A stretch of DNA of 41,776 bases from Lachnospiraceae bacterium. Its GTDB lineage: Bacteria; Bacillota; Clostridia; Lachnospirales; Lachnospiraceae. A model generated the notes under the pieces. The model saw only the letters and a list, made by a program, of their open reading frames with translations, ran no database searches and was not told the DNA's origin. The first letter of the stretch is position 1. Every line of letters starts with the position of its first letter. Below are positions 1-41,776 of this stretch, piece after piece. The stretch lies in NCBI GenBank assembly GCA_017436865.1, contig JAFSCH010000067.1, forward strand, positions 1 through 41,776. Direction: 5' to 3'. Position numbers and translations under genes: made by a program.

Positions 1-96
1 AAAAGGAGCTTTATCTTGGTTCATGTCTTCGCCGTTATACATCCGCTCTTTATCGTTTACATCCGTTGCATTGTAAAAATATCCTTTTACTGCCAT
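1..96 (-). CDS. Phage baseplate/upper tail protein, N-terminal part only
   Basis: The gene enters from the left window edge, so only its first 32 residues are visible (MAVKGYFYNATDVNDKERMY...). I chose the ATG at 96 because it lies a normal distance from AAGGAG; an in-frame ATG at 102 sits too close to it. An opening with a DKERMYNGEDMN-like stretch is typical of baseplate upper proteins (BppU-like) that follow Gp37-like genes in Firmicute siphophages. That resemblance and the position after the Gp37-like gene are the only grounds for the name. Confidence 0.55.
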   Translation of the reverse strand, partial: MAVKGYFYNATDVNDKERMYNGEDMNQDKAPF

Positions 97-114
97 ATTC
101 ATTGTCTCCTTTTC

Positions 115-1155
115 TTATTCTTCCCACATCCTGGTTGGTAATGCATCACCAAAAGTGGGCACAACATACATTCCCCCATTCTCATATACCTCGCAAATTT
201 CTGTTATTCTTAAGTCTTGAGATATACCCCATTTTTTCTTCTTGACTGTAACAACATCCCCCAAGTCATAATCTTTTCCATATATAAAATTCACTTCCGC
301 TTCTGCTTCAGCTTCAAAGTTTTCAAACACTTTGTTTTCATTCAGATATTCATGCCCCCTGGTCGTAAGAGCTTCTAGATATTCTGCTTCGGTCAATTCA
401 TCTTTGTTTATATCCTTTGCATCCAAAAATGCTTCCCTAAGGTCAAAACCAGAACCGCCGCCCACTTCTACATAAATACGATCTGCACCTTCCCCTGTGC
501 CACCCACTATAACTTTTGTTATCATAGTTCCATCACTGTAATTATGTTTTACATTATTCAAATTTTCGTAACTTTCAGAAAATATTACCCTTGCATGTTC
601 CCTTTGTGCCTGGGTTCTATCAATCCCCTTGTAAGTTTCAAACATCATTGTTTTTTTCTTAAAATCCGGCACAATCCTAAAACCTATATTTGCATATTTC
701 GCAAGCTTTATTTGATATTCCAATACATTCTTATAAACTGCTTGGAATTGTATTCGTGTAGTATCACCAAACATTTCTCCTAACTGTAAAAGTGGTATTT
801 CTACCATTCGGTTGAGAATAAAATACATTGCTTCTTCTACAAAACCATTATAATTAAAAAGCGAACCCGTAAGCCTATCCCCAAGGTATATTGGTAAAAA
901 GAAACCTGTTCTTATCATTTCATTTTTCAACATACTTTCCTCTTCCGTTTGGTCTCCTCTTATCACAGCAGCTTCCTTTTTATCGCCTTTGGTAATTATG
1001 TTTCCTGGTTGTAAAAGCTTCAAATTTTCTTCTGTAACCGGGCAATGCAATTCAAACGTACCACACTCATAATATTTTCTATACCATTGCAATGACGTAT
1101 AATCTTCAATATGTCCCAATCGTCTTAGATTTCGGTCATATACGTGTATTTCCAT
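115..1155 (-). CDS. Siphovirus ReqiPepy6 Gp37-like tail protein
   Basis: This 346-residue protein starts MEIHVYDRNLRRLGHIEDYTS and continues with a stretch rich in aromatic residues (LQWYRKYYECGTFELHCP). That opening is characteristic of the ReqiPepy6 Gp37-like family, found as a baseplate or tail-tip component after Dit in many Firmicute siphophages. No peptidase or glycosidase motif is visible. It begins 2 nt after the Dit stop codon, behind a GGGGGTG ribosome binding site, so it is co-transcribed and probably translationally coupled to the tail operon. Family assignment is fairly secure; its exact role (hub or adhesin support) is inferred from position. Confidence 0.8.
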   Translation of the reverse strand: MEIHVYDRNLRRLGHIEDYTSLQWYRKYYECGTFELHCPVTEENLKLLQPGNIITKGDKKEAAVIRGDQTEEESMLKNEMIRTGFFLPIYLGDRLTGSLFNYNGFVEEAMYFILNRMVEIPLLQLGEMFGDTTRIQFQAVYKNVLEYQIKLAKYANIGFRIVPDFKKKTMMFETYKGIDRTQAQREHARVIFSESYENLNNVKHNYSDGTMITKVIVGGTGEGADRIYVEVGGGSGFDLREAFLDAKDINKDELTEAEYLEALTTRGHEYLNENKVFENFEAEAEAEVNFIYGKDYDLGDVVTVKKKKWGISQDLRITEICEVYENGGMYVVPTFGDALPTRMWEE

Positions 1156-1157
1156 TG

Positions 1158-2108
1158 TTACACCCCCAAATATGTTACTCGATAATAAATTGATACAGAA
1201 AGATAATCAATTCCCTCATCCGCTGTATAGGTGATGGTATTTGTTCCATCCTGCAATTGAATAAACTCTCCATCTTCATCCAAATACTCATTTATGACCG
1301 TTCCATATTTTTTAATAACGGAATCCCAGTCAATTACACCATAATTGTTTTTATTATCCTCAATTTCTGCCTGTGTCACTCCATCCAGTAAATACACATT
1401 TTTCTTTCCTGTGTTTGTGTTTATGATCACATACTGACCAACTGTCATCTCAAACTCATTGTCTGTATACCCCACCTTGGTAAATTCTCCAGTTTCAGCA
1501 TGATAAATAGCCGGATTTTTAACCTTTCCGTCTGCCTGGAACACAGCAATAATTCCAATGTTGTTGGCACTACTTTCGTTTTCTATTTCTTTTACCAATT
1601 CCGCTTTACGATAGCCAAACATAACACCCTCATCCAGGAAGCAAGCCGGGAAGCAAAAATTACTTACCCACGAAGCCATTACCACTTCAACATCCGATAA
1701 ATCTTTAAAATATGGATCCGTACAACGTAATGATATGGTGTAATCTCTTACCACTCCCGTTGTTGCTCCTGGTATTATGCTTTCAACCTCATAATCAATG
1801 GTTTTCGCTTCACCATCTTCAATATATTGCATTGTTCCAGTCCGTTTTATAGGGAAACAACGATATAAAAGATTTCTGTTTTCTTTGTAATTGCTATCCA
1901 TCTCTACGGTTAAAACAATATTTCTTTCTTGTGCCGTTGCTCCCTGGTATGTACTTCCGTCTGTTGTTGTATTCTCGGATGTTACAACATTGCTTTCAAT
2001 TCCATATATCCCCTCAATTTCTACTAAATGGAACGGTGTGAAACCGTTCCATGTAAACGTTATTGCTGCATTTTTTTCACTTGTACATATAACCTTAATG
2101 TCTGACAT
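1158..2108 (-). CDS. Distal tail protein (Dit), phage tail family
   Basis: A 316-residue protein directly downstream of the tape measure gene, where siphophages encode Dit, the ring that joins the tail tube to the baseplate. The N-terminal half (about residues 1-135) reads like the Sipho_tail fold: WNGFTPFHLVEIEG, then the segment around TYQGATAQERNIVLTVEMDS, ending in the common RCTDPYF motif. Residues 140-316 form a second domain with no clear motif, possibly a carbohydrate-binding or galectin-like extension as in evolved Dits. The start is 3 nt beyond the tape measure stop, consistent with one tail operon. Confidence 0.85.
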   Translation of the reverse strand: MSDIKVICTSEKNAAITFTWNGFTPFHLVEIEGIYGIESNVVTSENTTTDGSTYQGATAQERNIVLTVEMDSNYKENRNLLYRCFPIKRTGTMQYIEDGEAKTIDYEVESIIPGATTGVVRDYTISLRCTDPYFKDLSDVEVVMASWVSNFCFPACFLDEGVMFGYRKAELVKEIENESSANNIGIIAVFQADGKVKNPAIYHAETGEFTKVGYTDNEFEMTVGQYVIINTNTGKKNVYLLDGVTQAEIEDNKNNYGVIDWDSVIKKYGTVINEYLDEDGEFIQLQDGTNTITYTADEGIDYLSVSIYYRVTYLGV

Positions 2109-2111
2109 ACT

Positions 2112-4949
2112 TTATCTCCTACGCATTGCTAAAATCATGCTTCTTGTTTGTAATCTTGTCTGTCTGGCTACTTCAAAAGCACTCAACGCCTTTGGGCTTA
2201 TAACATTAATCGTTTGGTTATAGTTACCACCACTATTCCCCACATTTTCCAAAGCTTGGTTTCTTGCACTTCCAGTAAGCGGTGTGACAACTGCTTTTCC
2301 ATTTACCATGGAAAGCAATTCCGGCCCTGCTTCTGCAACCATTGCCGTTCCCTCACGAAGCACTCCGCCTTTTGCCAGTCTTGGCAATTCAAGCATTCCA
2401 ATCGGACTAAGGGACACGCCTGGTATTTCGTTTATAATGTCAATTACTCCATTAATCATTCCTATGAAATTGTTAACAATACCCTCTATTGTTGACAGTA
2501 CGCTGTTAATTGCATTTTTAAATGCATCTCCTACGGCTGTACCGATTTGTACACCGATGTTAACAAAGCAACCTTTAATTTTCTCCCATAATCCCGAAAA
2601 GAAAGAAACCACATTCGCAAATGCATTTCTTATATTAGCCCATGCATTTTGAAATTGAGTCCCAAACCAGGTTCCCACGTTTGCAAATGCCATTTTTATT
2701 TCTGTCCATCTTTCAACAAACCACGGTCCTATCCCTTGGAATATTTCAACAATTTTGTTCCACATATCTATGAAAATCTGTTTTATATCCACGCCGAATC
2801 CTGCAAAAAAACCAACAATATAATTAATTGCTGCCATAATAATATTTTGAGCGAAACTAATAGCATTTTGCAGCGCAGCTTCAAGGTACATGAAAAATCC
2901 GTCAAAATCTCCATGCATAAGAGCCGTGAATGCGCTTATGATATTTGTTACAAAATTAATTACATTCTGAACTGCTGCCATAATAGGAGCTGCTGCTGAT
3001 ATAATTCCGTTTACCATAGCCCCTATATATGTAACTAAAAACTCAAATACTGGTTGTAATGCCACTAGAAGATTATTAAACGCGGTTTTTATCTGCTCAA
3101 TAATTGGTTGCATTTGCAGCCACATATCTGAAAAAGCTGCCTTTACCTTTTCCCACACTGCAATTACTTTGGTTCTGAACTCTTCATTTGTGGCGAATAA
3201 CGTTATTAATGCCGCTACCAGTGCCGCTACAATAGTTATAACAATTCCAATCGGATTTGATTTCATTGCTGTATTTAGCAGTTTTTGCGCTATCGTTACG
3301 CCATCTGTTGTTGTTTTCCATACTTGAAACGCTGCAATCAATCCTTGTATCATGGTTACTACATTCCATGCCAACATCCCGGCTGCGATTCCTGCAATAA
3401 TAGCAATTATTGTTGCACCATTCTTTGATACAAATGCAATAAAATCTTTTACTTTTTCGATTACTGATAGCACAATCGTTTTTATCTGGGGGATTTTGCT
3501 TTTTACTTCTCCAATCACTTCACTAATGACTGGTTGCAATTCCTCTCCTATCGGCTTTACTAAATCCGTTTTAAGACTTCTCCCCAGTTCTGTTATTTGA
3601 TTCCCAATATCATTGTATTTATTATCATTAATTTTCTTCAATGCATCATTTGTGCTTGATATTTCACCCTGGGTATTGATAAGGGCTCGCACTGCATCTT
3701 CGCCCAAATCTTCCCATTTAGTGCCATACAATGTAACACCTAAAATGTTCCTTTGCACGTCATCTTCACATGCAAAAAGGGCATTATTTACAATTGTAAA
3801 TGCTTCTCTTGCACCTTCGCCGCCCTCTGCAAACTTCTTTTTCAATTCATCTGCATCAAGACTCAACGCCTTAAATGTATCATCTGCTGTGCCGTCCTTT
3901 ACCCTTATGCCGAACTCTTTCACTGCATCATTAAGGTAATCAAGTTGGAACGTTCCACTTTTTACACCGTTTGCCATCATATTGAAAGCTTCTTCGGCGG
4001 TAATGCCTAAATCTGCGTAATATGTAGCATATTCTGCCAACTGGTCTGCAAGATCACCATTTTGGTTCAATCCTTTTTGCGCTCCTTGAGCCAAAAGGTT
4101 ATAAGCTTCCTCGGCGGTAATACCAAATTGTTTCATCATGGCATTAACACCACGAATCCCCTCATTTACATCCAAATCAAAGGTATCACGCATTAAAATA
4201 GCTGTTTCTGTGGTTTTTTGTAGCTCTTCATCTGCAAATCCTGTTTGTTGTTTCACATTCGACATTGCAAGTGCAATATCGTTGATATCCTCACCAAAAT
4301 TATTTTTATATATGTTCAAAAGAGTTTTTTCTAACCCTTCAACCTCGGTATCTGCTGCCCCCGTCTGCGTAATTACAGTGTTAAGTGCTTTGTCGCACTC
4401 TGATTCAAAATTAGTAACATATGTGGCGGCTGCCACAAATCCGGCTCCCATCGCTGCAGTAGTTGCCTTTGCCTTTTCACCTAGTCCATCCAGTTTTTCA
4501 CTAAAGGTAGTGGCTTTGTCCTTGGCGTTTTCCAATTCTTCCCCGGACAATTTGGCTTTCTTTCCCAATTCCTCAATGGCTGTATCTGTTTGAAATGCCG
4601 CTTTCTCTAAACCGTCTAGCTCAAGTCTTGTTTTCTCAATTTCACGCTTTAAAGCCCTATATTGTTCTTCTGATACTTCTCCTTTTTGAAATTGTTCCTG
4701 CACCTGGCTTTCTGCTTTTTTCAGAATATCCAATTTTTCCTTGGTAGACGAAATGGCATCGCTCAAAAGCGTTTGTTTTTGTGCTAAAGCTTCTGTATTT
4801 GTAGGATCCATTTTCAAAAGCTTATTTACTTCCCTAAGTTCAACTTGGGTATTTCTAACTTTTTGGTTTACCCCACCTAATGCCTTATCAAGTTTTGTGG
4901 TATCTCCACCAATTTCAATGGTTATACCTTTTATTGTATTTCCGGCCAT
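2112..4949 (-). CDS. Phage tail tape measure protein
   Basis: The 945-residue product sets tail length and later takes part in DNA ejection. Residues 1-160 are charged heptad-rich coiled coil (KLDKALGGVNQKVRNTQ onward). A middle part reads like a TP901-type tape measure core (GFADEELQKTTETAILMRDT; two repeats of ITAEEAYNLLAQG / ITAEEAFNMMANG). Hydrophobic helices fill about residues 500-760, including W..I...F..VGTWF repeats. The C-terminus is a glycine-rich PELLSMVNGKAVVTPLTGS segment. It follows the tail chaperone genes, the normal order. By the usual length rule the tail would be around 140 nm, which is an estimate only. Confidence 0.95.
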   Translation of the reverse strand: MAGNTIKGITIEIGGDTTKLDKALGGVNQKVRNTQVELREVNKLLKMDPTNTEALAQKQTLLSDAISSTKEKLDILKKAESQVQEQFQKGEVSEEQYRALKREIEKTRLELDGLEKAAFQTDTAIEELGKKAKLSGEELENAKDKATTFSEKLDGLGEKAKATTAAMGAGFVAAATYVTNFESECDKALNTVITQTGAADTEVEGLEKTLLNIYKNNFGEDINDIALAMSNVKQQTGFADEELQKTTETAILMRDTFDLDVNEGIRGVNAMMKQFGITAEEAYNLLAQGAQKGLNQNGDLADQLAEYATYYADLGITAEEAFNMMANGVKSGTFQLDYLNDAVKEFGIRVKDGTADDTFKALSLDADELKKKFAEGGEGAREAFTIVNNALFACEDDVQRNILGVTLYGTKWEDLGEDAVRALINTQGEISSTNDALKKINDNKYNDIGNQITELGRSLKTDLVKPIGEELQPVISEVIGEVKSKIPQIKTIVLSVIEKVKDFIAFVSKNGATIIAIIAGIAAGMLAWNVVTMIQGLIAAFQVWKTTTDGVTIAQKLLNTAMKSNPIGIVITIVAALVAALITLFATNEEFRTKVIAVWEKVKAAFSDMWLQMQPIIEQIKTAFNNLLVALQPVFEFLVTYIGAMVNGIISAAAPIMAAVQNVINFVTNIISAFTALMHGDFDGFFMYLEAALQNAISFAQNIIMAAINYIVGFFAGFGVDIKQIFIDMWNKIVEIFQGIGPWFVERWTEIKMAFANVGTWFGTQFQNAWANIRNAFANVVSFFSGLWEKIKGCFVNIGVQIGTAVGDAFKNAINSVLSTIEGIVNNFIGMINGVIDIINEIPGVSLSPIGMLELPRLAKGGVLREGTAMVAEAGPELLSMVNGKAVVTPLTGSARNQALENVGNSGGNYNQTINVISPKALSAFEVARQTRLQTRSMILAMRRR

Positions 4950-4952
4950 TCA

Positions 4953-5225
4953 TTAGCCCCCTTTCTTTTTAAATTTCTTTCGCAATCCTTCGCGGTCTGG
5001 CTTAGTTTGCTCCATTCTCCAACAATTTTTCAAATATTCTCGCCCTTCTTCTGATTGAGAGTTTTCAAAAATCATTGCTTCTCGCATAAAGAAAAGGTAT
5101 ATATCTATTTCCATTTCCTGGACTTCGTAAATATCTATGTGGCAATAATCCATTACTAACTTTTCCGGGCGTGTAAGAAGCGAATATGGTATTTCATCCC
5201 CTTTATCCCTCGGATAAAAGGGCAT
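4953..5225 (-). CDS. Tail assembly chaperone, T part (expressed as G-T fusion by -1 frameshift)
   Basis: This 90-residue reading frame (MPFYPRDKGDEIPYSLL...) lies between the tail chaperone G gene and the tape measure, like lambda gpT. Its own ATG at 5225 has no Shine-Dalgarno sequence in the preceding 25 nt. A -1 slip at the CCCAAAC heptamer just before the G stop codon reads straight into this frame and gives a fusion of about 210 residues. The C-terminal LRKKFKKKGG tail is strongly basic. I infer that its main product is the G-T fusion, which recruits tail tube subunits to the tape measure. Confidence 0.85.
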   Translation of the reverse strand: MPFYPRDKGDEIPYSLLTRPEKLVMDYCHIDIYEVQEMEIDIYLFFMREAMIFENSQSEEGREYLKNCWRMEQTKPDREGLRKKFKKKGG

Positions 5226-5237
5226 GATTAGTTTGGG
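5199..5237 (-). promoter_or_regulatory. Programmed -1 ribosomal frameshift signal
   Basis: The last sense codons of the chaperone G frame are AAC CCA AAC before TAA, forming the in-frame heptamer C CCA AAC (5237-5231), which fits X XXY YYZ. An 8-nt spacer follows, then a hairpin: CCCTTT-T-ATCC (5222-5212) pairs with GGATAAAGGG (5208-5199), 10 bp with one bulged U and a 3-nt loop. Reading in the -1 frame enters the T frame in phase. Heptamer, spacer and stimulator all match the canonical arrangement. Confidence 0.85.
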
Positions 5238-5584
5238 TTTGTTTTCAACTCATTCACAAATTCCATATAAGCTTCAAGAATTGCCGTACATTCTTCAATG
5301 TCATAATCCTTTATATCCTCTATTGTTACTGGTGTTTTGCTCATATTGTTGTTTAATACCGCAGCCATTAATTCATAAACGCTGTTTGTATCTTCCACGG
5401 TTGCATTATCTTCATCCACGTTTTCCAACGCCTGGATTGCTTCAAATACCTTTTTCTGTGGCATGCGAACAATAAGCTTTTTACCTTTCTCAATCACTTT
5501 ATCATTTTCATCTTTCTTATCTTTCATTGTGAAAGTCCAAAACGTTCTTTTAATCTTGTTACAATCAAAATTCTTTACTGACAT
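5228..5584 (-). CDS. Tail assembly chaperone, G part
   Basis: A 118-residue acidic protein (MSVKNFDCNKIKRTFWTFTM...) located between the tail tube gene and the tape measure, the standard location of the lambda gpG-type chaperone that coats the tape measure before tube polymerisation. Sequence similarity across phages is weak for this family, so the call rests on position, size and the frameshift signal at its 3' end. The C-terminal half (VLNNNMSKTPVTIEDIKDYDIEE) is helical and acidic. Its stop codon lies inside the frameshift cassette, which supports the identification. Confidence 0.85.
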   Translation of the reverse strand: MSVKNFDCNKIKRTFWTFTMKDKKDENDKVIEKGKKLIVRMPQKKVFEAIQALENVDEDNATVEDTNSVYELMAAVLNNNMSKTPVTIEDIKDYDIEECTAILEAYMEFVNELKTNPN

Positions 5585-5611
5585 AGTATATTTCTCCCTC
5601 TTTATATAATA

Positions 5612-5638
5612 AACGGCCTGGGTGCTTCCCTGGCCGTT
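5612..5638 (-). terminator. Strong hairpin between tail tube and chaperone genes (partial terminator)
   Basis: AACGGCC (5612-5618) pairs perfectly with GGCCGTT (5632-5638), and GGG/CCC extends the stem below a TGCTT loop. On the minus strand it is followed by TTATTATATAA, a poor U-tract, so a partial terminator or mRNA-stabilising end is more likely than a full stop. This placement would keep chaperone expression below that of the abundant tail tube protein. Confidence 0.6.
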
Positions 5639-5647
5639 CTGACAATT

Positions 5648-6262
5648 TTATGCTTCTTCCGTTGTGTCACTGCCTGTTGTGCCATCTTCCGTCGTATCAC
5701 TGTCTGTTGTGCTGCTTGCTTCCATATCTTCTTCATAAAGGATAAGAGTTCCCTCTTTGTCCATTGGCTGTGCCTTAAATTCCGCATCAATTACTGTTTC
5801 GCTATCTTTTGCAAAAGCAATTGTAAATCCTGCCTGATTACTACCTACAATAGTAACTCTCACATCACCATCAACATTATCTTTGTGTACAAAATGCAGC
5901 ACATATTTCTTTCCTGTTGCATTAGCAATTCCACCAATCTTAACAATACGTTTATTCTTTGTTTTATCTTCCGATACTCTCGCCGTCTGACACAATTTTT
6001 CAAGTGTGGAACCACACCAGGTCATAATGCCGGATTTCAATGTTGCTTCCTCTTCGGTAATGATTACCTTAGATGCTCTGCCCATATCGTCTTTAGCTTC
6101 ATAGAAAGATGGCGTATATACAATCGTCGCACCACCTTTGATGTGTCCTAGTCTGTTTTCCTCTTTTTCCAATTCTTCATTTTTGGGTAACTCTTTATCT
6201 GTTCCCTCAAACTCGGTACAATACAAATCGCCGCTACCTAAAACAATACTTTCTTTGTTCAT
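5648..6262 (-). CDS. Major tail tube protein
   Basis: A 204-residue protein in the tail tube position before the chaperone pair. It has a mixed beta-rich core (IKGGATIVYTPSFYEAKD, GGIANATGKKYVLHFVHKD, VRVTIVGSNQAGFTIAF) typical of gpV/major tail protein folds of Firmicute siphophages. The last 25 residues are a low-complexity T/S/D/E tail built from two copies of a TTDSDTTED-type unit, encoded by a 27-nt direct repeat. Such a tail may be surface exposed and is free to vary. A strong hairpin follows the gene. Confidence 0.88.
   Translation of the reverse strand: MNKESIVLGSGDLYCTEFEGTDKELPKNEELEKEENRLGHIKGGATIVYTPSFYEAKDDMGRASKVIITEEEATLKSGIMTWCGSTLEKLCQTARVSEDKTKNKRIVKIGGIANATGKKYVLHFVHKDNVDGDVRVTIVGSNQAGFTIAFAKDSETVIDAEFKAQPMDKEGTLILYEEDMEASSTTDSDTTEDGTTGSDTTEEA
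5656..5712 (-). repeat. Tandem 27-nt repeat coding the tail tube C-terminal tail
   Basis: The units at 5656-5682 and 5686-5712 differ at three positions and are spaced by a 30-nt period, so the frame is kept. They encode the acidic TTDSDTTEDGTTGSDTTEEA tail. The arrangement permits length change by slippage without harming the tube domain. Confidence 0.8.
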
Positions 6263-6642
6263 GCTTTGGTTGCTCCTTTCATTTTTTTGAGTAAACCTTT
6301 AATCTCATAGGCTGTCTGATAACATTCTTCGTCTGGAATTGGTGCTAAGAAATTATCGTATTCCACATCTGGCAACACCTCATTTTCAAAAGCTCTCACC
6401 AATCTCTTACGCTCTTCATCATCCGCCTGTGTGTATAGTTCAAAATCAAAATCTTGAGCTTTCAGATTATTCAATCCGTCTGCCCCTCTTCCAGTTTCAT
6501 GAGGTAATAAATAAATTCCGTATGGAAGTGGTGGCACTGGGTCATCAACGGTTCCTTCAAACTGATTTTCTGTTATTGGCAACCCGTATTTTTTCCCAAA
6601 TGCCTTAACTCTTTCCACCAGTATTTCAACTGTCACATTCAC
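6259..6642 (-). CDS. Tail completion/terminator protein
   Basis: A 127-residue protein (MNVTVEILVERVKAFGKKYG...) immediately upstream of the tail tube gene and overlapping its start by 4 nt (ATGA). The position after the HK97-gp10-like gene is that of the tail terminator (lambda gpU-type) that caps the tube and joins it to the head. It contains IYLLPHETGRGADGLNN and FDFELYTQADDEE stretches typical of small neck proteins in Clostridia phages. Family membership is inferred from position and size more than from a clear motif. Confidence 0.7.
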   Translation of the reverse strand: MNVTVEILVERVKAFGKKYGLPITENQFEGTVDDPVPPLPYGIYLLPHETGRGADGLNNLKAQDFDFELYTQADDEERKRLVRAFENEVLPDVEYDNFLAPIPDEECYQTAYEIKGLLKKMKGATKA

Positions 6643-6643
6643 G

Positions 6644-7051
6644 TTATCCCCTCACTTTCTGTATAATCTTTGCAACTGCTAAATCTCCCAATGTTTCATT
6701 AACTGGTGCAATGTGTTCAAACGCCTTTACATCTCCAATTTTTCTGCCGCCCCGGCGTAACTGGTGCCCCTTTTCCAGTAAATGGGTCAATTGATAATTC
6801 TTTTTGTTATAAACAGAATAAGTAGTAAGCCCGGTAACCATAGAAGTTCTAGTGTTTCGCTGCCCATGTGTCCAATCCTTTGTATATTTTCCCGTTCTTT
6901 CCCGGTATGGTCCACCTTGCCTTAGTGTTTTAGCGGCTGCGGCTGCGGTTTCTTCTATTCCCTCATTCACCGCACGTTTTAATTCTCCATTACTCCAATC
7001 TTCTAATTGGGTTTTTATAGCTTCATCCAGGTTATCAATGGATGTTCTCAA
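6644..7051 (-). CDS. HK97 gp10-family neck protein
   Basis: A 135-residue basic protein. It carries the family signatures GGPYRERTGKYTKDW near the middle, LTHLLEKGHQLRRGG, and HIAPVNE near the C-terminus. HK97 gp10-like proteins act at head-tail joining, near the tail terminator. The gene overlaps the preceding head-closure gene by 4 nt, and its stop is followed within 1 nt by the next gene, so it belongs to a tight structural operon. Identification is confident from the LLEKGH motif. Confidence 0.88.
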   Translation of the reverse strand: MRTSIDNLDEAIKTQLEDWSNGELKRAVNEGIEETAAAAAKTLRQGGPYRERTGKYTKDWTHGQRNTRTSMVTGLTTYSVYNKKNYQLTHLLEKGHQLRRGGRKIGDVKAFEHIAPVNETLGDLAVAKIIQKVRG

Positions 7052-7335
7052 CCTTTGCCCACCCTTTCCCCTGCATAAAGTTCAATTTTTCCGTTGTTCT
7101 TTGGTCCATAAGTACGATAGATGGCGTATTTTTTACCATCCACAACAATTTCCGTTTGGTTCTCATATTCAAATCCCCACACCTCAACCATCAAGGAAGC
7201 TTTGTGATTTTTCTGTCCTGCTGCCGCAAATTCATCACGTCCAACTGGCTGAATTTCTCCAAACACTTTCTTTTCCAGGTTTTCCGTTTGGTTCTTTTTA
7301 ATCAACAGAGTTACTAATGCTTCTATGGTAGCCAC
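7048..7335 (-). CDS. Head closure / head-tail adaptor protein
   Basis: A 95-residue protein with VGRDEFAAAGQKNHKASLMVEVWGFEYENQTEIVVDGKKYAIYRTYG, the compact beta-barrel pattern of SPP1 gp16-type head closure proteins. It sits between the gp6-like connector and the gp10-like neck protein, as expected. It overlaps the connector gene by 38 nt, a long overlap for a cassette in which 1-4 nt is the rule, so its true start may lie further in. No alternative with a better ribosome binding site was obvious. Confidence 0.78.
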   Translation of the reverse strand: MATIEALVTLLIKKNQTENLEKKVFGEIQPVGRDEFAAAGQKNHKASLMVEVWGFEYENQTEIVVDGKKYAIYRTYGPKNNGKIELYAGERVGKG

Positions 7336-7609
7336 CGCCTTTAATTTTTGTGCATATCATGTCATAAGATGCCATTAACTCTGCGTGATTTTCTGGGTTT
7401 CCAAAATTTGCTTTAGCATAAAGCAATGCCGCTTCGATAATTAATGGATCTTTTATATTTTTACTATCTAGATATGACGAATGCACACCTATTCTTTTTA
7501 AATCTGCAAGGGCAACTTCTACAAGCTGCCCTACATCCTGATCTAAATCATCTGTTGATGTTTTTCTAATTCTTAACTTGGCTTTGGCAATCAACTCTTC
7601 CTTGGTCAT
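7298..7609 (-). CDS. Gp6-like head-tail connector (DNA packaging) protein
   Basis: A 103-residue mostly helical protein (LIAKAKLRIRKTSTDDLDQDVGQLV...) right after the major capsid gene. The pattern of an N-terminal helix, then LVEVALADLKRIGV and IIEAALLYAKANFG, then a helical C-terminus is that of the gp6/gp15 connector family, whose ring docks under the portal. The GTCS-like C-terminus is poorly conserved and overlaps the next gene. Function is assigned from family pattern and gene order. Confidence 0.83.
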   Translation of the reverse strand: MTKEELIAKAKLRIRKTSTDDLDQDVGQLVEVALADLKRIGVHSSYLDSKNIKDPLIIEAALLYAKANFGNPENHAELMASYDMICTKIKGGGYHRSISNSVD

Positions 7610-7631
7610 GCTCTTCCGCCTTTCCTGCTAC

Positions 7632-8861
7632 TTATGATGATTTTGCCGGGTTTTTCACACGGATAAAACCATTTTTCGCAACAACATTACCGCCCATAAA
7701 TACATCCGCACGATAAGCGATCTGTCCCTGCTTGAATTTGTAATGTTCTGATTTCCTTGCATCAATGTCAGAGAAAATTGCTACTTCATAGTTGCTTAAT
7801 GGACCATATGCCATCGCATATGTGTTTGCTGCACCGCCGATTTCGTTACATGCTGAATTGATAATATAAGGCACTTCATCAATGGTTCCAGTGTTTCCAT
7901 GATTCTTGATTGTATAAACTTTACGCCCTTGCTTATCACGTAGCTTCGCAAACTTTTTGAGGTCTTTCTTACTTAGAATAAGCACTGCAACATCTTCAAC
8001 ATCCTCATCTCCACCGTATGAATAAATAATTTCATCCAGTGTTCCGTCATCAATGGCAGTAATTGTAGTAATATCTGTTTCCGGGTCAATAATCTGCTTA
8101 CTCTCTTCTGTAGGATTATGAAAAATACCACGGAATCTTCCAGTTCCGCCGGAACCAATTAAAATCTGACGTGATGCATATCGCTTAATTGCGCGTGTAA
8201 CACTATCTTCCACAACAACGTCATAATCCGCATCCGGCAATTTCGTCATTTCTTCCGGCTCTTCCGCATATGCTGTGATTTTTTCACGCACAATTTCTGA
8301 ATAGCCAAACTCTGGCTCTGATTCGTTATAATCTGCCCCTTCTGCTGTACTTCCTGCACCATCACCGTATGATTTTACATAAGGTCGTTTGTATGTTTCG
8401 CCACCTGGAAGTGGTACAGTTTTTACACGATCAATTAATGATGATACATTGTTGAATGTTGGGGCAATGTCTGTGCTGCTATGCTGTGGCATTACAATTC
8501 CATTTTCTGTCGATAACGCATTGTTTACAGTAAGTGTTTTGGCTTTGTAAGTGGTACTTGCACCAGCTTTTAAAGCTTTACCACTTTTTGCCCTTGCCTG
8601 ATTTTTCGGTTCTTCTCCACTTTCTCCAGGCTTTCCACCATCATCCAGTGGAGCATCTGCCCCGGCTGCTCTTGCTGCTGCCATTAACTCTTCACGCCCC
8701 TTGATTTCATCTAAAATCTCACCAATCATTTTTGCTTCGTCCATAGCATCTGTTAATTCCTGACCACTTAATGCAGTAGCATTCTTGCCCAATTCTGTAA
8801 GTCTGTTTTTGAGGTCCTTTTTTGACATATTCAGCAACTCTTCTCTTGTTTTTTTTCCCAT
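7632..8861 (-). CDS. Major capsid protein, HK97 family
   Basis: A 409-residue protein with an N-terminal, charged, coiled-coil-like delta domain (about residues 1-110; KKTREELLNMSKKDLKNRL, EAKMIGEILDEIKGREELM), which acts as built-in scaffold. A linker and a mature HK97 fold follow (ENGIVMPQHSSTDIAPTFNN, VKTVPLPGGETYKRPYV, TRAIKRYASRQILIGSG). Cleavage by the upstream ClpP-like protease near residues 105-115 is expected for the family. The gene follows the protease with a normal ribosome binding site (GAAAGGAGAG). Very secure call. Confidence 0.95.
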   Translation of the reverse strand: MGKKTREELLNMSKKDLKNRLTELGKNATALSGQELTDAMDEAKMIGEILDEIKGREELMAAARAAGADAPLDDGGKPGESGEEPKNQARAKSGKALKAGASTTYKAKTLTVNNALSTENGIVMPQHSSTDIAPTFNNVSSLIDRVKTVPLPGGETYKRPYVKSYGDGAGSTAEGADYNESEPEFGYSEIVREKITAYAEEPEEMTKLPDADYDVVVEDSVTRAIKRYASRQILIGSGGTGRFRGIFHNPTEESKQIIDPETDITTITAIDDGTLDEIIYSYGGDEDVEDVAVLILSKKDLKKFAKLRDKQGRKVYTIKNHGNTGTIDEVPYIINSACNEIGGAANTYAMAYGPLSNYEVAIFSDIDARKSEHYKFKQGQIAYRADVFMGGNVVAKNGFIRVKNPAKSS

Positions 8862-8885
8862 CGCGGTACTCTCCTTTCACTTATG

Positions 8886-9653
8886 TTACTGGCCTATGTG
8901 TGCCATAACAATTTCGACAATTTTGTTTTTTACTTCCTTGTTTGATTCCTGGTTCTTTGGTTCATCTTTTGTTTCCATAAGAGTTTCGGGCGTATTATGA
9001 CAATACATTTTCGTATAATCTTGTACTGCTGCCGCCACCTGGTTTTCTTCTCCAACCTTAATATCAAAATACTGAGCCGCAAGATTCCCATTCAACCAGG
9101 ATTCTTTTTCCATCAACTCTTTGATGGTTTCAATACTGACCCCCTCGGCCAAATGTTCTTCGTATATATTCCAAATTCCACTTTCAATGGAATCCAAGGT
9201 ATCTGCCATTTTTCGCATCTCCGTTGCGTTTCCCTCACATCCTGCCCATGGCTTATGTATCATCAAATAAGCATTGGACGGGATTGTTGGCTTGTCACTA
9301 TCCACGAATGCAATTACTGATGCGATGGATCCGGCTAATGCATCTACATGTACAGTCTTTTTACCTTCATAACGTTTTAGCATGTTATAAATGGCAATTC
9401 CTGCAAATACGGAACCACCACCAGAATTGATATAAATGTTCAAATCCCTACCGTTTGCTTCTGCAAGGAAATTCTTGATAGCTTCCGGGTACTGATCTTC
9501 TTCTTGCCATGCTCCCCACCAATCACTAACAATATCCCCATAAAAATATAGGTCCACGCTTGTTTCAGTGGCATTTTTAAATTCATAAAACTTTTCTACT
9601 GTTGCATGCTTTCCGTCTTTGCAAGCTACAAATTTTTTTCTTTCCTTTGGCAT
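8886..9653 (-). CDS. ClpP-like prohead maturation protease
   Basis: A 255-residue serine peptidase of the ClpP/SppA-like head maturation group. The oxyanion region is INSGGGSVFAGIAIYN (residues 76-90), the nucleophile is probably Ser112 in AGSIASVIA, and the histidine is His133 in LMIHKPWAG. It removes the capsid delta domain after assembly. The gene lies between portal and capsid and is spaced 3 nt from the portal stop. Residues beyond 200 (KDEPKNQESNKEVKN) are charged and probably disordered. Confidence 0.94.
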   Translation of the reverse strand: MPKERKKFVACKDGKHATVEKFYEFKNATETSVDLYFYGDIVSDWWGAWQEEDQYPEAIKNFLAEANGRDLNIYINSGGGSVFAGIAIYNMLKRYEGKKTVHVDALAGSIASVIAFVDSDKPTIPSNAYLMIHKPWAGCEGNATEMRKMADTLDSIESGIWNIYEEHLAEGVSIETIKELMEKESWLNGNLAAQYFDIKVGEENQVAAAVQDYTKMYCHNTPETLMETKDEPKNQESNKEVKNKIVEIVMAHIGQ

Positions 9654-9656
9654 TAT

Positions 9657-10913
9657 TTACCCCCCTTTCATGGTTTCGATATACGCATGAGTGGCTGCAA
9701 CTATTGCCCTACGTTGCCTATCCTGCGCTGCTTGGTTCTGCTGCCCATCTTTCCCAACTTGATAAAGACTTTGGTCTCCTGCTTTGACATAATTAAGTGA
9801 TACCATTCGCACGTCCCCATCTTCAACCGGAGCATAATACATCAATGCTCTATATTCATTTACTGTCATTGCTCCACGGTCAAACATATTCCCACCTATC
9901 GTGTCCCTGGTCTGCAATGTGGCATACTGTAAAAGATTTGATGTAAATTCAATCTTGTTCCCATATCCGATTTCTCTTGGTGTGAGAAGCTTGTATGTAA
10001 ACTCATATCCCAATTGGATTGCCACTGGTTCAATGACATTTTCATAAAACGAAATCCATTCCTGGTCATTCAGCGTTGATGTAAGTACCTTTTCATTTAC
10101 GCCATAGTAACGATACACATTGTCACGTAAAAACGTGATTTGATTTGTAGGCACATTCGGTGTTCTTTGGCTGATTTCTTTAAAATCTACCGTGCTGTCA
10201 ATAGCTGCCACACCCCCGGCATTATCAGCATTCATATAGGCTTCCTGGAATTTCTTTGCAATCTCTTGTAATTCTGTATCATCTGCCAGGTTGTTATATT
10301 TCAAATATCCTGAAAGTGAATTTGAACGATTTACGATGTTCTTTACCGTTTCGCCGGATGTTTCTATGAGGTCGAGACTTCGTTTCAACTCAATATCTGG
10401 GGAAGTTCCCAGGAACCTTTTTTTGTTATATCTTGCCTTTATATGAATAACGCATTGATAGGGTACAGTATATGTTTCTCCGTCATAATCCCAACGAAAA
10501 CGAAATAGAATATTGTGGTTATTATCTTCAAAAATCCGATAACTCTTTGTTGTGATTGGTTGAATGCTTGTCACTCTTGTAAAGTCCTCATTCCAAAAAA
10601 TCACAGAAAAGGAATTGGAAGTGTAAACCAAATCCGATGCAATCCTATACAAGAAGTCATATGTTGACATTTCCGGGCAAGGTCTTAATTTAAGCAGCCT
10701 CGCCAGGTAATCATTTTTTATTGTCATTCCTTTTTCATCCTTTCGGATTACTTGCGGCGTTAACTTTCCCACATTCTTTGAAATGGCATCTGCAATGGCT
10801 CCGACAATATCATTATCCCTAAGTGTGCCAGTTGGCACATACTCTCCACGGCTCAACAATATTGGTCTGTATTTTGCTCTAAATGCTCCCATAACATTTG
10901 CAACAATTCCCAT
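9657..10913 (-). CDS. Phage portal protein, HK97 family
   Basis: I start this at the ATG at 10913 (MGIVANVMGAFRAKYR, 418 residues) because AAAGGGGG lies 7 nt upstream; the longer frame to 10961 lacks such a site. The sequence shows the portal pattern VGAIADAISKNVGKLTPQVI, FLYRIASDLVYTSNSFSVIF, and LKRSLDLIETSGETVKNIVN, with the C-terminal ALMYYAPVEDGD. The dodecameric ring is the DNA gate and terminase dock. A hairpin with a long U-run lies just upstream, between terL and this gene. Confidence 0.94.
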   Translation of the reverse strand: MGIVANVMGAFRAKYRPILLSRGEYVPTGTLRDNDIVGAIADAISKNVGKLTPQVIRKDEKGMTIKNDYLARLLKLRPCPEMSTYDFLYRIASDLVYTSNSFSVIFWNEDFTRVTSIQPITTKSYRIFEDNNHNILFRFRWDYDGETYTVPYQCVIHIKARYNKKRFLGTSPDIELKRSLDLIETSGETVKNIVNRSNSLSGYLKYNNLADDTELQEIAKKFQEAYMNADNAGGVAAIDSTVDFKEISQRTPNVPTNQITFLRDNVYRYYGVNEKVLTSTLNDQEWISFYENVIEPVAIQLGYEFTYKLLTPREIGYGNKIEFTSNLLQYATLQTRDTIGGNMFDRGAMTVNEYRALMYYAPVEDGDVRMVSLNYVKAGDQSLYQVGKDGQQNQAAQDRQRRAIVAATHAYIETMKGG

Positions 10914-10932
10914 GACATTACCCCCTTTCCTC

Positions 10933-10965
10933 AAAAAAATAAGTCCATGGAATACATCCATGAAC
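10933..10965 (-). terminator. Intrinsic terminator-like hairpin between terL and portal
   Basis: On the minus strand GTTCATGGA (10965-10957) pairs with TCCATGGAC (10951-10943), 9 bp with one G-U pair and a 5-nt loop, followed by TTATTTTTTT. This has the form of a real Rho-independent terminator but sits inside the late operon, directly upstream of the portal ribosome binding site. Readthrough, an antiterminator or a new promoter must supply the head genes. Confidence 0.75.
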
Positions 10966-10985
10966 CTATTGTAAATATCTTAATG

Positions 10986-12665
10986 TTAAAATTCTGACCC
11001 TCTTTGAATTGGCATATTCAAAAGTTTCTTTCCTATCTCGTTATGATATTTAGAAACCATCGTCATTGCATCAAATACAGATACAGCACCATCTATTCGC
11101 ATACGTTTTTCAATCTTAACGGGCTTCATTCTGCTATCATTCATGTTGATTTCAACCGCCACATTAAGAAAATGAGATGCTAAAAGTGTATTATCTCCCA
11201 TGTCATATTTTCCATCTTTTAAATCGCCCTCAAACTGATTCAAAATAGGTGTAAGATTAGTACCCTGGTATACATCATCTGTTTGAAACCCTGCCATTTG
11301 CAATTCGTCGATTAAATACCCCGCCGAGTATCTATCATAACCTATTTTCAGCGGTCTGATTTTATATACTTTTACTAATTCAATAAACCAATTATATACA
11401 TCTTTATAATTCACCTGGTTTTCCCCGGATATTTGTAAAAATCCCTTTTCTTTGTAAATGTTATATGGCACATTATCTTCATTCACTGCAACTTCATAAC
11501 GTTTTTGGGGCATATAGAATTTTGTAAATATATGATTTTTTCCGTCTTTATAAATAACGATGGATGCTGCTGTAAGGTCTGTTGTTCTTGAAAGGTCAAT
11601 TCCCCCAACACAATAACATCCTTTAAAATCTTCTAATAAAAGTGTTTTATCATCACTTACAGATTTCATAACATCACTATAATCAAGCCATGCCACACTT
11701 GAATTTTGTTTAATATTACAATATTTGGTTAAGAATTCCGCTTTTTTCGGTAATGATTTTTTTGCAACTTCTATCTGTTCCACATAAAATTCTTCTGATA
11801 CAGATACACCTAAGTTTGGATTACTCTTTTTCAATTCTTCCAAATTATCCCACTTCTCCAAATCATCAATAATATAGAGAAATGGTAAAATTCTTCTTTC
11901 TTTAGATGTTCCTTTCAGGAAAGAAGTAGCACGGCACATGAGTTCATCATAAATTCCATCGTTAACATATCCTGCTGTTGATATAGACAAAATAAGGGGC
12001 TGTTTTCTTGCTCCTAATGCTGATGCCATAACTTCATATTGCTTCAATCCCTGGTCTCCCGGCCAAGCTTCCATTTCGTCATTAATAACCATCTGTGGGT
12101 TGAATCCATCTGATTTTTTGGAATTAAACGCAATCTTCCTTACACTGGTATTAAATTCCTTTATGTAAATATCACTTCGCCGTTTCTTTGTTATACTATC
12201 AAGCTCATCATCTGCCTGAACAATCTGATAAAACGCATCGTAAACAAGTTCTGCCTGGTCCAACTTCGGTGCTAGGAAATAAAGCTTTGCTCCATATTCT
12301 CCATCAATATATGTCATATAAGCAGCTATTGCGGCGGCAAAAAGTGATTTTCCATTTTTACGAGCAACAACAATAAATACTTCTCTAAATTGTCTGTACC
12401 CCGTATTTTTATCCATAATACCAAAAATAGCACTTACTATAGCCTTTTGCCACAATTCCAACTTCAATAAATCATTTCGTCCCTCTGAATGGTGACAAAA
12501 ATTCTCTATAAAATCAATTGCTTTATTTGCCTTTCCTTCATCGAACTCCCATGTACCCTTATTTAATTCATCTACCAGTATTTTATAGATGGCTTTTATC
12601 CATTTACCTACCGTTACCGTTCCATTTTGGATTGCTTCCCAATATTGAAAAATATAATTTCTCAT
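10986..12665 (-). CDS. terL: Terminase large subunit (HK97-like, Terminase_1)
   Basis: The 559-residue packaging motor. The ATPase has a Walker A-type VARKNGKS at residues 100-107 and a Walker B MVINDEMEAW at 192-201. The nuclease domain starts near residue 350 with GGIDLSRTTDLTAASIV, where Asp357 is a likely metal ligand. KIGYDRYSAGYLIDELQMAGF follows as usual for this family. It lies downstream of the P27-like small subunit and a cos-like GC-rich palindrome. The family and the HNH neighbour suggest cohesive-end packaging. Confidence 0.96.
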   Translation of the reverse strand: MRNYIFQYWEAIQNGTVTVGKWIKAIYKILVDELNKGTWEFDEGKANKAIDFIENFCHHSEGRNDLLKLELWQKAIVSAIFGIMDKNTGYRQFREVFIVVARKNGKSLFAAAIAAYMTYIDGEYGAKLYFLAPKLDQAELVYDAFYQIVQADDELDSITKKRRSDIYIKEFNTSVRKIAFNSKKSDGFNPQMVINDEMEAWPGDQGLKQYEVMASALGARKQPLILSISTAGYVNDGIYDELMCRATSFLKGTSKERRILPFLYIIDDLEKWDNLEELKKSNPNLGVSVSEEFYVEQIEVAKKSLPKKAEFLTKYCNIKQNSSVAWLDYSDVMKSVSDDKTLLLEDFKGCYCVGGIDLSRTTDLTAASIVIYKDGKNHIFTKFYMPQKRYEVAVNEDNVPYNIYKEKGFLQISGENQVNYKDVYNWFIELVKVYKIRPLKIGYDRYSAGYLIDELQMAGFQTDDVYQGTNLTPILNQFEGDLKDGKYDMGDNTLLASHFLNVAVEINMNDSRMKPVKIEKRMRIDGAVSVFDAMTMVSKYHNEIGKKLLNMPIQRGSEF

Positions 12666-12669
12666 GCGT

Positions 12670-13059
12670 TTATCCCTCTCTCATTGCTGCCAATCTGCTT
12701 ATATTTTTCTTCTCTTTTGGTGGCAAATATTCAATCAAAGTGTGAATAATGGCCGTATATTGACGTGAATATTTTTCATAAATTGCTGCTGACGGATGGG
12801 CTTTTACAAACTTTTGTGAAGCGTTAACTGTTTCCGTTGTAAGCCCCTCTTTTTTCAATTCTTCCTTTGCCTGGATGCAAGCCACTTTTAAAAATGCCGC
12901 TTCCTCAACCAGTGAATTTACAAGACTTTTCTTATCCTTGTCATCAATCCCGACAAACATTGGTTGTAAAAATTCTACCTCTTTCTTTATCCTGGCATTT
13001 GTCAGTTTATTTGCTCTTTTTGTTTCTTTCTTTTCATTACCTTTTTCTTTTTCCGGCAT
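12670..13059 (-). CDS. terS: Terminase small subunit, P27 family
   Basis: A 129-residue, highly charged protein. Residues 1-25 are lysine/glutamate rich, followed by the P27-type helical core (FLKVACIQAKEELKKEGLTTETVNASQKFVKAHPSAAIYEKY). This family pairs with HK97-type large terminases and recognises the packaging start. It ends 5 nt before terL. The candidate cos palindrome lies 80-100 nt upstream of its start, fitting a role in binding that region. Confidence 0.85.
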   Translation of the reverse strand: MPEKEKGNEKKETKRANKLTNARIKKEVEFLQPMFVGIDDKDKKSLVNSLVEEAAFLKVACIQAKEELKKEGLTTETVNASQKFVKAHPSAAIYEKYSRQYTAIIHTLIEYLPPKEKKNISRLAAMREG

Positions 13060-13140
13060 TTTTATCCCCCCTCATATGCGCGCGACCCTGCAGAGTTTTT
13101 TTGAGGTATCTCCCTCGGTTCTTTCAACACCAATTTTTTT

Positions 13141-13160
13141 GCCCCCACCGGGGGGTGGGT
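13141..13160. other. Candidate cos site (GC-rich palindrome)
   Basis: CCCACC (13144-13149) and GGTGGG (13154-13159) form an inverted repeat around GGGG in otherwise AT-rich DNA, directly beside the HNH stop codon and upstream of terS. HK97-like 3'-cos phages of Firmicutes often have such G/C runs as overhangs at this place, between hnh and terS. The exact nick positions cannot be read from sequence. Confidence 0.5.
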
Positions 13161-13463
13161 CTACTTCATTGGTGGTAATAGATTTCCATTACTGTCAAAG
13201 CGATATCGTCCGTTCTGCTTACTCTTGTGTTCTTTATTGTGACAATCATCACACAAATATTCTAGGTTGTCCAAGTTTAGCGTAACACTTGTGTCATGTA
13301 TATTGTTCGGCGTTATGTATGTCTTATGATGTACTATTACACCAGGCACATATTGACCTGCTGCCATACACCTCTCACATAAACCATTCGCCCTATGTAT
13401 TACTATGTTTCTTGTTTTCTTCCATGCTGATGATCTATAAAAATCCTTTGCATATTCTTTCAA
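13161..13463 (-). CDS. HNH endonuclease, packaging associated
   Basis: A 100-residue HNH nuclease. Zinc-knuckle cysteines are in GLCERCMAAG and YLCDDCHNKEH, the HNH core is VIVHHKTYI...LDNLEYLCDDCHNKEHK, and the N-terminal FYRSSAWKKTRN motif is typical of phage HNH proteins next to terminase. In HK97-like cos phages this protein works with TerL to cleave cos DNA during packaging. Its stop codon abuts the candidate cos site. Confidence 0.92.
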   Translation of the reverse strand: MKEYAKDFYRSSAWKKTRNIVIHRANGLCERCMAAGQYVPGVIVHHKTYITPNNIHDTSVTLNLDNLEYLCDDCHNKEHKSKQNGRYRFDSNGNLLPPMK

Positions 13464-13524
13464 TTGCCAATATCCTTTCTTTTATTGCATACGGATTACA
13501 AGTAACCTTAATCATAAACCTATG

Positions 13525-13611
13525 CTAATATAAAACACTCCAATATTCTGACCCATTTGTTTTGATGTACTGCTGCCAAGCTGTCAACACAGCCCTGTTT
13601 TTATGTTCCAT
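13525..13611 (-). CDS. Possible small ORF or displaced C-terminus of the upstream gene
   Basis: A 28-residue frame (MEHKNRAVLTAWQQYIKTNG...) with only a weak ribosome binding site. The open frame extends upstream without a stop to a point inside the 68-residue gene (…KKSWQDITWIRNLAEYRK…), in the -1 frame relative to it. It may be a tail of that gene detached by an indel or an independent peptide. The W-rich sequence looks protein-like, but evidence is thin. Confidence 0.3.
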   Translation of the reverse strand: MEHKNRAVLTAWQQYIKTNGSEYWSVLY

Positions 13612-13639
13612 ATTCAATTTTCTATACTCAGCTAGATTC

Positions 13640-13846
13640 CTAATCCATGTTATATCTTGCCAACTCTTTTTTAACTATTAGCTCTTTTAATTTTTTAATT
13701 TCCACTTCTGCCATTTCAAGGTTGTAATCATATTCAGATAATAGCCCGGTTAATGTTTTAAAATCCGCTACTGCACCCTTTTTCTCATCTTCGAGAATTT
13801 TCTTATATTCTTCAGCTAATCTTGTTCTCCTCGAATACATTTTCAT
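13640..13846 (-). CDS. Hypothetical small phage protein (helical)
   Basis: A 68-residue, highly charged protein (MKMYSRRTRLAEEYKKILED...) predicted to be one or two long helices with heptad-like hydrophobics (LLSEYDYNLEMAEVEIKKLK). I do not recognise the family. It lies in the small-gene stretch between replication and packaging modules, in line with minus-strand transcription, and has a GGAGGAATGAAAATG-type start region. No function can be assigned. Confidence 0.6.
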   Translation of the reverse strand: MKMYSRRTRLAEEYKKILEDEKKGAVADFKTLTGLLSEYDYNLEMAEVEIKKLKELIVKKELARYNMD

Positions 13847-13862
13847 TCCTCCAAATTTCTAT

Positions 13863-14048
13863 TTAACGATTTGGCATATCTGCAAATTTATCTATAAATC
13901 TATCAGCCATCTCTTTTCTAATGTCAATTTGCTCATCTATTGCTGGCTTTGTATTATACGAACATACATCAACATAATAATTTGCTAATTCTGTATCTGT
14001 CATCTTTCTAAAAACTTCCACTTTCTTACTCGCCATATTTCCTAACAT
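13863..14048 (-). CDS. Hypothetical small phage protein
   Basis: A 61-residue protein (MLGNMASKKVEVFRKMTDTE...) with LANYYVDVCSYN and EMADRFIDKFADMPNR segments. The true start may be the internal Met at residue 5. It is not a family I can name. It belongs to a run of small minus-strand genes spaced 15-40 nt apart, which supports its being real rather than a chance frame. Confidence 0.55.
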   Translation of the reverse strand: MLGNMASKKVEVFRKMTDTELANYYVDVCSYNTKPAIDEQIDIRKEMADRFIDKFADMPNR

Positions 14049-14078
14049 TCCTTATTCTCCTTCTTATTTTCCTTTCTT

Positions 14079-14243
14079 CTAGTAAACTTCGCCTACTAAT
14101 ATCTTGTAATTTCTCAATTCATACTCAACAACCGCTCTAACGTCTTTCAAAAGATTTTCAACGGAACTGCTATCAGCTTTATTTAACAATTCATCCTCAT
14201 GCAAATGATTTACGATATTATCTATTAGTATTTTTCTATGCAT
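14079..14243 (-). CDS. Hypothetical small phage protein (54 residues)
   Basis: A frame of 54 residues (MHRKILIDNIVNHLHEDELL...) preceded by an AAGGGAGATATGGTAT leader, a fair ribosome binding site. It is mainly helical with a C-terminal VEYELRNYKILVGEVY. It fills the gap between neighbouring small genes on the same strand, which supports it. The family is unknown to me. Confidence 0.55.
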   Translation of the reverse strand: MHRKILIDNIVNHLHEDELLNKADSSSVENLLKDVRAVVEYELRNYKILVGEVY

Positions 14244-14306
14244 ATACCATATCTCCCTTCGTATAAACCATATTTCATGCGCCTAATATTACGTTTCATG
14301 CGTATT

Positions 14307-14614
14307 CTATTTTCTTCTCTGCCTTTCCCTATCCTCAAACATACTAAAAATCAGCATATATCCTGTTTCACTTTCCTCGAAGAATATCGGGGCTACCGGA
14401 TGCAAGTCCACCTTCCGCCCTTTTGCAAAATCTACAATCTCCTGCAATTCCTTCAAGAAATTTTCTGTATAATCATTCTTGTAAATGTCAATCGGAAACG
14501 TCATGCGATAACCCAAATGTGGTACATGCTCCCATATCAACAGAAAACGTGAGAATCTGTTTTCTGTTCCTCTGATTCATTAAGAAAGGCAAACAAATTT
14601 AATTGACCCTGCAT
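14307..14614 (-). pseudogene. Probable frameshifted small phage gene
   Basis: A 25-residue frame begins at 14614 with a good AGGAGTG site (MQGQLNLFAFLNESEEQKTD...) and stops at 14537. The open 77-residue frame 14307-14540 (IWEHVPHLGYRMTFPIDIYK...) continues in the -1 frame but has only a TTG start and no ribosome binding site. Joined, they would make a plausible protein of about 100 residues that begins like the many phage proteins with an N-terminal NLFDFL-type motif. I infer one gene broken by a single-base indel near 14,540, or a recoded gene. The two parts could also be independent. Confidence 0.5.
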
Positions 14615-14619
14615 CTATC

Positions 14620-14700
14620 TCACTCCTGCTTTTCGAACGTCATGGCAACTATAGATAGTAAAAATATAATTGCCACACCTAAGACCTTCCATTTAATCAT
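14620..14700 (-). CDS. Tiny single-pass membrane peptide
   Basis: A 26-residue frame (MIKWKVLGVAIIFLLSIVAM...) preceded by a perfect GGAGG 9 nt upstream. Residues 4-21 form one hydrophobic helix flanked by lysines inside and acidic residues after it. It is co-directional with its neighbours, and its stop overlaps the leader of the next frame. No family known; possible roles such as a holin-like or regulatory peptide are speculation. Confidence 0.5.
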   Translation of the reverse strand: MIKWKVLGVAIIFLLSIVAMTFEKQE

Positions 14701-14739
14701 ATATATATTCCTCCAAGCTCTTCATTTTTTATTTTCCAC

Positions 14740-15081
14740 TTATGCACTCTCTTCTGGTATCATTTCCATTTCTGCTGCCACAAGTGTTATAAATTCGGTG
14801 CGGTAATCATAGAATTGACGGCGTCCACAAACCGCATCTGCTATATATTCATAAGGTGTGTTATAAACAATGCTCCTATATATCTTATCTTGCATCTGCT
14901 GCCGTGCCGCTTTTGCTTGAATATTCTTACACGAATATCTCAAAGCATGCTCCACAATCGCCGCTGCTTTAATATCAAAAGCACTAGCCGTATTTGTATT
15001 TATTCTCTTTTTTCTCTTCTCATTGCCCTGTATTATGCTTTTCGCAATAGTCTTAACATCTGCTTCCAATTTGTAACCCAT
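14740..15081 (-). CDS. Hypothetical phage protein
   Basis: A 113-residue basic protein (MGYKLEADVKTIAKSIIQGN...) with a C-terminal YIADAVCGRRQFYDYRTEFITLV motif. Similar RRxFYxxRxxF endings occur in small Clostridia phage proteins encoded between replication and terminase, where late regulators are often found, but I do not recognise a sigma-like or helix-turn-helix pattern. It lies 19 nt from the gene upstream. Function unknown. Confidence 0.65.
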   Translation of the reverse strand: MGYKLEADVKTIAKSIIQGNEKRKKRINTNTASAFDIKAAAIVEHALRYSCKNIQAKAARQQMQDKIYRSIVYNTPYEYIADAVCGRRQFYDYRTEFITLVAAEMEMIPEESA

Positions 15082-15100
15082 TTATACCGCCCCTAATGTG

Positions 15101-15541
15101 CTATTCTTCAAATATCTTCTTTGAAGTTTCTGAACGTTCAACCTTAATGCTTTCTTTTGCCATTTTATATACCTTGGCTTTTACTCCCTGACCGATATCA
15201 AGAGATATTCCTTTCAATTCCTTAGCTTCAATGGCATCTACCGCTAGAAGCATAATATCAACGGTTCTCTCATCCACCGCTTTTTCAGAACCACTACCAA
15301 ATAACTCCATTATGCGGTTCTTGGTTTTCTGTACCCTTTCTTTGCTTTCTGCGTATTTCTTGGATTCCTCGCATTTACATTGACATGTTACTGCTTCGTT
15401 CACTTGCCCTTGACTCCATCCGACAAGTGTGTGAACAATTCCTGCTTGACCACAAAACTTACAATAACCCGTTTGGCTTTCCAACCCATCCGGCATCTCT
15501 CTTGGTTCATTCTGCATTTCTTCGCTTCCTTTTTTCTTCAT
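15101..15541 (-). CDS. Zinc-ribbon phage protein of unknown function
   Basis: A 146-residue protein with a zinc-ribbon-like N-terminus: CKFCGQAG near residue 27 and TCQCKCEE near residue 53, separated by about 25 residues. The rest is helical and charged (ESKERVQKTKNRIMELFG, VDIMLLAVDAIEAKELKG). It overlaps the VRR-NUC gene by 4 nt (ATGA), so the two are translationally coupled, and AAAGGAG precedes its start. A DNA- or RNA-binding role in replication is likely but not shown. Confidence 0.7.
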   Translation of the reverse strand: MKKKGSEEMQNEPREMPDGLESQTGYCKFCGQAGIVHTLVGWSQGQVNEAVTCQCKCEESKKYAESKERVQKTKNRIMELFGSGSEKAVDERTVDIMLLAVDAIEAKELKGISLDIGQGVKAKVYKMAKESIKVERSETSKKIFEE

Positions 15542-16071
15542 CGTTTATTGCTCTCCTTTCTCTTTCTTGGACATTCCCTGCATTGTATGTTTATTGTTCT
15601 CTGCCCTGGTATCTGCACACCCTCACATTTCCCATTTATCCATGGTGCATTAATACACTCTTCCAAAGGCACCTTCCCTAACACTTGTAAATAGCCCAAT
15701 ATTTCTGTTTTTGCTTCCTCAAATCCATAACACACTGCTGTTTTATAACCCTGCTGCCGTAGCAACGCCATATAATCTTCCTGTTCCGCTGTTGCGGTAT
15801 TCTTGCCATATTTCATTTCTATGTAAAGACCGTGATAACCTTTTCTTGATACTGGTAAACACACATCTGGCACTCCTGCTTTCATCCCGGCTGCTTTTAA
15901 AATATCACCATTGGTTCTTTTTCCCTCATTTGGCACATGATACATAAGCTCTAGGCAAGGCAAAACGTGCAAACTCTTTCTTGCCCAATCAAAAAGTCTT
16001 ATTTGCTCTGTAGTTTCCCCACGCTTCATGTATTTTAAGTTCAATTGTCTTTCTCCTCTCCGTAAAATCAA
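15538..16071 (-). CDS. VRR-NUC domain nuclease
   Basis: A 177-residue protein with the VRR-NUC pattern: RGETTEQIRLFDWAR, YHVPNEGKRTNGDILKAAGMKAGVPDVCL, GLYIEMKYGKNTATAEQEDYMALL, GYKTAVCYGFEEA. The PD-(D/E)xK-like catalytic residues are Asp in VPD and Glu/Lys in IEMK. This family acts as structure-specific nuclease in phage recombination and replication. The likely start is MKRGETTEQ at residue 15. The C-terminus adds a cysteine cluster (CEGVQ...CRECPRKR) that could bind zinc and is not part of the minimal domain. Confidence 0.9.
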   Translation of the reverse strand: MILRRGERQLNLKYMKRGETTEQIRLFDWARKSLHVLPCLELMYHVPNEGKRTNGDILKAAGMKAGVPDVCLPVSRKGYHGLYIEMKYGKNTATAEQEDYMALLRQQGYKTAVCYGFEEAKTEILGYLQVLGKVPLEECINAPWINGKCEGVQIPGQRTINIQCRECPRKRKESNKR

Positions 16072-16075
16072 AATC

Positions 16076-16990
16076 CTATTCTTCGTCTAATGCATATTCC
16101 CGTTTACGCCGCTTACAATCTTCCAACATACGTTCCAAAATGCCTACTTCCTCGTCATTGAGGTATATATAATATTTTTCAATCATTTTTACGGCGTGAA
16201 GTTTTTTTGCATTTGCCTTTTCTTCTTCTGCGGTGTCAGTATCTGACACATTTTGTGCCTTAGCTTCTTCTTCCCGGCGGTTCTTCTTTTCTTCCACTCT
16301 GGCTTTTATTTCATCACATTTCACATCTTGTCCTGCTGCCGCTTGCTCTGCTATTTCCTTTTGCTCTTCCGGCGGTAACTGACTAGCACTGTAAGCGGCT
16401 GTGATTCCCATTCTTCCTTTCTCAAATTCTGCCTTTACTTCCGGCACGGCTTTGTTATTAATTGCTTCAAGAGTAGCAACCTTTCCGTCACTCTCTCCCA
16501 GGATAGCCACAACATAATCACGAATGCGTTGTCCCTTTTCAAGAACGATAAGCCCCTCTTTTCTTGCCTGGTTTAAAACCTCTTTCCATTCCCTCGCCTG
16601 GTTCATTAGATCATAATCTGTCATTTTACGGTTGAATGTATTACCCACCAGTAAAGCAATTCTAAATTCTAATTCCGTCATGTCTTTATAACGGCAAGGT
16701 ACATTTTCAAATCTGCTTTTTCCCTCTTTCACTAAAATATCCGTACCACTGTATCTTCTATGGCCAGAAGCAAGCCACCATTCACCATTCACACGTCCCA
16801 ATATGAGCGGCTCTTGGATTCCGTCCATTTCAATGGACATAGCCATTTCTTCTAGATCTTCCATACTGTAGTTATTATGTTTCGTAATTACTATATCTTT
16901 GTAATTCAACACTATATCTTTATATTCTTTGTTTTCCCCCACTGCCGCTTTCGTGGTACCGTTCACAATATCTAAAATATTAAATGCCAT
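16076..16990 (-). CDS. parB: ParB/Spo0J-family partition protein
   Basis: A 304-residue protein. The N-terminal ParB/sulfiredoxin-like domain has DLEEMAMSIEMDGIQEPLILGRVNGEWWLASGHRRYSG, containing the GHRRY box. A central helical DNA-binding part (about 130-220) and an acidic coiled-coil C-terminus (EEKKNRREEEAKAQN...) follow. It overlaps parA by 11 nt, the classic partition operon. In a prophage this suggests that the excised genome can be kept as a partitioned plasmid or that ParB serves phage DNA segregation. No parS-like repeat was identified. Confidence 0.92.
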   Translation of the reverse strand: MAFNILDIVNGTTKAAVGENKEYKDIVLNYKDIVITKHNNYSMEDLEEMAMSIEMDGIQEPLILGRVNGEWWLASGHRRYSGTDILVKEGKSRFENVPCRYKDMTELEFRIALLVGNTFNRKMTDYDLMNQAREWKEVLNQARKEGLIVLEKGQRIRDYVVAILGESDGKVATLEAINNKAVPEVKAEFEKGRMGITAAYSASQLPPEEQKEIAEQAAAGQDVKCDEIKARVEEKKNRREEEAKAQNVSDTDTAEEEKANAKKLHAVKMIEKYYIYLNDEEVGILERMLEDCKRRKREYALDEE

Positions 16991-17795
16991 TACTTTTTCC
17001 CCTTTCTTTCAAATCGTGTCCGTAATAACCCACATATTCATCCACAAAACGCTTATAATCCTGCGCTACACTGCTTCGGTTGCTATAATGACAAGGTGTC
17101 ATTTTGTAAATGGTTGCATCTTTTGCTTTTTTAGAATGTCTGATTTTCTGTTCAAATACCAAGCAACCGCTTTTTTCTCGCAACCATATTTCCGCCGCTT
17201 CGCTTGTGTCTGTTTTCTCATAGTCTGTGATAAGAACGCCCGCAATCTTCGCTTTTGGATTCAATGCTCTTATTTGGTTTATCTGCTCCACCATTTCTTC
17301 CAAACCATCTAGGGAATAGGAATCAAGATTTACTGGTATGATGATTTCATCCGTTGCCACCAATGTATTAATAACATTCATTCCCAAATCCGGCGGATTA
17401 TCAATAACGCAAAAGTCATAATGCTCGCTTACTTCTTCCAAAGCTGTTTTGTATCGGTCATGCTGTGCGTGTTCCTGGTCTGCTTTCACTTCAAGTTCTG
17501 CCAATTCCATGTAGTAGTTGCAAGGGATAATATCCAAATTGGGTTCTTTTGTACTTCTAATGTTTCCGGCAATTCTTCCCGTCTTTAAAATCTTACATGC
17601 CGGAGCTTCATTCTCTCGCTCATACACCTCAAAAAGCTTGGAAGCGTTACCCTGCTTGTCATTATCAAATAATAAAACTCTGCTGCCAGGTCTTTTTCTC
17701 TTCTTATCCCCTTCTGCTAACAACTCCGCAAGCGTTACGGCTGTTGTAGTCTTTCCTGTACCACCTTTAAGCTCTACAATTGAAATAATTTTCAT
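16980..17795 (-). CDS. parA: ParA-family partition ATPase
   Basis: Starting at the ATG at 17795, preceded by GGGAGAAAGGGAA, the protein has 271 residues (MKIISIVELKGGTGKTTTAVT). The deviant Walker A is KGGTGKTT at residues 10-17, the A' region is RVLLFDNDKQGNAS, and the switch is FCVIDNPPDLGMNVINTL. ParA drives plasmid and phage segregation with ParB, which is next to it. The overlap of the rep C-terminus with this leader (rep ends at 17812) indicates a rep-parA-parB operon. Confidence 0.94.
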   Translation of the reverse strand: MKIISIVELKGGTGKTTTAVTLAELLAEGDKKRKRPGSRVLLFDNDKQGNASKLFEVYERENEAPACKILKTGRIAGNIRSTKEPNLDIIPCNYYMELAELEVKADQEHAQHDRYKTALEEVSEHYDFCVIDNPPDLGMNVINTLVATDEIIIPVNLDSYSLDGLEEMVEQINQIRALNPKAKIAGVLITDYEKTDTSEAAEIWLREKSGCLVFEQKIRHSKKAKDATIYKMTPCHYSNRSSVAQDYKRFVDEYVGYYGHDLKERGKSNGI

Positions 17796-17811
17796 TTCCC
17801 TTTCTCCCTTC

Positions 17812-18684
17812 CTAATTTCGCACCATCCGGGCGTATATATAAAATGCTGCATTCACCCCATTGTATTTCACTTCGGCATCTAAAAATTTATATCCTGGAT
17901 ATGCCTTTTCCATCTGCTTCTTTAGTTCTTCATGGTCTTTTACCATCATTTCAACCTTAGTCTTCTTAAATTTCGAATAACTACGCTTTGGCATATCCGG
18001 CTTTTTTAAATTCTTACTAGAACACCATCTTTTTGTACCATGTGGATTGTTTGATATATAGGTTGCTAATCCTGTTATAATAAAATCATCATCGGGTTTA
18101 ATTCGTCTTGTATTTGGTCTTTCACACTTCCCCCACATTTCTTCTAACTCGTCACGATCTACCCCATCACCCGTCATAAGAATGTGAAAGTGTGGTCTGG
18201 TATTCCCATCTGCTGCAATTATGTAAATATATTTAATATTTTCCATTCCTGCTTTCTTTCTTTTGCGATTGATACGACGAATGAAATTTTGCACATCCTT
18301 TTGCGCTTTCTTCATATCTTCCGGGTAATGTGCTTCATCCCATCCAAAGGTTGCCCATATATCTCCTTTACCAAAATTTATATTTGCAAGGCGTATCAGA
18401 TAACGTCTTGCATTCTTGTCATTCAGATTCCTTTGTGATGGTTTGGTTTCCCTTCTCTTTTCCGTCACTGGCATATTCTTTTTATCTTTAAATGACGGGT
18501 ACACCTGAGCTTCCAATAACACCGTACCACTCTTGATGTTTTTAGACTTGGTTGTAGTAGTTCTATATAGGCAATCTACCTTTCCCTCTTTCAGTAGACG
18601 TTCCAATTCCCATTCATCTAAGTTCTCACATATCTTTCTATATGCTTCCTCATAATCGTAATCATCATAATATTTTCTTCTCAT
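17812..18684 (-). CDS. rep: HUH-endonuclease replication initiator (rolling-circle Rep, G2P-like)
   Basis: A 290-residue protein with the HUH core RPHFHILMTGDG (His165, His167), an upstream IWATFGWDEAHYP motif (109-121) and a candidate catalytic tyrosine, Tyr209, in GLATYISNNPHG. The order (motif 1, HUH, Tyr) is that of rolling-circle Reps of the inovirus G2P/ORF2 type, which nick an origin and start strand displacement. It heads a rep-parA-parB operon. Its ribosome binding site (AAGGTAGGGGC, 18697-18687) is perfectly complementary to the loop of a candidate small RNA upstream. HUH initiators are unusual for an HK97-type siphophage of Firmicutes. Confidence 0.88.
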   Translation of the reverse strand: MRRKYYDDYDYEEAYRKICENLDEWELERLLKEGKVDCLYRTTTTKSKNIKSGTVLLEAQVYPSFKDKKNMPVTEKRRETKPSQRNLNDKNARRYLIRLANINFGKGDIWATFGWDEAHYPEDMKKAQKDVQNFIRRINRKRKKAGMENIKYIYIIAADGNTRPHFHILMTGDGVDRDELEEMWGKCERPNTRRIKPDDDFIITGLATYISNNPHGTKRWCSSKNLKKPDMPKRSYSKFKKTKVEMMVKDHEELKKQMEKAYPGYKFLDAEVKYNGVNAAFYIYARMVRN

Positions 18685-18686
18685 GC

Positions 18687-18697
18687 GCCCCTACCTT
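18687..18697 (-). promoter_or_regulatory. rep ribosome binding site, target of the candidate RNA
   Basis: The minus-strand sequence AAGGTAGGGGC ends 2 nt before the rep ATG and contains two overlapping purine-rich cores (AAGG and GGGG). The plus strand here (GCCCCTACCTT) is identical over 11 nt to 18995-19005, the loop of the small RNA candidate, so that RNA could pair with this site without gaps. Confidence 0.75.
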
Positions 18698-18832
18698 ATG
18701 TCACACCCCATTCCTACTTCCTAACCAAATCCATTATGTATATATAATTTTATATATGGTTGGTTTGTTAATACCCATTACAAGGACGGGAAAGAGGTAT
18801 GTTTTTTCTCTAAATCCATTAAAAATGCGGCT

Positions 18833-18940
18833 CTATTCCTTGCTTACAGCTATGATTCCACACGTAAACAAGAATAGTAAACCGCTCATTAGCAAAGTAA
18901 TACTGCTAAGCACTATATATAGTAAAATTATACTTTCCAT
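18833..18940 (-). CDS. Small membrane peptide in the rep leader
   Basis: A 35-residue frame (MESIILLYIVLSSITLLMSG...) with one long hydrophobic stretch (about residues 4-31) and a lysine-glutamate end. An AGGAA lies 1-5 nt upstream, too close to be an ideal ribosome binding site. It lies between rep and the 47-residue gene, co-directional with both. It may be a real small membrane protein or a by-product of low-complexity sequence. Confidence 0.35.
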   Translation of the reverse strand: MESIILLYIVLSSITLLMSGLLFLFTCGIIAVSKE

Positions 18941-18956
18941 TTCCTATGTATTGTGC

Positions 18957-18962
18957 TATAAT
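18957..18962 (+). promoter_or_regulatory. Extended -10 promoter for the small RNA
   Basis: TGCTATAAT (18954-18962) is a consensus extended -10 element on the plus strand. A -35-like TTTCCA lies 17 nt upstream. There is no plus-strand gene downstream, only a hairpin and T-run ending about 57 nt after the predicted start near 18,969. Confidence 0.65.
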
Positions 18963-18968
18963 GGATTT

Positions 18969-19026
18969 ATTAAGTTGCTTCCAGGTTGTTTTAGGCCCCT
19001 ACCTTTACAACCTGGTTTTCTTTTTT
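18969..19026 (+). ncRNA. Candidate ~58-nt regulatory RNA with anti-Shine-Dalgarno loop against rep
   Basis: Read from the plus strand: an extended -10 promoter, about 12 nt of leader, then CCAGGTTGT (18981-18989) paired with ACAACCTGG (19007-19015), a 9-bp perfect stem, followed by TTTTCTTTTTT. The 17-nt loop holds GCCCCTACCTT (18995-19005), an exact 11-nt complement of the rep ribosome binding site. It lies antisense to the leader if rep is transcribed from upstream, so it could act in cis or trans. Rolling-circle plasmids commonly use such countertranscripts for copy control. No expression evidence exists here. Confidence 0.65.
18981..19026 (+). terminator. Intrinsic terminator of the small RNA
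   Basis: A 9-bp perfect stem with a 17-nt loop is followed by a T-run interrupted by one C on the plus strand. The minus strand has no U-run after the hairpin, so the orientation is clear. Confidence 0.8.
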
Positions 19027-19060
19027 ACTGTAGTATGTACTTGTCCACAATATCCACAAT

Positions 19061-19204
19061 CTATCCCACTTTTCCCGGTACTGCTGCCATTGCCGCCATA
19101 AGTGAAACATCAAGCGTAACGTGCTTCATTGCTTCTCTCAAATCCTTAGTATCATATATTCCTAATTTCTCTAACTCTTTCTTTAGTCCTTCTGTTTTAC
19201 TCAT
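19061..19204 (-). CDS. Hypothetical small phage protein (47 residues)
   Basis: A 47-residue frame (MSKTEGLKKELEKLGIYDTK...) with a GTGAGGT leader 9-14 nt before the ATG. The first part is a charged helix and the end is MAAMAAVPGKVG. It is co-directional with and 16 nt downstream of the 104-residue gene, and too short to show in usual ORF lists. Family not recognised. Confidence 0.55.
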   Translation of the reverse strand: MSKTEGLKKELEKLGIYDTKDLREAMKHVTLDVSLMAAMAAVPGKVG

Positions 19205-19220
19205 CACATATACCTCACTT

Positions 19221-19535
19221 TCATCTGTATATCTTAACCGTAAAATGATATAACGGTGGCTCGCTCACAACCGCTTCACGATTCTTATAGATCATAAGGG
19301 TAAAACAATCCTGCCCCTCGTCATCCAGGTCGCGACGAGCAATCGCTTCAAATCCATAACGTGAATTTAACTTTGCACCCATAACACGTTCCTGCAATTT
19401 TGCAATCTCCCTGGTGCCCGTGGTTACTCTTTCTTCAAAATTCTGCTGCCACTTTTGAAATGTCTTTTTCAAATATTCCAAAAAATCAGGCTCCACAACT
19501 CCGTTAATTGGCTGATATTCTTTTATATTCGCCAT
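19221..19535 (-). CDS. Hypothetical phage protein
   Basis: A 104-residue protein (MANIKEYQPINGVVEPDFLE...) with a helical middle (FQKWQQNFEERVTTGTREI) and a beta-rich C-terminus (QDCFTLMIYKNREAVVSEPPLYHFTVKIYR). It overlaps the preceding gene by 32 nt. It lies upstream of the rep module among early genes. I do not recognise its family; early regulatory or host-takeover proteins are typical here, but this is only context. Confidence 0.6.
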   Translation of the reverse strand: MANIKEYQPINGVVEPDFLEYLKKTFQKWQQNFEERVTTGTREIAKLQERVMGAKLNSRYGFEAIARRDLDDEGQDCFTLMIYKNREAVVSEPPLYHFTVKIYR

Positions 19536-19776
19536 CCTTAGTTCCTCGCTTTCTTCTGTTTAAATATGCCTTTCTCCGAGCTGCTGCTTTCAATTCCGCA
19601 TCCACTCTCTCGGTTGTACTGGATATATACCAATAATGATTATTCCTATCTTTATAGTAGTGGAACACAACACCTTTTACTCTTTCAGTTCCTATATATA
19701 TTCCATCCGGCTTGCTTCCCGGTGTAATGCTCCATGCATTTTCACGGGCAATTTTTATTTCTTCTATTTGTGTCAT
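19504..19776 (-). CDS. Hypothetical phage protein
   Basis: From the ATG at 19776 the product has 90 residues (MTQIEEIKIARENAWSITPG...). It contains a beta-like VKGVVFHYYKDRNNHYWYISS segment and a basic helical tail (AAARRKAYLNRRKRGTKDGE). In-frame starts at 19812 and 19836 exist; none has a well-spaced ribosome binding site, so the start is uncertain. It is the first gene of the minus-strand replication run, just across from the plus-strand winged-helix gene. Function unknown. Confidence 0.55.
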   Translation of the reverse strand: MTQIEEIKIARENAWSITPGSKPDGIYIGTERVKGVVFHYYKDRNNHYWYISSTTERVDAELKAAARRKAYLNRRKRGTKDGEYKRISAN

Positions 19777-19884
19777 AGTTATACATACTAAATTCCTCTC
19801 TTTTATTTGCATGGGTGGTCTACTGCCATCCACCACATGATGTTATTGTTTTCTCTGTTTGATTAGTAAAATATTTCGTTTGTG

Positions 19885-19893
19885 TGATATAAT
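19885..19893 (+). promoter_or_regulatory. Extended -10 promoter of the membrane winged-helix gene
   Basis: TGATATAAT is an extended -10 element about 49 nt before the start codon at 19942. No good -35 is seen at the usual distance, which fits extended -10 promoters. It points against the surrounding minus-strand early genes. Confidence 0.6.
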
Positions 19894-19941
19894 CCCTTTG
19901 CAAGGTGACTAGACCACAATAATTTGAAAAGGAATGCTATT

Positions 19942-20283
19942 ATGGATAATGCAGTTATTTACAAAACGTTAAAACACTTCAAAAATAAGGATGTAGTTAC
20001 ATCAGATGAACTAATTCGCAAACGCTACTTTCATAAAAATGGCTCTGAAAGCCTTAGTTCTCGTCTAAACGAATTGCATATGTTAGGTTATATTGCAGCC
20101 AATAAAAAGAATGGTGTTATCACTGCCAAAATTACTCCTGTCGGAAAAAACTTTATTACAGATTATAAATATCAACGCCATCTAACAAACCTTGAAAAAT
20201 GGATTGAACGATTTATAGGTTTTGTTATGGGTGTTATTACCTCTGTAGCAGCCGGTATTATTCTTCATCTTTTGAATATCTAA
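19942..20283 (+). CDS. Membrane-anchored winged-helix protein
   Basis: Starting at the ATG at 19942 (AAAGG 9 nt upstream), the protein has 113 residues. Residues 1-70 read as a winged helix (VIYKTLKHFKNKDVVTSDELI, SLSSRLNELHMLGYIAANKK, VITAKITPVGKNFI). Residues 88-113 are one hydrophobic helix (FIGFVMGVITSVAAGIILHL). It lies alone on the plus strand between minus-strand early genes and overlaps the tail of the convergent small membrane gene by 4 nt. With its own promoter it is probably expressed in the lysogen. Its target is unknown. Confidence 0.72.
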   Translation: MDNAVIYKTLKHFKNKDVVTSDELIRKRYFHKNGSESLSSRLNELHMLGYIAANKKNGVITAKITPVGKNFITDYKYQRHLTNLEKWIERFIGFVMGVITSVAAGIILHLLNI

Positions 20284-20378
20284 TATAATCCCATTACTTT
20301 TACAATCATGATTCCAACAATCAGACCCAATATGTAAAAGACAATTGCTATTGGGTCTGTACCTTTATTGTTATTCAT
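20280..20378 (-). CDS. Small single-pass membrane protein
   Basis: I choose the ATG at 20378, preceded by GAGGG at normal spacing, giving 32 residues (MNNNKGTDPIAIVFYILGLI...); the longer frame has no better site. Residues 10-30 form a transmembrane helix. It follows the 71-residue membrane protein on the same strand and may be co-transcribed with it. No family recognised. Confidence 0.5.
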   Translation of the reverse strand: MNNNKGTDPIAIVFYILGLIVGIMIVKVMGLY

Positions 20379-20398
20379 TGCTTTTCCCTCTTCACGTT

Positions 20399-20614
20399 TC
20401 ACATTATCCATCCATATTCCGTAATGTATATACATGCACAAACAAATGCATATATCATAACTACGCCCCATATTCCCATAAGGACACGATGTGGCAGATA
20501 ACATTTTTTAGTTCCAAAGGCACGTATGATAGCAACACACGCAATCCCCATGTATGTAAGGCATCCGCCAAGGAATACCAAAGCTAATATTCCTAATATC
20601 AAAACCTCTTTCAT
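20399..20614 (-). CDS. Small two-helix membrane protein
   Basis: A 71-residue protein with two hydrophobic helices (about 3-29 and 45-66) separated by a short basic loop (RAFGTKKCYLPHR). A GAAAGGAG site precedes it. The leader is one copy of the duplicated 50-nt element at 20622-20673. It lies in the minus-strand early region downstream of cro. A superinfection-exclusion or membrane-stress role would fit phages generally but is not shown. Confidence 0.6.
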   Translation of the reverse strand: MKEVLILGILALVFLGGCLTYMGIACVAIIRAFGTKKCYLPHRVLMGIWGVVMIYAFVCACIYITEYGWIM

Positions 20615-20621
20615 GCTTCAT

Positions 20622-20673
20622 GCTCCTTTCTACCCCACTGCTGCCATGGGGCGCATTGATTTTTCTCCCTTCC
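20622..20673 (-). repeat. Duplicated leader element, copy A
   Basis: About 50 nt nearly identical (around 85-90%) to 21345-21395. Both hold, on the minus strand, an ATGCGCCCCATGG...GGGGTAG stretch with a CCCCA/TGGGG hairpin, followed by TAGAAAGGAGC, the ribosome binding site of the next gene. Copy A is not joined to an upstream gene and its left part now forms the plus-strand -35 region. Confidence 0.75.
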
Positions 20674-20684
20674 ACTCATATAAT
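20656..20684 (+). promoter_or_regulatory. Sigma-70 promoter of the DUF2513-like gene
   Basis: TTGATT (20656-20661), a 17-nt spacer and TATAAT (20679-20684) form a near-consensus promoter on the plus strand, about 50 nt before the start codon at 20734. Confidence 0.75.
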
Positions 20685-20693
20685 GTTCTTACC

Positions 20694-20709
20694 AGGTGTT
20701 GCAGCACCT
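20694..20709. promoter_or_regulatory. Palindromic operator at the promoter start point
   Basis: AGGTGTTGCAGCACCT is a 16-bp near-perfect palindrome centred on TGCA, lying about 10-25 nt downstream of the -10 element, over the expected transcription start. A repressor bound here would block the DUF2513-like gene. It does not resemble the CGCA...TGCG operators of the main switch, so another regulator is implied, possibly the product itself. Confidence 0.55.
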
Positions 20710-20733
20710 TAGTACATAAGAAAGGAGAATAAA

Positions 20734-21123
20734 ATGAAACTTGAACCCAATTGTGTTCGTGACATTTTGCTATTTTGCGAAAAATCTCTAGGAATAAATG
20801 CCGACTTATCCTGGGAAACTTTACATTTACCCAATTTCTGCCAATCTCTTCCTTCATACACAAAAGAAACTATCGCATATACATTAATTTTGTTAGATGA
20901 AGCTGGTTATATAAATTGCCATGTCATTGAAGCTGACAACGGAATTGTTGACATTTATGTATTTCGCTTAACTTATTTTGGTCACGAATTTATTGAAACA
21001 ATTCGTTCTAATTCTGTTTGGGAAAAACTAACTTCTTGTGTAGCCAAAATTGGTTCGGCTTCCTTGCCAGTTATTCAACAATTAGGCAGTTCTATTCTGT
21101 TAGACACTTTAAAGTCGATTTAA
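20734..21123 (+). CDS. DUF2513-like phage protein
   Basis: A 129-residue protein starting MKLEPNCVRDILLFCEKSLG with GAAAGGAG upstream. The opening and the RLTYFGHEFIETIRSNSVWEK motif match the DUF2513 pattern of small Firmicute prophage proteins: a winged-helix-like core followed by a helical C-terminus. The last 30 residues are hydrophobic and could associate with a membrane. It lies on the plus strand inside the minus-strand early region with its own promoter and operator, so it is probably a lysogen-expressed moron. Molecular function is unknown. Confidence 0.8.
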   Translation: MKLEPNCVRDILLFCEKSLGINADLSWETLHLPNFCQSLPSYTKETIAYTLILLDEAGYINCHVIEADNGIVDIYVFRLTYFGHEFIETIRSNSVWEKLTSCVAKIGSASLPVIQQLGSSILLDTLKSI

Positions 21124-21340
21124 TCCTATCTACCTGCGAGTCTATGAAAAAATTTATTTCTCTTTTCATTTGACTCGCTTTTACATCTACAATATTTTTT
21201 AAAACATCCTGCTCCATTAATGGATCTGATAAGCGGTTGTTTCTTAATTCGGCTTCTAATCTAATAAATGCTTCTGATATTTTTATCCTTACATCTGTTA
21301 GCACTATTAAATTAAATTCTTCATCTGTCTTTTTTTTCAT
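21092..21340 (-). CDS. Hypothetical early phage protein
   Basis: An 82-residue, largely helical protein (MKKKTDEEFNLIVLTDVRIK...) with KISEAFIRLEAELRNNRLSDP and a C-terminal REINFFIDSQVDRIKSTLK. It is the gene after cro in the early minus-strand operon and its ribosome binding site lies in copy B of the duplicated leader. Its 3' end overlaps the convergent DUF2513-like gene by 32 nt. Family not recognised. Confidence 0.62.
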   Translation of the reverse strand: MKKKTDEEFNLIVLTDVRIKISEAFIRLEAELRNNRLSDPLMEQDVLKNIVDVKASQMKREINFFIDSQVDRIKSTLKCLTE

Positions 21341-21344
21341 GCTC

Positions 21345-21395
21345 GCTCCTTTCTACCCCATCGCTACCATGGGGCGCATTATTTCTTCCCTCCCG
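21345..21395 (-). repeat. Duplicated leader element, copy B
   Basis: The partner of 20622-20673. Here the element is the 3' end of the cro-like gene (its last residues are MRPMVAMG) plus the ribosome binding site of the next gene. CCCCAT/ATGGGG pairs into a hairpin just before the AGAAAGGAG site. Confidence 0.75.
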
Positions 21396-21595
21396 AACAA
21401 TTCTTCAAATGTACAATTGTAAAATGACATAAGTTTAAGAATCTCTGGCAATTCAAATTCAACCTCGCCCCTTAATCTACGGCGCACACTATCTTCACTA
21501 ATGCCCAATAACTCCGCAAATGTACTTGTAGTATGACCATTGAATGCTCTTTTTGCTTCCAGTCTTGGAAAAACTACTATTAATTGCTTTGCCAT
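21353..21595 (-). CDS. Cro-like helix-turn-helix regulator
   Basis: An 80-residue protein with a helix-turn-helix at about residues 20-48 (HTTSTFAELLGISEDSVRRRLRGEVEFEL), typical of XRE-type Cro proteins, and no effector domain. It starts the minus-strand early operon from a promoter whose -35/-10 spacer holds a palindromic operator, and it faces the CI-like gene on the other strand. It is inferred to favour lytic development. The extra C-terminal MRPMVAMG comes from the duplicated leader element. Confidence 0.83.
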   Translation of the reverse strand: MAKQLIVVFPRLEAKRAFNGHTTSTFAELLGISEDSVRRRLRGEVEFELPEILKLMSFYNCTFEELFGREEIMRPMVAMG

Positions 21596-21616
21596 ATTAT
21601 TATCTCCTTTCTTAAT

Positions 21617-21627
21617 CGCATTTTGCG
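21617..21627. promoter_or_regulatory. Switch operator O1
   Basis: CGCATTTTGCG, a perfect-arm inverted repeat located 22 nt upstream of the cro start codon, in the leader of the minus-strand transcript. It shares half-sites with O2-O4. Confidence 0.75.
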
Positions 21628-21643
21628 TTTCTTTGTACTTTAA

Positions 21644-21672
21644 AGTCTAATCGCATTATGCGATATTGTCAA
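21644..21672 (-). promoter_or_regulatory. Early (cro) promoter with operator O2 in the spacer
   Basis: On the minus strand TTGACA (21672-21667), a 17-nt spacer and TAGACT (21649-21644). The spacer is itself the palindrome ATCGCATAATGCGAT (O2, 21650-21664), so a bound repressor would exclude RNA polymerase. Confidence 0.85.
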
Positions 21673-21693
21673 GCACATTCTGCAATTATTTAT

Positions 21694-21704
21694 TTCATTT
21701 TGCG
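21694..21704. promoter_or_regulatory. Switch operator O3 (one good half-site)
   Basis: TTCATTTTGCG retains the right half-site TTTTGCG but lacks the left CGCA. It lies between the two divergent promoters, upstream of the repressor -35. Confidence 0.55.
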
Positions 21705-21713
21705 TTTATCCTA

Positions 21714-21742
21714 TTTACAAACCGCACTTTTGCGTTTATAAT
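21714..21742 (+). promoter_or_regulatory. Repressor promoter with operator O4 in the spacer
   Basis: TTTACA (21714-21719), a 17-nt spacer and TATAAT (21737-21742) drive the CI-like gene. The spacer holds GCACTTTTGCG (O4, 21724-21734), a degenerate operator, which suggests autoregulation or Cro control at lower affinity. Confidence 0.8.
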
Positions 21743-21774
21743 GAAGTCACATCATATAGAAAGGGGGGAGTAAA

Positions 21775-22188
21775 ATGGGAAAAGAAAGAACCGCTGAATC
21801 ACGCGGCGAAGAATACGTTGCGTTTGGTCGCAACCTTGCCACTGCACGTGTCTCTCTTGGACTTTCACAAGCTGACATTGCAGCTCGCTTAGATATGCCC
21901 CAAAGTACATATGCAGGATATGAAAGCGGTACAAGAAAAGTTCCACTATCAGTAATTCTTCAGTTTTCAAATTTCTTTGGTAAAACACCAGATGAATTAA
22001 TTGGTATAAAAGAAATGGTTATATCTTCACCCAAATCTGTTCAAAGTACTTTTACAGATGAAGAATACAAACTTTTAAAATACTTTAATGACTTAAATAA
22101 AGATGGAAAGAAAAAACTTATAGAACGTGCTAGTGAATTGTTAGAACTCGGTTATATCGAAAAAGGGAAAGCAGAAAAAATGGCATAA
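21775..22188 (+). CDS. CI-like XRE repressor without cleavage domain
   Basis: A 137-residue repressor with an XRE helix-turn-helix at residues 18-75 (FGRNLATARVSLGLSQADIAARLDMPQSTYAGYESGTRKVP) and the following FFGKTPDELIGI helix. The C-terminal 50 residues are helical (FTDEEYKLLKYFNDLNKDGKKKLIERASELLELG). There is no peptidase S24 domain, so it cannot self-cleave like lambda CI. It starts behind AAAGGGGGGAG and lies in one operon with the Uma2 gene. Such short repressors are otherwise released by ImmA-type proteases or antirepressors; neither is visible here. Confidence 0.9.
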   Translation: MGKERTAESRGEEYVAFGRNLATARVSLGLSQADIAARLDMPQSTYAGYESGTRKVPLSVILQFSNFFGKTPDELIGIKEMVISSPKSVQSTFTDEEYKLLKYFNDLNKDGKKKLIERASELLELGYIEKGKAEKMA

Positions 22189-22254
22189 CATATCATGCCA
22201 AGAAAAACAGTAATGTTGTTAAAATTGATTTTAGATAATAGAAAGGAAGATTAT

Positions 22255-22800
22255 ATGCCGCAACTACAAGGAAATCATTACACAGCGCAAGACTATTGGA
22301 ACTTACCAGAAGGAACACGGGCTGAATTAATTGATGGTCAGCTTTATGCCATGGCTCCACCAAGCCGCATACATCAAGAACTGAGTTTCTCCATAGCAAG
22401 GAAAATTGCTGATTATATTGATTCTCATAATGGTGACTGTAAAGTATACCCTGCTCCATTTGCTGTAAATCTGAATGCAGATGATGAAACGTATGTGGAA
22501 CCAGATATCAGTGTTATATGTGATAAATCCAAATTAACAGACAAAGGTTGCAATGGCGCACCTGATCTAGTTGTTGAAATCGTTTCACCAAGCAGCCGCA
22601 AGATGGATTATAGTACAAAAAATACACTTTATTCCAACGCCGGGGTTCGTGAGTATTGGATTGTTGACCCGGTAAAAGAACGCACTACTACTTACCGTTA
22701 TGAAGAAGATGCTGCACCAACTATTATTCCTTTCAGTCAGCCTATATCTGTAGGAATTTATGATGATTTGATGATTAACATATCTGAATTAATGAAATAA
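22255..22800 (+). CDS. Uma2-family (DUF820) PD-(D/E)xK endonuclease
   Basis: From the ATG at 22255 (AGAAAGGAAG upstream) the product has 181 residues. Family motifs are AELIDGQLYAMAPPSRIHQEL near residue 23, VEPDISVICDKSKL near 80, PDLVVEIVSPSSRKMD near 100 and LYSNAGVREYWIVDP near 124, with catalytic Asp and Glu in PDLVVEIVSPS. Uma2 proteins are restriction-like nucleases of mostly unknown role. It is co-transcribed with the repressor, hence expressed in the lysogen, where a defence role against other phages is a possible but untested inference. Confidence 0.92.
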   Translation: MPQLQGNHYTAQDYWNLPEGTRAELIDGQLYAMAPPSRIHQELSFSIARKIADYIDSHNGDCKVYPAPFAVNLNADDETYVEPDISVICDKSKLTDKGCNGAPDLVVEIVSPSSRKMDYSTKNTLYSNAGVREYWIVDPVKERTTTYRYEEDAAPTIIPFSQPISVGIYDDLMINISELMK

Positions 22801-22970
22801 AAAATAAAAGGCCCCAGGCGGCAACCTGAAACCTTTTACATAGATTGTAACCCGTAAACCAAATGGCTTATGGATAGTTCAACCCTCGACAAGTTGAATT
22901 ATACCATAAGCCCCCAAATTTATAAAGGGCTTATTTTTTTATGCCCTTTTTTAAGAAAGAGGTCTTATAT
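22801..22970 (+). promoter_or_regulatory. Stem-loop array and putative attenuator upstream of the integrase
   Basis: The 170-nt gap holds consecutive structures. SL1: TAAAAGG (22805-22811) with CCTTTTA (22832-22838) and an inner CAGG/CCTG. SL3: GGCTTATGG (22865-22873) with CCATAAGCC (22904-22912), plus TAGTTCAAC/GTTGAATTA inside. SL4: ATAAGCCC (22906-22913) with GGGCTTAT (22927-22934), then T7. SL3 and SL4 share one arm and exclude each other, which is the logic of an antiterminator and terminator. The signal sensed is unknown, and it is not a riboswitch class I recognise. Confidence 0.6.
22906..22940 (+). terminator. Intrinsic terminator before the integrase
   Basis: An 8-bp stem ATAAGCCC/GGGCTTAT with a 13-nt AT-rich loop is followed by seven T. 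It ends the repressor-Uma2 transcript unless SL3 forms first. The integrase start codon is 30 nt further on, so integrase expression depends on readthrough. Confidence 0.75.
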
Positions 22971-24692
22971 ATGGCTAGAACTGTATCATTTCACACACTG
23001 AATGACCCAATCGTGGCTTTATATGTCCGCGTATCTACCGGGTACCAGGTAGACAAGGACAGCTTACCACATCAGAAAAAGGAATTAATGGCATATTGTA
23101 AACATATCTTACATATCCCGGAGAACCGCATCGAAATATTCGAGGATGCCGGGAAATCTGCAAAGAATACCAAACGCCCTGCATATGAACGCATGATGCA
23201 AAAGGTGCGCTCCGGGGAAATCTCCCATGTACTGGTCTACAAAATTGACCGTGTAAGCCGTAACCTGGTTGACTTCTCCCTTATGTATGATGATTTTAAA
23301 TCTAACCGTGTAACATTCATATCCTTGAATGAACAATTTGACACATCTAGTGCCATCGGAGAAGCGATTTTAAAAATCATCCTAGTATTTGCCGAACTGG
23401 AACGAAAAATGACATCAGAACGTGTTACAGACATTATGCTAGGACGTGCAAAGGATGGCTTATGGAATGGTGCCAATGTTCCCTTTGGCTACCAATGGGA
23501 TTCGGTTATTGAATTTCCTGTTGTCGATGAAAAAGAAGGTCCTATTGTAAAAATGATGTATGATATGTACGAAAGAATAAAATCTTCTACTAAAATACGT
23601 GATTACCTTAATCATAACGATATTCCTACCAAACGTGGTGGCGAATGGACAAGCAAGACAGTCGCGGATATTATTAGAAATCCTATCTATAAAGGAACCT
23701 ACCGTTATAATTACCGTGAAAGTGCCCGTGGACGTATCAAGCCCCAGGATGAATGGATTGTGCTTGATGATGTATTTACACCAATCGTTACCAAGGAACA
23801 ATGGGAATACTGTAATAAAACTATGGATTCCAACGCAATTGCCCGTAACAACATGGGCAGTCAATCCAAGAAAAAATATGACCATGTATTTGGTGGCTTG
23901 CTTCATTGCGGCGTTTGTGGCTCTAATATGATTTGTGATAAAGACCGCGCCAGGTCTAACGGCTTTGCACCATCAATATATCGTTGTGGTAATCGATGGA
24001 GAAAGAACACTTGCCGCCCAAAGAGCATATCAGATGTAACTCTTGGTCCTTTTGTATTCAACTATATAAAAAATGTTATCCAGGCAACAAAACAAACTGC
24101 TGCCATACAAAACATTGAAACCTTGGAAAGTATTCTTTTAGCCGGGGCTGAATTTAACAATGTAATTGGTATTGATCGCGCAGGGCTTACTGCCACATTT
24201 GAAGCACTTAAAAATTCAGTATCAACGGCAACTTATAAACCAATCCCCCTGGACACATCCGCCCCCGTGATTAGCAAGGAAGATATCCTAACCGCCGAGC
24301 TTGACAAAAATAACAAAGCCCTGGAAAGGCTTAGAAAATTATACTTATTTGATGAGAACGCTATGAGCGAAAAGGAATACTTAGAAACCAAGCAATCTTT
24401 GGAAGTAAGAAATGCCCAAATCAATAATGAGCTTGCAGAACTACGCCAGGATGAAGCCGACCCAGGAACCGCCATTGGTTTTATAAATTCCGCTTCCTCT
24501 TTCCTGGTAGCCCACAAACTGAACCAAGCGGAACATATAAAATATAGTGAGTTTGCCCCACTTGTGGATGATGCAGTATTGAAAGATTTTGTTGCTTCTG
24601 TGATTGACCATATTATTATCCTTGATGGAATGGTGGACACTATTGTTTTTAAGAACGGATTAACTCACAAATTCATTAGAAAAGAGAAATAG
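22971..24692 (+). CDS. int: Large serine recombinase (phage integrase)
   Basis: Starting at the ATG at 22971 (AAAGAGG upstream), 573 residues. The catalytic domain is at residues 14-155 (VALYVRVSTGYQVDKDSLPHQ, nucleophile Ser22; LVYKIDRVSRNLVDF). A Recombinase domain follows at about 160-290 (FGYQWDS, IRNPIYKGTYRYN). The zinc ribbon is near 305-345 (LLHCGVCGSNMICD, YRCGNRW) and a coiled-coil segment lies in the last 150 residues. It carries out attP x attB recombination, here into miaB. It is separated from the prophage end by a two-gene convergent operon. Confidence 0.95.
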   Translation: MARTVSFHTLNDPIVALYVRVSTGYQVDKDSLPHQKKELMAYCKHILHIPENRIEIFEDAGKSAKNTKRPAYERMMQKVRSGEISHVLVYKIDRVSRNLVDFSLMYDDFKSNRVTFISLNEQFDTSSAIGEAILKIILVFAELERKMTSERVTDIMLGRAKDGLWNGANVPFGYQWDSVIEFPVVDEKEGPIVKMMYDMYERIKSSTKIRDYLNHNDIPTKRGGEWTSKTVADIIRNPIYKGTYRYNYRESARGRIKPQDEWIVLDDVFTPIVTKEQWEYCNKTMDSNAIARNNMGSQSKKKYDHVFGGLLHCGVCGSNMICDKDRARSNGFAPSIYRCGNRWRKNTCRPKSISDVTLGPFVFNYIKNVIQATKQTAAIQNIETLESILLAGAEFNNVIGIDRAGLTATFEALKNSVSTATYKPIPLDTSAPVISKEDILTAELDKNNKALERLRKLYLFDENAMSEKEYLETKQSLEVRNAQINNELAELRQDEADPGTAIGFINSASSFLVAHKLNQAEHIKYSEFAPLVDDAVLKDFVASVIDHIIILDGMVDTIVFKNGLTHKFIRKEK

Positions 24693-24697
24693 GCGGC

Positions 24698-24892
24698 TTA
24701 TGACCGCTTATTCCTCTTAATCATTGAATCTATAAAACTCTTAATTTCCTCATATTCCTTGCTATTTTTCTCATAACCTTTTAATACATTGGCTTTATAG
24801 AACCTAATTCCCACATATCGCTTGCCTTTTTTAGATAATTCTCCTTTTTCTTCTCCCTTTCTTTTCTTACGTTTTTTTAAAATACATTTCAT
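24698..24892 (-). CDS. Small basic protein in prophage-end operon
   Basis: A 64-residue, extremely basic protein (MKCILKKRKKRKGEEKGELS...) with a C-terminal helix (KEYEEIKSFIDSMIKRNKRS). GAGGTGATGAG precedes the ATG, a good site. It follows the membrane-protein gene by 17 nt, so the pair forms an operon convergent with the integrase. A GCGG/CCGC hairpin overlaps its stop codon. Family not recognised; nucleic-acid binding is suggested only by charge. Confidence 0.65.
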   Translation of the reverse strand: MKCILKKRKKRKGEEKGELSKKGKRYVGIRFYKANVLKGYEKNSKEYEEIKSFIDSMIKRNKRS

Positions 24893-24909
24893 AGACTCAT
24901 CACCTCATG

Positions 24910-25386
24910 TTAAAACAAAGCACAAATTAACATACATAATATATACAATAGTAAAAATATGATTGCATTTTGTAAATTGTGTGCTTTTTTAGTATTCAGT
25001 TTTTTATATTCACTCACTATTGTTTTATAACTATTCCAAATAACTTCTGAAGCATATATTTTTCTTAAATGTTTTTTTGGTATTTCTTCAAAGCTAAAAT
25101 TATTGTAATCTTTTATCATAAAAACTACGCATGTATTATACATCGATATTGTGTAAGTCAATAAAAAAAGCAAAACAAAACATAAATTAGCAACTGATTT
25201 TATTGTAAGTTCCCCAGTTAGAAATTCGCTACAATTCAACATATCAATTTTATCGACAAGCCACAACACTGTTACACCATGAAATGCCATTAAATAACTT
25301 GCACGATTTTCTATATTCTCTTTTACCCCAATTTCAATATCATATTCTTTAGCTGCTGCTACAATATACTCCTGGGCAATTTTCAC
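24910..25386 (-). CDS. Three-helix membrane protein, possible SLATT/PycTM-like effector
   Basis: A 158-residue protein with a GTG start behind AAAGGGGTG. Helices are seen at about residues 28-47 (ASYLMAFHGVTVLWLVDKI), 64-92 and 138-158, with a soluble helical part between (KHLRKIYASEVIWNSYKTIV). The layout of two helices, cytosolic segment and terminal helix, with an N-terminal ENRASYLMAFHG motif, recalls SLATT and PycTM (DUF5706) membrane effectors of nucleotide-signalling defence systems. No cyclase gene is nearby. The location at the prophage end, with its own leader, is typical of a moron. The family link is a hypothesis. Confidence 0.6.
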   Translation of the reverse strand: MKIAQEYIVAAAKEYDIEIGVKENIENRASYLMAFHGVTVLWLVDKIDMLNCSEFLTGELTIKSVANLCFVLLFLLTYTISMYNTCVVFMIKDYNNFSFEEIPKKHLRKIYASEVIWNSYKTIVSEYKKLNTKKAHNLQNAIIFLLLYILCMLICALF

Positions 25387-25460
25387 TTACTCACCCCTTT
25401 CAAATCCTATTTACAAATCTCATATATTATATCGGTATAACTTGAGAATTAATTTATAAA

Positions 25461-25509
25461 AATGACTGTATTATTTATGGTATTTTACCATTTCTATAAC
25501 ACAGTCATT
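25461..25509. terminator. Bidirectional terminator at the prophage boundary
   Basis: AATGACTGT (25461-25469) pairs with ACAGTCATT (25501-25509), with an inner ATGGT/ACCAT stem; A-runs and T-runs flank both sides. It would stop transcripts from the truncated miaB entering the prophage and anything moving outward. The miaB fragment's new stop codon lies inside it. Confidence 0.8.
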
Positions 25510-25739
25510 TTTTGAAATTTTCTATTTATGCGGTTTTTACTAATCAAGGTAGTGAAGTTCATCTGACAACCGAAGGTCTGTGCACAAGCCGTCAGCTTTC
25601 GTCCCTTTTTCTCTTCCTGCTCTGCCAAAATCCCCTGCATTTTCTTTATATAATAATACTGTCTTTCAGGCTCCTTTGTTGGAGCTTCTTTTGTAAGGTC
25701 AATTTCTTCTAAAATCTTTTCTAATTCCATATCTAACAT
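25494..25739 (-). pseudogene. miaB: miaB 5' fragment, interrupted by the prophage
   Basis: The first 60 residues match MiaB, the radical-SAM methylthiotransferase that makes ms2i6A37 in tRNA: EEIDLTKEAPTKEPERQYYYI, then KKGRKLTACAQTFGCQMN. In intact MiaB the sequence continues into the rest of the Fe-S and SAM domains. Here it changes after CQMN to FTTLISKNRINRKFQKMTVL and stops, 81 residues in all. Only the first cluster cysteine remains, so the product cannot be active. The rest of the gene should lie left of the prophage, outside the window; excision would restore it. Confidence 0.93.
25545..25566. other. Attachment site junction (attL/attR) in miaB
   Basis: MiaB homology ends at the codon for Asn in CQMN (25557-25559) and phage sequence begins. 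Large serine recombinases exchange at a 2-bp core inside a short common sequence, so the crossover lies within a few bases of this point. The exact core needs the other junction, which is outside the window. Confidence 0.75.
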
Positions 25740-25875
25740 TTTGCCAATTCCTTCCCACCTAATGCCTTATAACATCACAGCGCTTAATCTATAAAATCCT
25801 AAACCGTTACACATTATATCTAATTTTCCTGTAATATGCAAGAACTGTTGCTGTTCACTCCGTTCCAATAACATA

Positions 25876-25905
25876 CAAAAACCCTACGGTATCACTCCAT
25901 AGGGT
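25876..25905 (-). terminator. Intrinsic terminator after the SH3-like gene
   Basis: On the minus strand ACCCTATGG (25905-25897) pairs with CCGTAGGGT (25889-25881), 9 bp with one G-U pair and a 7-nt loop, followed by TTTTTG. It lies 14 nt after the stop codon. Confidence 0.85.
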
Positions 25906-25918
25906 CTATGATTATATA

Positions 25919-26692
25919 TTACTTTATTTGCATAATATCCTTAAGAATACCATACATTCCGTTTCTAGTACCATCATCATTTACATAAGCATGAGGAACT
26001 GCTACAGCATCTTTCTTATAAAGAGAAGCATCCGTTGAGAAGCATTTAATCTGTCCCCAATTAAACAAAGAAGTATCTTTAAAATATACTTCCCATATTT
26101 CATTTTTATTCCATGTGTATTTGCCTAGCAATACATTATGCTTTTTGGAATAATAAAAGGTCAGAGGGTATTCAGAATAATATATCATAACCGCTCTTCC
26201 ATCATGATAGGTATAAATCTCTTTACCACTCAAATCAAATAATTCCGGAATCCCATCACCTGTCACATCTAATAAACCAAATGAAGTACTATAACTCTGC
26301 ATTTGCTCTAACTGAATACGATATGCCTCGGCAAACTTTTCTAGATTTTCCAAAACCTTCTGTTTCTCTGTTTTGACCGGTTCTATCTGCCCTACTAAAT
26401 ATGGACCAGGAATATAATAATTTCCATTTAAATCCACTTGATAAAAACCGTTATCTGTAATTCCTGTTACAGTTACATTCACAAATCGCTCTATATATAC
26501 AACAACACCTGAATATAAATCCGGTGTTGCAAAAACAGGCGTCCCAGATGTTGTATACATTTTTACATTCACCGGAGTAACTGCTAATGCATATGTCGTA
26601 ATAGGTTTGTAAGAACCTACTATACAGAAAACTAATACCATACTAAACGCAACACATCTTAATATGCGTTTCCATATTTTTTTCATACCCAT
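25919..26692 (-). CDS. Secreted SH3-like domain protein
   Basis: A 257-residue protein with a signal peptide or N-terminal anchor (KKIWKRILRCVAFSMVLVFC, about residues 3-35). An SH3-like part follows at about 38-100 (VKMYTTSGTPVFATPDLYSG, NGFYQVDLNGNYYIPGPYL). The C-terminal part contains a calcium-loop-like FGLLDVTGDGIPELFDLSG segment, common in Lachnospiraceae secreted proteins. It is a single-gene unit with a TTGACA-18-TATAAT promoter and its own terminator. A cell-envelope role is likely; ligand unknown. Confidence 0.75.
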   Translation of the reverse strand: MGMKKIWKRILRCVAFSMVLVFCIVGSYKPITTYALAVTPVNVKMYTTSGTPVFATPDLYSGVVVYIERFVNVTVTGITDNGFYQVDLNGNYYIPGPYLVGQIEPVKTEKQKVLENLEKFAEAYRIQLEQMQSYSTSFGLLDVTGDGIPELFDLSGKEIYTYHDGRAVMIYYSEYPLTFYYSKKHNVLLGKYTWNKNEIWEVYFKDTSLFNWGQIKCFSTDASLYKKDAVAVPHAYVNDDGTRNGMYGILKDIMQIK

Positions 26693-26756
26693 TCCCCTTT
26701 TCTTGGTTAAAATAATATATAAACATAATTGACCACTTTAGTCATTCTACAATATT

Positions 26757-26786
26757 ATTATACCGAGTTGTCAGAAGAATTGTCAA
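26757..26786 (-). promoter_or_regulatory. Promoter of the SH3-like gene
   Basis: On the minus strand TTGACA (26786-26781), an 18-nt spacer and TATAAT (26762-26757), 65 nt before the start codon. Both hexamers are consensus. Confidence 0.8.
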
Positions 26787-26795
26787 TGCATGGTA

Positions 26796-28079
26796 CTATT
26801 TTTCTAAATTTTTAAAATGAAACTCTTTTTTACCAGTTGCATAATCATCCACAATCTGTCCTGTTCCAAACAGTTTATACTTATAGGTCACAAGTCCTTC
26901 TAACCCAACCGGACCTCTTGCATGAATCTTACCGGTACTAATTCCAACCTCAGCACCAAATCCATAACGAAAACCATCTGCAAAACGTGTGGAGCAATTT
27001 TGGTACACACCAGCGGAATCTACCATTCTCATAAAATATTCAGCAGCTTCTTTGTCCTCTGTTAAAATACAATCCGTATGGTGAGAACCATATTTATTAA
27101 TATGATATACTGCTTCTTCTATATCAGAAACTGTTTTTGCTGAAATGATTAAATCAAGATACTCTGTTTCAAAATCCTCATCTGTTGCATGAAGGGTATT
27201 ATACTTACCAGCAATATCATTTGTTGCACGAAGCTCAATCTGTTTCTCTTCAAATGCATTCTGTAACGCAGGAATCAACTTATCTACAGCATCTTTATGT
27301 ACAAGCAAAGTTTCTACCGCATTGCAAGCCGCTGTATACTGTGTCTTAGCATCAACAATAACAGGAATTGCTTTTTCTAAATCAAAATCCTTATCTACAT
27401 AAATGTGACAAATACCATCAGCATGTCCCATAACAGGAATCTTGGTGTTATTCATAATATACTGTACAAAAGCATTGGAACCTCTTGGTATCAATAAGTC
27501 TACAGACTCATGACAAGCCAACAATTCCGCAATCTCATCACGAAGCTCGGCTTGGAATAAACATCCTTCTGGCAATCCATTTTCAAGTGCAGTCTTATAT
27601 ATTACATCAAACAACAACTTATTGGTGTATTTTGTTTCGCTACCTCCTTTAAGAATCGCACAATTACCACTCTTAATACACAAGGATGCAATCTGCACCA
27701 ATGCATCGGGTCTTGCCTCAAAAATAACACCGATAACGCCAATCGGACAGCTTTCTCTTACCAACACTAAATTCTCATCAAGTTCACGTTTTAACTGAAC
27801 CTGAGACAATGGATCGGAAAGTGTAATCAGATTCTGGATACCCTTCACCGAATCCTGTAACTTCTGTTCTGTGAATTTTAATCTTTTTACAACTGCTGCC
27901 GGGATCTGATTCTTCTCTGCTTCTTCTAAATCTTTTGCATTTTCTGCAAAAATCTGTTCCTTATTTGCAAGCAATGCTTCTGCAATTGCTGACAAAGCCT
28001 GATTTCTTGTCTCAATTGATGTAGCTGCCATCTGTGGGCTGTCTATTTTCATAGCCGCAGCTTTTTCTTTCACTGTCAT
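26796..28079 (-). CDS. proA: Glutamate-5-semialdehyde dehydrogenase (gamma-glutamyl phosphate reductase)
   Basis: Starting at the ATG at 28079 (AAGGTG 8 nt upstream; a GTG at 28088 is possible), 427 residues, the normal length. Recognisable parts are RPDALVQIASLCIKSGNCAILKGG for cofactor binding, TQYTAACNAVETLLV with the catalytic cysteine, and the C-terminal STRFADGFRYGFGAEVGIST and HARGPVGLEGLVTYK. It reduces gamma-glutamyl phosphate with NADPH in proline synthesis. proB lies upstream in the same direction, separated by two small genes. Confidence 0.97.
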   Translation of the reverse strand: MTVKEKAAAMKIDSPQMAATSIETRNQALSAIAEALLANKEQIFAENAKDLEEAEKNQIPAAVVKRLKFTEQKLQDSVKGIQNLITLSDPLSQVQLKRELDENLVLVRESCPIGVIGVIFEARPDALVQIASLCIKSGNCAILKGGSETKYTNKLLFDVIYKTALENGLPEGCLFQAELRDEIAELLACHESVDLLIPRGSNAFVQYIMNNTKIPVMGHADGICHIYVDKDFDLEKAIPVIVDAKTQYTAACNAVETLLVHKDAVDKLIPALQNAFEEKQIELRATNDIAGKYNTLHATDEDFETEYLDLIISAKTVSDIEEAVYHINKYGSHHTDCILTEDKEAAEYFMRMVDSAGVYQNCSTRFADGFRYGFGAEVGISTGKIHARGPVGLEGLVTYKYKLFGTGQIVDDYATGKKEFHFKNLEK

Positions 28080-28099
28080 TACACTCACCTTTTCCTTTT

Positions 28100-28678
28100 C
28101 TATACTCTAAGAAATGAATACTGAATCTCTTCTGTTATTATTTTGTCCATTTTTATGTCGTGTTCATCATGTGGAATTTCTTCCACAACCTGATTGGAAA
28201 AACATAATCCTATCACCGTCATTTGACGTTTATCTTTCAAGAATCTGTCATAAAATCCTTTTCCATATCCTACACGATAACCCTTTGCATCAAAAGCAAC
28301 TCCTGGAACAATAATTAAAGTATCTTCGCTACATTTAAAACGATACAAATAGTGCTCATCCACAACAGGTTCTTTTATTCCCTTATATCCACTCTCTAAT
28401 TGTTTTACCGATACCACCTGATAAAACTCCATCGTTCCATCCTCATTCGACTTTGGGAAAAAGACTTTTTTCTTACGCAAAACAGCATCTTCAAAAATCT
28501 CTCTAGTCATAACTTCATGACGATAGTCTGCATAGAGCAAAACGTTATCTGCTTCTTCATATTCCGGCGTTTTAATCACCTTTTGTGCAATCAGACTACT
28601 TTTTTGCAAAACATCTTCACTTACCATCTGATTTCTAACCTGTATGATTCGTTTTCTTATCTGCTCTTTTGTCTCCAT
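28100..28678 (-). CDS. 5-formyltetrahydrofolate cyclo-ligase
   Basis: From the ATG at 28678 (GGGAG 9 nt upstream) the enzyme has 192 residues. Motifs are KEQIRKRIIQVRNQM at the N-terminus, YADYRHEVMTREI, and the nucleotide-binding IVPGVAFDAKGYRVGYGKGFYDRFL near residue 130. It converts 5-formyl-THF to 5,10-methenyl-THF using ATP. It lies between the DUF896 gene and proA, 20 nt upstream of the latter, so it is probably co-transcribed with the proline genes although the pathway differs. Confidence 0.95.
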   Translation of the reverse strand: METKEQIRKRIIQVRNQMVSEDVLQKSSLIAQKVIKTPEYEEADNVLLYADYRHEVMTREIFEDAVLRKKKVFFPKSNEDGTMEFYQVVSVKQLESGYKGIKEPVVDEHYLYRFKCSEDTLIIVPGVAFDAKGYRVGYGKGFYDRFLKDKRQMTVIGLCFSNQVVEEIPHDEHDIKMDKIITEEIQYSFLRV

Positions 28679-28699
28679 GACTGAATCTCCCACAAAACA

Positions 28700-28924
28700 T
28701 TAATGTGTTTTTTTATTTCCGAACTTTTCTCCCAAATTCACCAATGTTCCATCCGGATTCTGAATAGTCACACTATCAAGTTGCGCCCGCAAATTCCCAC
28801 GTACACTTGCAATATATTCCGCTCTGAGCTTTGCCTGTTCAGTCTTTTCTTCTTCTGTCAGTCCTTCTGCCTGTGATTTATGATATAGTTCATTAATTCT
28901 GGCAATTCTTTCATCCATATTCAT
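28700..28924 (-). CDS. DUF896 (YnzC-family) protein
   Basis: A 74-residue protein beginning MNMDERIARINELYHKSQ and containing EGLTEEEKTEQAKLRAEYIASVRGNLRAQL, the near-invariant helical hairpin of the DUF896/YnzC family. The C-terminal segment after residue 55 (VTIQNPDGTLVNLGEKF) is usual. In Bacillus members are induced in the SOS response or of unknown function. It precedes the cyclo-ligase gene on the same strand. Confidence 0.95.
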   Translation of the reverse strand: MNMDERIARINELYHKSQAEGLTEEEKTEQAKLRAEYIASVRGNLRAQLDSVTIQNPDGTLVNLGEKFGNKKTH

Positions 28925-28959
28925 ACTGTATTTACCTCACTAATTCTATTATTTCATAT

Positions 28960-29086
28960 ATGAGAGCAGGCTCTAAAATCCTTCAGATTTTAGAGCTCAT
29001 TGAACTCGTTCAATGTCAATATTTAATAATACTCTTTAGAATACAAGCATTCACAGAGTATTATTAAATATTTCCGCTGCTCTCAT
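28960..29086. repeat. Four-stem palindromic element (cloverleaf layout) between proB and DUF896 gene
   Basis: Outer arms ATGAGAGCAG (28960-28969) and CTGCTCTCAT (29077-29086) enclose three hairpins. H1: GCTCTAAAATC/GATTTTAGAGC, 11 bp. H2: CATTGAA/TTCAATG with a CTCG loop. H3: an 18-bp perfect stem, 29018-29035 with 29055-29072. All stems are perfect. It fills the whole intergenic gap and abuts the proB stop codon. It could be a MITE/REP-like element or a processed RNA structure; no transposase is present. Confidence 0.85.
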
Positions 29087-29964
29087 TATTTATGTAGGTT
29101 GTCAACAAACTCCGCAAAATCAAACGCTTCATTCTTATTTTCTTTAAAAAGAGTACCGTAATTTCTTCCTTCTAAAATTCTATGAATTACACGTACATCT
29201 TTACCATTTGCGATTACCATATCTGCACCTGAATAAGTTGCAATCTTGGCAGCAGTTAATTTTGTCTCCATACCACCTGTACCACTATCACTACCTGTTG
29301 TTCCTTTTCCCATACTTATCAGTTCATCTGTAAGACATTCCACCATATCGATAAACTCTGCATCAGGATTCTTTCTAGGATCATCAGTATACAAACCGTT
29401 AATGTCTGATAACAAAATCAACAAATCAGCGCCTGTTAAAGCTGTAACAATTGCCGAAAGAGTATCATTATCACCAATAACCTCATCCAACTCAAAGGTA
29501 GAAATGGTGTCATTCTCATTTACAATCGGAATAACTCCCATCTCTAATAAAGTATTAAATGTATTCTGTGCATTATTACGATTCAAATCATCTACAATTG
29601 TATTTCTTGTCATAAGAATCTGTGCCGCCTGATGACTATACTCTGAAAAAATTCTCTGATAAATCATCATTAATCTCGCTTGACCTATAGCCGCACAAGC
29701 TTGTTTTTCTGAAATGGTATTTGTCTTTTTTAAATTTACAGCTTTTCTACCACAGGCAACAGCACCTGAGGTTACCAGAATAACATCCTTACCCATATTT
29801 CTGATATTACATAACTCTCTGACAAGAATATCCATCTTTATATAATCAAGATCTCCTGTTTCGGGATGTTGAAGAGAAGAAGACCCAATCTTTACTACTA
29901 TTCGTTTCTTATTTTTTAGTTTCTTACGTAACTCATTCACTGTTCCTGCCTCCAAAAGGTTCAA
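29086..29964 (-). CDS. proB: Glutamate 5-kinase without PUA domain
   Basis: A 292-residue amino-acid kinase: IVVKIGSSSLQHPETGDLD, VILVTSGAVACGRKAV, PIVNENDTISTFELDEVIGDNDTLSAIVT and TGADLLILLSDINGLYTDDP, with GTGGMETKLTAAKIA. It phosphorylates glutamate, the first step of proline synthesis, and feeds ProA. The C-terminal PUA domain of longer ProB proteins (about 370 residues) is absent, as in many Clostridia. It is the first gene of the proB-DUF896-cyclo-ligase-proA run and has its own promoter. Confidence 0.96.
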   Translation of the reverse strand: MNLLEAGTVNELRKKLKNKKRIVVKIGSSSLQHPETGDLDYIKMDILVRELCNIRNMGKDVILVTSGAVACGRKAVNLKKTNTISEKQACAAIGQARLMMIYQRIFSEYSHQAAQILMTRNTIVDDLNRNNAQNTFNTLLEMGVIPIVNENDTISTFELDEVIGDNDTLSAIVTALTGADLLILLSDINGLYTDDPRKNPDAEFIDMVECLTDELISMGKGTTGSDSGTGGMETKLTAAKIATYSGADMVIANGKDVRVIHRILEGRNYGTLFKENKNEAFDFAEFVDNLHK

Positions 29965-29978
29965 TAATAACTTTTCAC

Positions 29979-30007
29979 ATTGTAAAACATTTTCGTTTTC
30001 TTGTCTA
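29979..30007 (-). promoter_or_regulatory. Promoter of proB
   Basis: On the minus strand TAGACA (30007-30002), a 17-nt spacer and TACAAT (29984-29979), each one base off consensus, ending 14 nt before the proB start codon, so the leader is very short. Confidence 0.6.
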
Positions 30008-30050
30008 GTATTACGTTTCTAACGCAGTAACGCATTACTCCTGTAAAGCG

Positions 30051-31685
30051 TTAAAATGGTTCGTATTTTTCTGCAATTTTTTCAGCAACATAGATTCCAT
30101 CCATGGCAGCAGACGTAATTCCACCTGCATAACCCGCACCCTCACCACATGGATACAATCCCTTCACTGTCGGACTTTGTAAATTTTCATCTCTATGAAT
30201 TCGAATAGGAGAAGAAGTCCTACTTTCCACTCCTGCAAGTATAGCATCCTTTGCAGCAAATCCCGGAATCACCTTATCAAAATGATTCATCCCTTCAATA
30301 AATGCCTGTTCACACTCTTGCGGAAGTATTCCACGCAAATTAGTATAAGTATACTCTCCTTTGATGCAAGAAGTATTCCATTTTTCATTCTTTTCAGACG
30401 TGTTATTTGTTACATAATCCTGGAAATATTGAACAGGAACTTTTCCATTTCCAACTCTATAAGCATTTTCTTCTAATCGTCGCTGGAATTCCACACCAGC
30501 AAGCGGTCCGTCACAAGGATAATCTTCTGGCGTTACTTGTACAATAATAGCGCTATTTGCATTTTGACTATTTCGGTCAGAATAGCTCATGCCATTTACA
30601 GCAATGCGTCCTTCCTCGCTGGATGCATTTACCACATATCCGCCCGGACACATACAGAAGGAATAAACACCTCGTCCCACGCTCGTTTTGGCCGTCAATT
30701 TGTATGGTGCTGCTGGCAATTCTTCTCCATGTTCTTTTCCATACATCATTTCGTTAATCAAGCTCTGTGGATGTTCCACACGCATTCCAACCGCAAATGC
30801 TTTTGACTCCATTGGTAAATTTATTTCATTAAGATATGCAAATGTATCTCTTGCACTATGACCAATCGCAAGCACCACATGATTCGTTCTTATCTTTTCT
30901 TCTCCAATGACTACTCCGGTCACTTCATTATTTTCTACACATAAGCCTGTTACCTTGCTACCAAAACGAACTTCGCCCCCATGTCGAATTATTTCCTCAC
31001 GCATAGTAACTACAACCTTTTTCAAAACATCCGTACCGATGTGAGGCTTACTTTCATATAAAATCTCTTCTGGTGCGCCTGCTTCTACAAAAATTCGAAG
31101 TACTTCCTTGTTACGTCCATACTTATCCTTAACTAAAGTATTTAGTTTCCCATCTGAAAAAGTTCCAGCACCACCCTCGCCAAACTGTACATTTGATTCT
31201 GGTTTTAGAACTCCACCATTCCAATACTCTTCCACATCCTTAGTTCTAGTTTCCACATCATAACCACGTTCCAGAATAATTGGCTTGTATCCATGTATTG
31301 CCAGCATATATCCACAAAACAAACCTGCTGGTCCCATGCCTATAATAACAGGATGTTCCGTAAGCTTTTGTGCCCCACCTTGAGGAAAATGATAATTTAC
31401 TGGCTCAGAGAGCATAACATTTGTATTTTTACTTTTTTTTACTACTACTTGTTCAGAAAGTTTATTCAACTTTACACCAATGGAATATACTTGAAAAATC
31501 TGCGGTTTCTTTCTTGCATCAATAGAATGCTTTAAAATTTGAACCGAAGCAATATCTGTTTCCTTTATTTTCAATTGTTTGGCAACCTTCTGTTTTAGAA
31601 TATGCGGTTCATCCAACATATCTCGTACTGTCAATCGTTTGCCTTTCCATTTCATTTCTGATTTTAATTGATTAATAATAATCAT
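30051..31685 (-). CDS. FAD-dependent oxidoreductase (COG2509-type)
   Basis: From the ATG at 31685 (AGGATG upstream) 544 residues starting MIIINQLKSEMKWKGKRLTV. An N-terminal ~90-residue domain precedes the Rossmann fold (PVIIGMGPAGLFCGYMLAIHGYKPIILERG). Downstream are NVQFGEGGAGTFSDGKLNTL, VVLAIGHSARDTFAYL, FCMCPGGYVVNASSEEGRI and the C-terminal GLYPCGEGAGYAGGITSAAMDG. The family is conserved in Clostridia; substrate unknown. It lies 64 nt downstream of another FAD gene, separated by a small hairpin. Confidence 0.92.
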   Translation of the reverse strand: MIIINQLKSEMKWKGKRLTVRDMLDEPHILKQKVAKQLKIKETDIASVQILKHSIDARKKPQIFQVYSIGVKLNKLSEQVVVKKSKNTNVMLSEPVNYHFPQGGAQKLTEHPVIIGMGPAGLFCGYMLAIHGYKPIILERGYDVETRTKDVEEYWNGGVLKPESNVQFGEGGAGTFSDGKLNTLVKDKYGRNKEVLRIFVEAGAPEEILYESKPHIGTDVLKKVVVTMREEIIRHGGEVRFGSKVTGLCVENNEVTGVVIGEEKIRTNHVVLAIGHSARDTFAYLNEINLPMESKAFAVGMRVEHPQSLINEMMYGKEHGEELPAAPYKLTAKTSVGRGVYSFCMCPGGYVVNASSEEGRIAVNGMSYSDRNSQNANSAIIVQVTPEDYPCDGPLAGVEFQRRLEENAYRVGNGKVPVQYFQDYVTNNTSEKNEKWNTSCIKGEYTYTNLRGILPQECEQAFIEGMNHFDKVIPGFAAKDAILAGVESRTSSPIRIHRDENLQSPTVKGLYPCGEGAGYAGGITSAAMDGIYVAEKIAEKYEPF

Positions 31686-31741
31686 ATGTAACCATCCTAC
31701 TCTACTTTTATAAGTTATCGTCAATAGAAACCATAACTTTA

Positions 31742-31771
31742 TTCGTAATTATTCAGTACCTTCATAATTAC
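31742..31771. repeat. 30-nt repeat at the end of the FAD-enzyme gene, copy 1
   Basis: Identical over 30 nt and in the same orientation to 39507-39536. It contains GTAATTAT/ATAATTAC arms. Here it supplies the last codons (NYEGTE) and stop of the aminoacetone-oxidase-like gene. Confidence 0.9.
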
Positions 31772-33113
31772 CTTTATTTATTGCTGCATATTCTCCAGCA
31801 ATTTTACCTGTTGTCCAGGCCCATTGTAAATTATAGCCACCACATATACCATCACAATCAAGGATCTCACCAGCAAAAAATATATGAGGACATTTTCGCG
31901 ATTCCATTGTATCCCCAATCTCTTCCAATGGAATTCCACCACTACATACCTGTGCACTATCATAAGAATTTGTTCCAGATACTACAACCTTAAAATTCTT
32001 AAGCAACTTAAAGCATGCCATAAATTCTTCATCTGACAAGTTACCCATAATAGTATCTACATTCCATTTATATATATGACAGACTAACATCGCAAGCTTC
32101 TTATTCACCAAACCTCCAAAAAACTCTTCCACCGTCTTGTGTGCAAAACTTTCCCTTGTTTTCACTAATTCATCGATATCCGTTTGTGATAAATACGTTA
32201 AATAATCTATCACTACAACAACTGAATCTGTTTTTATCGTTCGAAGCCCTACTTGTTGTTCATATATTGCTCTTGATACAATTCTGCTAAATTGAAAAAC
32301 AGGAATACCAGAAATCCCATAATCTGTAAGCTGAAGTTCTCCTTCTTCCTTTGCTTCCTCTTTTCCATCCACAAATAAAGTAAGACTTGCTTGTGCACGA
32401 ACTCCTGCTACGATTCTAAAATAATCTCCTTCACATTTTAGTTGCACAAGAGCCGGCAAAGGCTTAATTATACTATGCCCTAATTTCTTGGCCAATCGAT
32501 AACCAGAACCATCAGACCCAGAAACTGCTGCTGCCTGACCACCTGTTGCTATAATCAGGCTATCATAGTTCAATTTGTTTTTTTTCGTTCCAATTGCAAC
32601 CATTTTCGGTCCAGACTTTTTATTAGCATTTCCTTTTTTACCTTTTGTTTCTGACACTTTTTCCTTAATTGTGGTCTCTAGTAAAACCGTTCCGCCATTA
32701 CTTTCCGGTATTACGTCAAGCACCTCTGTGTCTGTAAGAATCTGTACTCCACAATATTTTGCTTCTGTTACAAGAGCATCAAGTACACTTACTGCTTGCT
32801 CCGAAACCGGATAAACTCCTCCATCTCTTTTTTCTTTCGTATATAATCCTATATGCCGAAAAAAGGCTCTCGTATCCTCTGCTGTAAATTTTTCTAATAT
32901 TTCATATATCCTCTTGCTATCATTACCATAATATTTACCACGCAAATCACTCATATTGGTGAGATTACATCGCCCGTTTCCTGTCATTAATATCTTCTTA
33001 CCAACCCTATCCTTGTGTTCGACTAAGGTTACGCAAGCACCCTGGCACGCTGCCATAATAGCAGCCATCAACCCGCTTGCGCCACCTCCTATAATTACTA
33101 CTTTTTTTGACAT
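31749..33113 (-). CDS. HI0933/aminoacetone oxidase-family FAD-binding protein
   Basis: I prefer the ATG at 33113 (MSKKVVIIGGGASGLMAAIM); a GTG at 33140 would add nine residues. 454 residues. Family motifs: GKKILMTGNGRCNLTN near residue 45, YDSLIIATGGQAAAVSGSDGSGYRLAKKLGH, ELQLTDYGISGIPVFQFSR and the C-terminal FFAGEILDCDGICGGYNLQWAWTTGK. The enzyme class is a flavoprotein of uncertain physiological substrate. An unusual KVSETKGKKGNANKKSGPKM insertion lies near residue 165. The last six residues are encoded by a dispersed repeat. Confidence 0.93.
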   Translation of the reverse strand: MSKKVVIIGGGASGLMAAIMAACQGACVTLVEHKDRVGKKILMTGNGRCNLTNMSDLRGKYYGNDSKRIYEILEKFTAEDTRAFFRHIGLYTKEKRDGGVYPVSEQAVSVLDALVTEAKYCGVQILTDTEVLDVIPESNGGTVLLETTIKEKVSETKGKKGNANKKSGPKMVAIGTKKNKLNYDSLIIATGGQAAAVSGSDGSGYRLAKKLGHSIIKPLPALVQLKCEGDYFRIVAGVRAQASLTLFVDGKEEAKEEGELQLTDYGISGIPVFQFSRIVSRAIYEQQVGLRTIKTDSVVVVIDYLTYLSQTDIDELVKTRESFAHKTVEEFFGGLVNKKLAMLVCHIYKWNVDTIMGNLSDEEFMACFKLLKNFKVVVSGTNSYDSAQVCSGGIPLEEIGDTMESRKCPHIFFAGEILDCDGICGGYNLQWAWTTGKIAGEYAAINKGNYEGTE

Positions 33114-33148
33114 ATTTGATAACCATGCCTTTCTCTTCACTTACTTCT

Positions 33149-33778
33149 CTAACTACTGTAGGATTCTAAAAAATGATATACCTTTAGTTCAGAATCTATA
33201 TATTTTCCCTTTAAAACTTCCCGCTGTACTACTTCTGGCAGATCATATAACATCAAATCTGTTTCAAAAAATATGGTTTCCTTATCTTGCTTATATACAC
33301 AGATTTTACCCTCTACTGCCATGATATAATAACCCACTTCTTCTACTGTTGTATCATATATTCTAACAATTTTTACCTTTTCTCGCGAAAAAAGTTCCAA
33401 ATGTTGCGACCTAAAACCTCTTTCTTTATCTGTAAGGCTTAATTGCTTACTATCATCATACAACGCCCTTTCAAAATCTGCTCGTGTCATATCAATATAT
33501 TTCCCCGGTATCCTTTCCTCTGAAATCACCACAGTTCCATCCTTTTGATCAATATCCTCATAAATACAAATGGTATCACAAGTAGTTCGGATATTTTGAG
33601 AAGAAACGGATGCTTTATCCGCTGAATCGGGGATCTCTGTTGCTATTTCTGAATTTTCTTCTAACAATCTATCCGGTAACTGTTCCCTCCATGTATAACG
33701 TTTCCATATTATTAGAACAATCAACAGCACAATCATTAACAATGTAAAAAATAAACCAATCTTATATCCTTTTTTCAT
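33149..33778 (-). CDS. Membrane-anchored BofC-like protein
   Basis: A 209-residue protein with an N-terminal helix (residues 4-24, GYKIGLFFTLLMIVLLIVLI) and an extracytoplasmic remainder. The C-terminal part (YIMAVEGKICVYKQDKETIF, then LKGKYIDSELKVYHFLESYSS) resembles the BofC C-terminal pattern that ends in a leucine-glutamate-serine-tyrosine segment. BofC controls the SpoIVB protease in sporulation of Bacillus; here the assignment is tentative. It lies between the flippase and FAD genes. Confidence 0.6.
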   Translation of the reverse strand: MKKGYKIGLFFTLLMIVLLIVLIIWKRYTWREQLPDRLLEENSEIATEIPDSADKASVSSQNIRTTCDTICIYEDIDQKDGTVVISEERIPGKYIDMTRADFERALYDDSKQLSLTDKERGFRSQHLELFSREKVKIVRIYDTTVEEVGYYIMAVEGKICVYKQDKETIFFETDLMLYDLPEVVQREVLKGKYIDSELKVYHFLESYSS

Positions 33779-33885
33779 CTCTGCCTCCGTCTTTTAAGCA
33801 TGATATCTTAGGATATAGTATCGGCTTATTTTCTGCTATTTATTCTTTTTCGGTAATATTCAACACTCTCATAATTCCCTTTTAT

Positions 33886-35517
33886 TTACATCAATTTACA
33901 TTTCTTGGCTATTGCCAACACCGTCCTACCACCTGGCATACTCTTTAAATCACTTTCATTAATACCCTTAAGTAAAATCATAGCCACAAAATATGCAGTT
34001 ACTCCCAAAGCAATACCAAGAATCAATACCACAAAATCACCGACAATCTTCTGAAGAGTCATATTAATCACTACAATTACTACTCCCATAATAACAGATG
34101 AAAGCATCGGAATCACAAATGTTCTGACAATCTCCTGACTGTATTTGAGATATTTTTGAATTGCAAACCAGTTCAAAATACATACAATCAGCGCAAATAG
34201 AATATTGGCATAAACCATTGCATGAATTCCCATATTCATCTGTAATGCTACATATAAGAATATAATATGAATCACTAATGCAATAACTGCATGCACAACA
34301 GGAACACGCATTTTATTGATTCCTTGTAATACTCCATTCGTCAAAGTTGACATAGAATAAAAAATAACGGAAATTGAACCAACTTGGAGAAGATTTACCG
34401 CAAGGTCTATTTCACCTCTAAATAAAATGGTTATGATAGGTCTTGCCAAAACAGCTAGACCAACAGCACTTGGTATAGCAATTATCATGGTAAAACGCAT
34501 GGTTTGATTAATCTTTTCTCTTGCCTGTCTAAATTCCTCTCGCATAACCAGTCCCGTAAGCACTGGAACAATTGAAGAACACATTGCATTTGCAAGAGCA
34601 ATTGGTACATTTACCAGTACTCGGTATTTACCTGAATAAACACCTAAATTATAAGCCTTAACATCTTCTAAGCCCTTCTGAATCATAATATCATTATAAA
34701 TTCTAATATCAAGAATATTACTAATATTGTAAACTGTTGAACTCAAAAGTACTGGAAGAATCGTCAATAAAATTAAACGGAATATCTGCCCATAGCTATC
34801 AGGTCTTCCACTCTTGTCCCTACTCACATTACGCTTTGCACTCGGGCGATACAATACATATACAAATATCAAAAACAGCAGTCCAACAAAAGCACCGGCA
34901 ACCGGTCCTATAGAAGCACCGGCAGCACCATAAGCAGGCGCATAATCTTCGTTATGAAGCAATGCACCCACCTTTTCTCCTCGTGCAAACAAAATATAAG
35001 AACCAATAATACTTGCAATAAGAACAAAAATCTGCTCTAAAACCTGCGAAATTGCTGTAGGCATCATAGTCCCCAAGCCTTGAAAGTAACCTCTTAAAAC
35101 TCCCATCATCGCAACCATGAGTAACGCAGGTCCTAACACTCTCAATGCAAGAGCACTCATAGGCTCTAACATAAATTTTGTAGCAATAAAATCGCCAAAA
35201 ATTTCAGCTATCAAAAAGCATAATCCACCTGCTACAATAGCAAAAAACATGGCGCATTGAAAAACTCTTTCAGCATTTTTGTACTGACGTTTTGTAACCT
35301 TAGCCGAAACCACCTTAGACACTGCCAAAGGCAAACTATAACACGATATCAAAAGCATAAATGCATATACTTCATACGCAGAAGAATAGTATCCATTTCC
35401 CACATCTCCAATGATATGCTCTATAGGAATTCTGCGAACCATACCCAAAAGCTTTGATATAATTCCAGCCATGGCAAGAATACTACCCTGCACAATAAAA
35501 TTGGTCTTCTTTTTCAT
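33886..35517 (-). CDS. SpoVB/MurJ-type lipid flippase (MOP superfamily)
   Basis: A 543-residue protein with about 14 transmembrane helices. The N-terminus FIVQGSILAMAGIISKLLGMVRRIPIEHIIGDVGNGYYS matches the SpoVB/YtgP branch, with LRGYFQGLGTMMPTAISQVLEQ and the second-half TNGVLQGINKMRVPV. These proteins export lipid-linked peptidoglycan or spore-cortex precursors. A SpoVB-like role in sporulation versus general MurJ role cannot be separated from sequence alone. It follows ybeY by 24 nt. Confidence 0.88.
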   Translation of the reverse strand: MKKKTNFIVQGSILAMAGIISKLLGMVRRIPIEHIIGDVGNGYYSSAYEVYAFMLLISCYSLPLAVSKVVSAKVTKRQYKNAERVFQCAMFFAIVAGGLCFLIAEIFGDFIATKFMLEPMSALALRVLGPALLMVAMMGVLRGYFQGLGTMMPTAISQVLEQIFVLIASIIGSYILFARGEKVGALLHNEDYAPAYGAAGASIGPVAGAFVGLLFLIFVYVLYRPSAKRNVSRDKSGRPDSYGQIFRLILLTILPVLLSSTVYNISNILDIRIYNDIMIQKGLEDVKAYNLGVYSGKYRVLVNVPIALANAMCSSIVPVLTGLVMREEFRQAREKINQTMRFTMIIAIPSAVGLAVLARPIITILFRGEIDLAVNLLQVGSISVIFYSMSTLTNGVLQGINKMRVPVVHAVIALVIHIIFLYVALQMNMGIHAMVYANILFALIVCILNWFAIQKYLKYSQEIVRTFVIPMLSSVIMGVVIVVINMTLQKIVGDFVVLILGIALGVTAYFVAMILLKGINESDLKSMPGGRTVLAIAKKCKLM

Positions 35518-35541
35518 ACTCCACCTCTACATTTTGACCAC

Positions 35542-36039
35542 TTATCTGGTAATACCAAGGCTAGTCAATATTTTCTCCTGTTTGGCTTCCATAACCTTTG
35601 CTTCTTCCTCTTCCATATGGTCATAGCCAAGTAAATGTAACATACTATGGGCTACCAAAAAAGCAAACTCTCTCAATGGAGCATGTCCATACTCTTTGGC
35701 TTGTTCATATACCTTGTCTATCGAAATGACAATATCTCCTAAAATCAACTCTCCTGTTTCAGGATCAAAATAATCTTCAACATAATCCTCGATTCCTGTA
35801 AAGTCTGCAGGTGCTTCATAATCCACATTTGGAAAAGACAACACATCTGTAGGTCTATCTATCTGTCGAAATTCCTTATTCATTGCATGTATTCCTTCAT
35901 TATCCGTAAGTAATACTGCAATATTTGCTTCATACGGACACTCCTCCTGCTCCAGTGCTCTCTCTATTACTTTTTCAAGGATATCTTCCACATCAAATGG
36001 TAATTCCTGATTTGTCTCATTCTCTACGCAAAAAGTCAT
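35542..36039 (-). CDS. ybeY: Endoribonuclease / 16S rRNA maturation factor YbeY
   Basis: From the ATG at 36039 (AGGAG further upstream) 165 residues. The zinc motif is HSMLHLLGYDH (H-x3-H-x5-H) near residue 125, preceded by FRQIDRPTDVLSFPNVD and LGDIVISIDKVYEQA. YbeY trims the 3' end of 16S rRNA and takes part in ribosome quality control. It overlaps the 3' end of the HD-like gene by 23 nt, in the conserved yqfD-phoH-HD-ybeY cluster. Confidence 0.96.
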   Translation of the reverse strand: MTFCVENETNQELPFDVEDILEKVIERALEQEECPYEANIAVLLTDNEGIHAMNKEFRQIDRPTDVLSFPNVDYEAPADFTGIEDYVEDYFDPETGELILGDIVISIDKVYEQAKEYGHAPLREFAFLVAHSMLHLLGYDHMEEEEAKVMEAKQEKILTSLGITR

Positions 36040-37219
36040 AATATAATTTTTCTCCTGTAAAAATTTTCTCCATTCCACCTAATTCAGAAAGTGAAATATC
36101 ACTTTGATTCAAAATTCCGCTATCAATCTTCCTATGAATAATTGCTGTTGCAATCTTTCCATAGTCAATCTCATTTTTCTGCTCTTTTTCTAATAAATAC
36201 ATAATAGATGATACAACAGAATCTGCAAGATATACAACAACTGTTTCTTTCATCTTTAAAGTCAATGATTTATAATTATATTCTTGTAAAAGTTGAACCG
36301 ACTTTGGCGGGAACTTATACATCTGACAAATTTCCTCTAACGTCTTCTCTTCTTTTCGGCACTCAGCTACTATAATCTTATGATAATAACCACCACATTT
36401 TGCTATGTTTACATCCATATGAAGCATTCTAGCTGCCTTTTCAGCAAAATATGCCGTATGTATAGCATTGTAGTACAGTGCTTCATTTTCTTCCTTATAT
36501 TTTGCAAGTAACGGAAATTCTTGATCATTAATTACGAGATATTTACCCTTTTCCTTATCTATTACTACAGCACAATATAATCTCAATACTGCCATCATTA
36601 ACAATATTGTGATAAAAACATTAATAATCGGAATGATATATTTTTCCAAATCCGGTATACCTTGATTTTCGAACATAATCTTTGCAGTCATCACTACGGT
36701 ATATAAAATAACTGCCACCAGCATAGGTGCTCCTGTCCTATAATCCTCATCCAATCCTTCAAATAAAACAGAAATAATTCCTCCTACAAGAAAGTAAATC
36801 AAAAAAATAAGAATACTTGCATCCGAAAAATAAACGCATATACCCAATATTCCTGCATACGCCATTAATCCTGTCGTTGTATTAGAAAACAAAGTCATTG
36901 CCAATGCAATTGCCGGAACTGCCCAACCTCCACTTGGAAGTAAAGGTAACAGACATCCTACAATAATGCTTATAATAAACATAAACACAAATCTTGCATA
37001 GTAATTGCCATTATCATAATGCAATCGCTGATATATATTAGACTGTTCATAAGAAAAAATCACGCTACCAAAAGAAGCTGCTGATACAATCAATAGCATG
37101 AAGATTTCCCGAAAAGATTTTCCATAATAATATGCTGCAATTCCCGTTGCAAACATGGAAAACAGGAACATAATAACAAGCAAAATGACATTCTGCCATT
37201 TCGTCTTTCCCTCTTTCAT
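36017..37219 (-). CDS. PgpH-like membrane protein with degenerate HD domain
   Basis: A 400-residue protein with about seven helices (residues 9-215) and a cytosolic domain from 225. It occupies the slot of the 7TM-HD c-di-AMP phosphodiesterase PgpH between phoH and ybeY. The HD-type domain reads ALYYNAIHTAYFAEKAARML, and at the position of the metal-binding HDxGK there is GGYYHKIIVAE: Asp is replaced by Lys281 and GK is missing. The large extracellular 7TMR-HDED part is also absent. I infer loss of phosphodiesterase activity; a sensor or scaffold role remains possible. Confidence 0.78.
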   Translation of the reverse strand: MKEGKTKWQNVILLVIMFLFSMFATGIAAYYYGKSFREIFMLLIVSAASFGSVIFSYEQSNIYQRLHYDNGNYYARFVFMFIISIIVGCLLPLLPSGGWAVPAIALAMTLFSNTTTGLMAYAGILGICVYFSDASILIFLIYFLVGGIISVLFEGLDEDYRTGAPMLVAVILYTVVMTAKIMFENQGIPDLEKYIIPIINVFITILLMMAVLRLYCAVVIDKEKGKYLVINDQEFPLLAKYKEENEALYYNAIHTAYFAEKAARMLHMDVNIAKCGGYYHKIIVAECRKEEKTLEEICQMYKFPPKSVQLLQEYNYKSLTLKMKETVVVYLADSVVSSIMYLLEKEQKNEIDYGKIATAIIHRKIDSGILNQSDISLSELGGMEKIFTGEKLYYDFLRRE

Positions 37220-37231
37220 ATTTACAACTCC

Positions 37232-38251
37232 TTACCTTTGCTTTTTACCACGAAGCACACCGGGATTAGCGTTATTTCGTGTTTGTTTCTTATGTTCATT
37301 ATTTTCATATTCATCATATGCTTTTACTATCTTCTGAACCAATGGGTGCCTTACAACATCGCGATTCGTCATTTTTATAAATGCAATATCATTAATTTTG
37401 CCTAATACTCTTTCTGCCACATCCAAACCGGACTGTGTTCCAGGTGCTAGATCTTTCTGAGATGCATCACCTGTTATGATTACTTTAGATCCAAAACCAA
37501 TTCTCGTTAAAAACATCTTCATTTGAGCAGGTGTTGTATTTTGTGCTTCATCTAATATGATATACGCATTATCTAAGGTTCTACCTCGCATATACGCAAG
37601 TGGTGCAACCTCAATTAGTCCTTTTTCCATATTTTTCAAAAAGCTGTCTGCCCCCATAATCTGATACAATGCATCATATAATGGACGCAAATATGGATCT
37701 ACCTTACTCTGCAAATCACCTGGCAAAAATCCTAACTTTTCACCCGCCTCTATAGCTGGTCTTGTTAAAATAATTCTCTCAACCTCATGATTTTTAAACG
37801 CTGTTATAGCTAAAGCCATCGCTAAATATGTCTTTCCTGTTCCCGCAGGCCCCAATCCAAACACAATCATTTTCTCTCTAATTGCTTCTATATAACGCTT
37901 CTGTCCCAAAGTCTTTGGTTTAATCGGCTTTCCTGTTATCGTATGACAGATACAGTCTTCATCCATCTCTAACAAAGAATCCTCTTCTCCATCCTTAGAT
38001 AACTCAATCGCATACGAAACACTCTGTTCCTGTATCTGATTTCCTCTTGTTGATAATTCCACCAATTCTTCCATTAATTTTAATGCCTTATCCACATTCT
38101 CCTGTGTCCCCGATATGCGCACTTCTCCATTTCTATCTGTAATCACTACCTGCAATTCATCTTCAATTTTTCGAATATACGCATCCTGACTCCCAAATAT
38201 ATTCTGCATATGTTCTGCAGGTATCTGCATTCCAACTTGAACTTTTTCCAA
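37232..38251 (-). CDS. phoH: PhoH-family ATPase
   Basis: A 339-residue protein with an N-terminal KH-like segment (residues 8-65, IPAEHMQNIFGSQDAYIRKI) and a PhoH ATPase: Walker A GLGPAGTGKT at 132-141, Walker B AYIILDEAQN at 229-238, GRTLDNAY before it, and the TGDASQKDL motif after. PhoH proteins are RNA-associated ATPases or helicases. The gene lies between yqfD (4 nt gap) and the HD-like gene, the conserved order in Firmicutes. Confidence 0.95.
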   Translation of the reverse strand: MEKVQVGMQIPAEHMQNIFGSQDAYIRKIEDELQVVITDRNGEVRISGTQENVDKALKLMEELVELSTRGNQIQEQSVSYAIELSKDGEEDSLLEMDEDCICHTITGKPIKPKTLGQKRYIEAIREKMIVFGLGPAGTGKTYLAMALAITAFKNHEVERIILTRPAIEAGEKLGFLPGDLQSKVDPYLRPLYDALYQIMGADSFLKNMEKGLIEVAPLAYMRGRTLDNAYIILDEAQNTTPAQMKMFLTRIGFGSKVIITGDASQKDLAPGTQSGLDVAERVLGKINDIAFIKMTNRDVVRHPLVQKIVKAYDEYENNEHKKQTRNNANPGVLRGKKQR

Positions 38252-38255
38252 TTTG

Positions 38256-39476
38256 CTACTCCTTCTCGCCAGTTCCTGATATGATTTCTGTTATTTCCAC
38301 CTCTTCTCCTGTCGGTTTTATAACAGATAAATTAGCATTTAATTCCATACCCTTATTATACTTTTTTATTTTAACATTTTTTTCAATAATTTGTACCCCT
38401 TTTTCTTGTAAACATAAAATAAATTTTTCAAAGTTATCATTTAATAGATTCTTTATCTCTTCTTCTGAATATTCAAGGCATTTTAAATGATACTCTTTTT
38501 TACAAATGTTACCATAATATATGGGTAAATACAAATTATCCAATAAGCACACTTGATGCTTCTGGGTTATTTTCTCACATTCTTGGAAATTTCTTCCCCA
38601 TATCGGACTCTCCATATGATATCCAAAAACATCCAAAAATATACCCTTATGCTCACTACCTGTATAAGAAATAAATGGATATGTCTTTTCCAACTTTTCA
38701 CTATATGTCATTCGTGTTTGAATCATCACATCTGCATCCGAATTGTATATTTGATATGCGATAATATTCTGTGCCTCATCATAAATTGGAACGTTTCCTT
38801 CAACCAACACCTGACCTACTTCAACGATATCGCCTATTTTTACTTTCGGGACTCCATTTCTTACTATGATAGAAGTAATTGTTCCAGCCTCTGTAGCTAT
38901 TAAATTCGTTCCTTCCACTTTCTCCATGACAGGTTCCTTTTTTTCATTTTCCTTTACCTCAACATATAGCTTTGTTCCTTCAAAATAAATTGACGTCCAC
39001 GTAACATTTGGAAAAAATGCCCTTAATCGCTTTTCCATTTCTTCACAGTCAAGTTTCTCTTTTTTCATCCCATAATATACCTGCTCCTCATCCAGAAAAT
39101 CCTCTAATTCTTCGTTACTAATCTGAAAATTTCCAACAAACTCAATTGCCCAAATATAATCTGTAACTACATATAACATTCCAAGACACAAAAAAAGACT
39201 TATAAAAAAAAGAACCCTTTTTTTCATAAAAGGTACATAAAAAGGAATTCCGTTTTTCTTAATAACACTTGCTCTTGTACCTGTTTTTTTTAATAAAGGA
39301 ATCGTATCAAAATAATCCGCTGCGGAAATACTACAATAAAAATCCTTCTCTTCTTTTCTTATATCCCAAAGAAAAATATCATGCATTCTACACATATTAA
39401 AAAAACGTTCCACATAATCACCATACAATCGAATTGTAAGATATCCCTTTACATACCACGTCCACCTATTTCGCAA
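38256..39476 (-). CDS. yqfD: Sporulation protein YqfD
   Basis: A 406-residue protein. Residues 1-85 are the N-terminal domain (TIRLYGDYVERFFNMCRMHD). One transmembrane helix lies at about 86-106 (KKRVLFFISLFLCLGMLYVV). The forespore/extracytoplasmic part follows, with YFEGTKLYVEVKENEKK, NLIATEAGTITSIIVRNGVPKVKIGD, and the conserved GxVxxGQVLVEG. In Bacillus YqfD is needed for efficient sporulation in the sigma-E regulon. It lies downstream of yqfC, but the gap holds a palindromic insertion. Confidence 0.95.
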   Translation of the reverse strand: MRNRWTWYVKGYLTIRLYGDYVERFFNMCRMHDIFLWDIRKEEKDFYCSISAADYFDTIPLLKKTGTRASVIKKNGIPFYVPFMKKRVLFFISLFLCLGMLYVVTDYIWAIEFVGNFQISNEELEDFLDEEQVYYGMKKEKLDCEEMEKRLRAFFPNVTWTSIYFEGTKLYVEVKENEKKEPVMEKVEGTNLIATEAGTITSIIVRNGVPKVKIGDIVEVGQVLVEGNVPIYDEAQNIIAYQIYNSDADVMIQTRMTYSEKLEKTYPFISYTGSEHKGIFLDVFGYHMESPIWGRNFQECEKITQKHQVCLLDNLYLPIYYGNICKKEYHLKCLEYSEEEIKNLLNDNFEKFILCLQEKGVQIIEKNVKIKKYNKGMELNANLSVIKPTGEEVEITEIISGTGEKE

Positions 39477-39506
39477 AGCTGCCTCCTTCTATCGAATTAT
39501 ACTTTT

Positions 39507-39646
39507 TTCGTAATTATTCAGTACCTTCATAATTACGATTCGCAAATCCATTGTAAATCAGCTTTGCTGATGGGATTTGCTCACTCCCGAATCATGTTCT
39601 TACAGTCTCAGCAGCAAGTGCTTCGACCTGTACTGAATAGTTACCT
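39507..39646. repeat. Palindromic element between yqfC and yqfD, with 30-nt repeat copy 2
   Basis: 39507-39536 is identical to 31742-31771. The whole element is nested: ATTCAGTAC (39516-39524) pairs with GTACTGAAT (39630-39638). Inside, GATTCG/CGAATC, CAAATCC/GGATTTG and ATCAGC/GCTGAT (39557-39571) form one long interrupted stem, and GTAATTAT/ATAATTAC another. It separates two genes that are normally adjacent, so it is most likely an inserted MITE-like or REP-like unit. Confidence 0.85.
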
Positions 39647-39669
39647 TTTTTCTTAAAACAACACACTTC

Positions 39670-39951
39670 CTATCTAATAATCCGCACTTCCTGAATCTCA
39701 CCGGATATTTTCATATCCTCATTTGAATAATAGGCTATCATAAGGCAATTCCCGCTAATACAGTATTTACAATCATATCCCTTTATAAGAATTTCATGAC
39801 AAGTATAAGAAATAATTCCTTTAAAATTTTCCAAGAAAATTTCCGACTTTCCTATCACATGAAGAAGTGTTGCATTCGCAATTACATCCTTTGGAATCGA
39901 ATATGCTTCTGCAAAGCGTTCTCCTATTCCATGTATTTCCTCTTTCCACAT
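39670..39951 (-). CDS. yqfC: Sporulation protein YqfC (YabP/YqfC family)
   Basis: A 93-residue protein with the family pattern SIPKDVIANATLLHVIGKSEIFLENFKGIISY and the C-terminal GNCLMIAYYSNEDMKISGEI. YabP/YqfC proteins are spore-coat or sigma-E regulon members of small size. It lies upstream of yqfD as in other spore formers, with the palindromic element between them. Family membership is firm; its molecular role is not established. Confidence 0.92.
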   Translation of the reverse strand: MWKEEIHGIGERFAEAYSIPKDVIANATLLHVIGKSEIFLENFKGIISYTCHEILIKGYDCKYCISGNCLMIAYYSNEDMKISGEIQEVRIIR

Positions 39952-39968
39952 ATAAATCTCTCCAATAA

Positions 39969-40000
39969 AAAATGAAGTATAGTAAACTATACTTCATTTT
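39969..40000. terminator. Terminator after the nucleoside phosphorylase gene
   Basis: A 14-bp perfect stem, AAAATGAAGTATAG with CTATACTTCATTTT around a TAAA loop, 8 nt after the pdp stop. The minus strand continues with TTTTTTATTGG-type sequence, and the plus strand also has a T-run. Confidence 0.85.
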
Positions 40001-40007
40001 ATGCCTT

Positions 40008-41315
40008 CTATTGTGTTACAATTCCTTTAATTAGCTTTTTCTTTGCTACCAATTCCTCACTAAAGGTATATGCACCCAAAAACCGCTCTGTTGCACTTCT
40101 TAGTTTTTCAGAATCATTTGCATGTATAACAGCTAATGTTTCGCCTTTTTTAACAAAATCTCCTACCTTTTTCTTCAGAACAAGTCCAACAGAAAGGTCT
40201 ATTTCACTTTCCTTGGTTTCTCGTCCACCACCAAGAATAAGAGAACAAATTCCTATCTCATCGCATTCAATATGCTTGATATATCCTTCTACTGGTGATG
40301 GAATTTCTTCTATCATAGAAGCAAGCGGAAGTTTTTCCGGATGATACACCATTTCTTTGTCTCCGCCCTGTGCTTCAATAAATGCCGCAAGTTTATCTAA
40401 TGCACTTCCATCTTCTATCACCTTCTCAAGCATACCTCTCGCTTCCTCTATACTTTGTGCTTTTTGTGCCGCTACAACCATATAGGAACCAAGCGTCAAG
40501 CAGAGCTCTACAAAATCCTTCGGTCCTTTCCCTTTTAAAGTGTCAATCGCTTCCTTAACTTCCAAAGCATTACCTACTGCAAAACCAAGAGGCTCATCCA
40601 TGTCAGATATGACTGCTGATGTCTTTCTTCCTGCACCATGTCCTATCTTAACCATTTCTTTTGCTAGCTCAAAGGCATCTTCTTCTGCTTTCATAAAAGC
40701 TCCACTTCCAGTCTTTACATCAAGCACAATCGCATCTGCCCCTGCCGCAAGCTTTTTACTCATAATCGAAGAAGCAATCAAGGACATATTATCTACCGTT
40801 GCTGTTACGTCACGCAAAGCATAAAGCTTCTTATCTGCTGGCGCAAGATCGGCTGTCTGTCCCATAATAGATATTCCTATCGAATTTACATTATCTTTAA
40901 ATTGCTTTTCAGTTATTGCTGTCGAAAATCCAATAAAACTCTCTAATTTATCAATCGTACCACCCGTATGCCCAAGACCTCTTCCGCTCATTTTGGCAAC
41001 AGGAACACCAAGAGCTGCAACCATCGGAGTTAATGCCAAAGATGTCTTATCTCCCACTCCACCAGTAGAATGCTTATCAACTTTAATACCATTAATCCCA
41101 CTTAAATCCAGCATATCCCCACTATGTGCCATAGCCATTGTCAGAGCTAACGTTTCCTGTTCGTTCATTCCTTGAAAAAAAATTGCCATTGTCATAGCCG
41201 ACATCTGATAATCTGGAATCTCTCCTTTGGTATATCCTTCTACCATAAACTCAATTTCTTTTTCACTTAGCGCATTGCCATTTCGCTTCTTCATAATCAA
41301 ATCATACATTCTCAT
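40008..41315 (-). CDS. pdp: Pyrimidine-nucleoside phosphorylase
   Basis: A 435-residue enzyme of the thymidine/pyrimidine phosphorylase family: MRMYDLIMKKRNGNALSEKE, GIKVDKHSTGGVGDKTSLALTPMVAALGVPVAKMSGRGLGHTGGTIDKLES, and AGADAIVLDVKTGSGAFMK. It splits pyrimidine nucleosides with phosphate for salvage. Lys in KHSTGGVGDK and the MSGRGLGHTGGT loop bind phosphate and ribose. The length and C-terminal domain (DVVKKGETLAVIHANDSEKL-like) are normal. It is monocistronic, with its own terminator. Confidence 0.96.
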   Translation of the reverse strand: MRMYDLIMKKRNGNALSEKEIEFMVEGYTKGEIPDYQMSAMTMAIFFQGMNEQETLALTMAMAHSGDMLDLSGINGIKVDKHSTGGVGDKTSLALTPMVAALGVPVAKMSGRGLGHTGGTIDKLESFIGFSTAITEKQFKDNVNSIGISIMGQTADLAPADKKLYALRDVTATVDNMSLIASSIMSKKLAAGADAIVLDVKTGSGAFMKAEEDAFELAKEMVKIGHGAGRKTSAVISDMDEPLGFAVGNALEVKEAIDTLKGKGPKDFVELCLTLGSYMVVAAQKAQSIEEARGMLEKVIEDGSALDKLAAFIEAQGGDKEMVYHPEKLPLASMIEEIPSPVEGYIKHIECDEIGICSLILGGGRETKESEIDLSVGLVLKKKVGDFVKKGETLAVIHANDSEKLRSATERFLGAYTFSEELVAKKKLIKGIVTQ

Positions 41316-41776
41316 ACCAATTATCGCCCCTTTACCCCAAAATATATACTATAATAATTATTCTGCATACTAATTTTTATGTTATAAAAATCCATACCAA
41401 ACATTTGCTATAATAAAGTATATGCTATTTAATGACTATCATAGTAAAAGCATTTATCTTGTTAATAGTTATATTATACCACGTTTTCTACTTGTTACAT
41501 CTATAAATACAATACTTTTTCTTTCTATACTCTACTATTTTTCCTTTAAAAAAGTGTTTGCTCAGCAGCAAACACTAGCAAGAATTTCTGTCGAAATTCT
41601 TGTCTAATACTCACTACATTACAGCAATTTCCTATTACCTGAATCCGTGAAACTCAGTTATTTTTTTACAGGAACTGATTAGAATGGATGTAATCCATTG
41701 TTTTACACCGAGTTCAAGTACACAATTCCTGTTTGTGGCGTAATTTATATCTGTTTTCAGCCTATAAAGCGCAAAA
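41316..41776. other. 461-nt gene-free region with several hairpins
   Basis: No convincing gene. It holds a plus-strand extended -10 (TGCTATAAT near 41,410) and three hairpins: GTGTTTGCT/AGCAAACAC (41554-41575), CAAGAATTTC/GAAATTCTTG (41579-41602), and ACAGGAA/TTCCTGT (41668-41674, 41726-41732) enclosing AATGGAT/ATCCATT. The leader of pdp, with a GGGGTAAAGGGGCG ribosome binding site, lies at 41,316-41,345. A 61-residue plus-strand frame exists at 41422-41607 but overlaps the hairpins and lacks a good start. Confidence 0.6.

Follow-up and report, generated by a model that had tools for sequence, protein, structure and literature searches.

A predicted small RNA of about 58 nt, encoded upstream of and opposite to the replication initiator gene (rep) of a Lachnospiraceae phage element, carries in its hairpin loop an exact complement of the rep ribosome-binding site (RBS), and very probably acts in trans as an anti-Shine-Dalgarno RNA that represses Rep translation. 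The sequences themselves show the individual elements, a hairpin conserved among relatives and, in near relatives, joint change of loop and rep leader; transcription of the RNA, its pairing in the cell, the repression and the physiological role are what we infer from them.

The stretch analysed (the window), 41,776 nt long, comprises the entire contig C73 of a draft genome with 169 contigs and 7.68% contamination. Terminase, portal and tape-measure genes lie within 2–13 kb of the window, ParA-like, ParB-like and rep genes at 16–18.7 kb and a serine recombinase gene at 22941–24692. Genes of cellular families (aldehyde dehydrogenase, HI0933-like, PhoH, YqfD, pyrimidine nucleoside phosphorylase) stand beyond the recombinase, from ~26.8 kb to 41.3 kb, hence one end of an integrated prophage probably lies within the window, and the combination of phage genes, rep, recombinase and flanking cellular families makes integration the most likely state of the element. 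No direct terminal repeat of 10–200 bases was found in the window. By its sequence Rep is a rolling-circle (HUH) initiator, matching PF23343 (Table 1) and the phage profiles phrog_3584 (replication initiation protein, 5.5e-69) and phrog_3419 (rolling circle initiation, 4.6e-6), with HFH at residues 165–167; R163, H165 and H167 are invariant in 16 aligned relatives. Two ORFs upstream of rep (104 and 110 aa, 19836–19221) share its orientation and have no Pfam match. In the loci L002, L003 and L040, ORFs of 36–38 codons occupy the position that a short hydrophobic ORF has in the window.

Table 1. Features of the rep region and the predicted small RNA in the window.
Feature	Position	Strand	Basis or remark
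parA-like gene, downstream of rep	16980..17852	-	PF13614, 2.6e-40
rep, rolling-circle-type replication initiator, 290 aa	17812..18684	-	PF23343, 5.6e-8
Small-RNA target AAGGTAGGGGC, rep ribosome-binding site	18687..18697	-	Exact complement of the loop
Putative rep promoter, TTAACA-17-ATTATA	18743..18771	-	Promoter scan
Conserved block CCCGTCCTTGTAATGGGTATTAACA, candidate double-strand origin	18766..18790	-	Role inferred
Hydrophobic ORF of 35 codons, possible gene, divergent from the small RNA	18833..18940	-	Between small RNA and rep
Promoter-like site of the small RNA: -35-like TTTCCA (18934-18939), 17-nt spacer, extended -10 TG-C-TATAAT (18954-18962)	18934..18962	+	Sequence, promoter scan
Predicted small RNA, ~58 nt	18969..19026	+	Start inferred from -10, end from T-run
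Terminator-type hairpin: 9-bp stem, arms CCAGGTTGT (18981-18989) and ACAACCTGG (19007-19015), loop 18990-19006	18981..19015	+	Stem covaries in relatives
Anti-Shine-Dalgarno loop segment GCCCCTACCTT	18995..19005	+	Repeat of the rep-RBS complement

The initial annotation had described an extended -10, a 9-bp hairpin and a T-run, and all three are borne out at 18934–19026 (+), with the T-rich tail at 19016–19026; position 18957, where it placed the beginning of the feature, belongs to the -10 hexamer, and the RNA itself would span ~18969–19026. The promoter-like site scores highest of the eight such sites in 16800–20400, a scan that by itself proves nothing as shuffled sequences average 12.8 sites. 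At the corresponding position in relatives, 15 of 25 non-redundant loci show 10–12 of 12 consensus matches, a level reached by 0.15% of 2000 random 50-nt stretches; nine matches were counted in seven loci, eight in L065 and L051 and seven in L046. The predicted folding energy of the 58-nt RNA is -16.6 kcal/mol (z = -3.67), which none of 200 shuffles equalled. Our terminator scan omits this hairpin because the 17-nt loop exceeds its 3–8 nt range. Searching the whole window against Rfam 15 at gathering score gave no match of any kind, and relaxing the threshold to E up to 10 over 18500–19200 gave four weak, unrelated matches only.

One further repeat was observed in this region. The sequence ATAATGGATTT(A) lies at the -10 and start of the small RNA (18958–18969) and recurs inverted twice upstream of rep (18727–18737 and 18811–18821), one of these copies being near the predicted rep start. 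The copies are possibly a shared operator; inspection of L002 by eye did not reveal them.

The loop segment was said to recur exactly upstream of rep, and it does: GCCCCTACCTT has exactly two copies in the 41,776-base window, at 18687–18697 and 18995–19005. One further site with a single mismatch lies at 4504–4514 (-); with up to one mismatch allowed, 0.42 sites are expected by chance, and none of 100 shuffles reached three. On the minus strand the rep start reads AAGGTAGGGGC-GC-ATG, with the ATG at 18684. The proposed 11-nt pairing with the site just before this ATG is confirmed as a complement, and rep is the strongest partner for the loop when 1160 candidate starts are compared (every ATG, GTG or TTG in ORFs of at least 40 codons, nested starts included), at -22.7 against -17.4 kcal/mol for the runner-up. 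Scanning the whole window, the RNA's own complement excepted, gave -23.4 for the rep site and -21.2 kcal/mol for the next region, at ~13150 (-). After opening costs of 4.0 for the loop and 3.5 for the leader site, the net pairing estimate is -13.1 kcal/mol. Ribosome-binding sites look alike, hence a C-rich loop pairs somewhat with many of them.

From its putative promoter, the rep leader would be ~52 nt long and clear of the small RNA; by eye, an arrangement like TTAACA-17-ATTATA is also present in L002, L003 and L008. When the window leader was folded at four lengths, the RBS site fell within a 14-nt hairpin loop in two folds and was unpaired, outside the hairpin loop, in the other two, and across 25 loci the predicted structural context varies and is not conserved. 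The conserved block CCCGTCCTTGTAATGGGTATTAACA overlaps the putative rep -35. Its strict motif was found in 27 of the 38 loci that have 150 nt or more of upstream DNA, visual inspection showed variants in 10 of the remaining 11, and the block persists upstream of rep even in loci without the small RNA. Unexplained ATATATTGCGTAATATG-type repeats occur in the rep leader region of L004, L053, L055, L058 and L067. Locus L157 (G035:C1:2751000-2758000) contains two tandem rep copies ~1.6 kb apart, with a third elsewhere in the genome.

Comparison gives the stronger argument that the repeat is no accident. Relatives of Rep were collected from viral contigs, one Clostridia genome, family and order genomes, and phage and plasmid records. 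Comparing leaders with loops over 143 loci gave matches of at least 9 nt in 26, of which 20 have the hairpin form (several being copies) and six are 9-nt matches of a different shape. An alignment and covariance model were built from 14 examples, in which all eight stem pairs form in every sequence (100% of cells paired), seven of the eight have changed on both sides in a compensatory manner, and the covariation score is 0.680 compared with 0.171 for shuffled sequences. The model matches the window, itself a training sequence, at 18946–19029 with 82.5 bits. Over 87 sources it gave 33 matches at E up to 1, comprising 15 training sequences or their copies and 18 new loci, several near-identical to one another; the 54 sources with no match are mostly more distant or cut-off Rep loci. 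L117, a training sequence outside this set, was matched in a separate search of 38 sources, where weak matches, at 25.4 bits or below (L104, L120, L118 and others), were disregarded. In all 32 placed matches the small RNA is encoded upstream of rep and on the strand opposite to it, 280–2169 nt separating match edge from rep start; overlap with the rep mRNA depends on where rep transcription starts. The promoter and terminator of its own that mark a trans-acting anti-Shine-Dalgarno RNA are present as sequence elements only, a promoter-like site and T-rich tail accompanying the hairpin in most relatives.

Dropping loci with identical loop plus leader (L045, L035, L056, L060, L062, L054 and L052) reduced the 32 placed loci to 25 non-redundant ones, 13 training and 12 new; earlier copies (L001, L036, L037, L038, L039 and L042) had been dropped before counting. 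Little or no DNA is available upstream of the Rep match in L044, L048, L049, L068, L073 and L102, and the model search of loci left out L023–L034 and L131–L143. Where several rep starts were candidates, those used for pairing, ranking and permutation were chosen by hand from the Rep alignment.

Loop and leader change together among the near relatives of the window. In the Rep tree the window adjoins L002, L003 and L040 (Rep 86–87% identical), from which it differs at two paired positions in both loop and leader: the pair reads GCCCCTACCTT/AAGGTAGGGGC in the window and GGTCCCCACCTTT(A)/(T)AAAGGTGGGGACC in the three sisters. Additional paired differences set apart L002 from L006, T-type from C-type leaders, L059 and L053, the corresponding loops and leaders being GTTCCCCACCTT/AAGGTGGGGAAC in L006 and L041, CTCCCCGCCTT/AAGGCGGGGAG in L059 and TCCCGCCTTA/TAAGGCGGGA in L053. 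All nine loci of the window clade have an exact loop–leader helix of 10–14 nt with rep first among starts, and in these nine, as in L008 and L053, no other stretch of the locus binds the loop as well, among 32-nt stretches tested at step 4 with the RNA's own complement excluded. Over all loci, the exact match between loop and rep ranges from 5 to 14 nt. In 20 of 25 loci the loop has a YUNR (U-turn) motif on its 5' side, and the five loops without it each match rep exactly over 7 nt or less; the link with pairing is loose, as L064 and L051 (5 and 6 nt) retain the motif.

Ranked against all starts of its own locus, rep comes first in 14 of 25 loci, second in two, 3–8 in four (L067, L055, L065 and L004, with ranks 3, 4, 6 and 8 respectively) and only 26–40 in five (L061, L066, L057, L009 and L064), where loop and leader match poorly; among the 12 new loci, it is first in L058 only. 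The expectation of the initial annotation that the loop of an anti-Shine-Dalgarno RNA aimed at rep would covary with the rep leader is therefore upheld by the paired changes in near relatives and weakened by the poorer fit in distant clades, where loop and leader have changed independently in the five clear misses.

Paired with their own leaders, the 16 distinct loops reach an energy sum of -328.2; permuted sums average -277.9 (sd 10.6), and none of 100000 permutations was as good. Loop positions in this test came from the model rather than from the leader, although training sequences make up 13 of the 25 non-redundant loci, and the figures overstate the effect because relatives are not independent. 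The five window-clade loops taken alone are in their best arrangement, equalled by 842 of 100000 permutations (about 1 in 120 being the minimum possible), and the own pairing of five other loops is near the best (1691 of 100000 as good). An initial permutation, in which the own pairings summed to 113, permuted ones averaged 74.6 and none of 200000 was as good, was biased in favour, since its leaders and hairpins had been picked by best match. Only six of the 16 loops pair best with their own leader; the loop of L117 fits the L003 leader better than its own, and in both L117 and L043 loop and leader drift apart at the helix edge.

Most Rep relatives below ~45% identity are without such an RNA. 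The presence of Rep does not by itself predict the RNA: a Rep match was found in 51 of 397 family genomes, and five of the 51 also have an RNA model match, these five being the genomes with the closest Reps except for G157 (71% identical, no RNA); the family-wide search matched six genomes altogether, five of which carry rep. Only the window's own genome was matched among 391 class genomes at E up to 0.001, a search with stricter filters in which weak members may be missed. Five loci with Reps 49–71% identical act as natural controls, having no model match upstream of rep: L155 (the L007 locus), L047, L151, L063 and L152, the last with only ~1.1 kb of upstream DNA and a weak match (15.5 bits) downstream of its Rep match. 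All five are without the AAGG(T/C)RGG leader, which is present in 19 of 25 RNA-bearing loci (16 by a stricter pattern, the other three by eye). The leaders of L047, L151 and L152 are nearly the same, hence the controls amount to about three independent cases.

A match in genome G205 (L149/L156) was not counted, with an E of 0.0077 for the single genome (0.00045 over 38 sources) and no Rep match; at E 0.0077 over 397 genomes, three to four chance matches are expected. At L156 2281–2365, where this rep is absent, there is a promoter-like site and a hairpin with an anti-Shine-Dalgarno loop TAGCTCCTCCAAG containing CTCCTCC, which may be a chance or parallel case.

In the mechanism we propose, the ~58-nt RNA would be transcribed from a promoter of its own that lies upstream of rep and points the opposite way, and would end at its own terminator hairpin, the loop displaying the C-rich complement of the rep RBS. 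It would then diffuse to the separately transcribed rep mRNA and pair with its ~52-nt leader over 11 nt. The contact could be loop-to-linear or loop-to-loop, the predicted folds making a loop–loop start possible in the window. Pairing over the RBS would block ribosome loading and keep Rep low in proportion to element copy number, since RNA dosage would rise and fall with the number of copies, as described for plasmid antisense control in pMV158 (PMC4485353). In an integrated prophage, rolling-circle firing from the chromosome would be prevented, and one RNA copy would presumably have to suffice; in an extrachromosomal state the RNA would act as a copy-number brake and could confer incompatibility or superinfection immunity. 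Its role may be in copy number, lysogeny or both.

A classical countertranscript is the alternative that survives best, although we think it unlikely. A long minus-strand transcript reading through from the ORFs at 19836–19221 into rep would be fully complementary to the small RNA, and the RBS repeat would be a second contact. Both ORFs share the direction of rep, no minus-strand terminator was found between them and rep in a scan of 3–8 nt loops, and in L004, L055, L061 and others the Shine-Dalgarno sequence (SD) of the divergent gene falls within the RNA promoter, so that its mRNA should begin over the RNA. However, the TTAACA-17-ATTATA-like arrangement near rep recurs in relatives and would yield an mRNA without an antisense stretch, and the stem varies freely while the loop–leader match is kept in near relatives. 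A read-through mRNA could also titrate the small RNA, which would be compatible with trans-acting anti-Shine-Dalgarno control.

The divergent gene differs between loci. Its product is transglycosylase-like by eye (223–235 aa), a protein of 102–108 aa or one of 147 aa, and in L055, L061, L008, L004 and others its SD lies inside the promoter spacer of the small RNA. As a partner of the loop it ranks first among all starts in L067, L055, L061 and L066, second in L057, L008 and L059, third in L004, L058 and L065, and fourth in L064, with helices of 11–13 nt in L067, L055, L061, L066 and L057. The loop fits it better than rep in L061, L066, L057 and L064, and fits neither in L009. These ranks could mean that the RNA mainly serves another target (host mRNAs or the divergent gene, be it a small hydrophobic ORF, transglycosylase-like or the 102–108-aa protein) and that rep pairing is secondary. 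We consider this improbable as the divergent ORF does not pair in the window clade (rank 82 in L005, 36–289 in seven others), where rep is first in all nine loci, no divergent ORF was found in L117, and the gene ranks poorly also in L010 (15), L050 (13), L009 (28) and L053 (78). Part of the divergent-gene match is moreover generic, because AAAGGCGGG-type SDs recur in those phages. Where the divergent gene fits better, the target may have shifted or both genes may be controlled. A bolder reading, which we regard as less likely than not, is an undescribed prophage RNA family in which one interchangeable hairpin loop silences ribosome-binding sites, its target having moved in the course of evolution from rep to the divergent gene or embracing both; if so, the replication-immunity type of each phage lineage would be set by a few paired bases.

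The remaining alternatives carry little weight. The two copies are direct DNA repeats, and several distant loci have a similar motif in the promoter spacer too, but it is very improbable that they are protein sites (operator or iteron) rather than an RNA–RNA contact, given that one copy is part of a hairpin loop and the other of an RBS, that the stem changes in a compensatory manner and that a third exact copy is absent from the window. The hairpin adjoins a rolling-circle-type rep and might be a replication structure (nick site or single-strand origin), yet its loop varies among relatives whereas the block beside rep is nearly constant, and a promoter-like site and T-rich tail go with it in most loci, which makes this even harder to sustain. 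Although 11-mers recur by chance in whole genomes, a chance repeat beside an ordinary terminator is scarcely credible, being contradicted by the recurrence of the unit with changed sequence in relatives, and the DNA that separates the RNA from the rep start, ahead of the hairpin, showed no plus-strand ORF of a known family.

If trans-acting anti-Shine-Dalgarno control of rep is correct, it would amount to antisense braking of a rolling-circle-type phage initiator, the target being reached by a loop repeat rather than by overlap, and would suggest how a prophage with such a replicon avoids firing from the chromosome. The pair of loop and leader is short, can be separated and has changed in nature on several occasions, hence reporter tests of specificity and of immunity between related phages are feasible. 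A covariance model now exists for an RNA without a match in Rfam 15. No report of such an RNA was found among the titles and abstract openings listed, where coverage is thin for subscription journals.

The c4 RNA is processed from the ant transcript, whereas the RNA described here comes with a promoter-like site of its own and only one terminator-type hairpin. In phages P1 and P7, c4 is described as carrying complements, likely in loops, to the RBS region of the ant mRNA, blocking its translation (PMC12197685). The likeness lies in a phage RNA with a loop complement (here 11 nt) to the RBS of a phage mRNA; the best-pairing start here is however rep, a replication initiator, and the c4 target is the antirepressor ant. 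A second relative in kind is RNAII of pMV158, a small terminator RNA which acts against a rolling-circle initiator: it is reported to be 48 nt long, with a 17-nt 5' tail and one terminator hairpin, and to inhibit RepB translation (PMC4485353). RNAII is, according to the same account, complementary over its full length to the mRNA just upstream of the repB start signals, is without U-turn motifs and has a loop of secondary importance (PMC4485353), whereas our match of 5–14 nt (11 in the window) is in the loop, 0.28–2.2 kb from the rep start. The YUNR motif is described for antisense systems that start by loop–loop pairing, such as R1 and pIP501 (PMC4485353). Recognition by a hairpin loop is common to these and to our RNA, and the 14-nt leader loop in two of the four window folds would allow a similar start, although it is not conserved; R1 and pIP501 antisense RNAs are cis-encoded and their pairing extends into the stems, whereas here only the loop matches the rep leader. 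The sgm-sRNA of SGI1 is described as having a role in mobilization and as acting differently from classical regulatory sRNAs (PMC9299015). Our small RNA is akin to c4 RNA and to pMV158 RNAII and is assigned to neither, as it has no Rfam match and differs from both in target and geometry.
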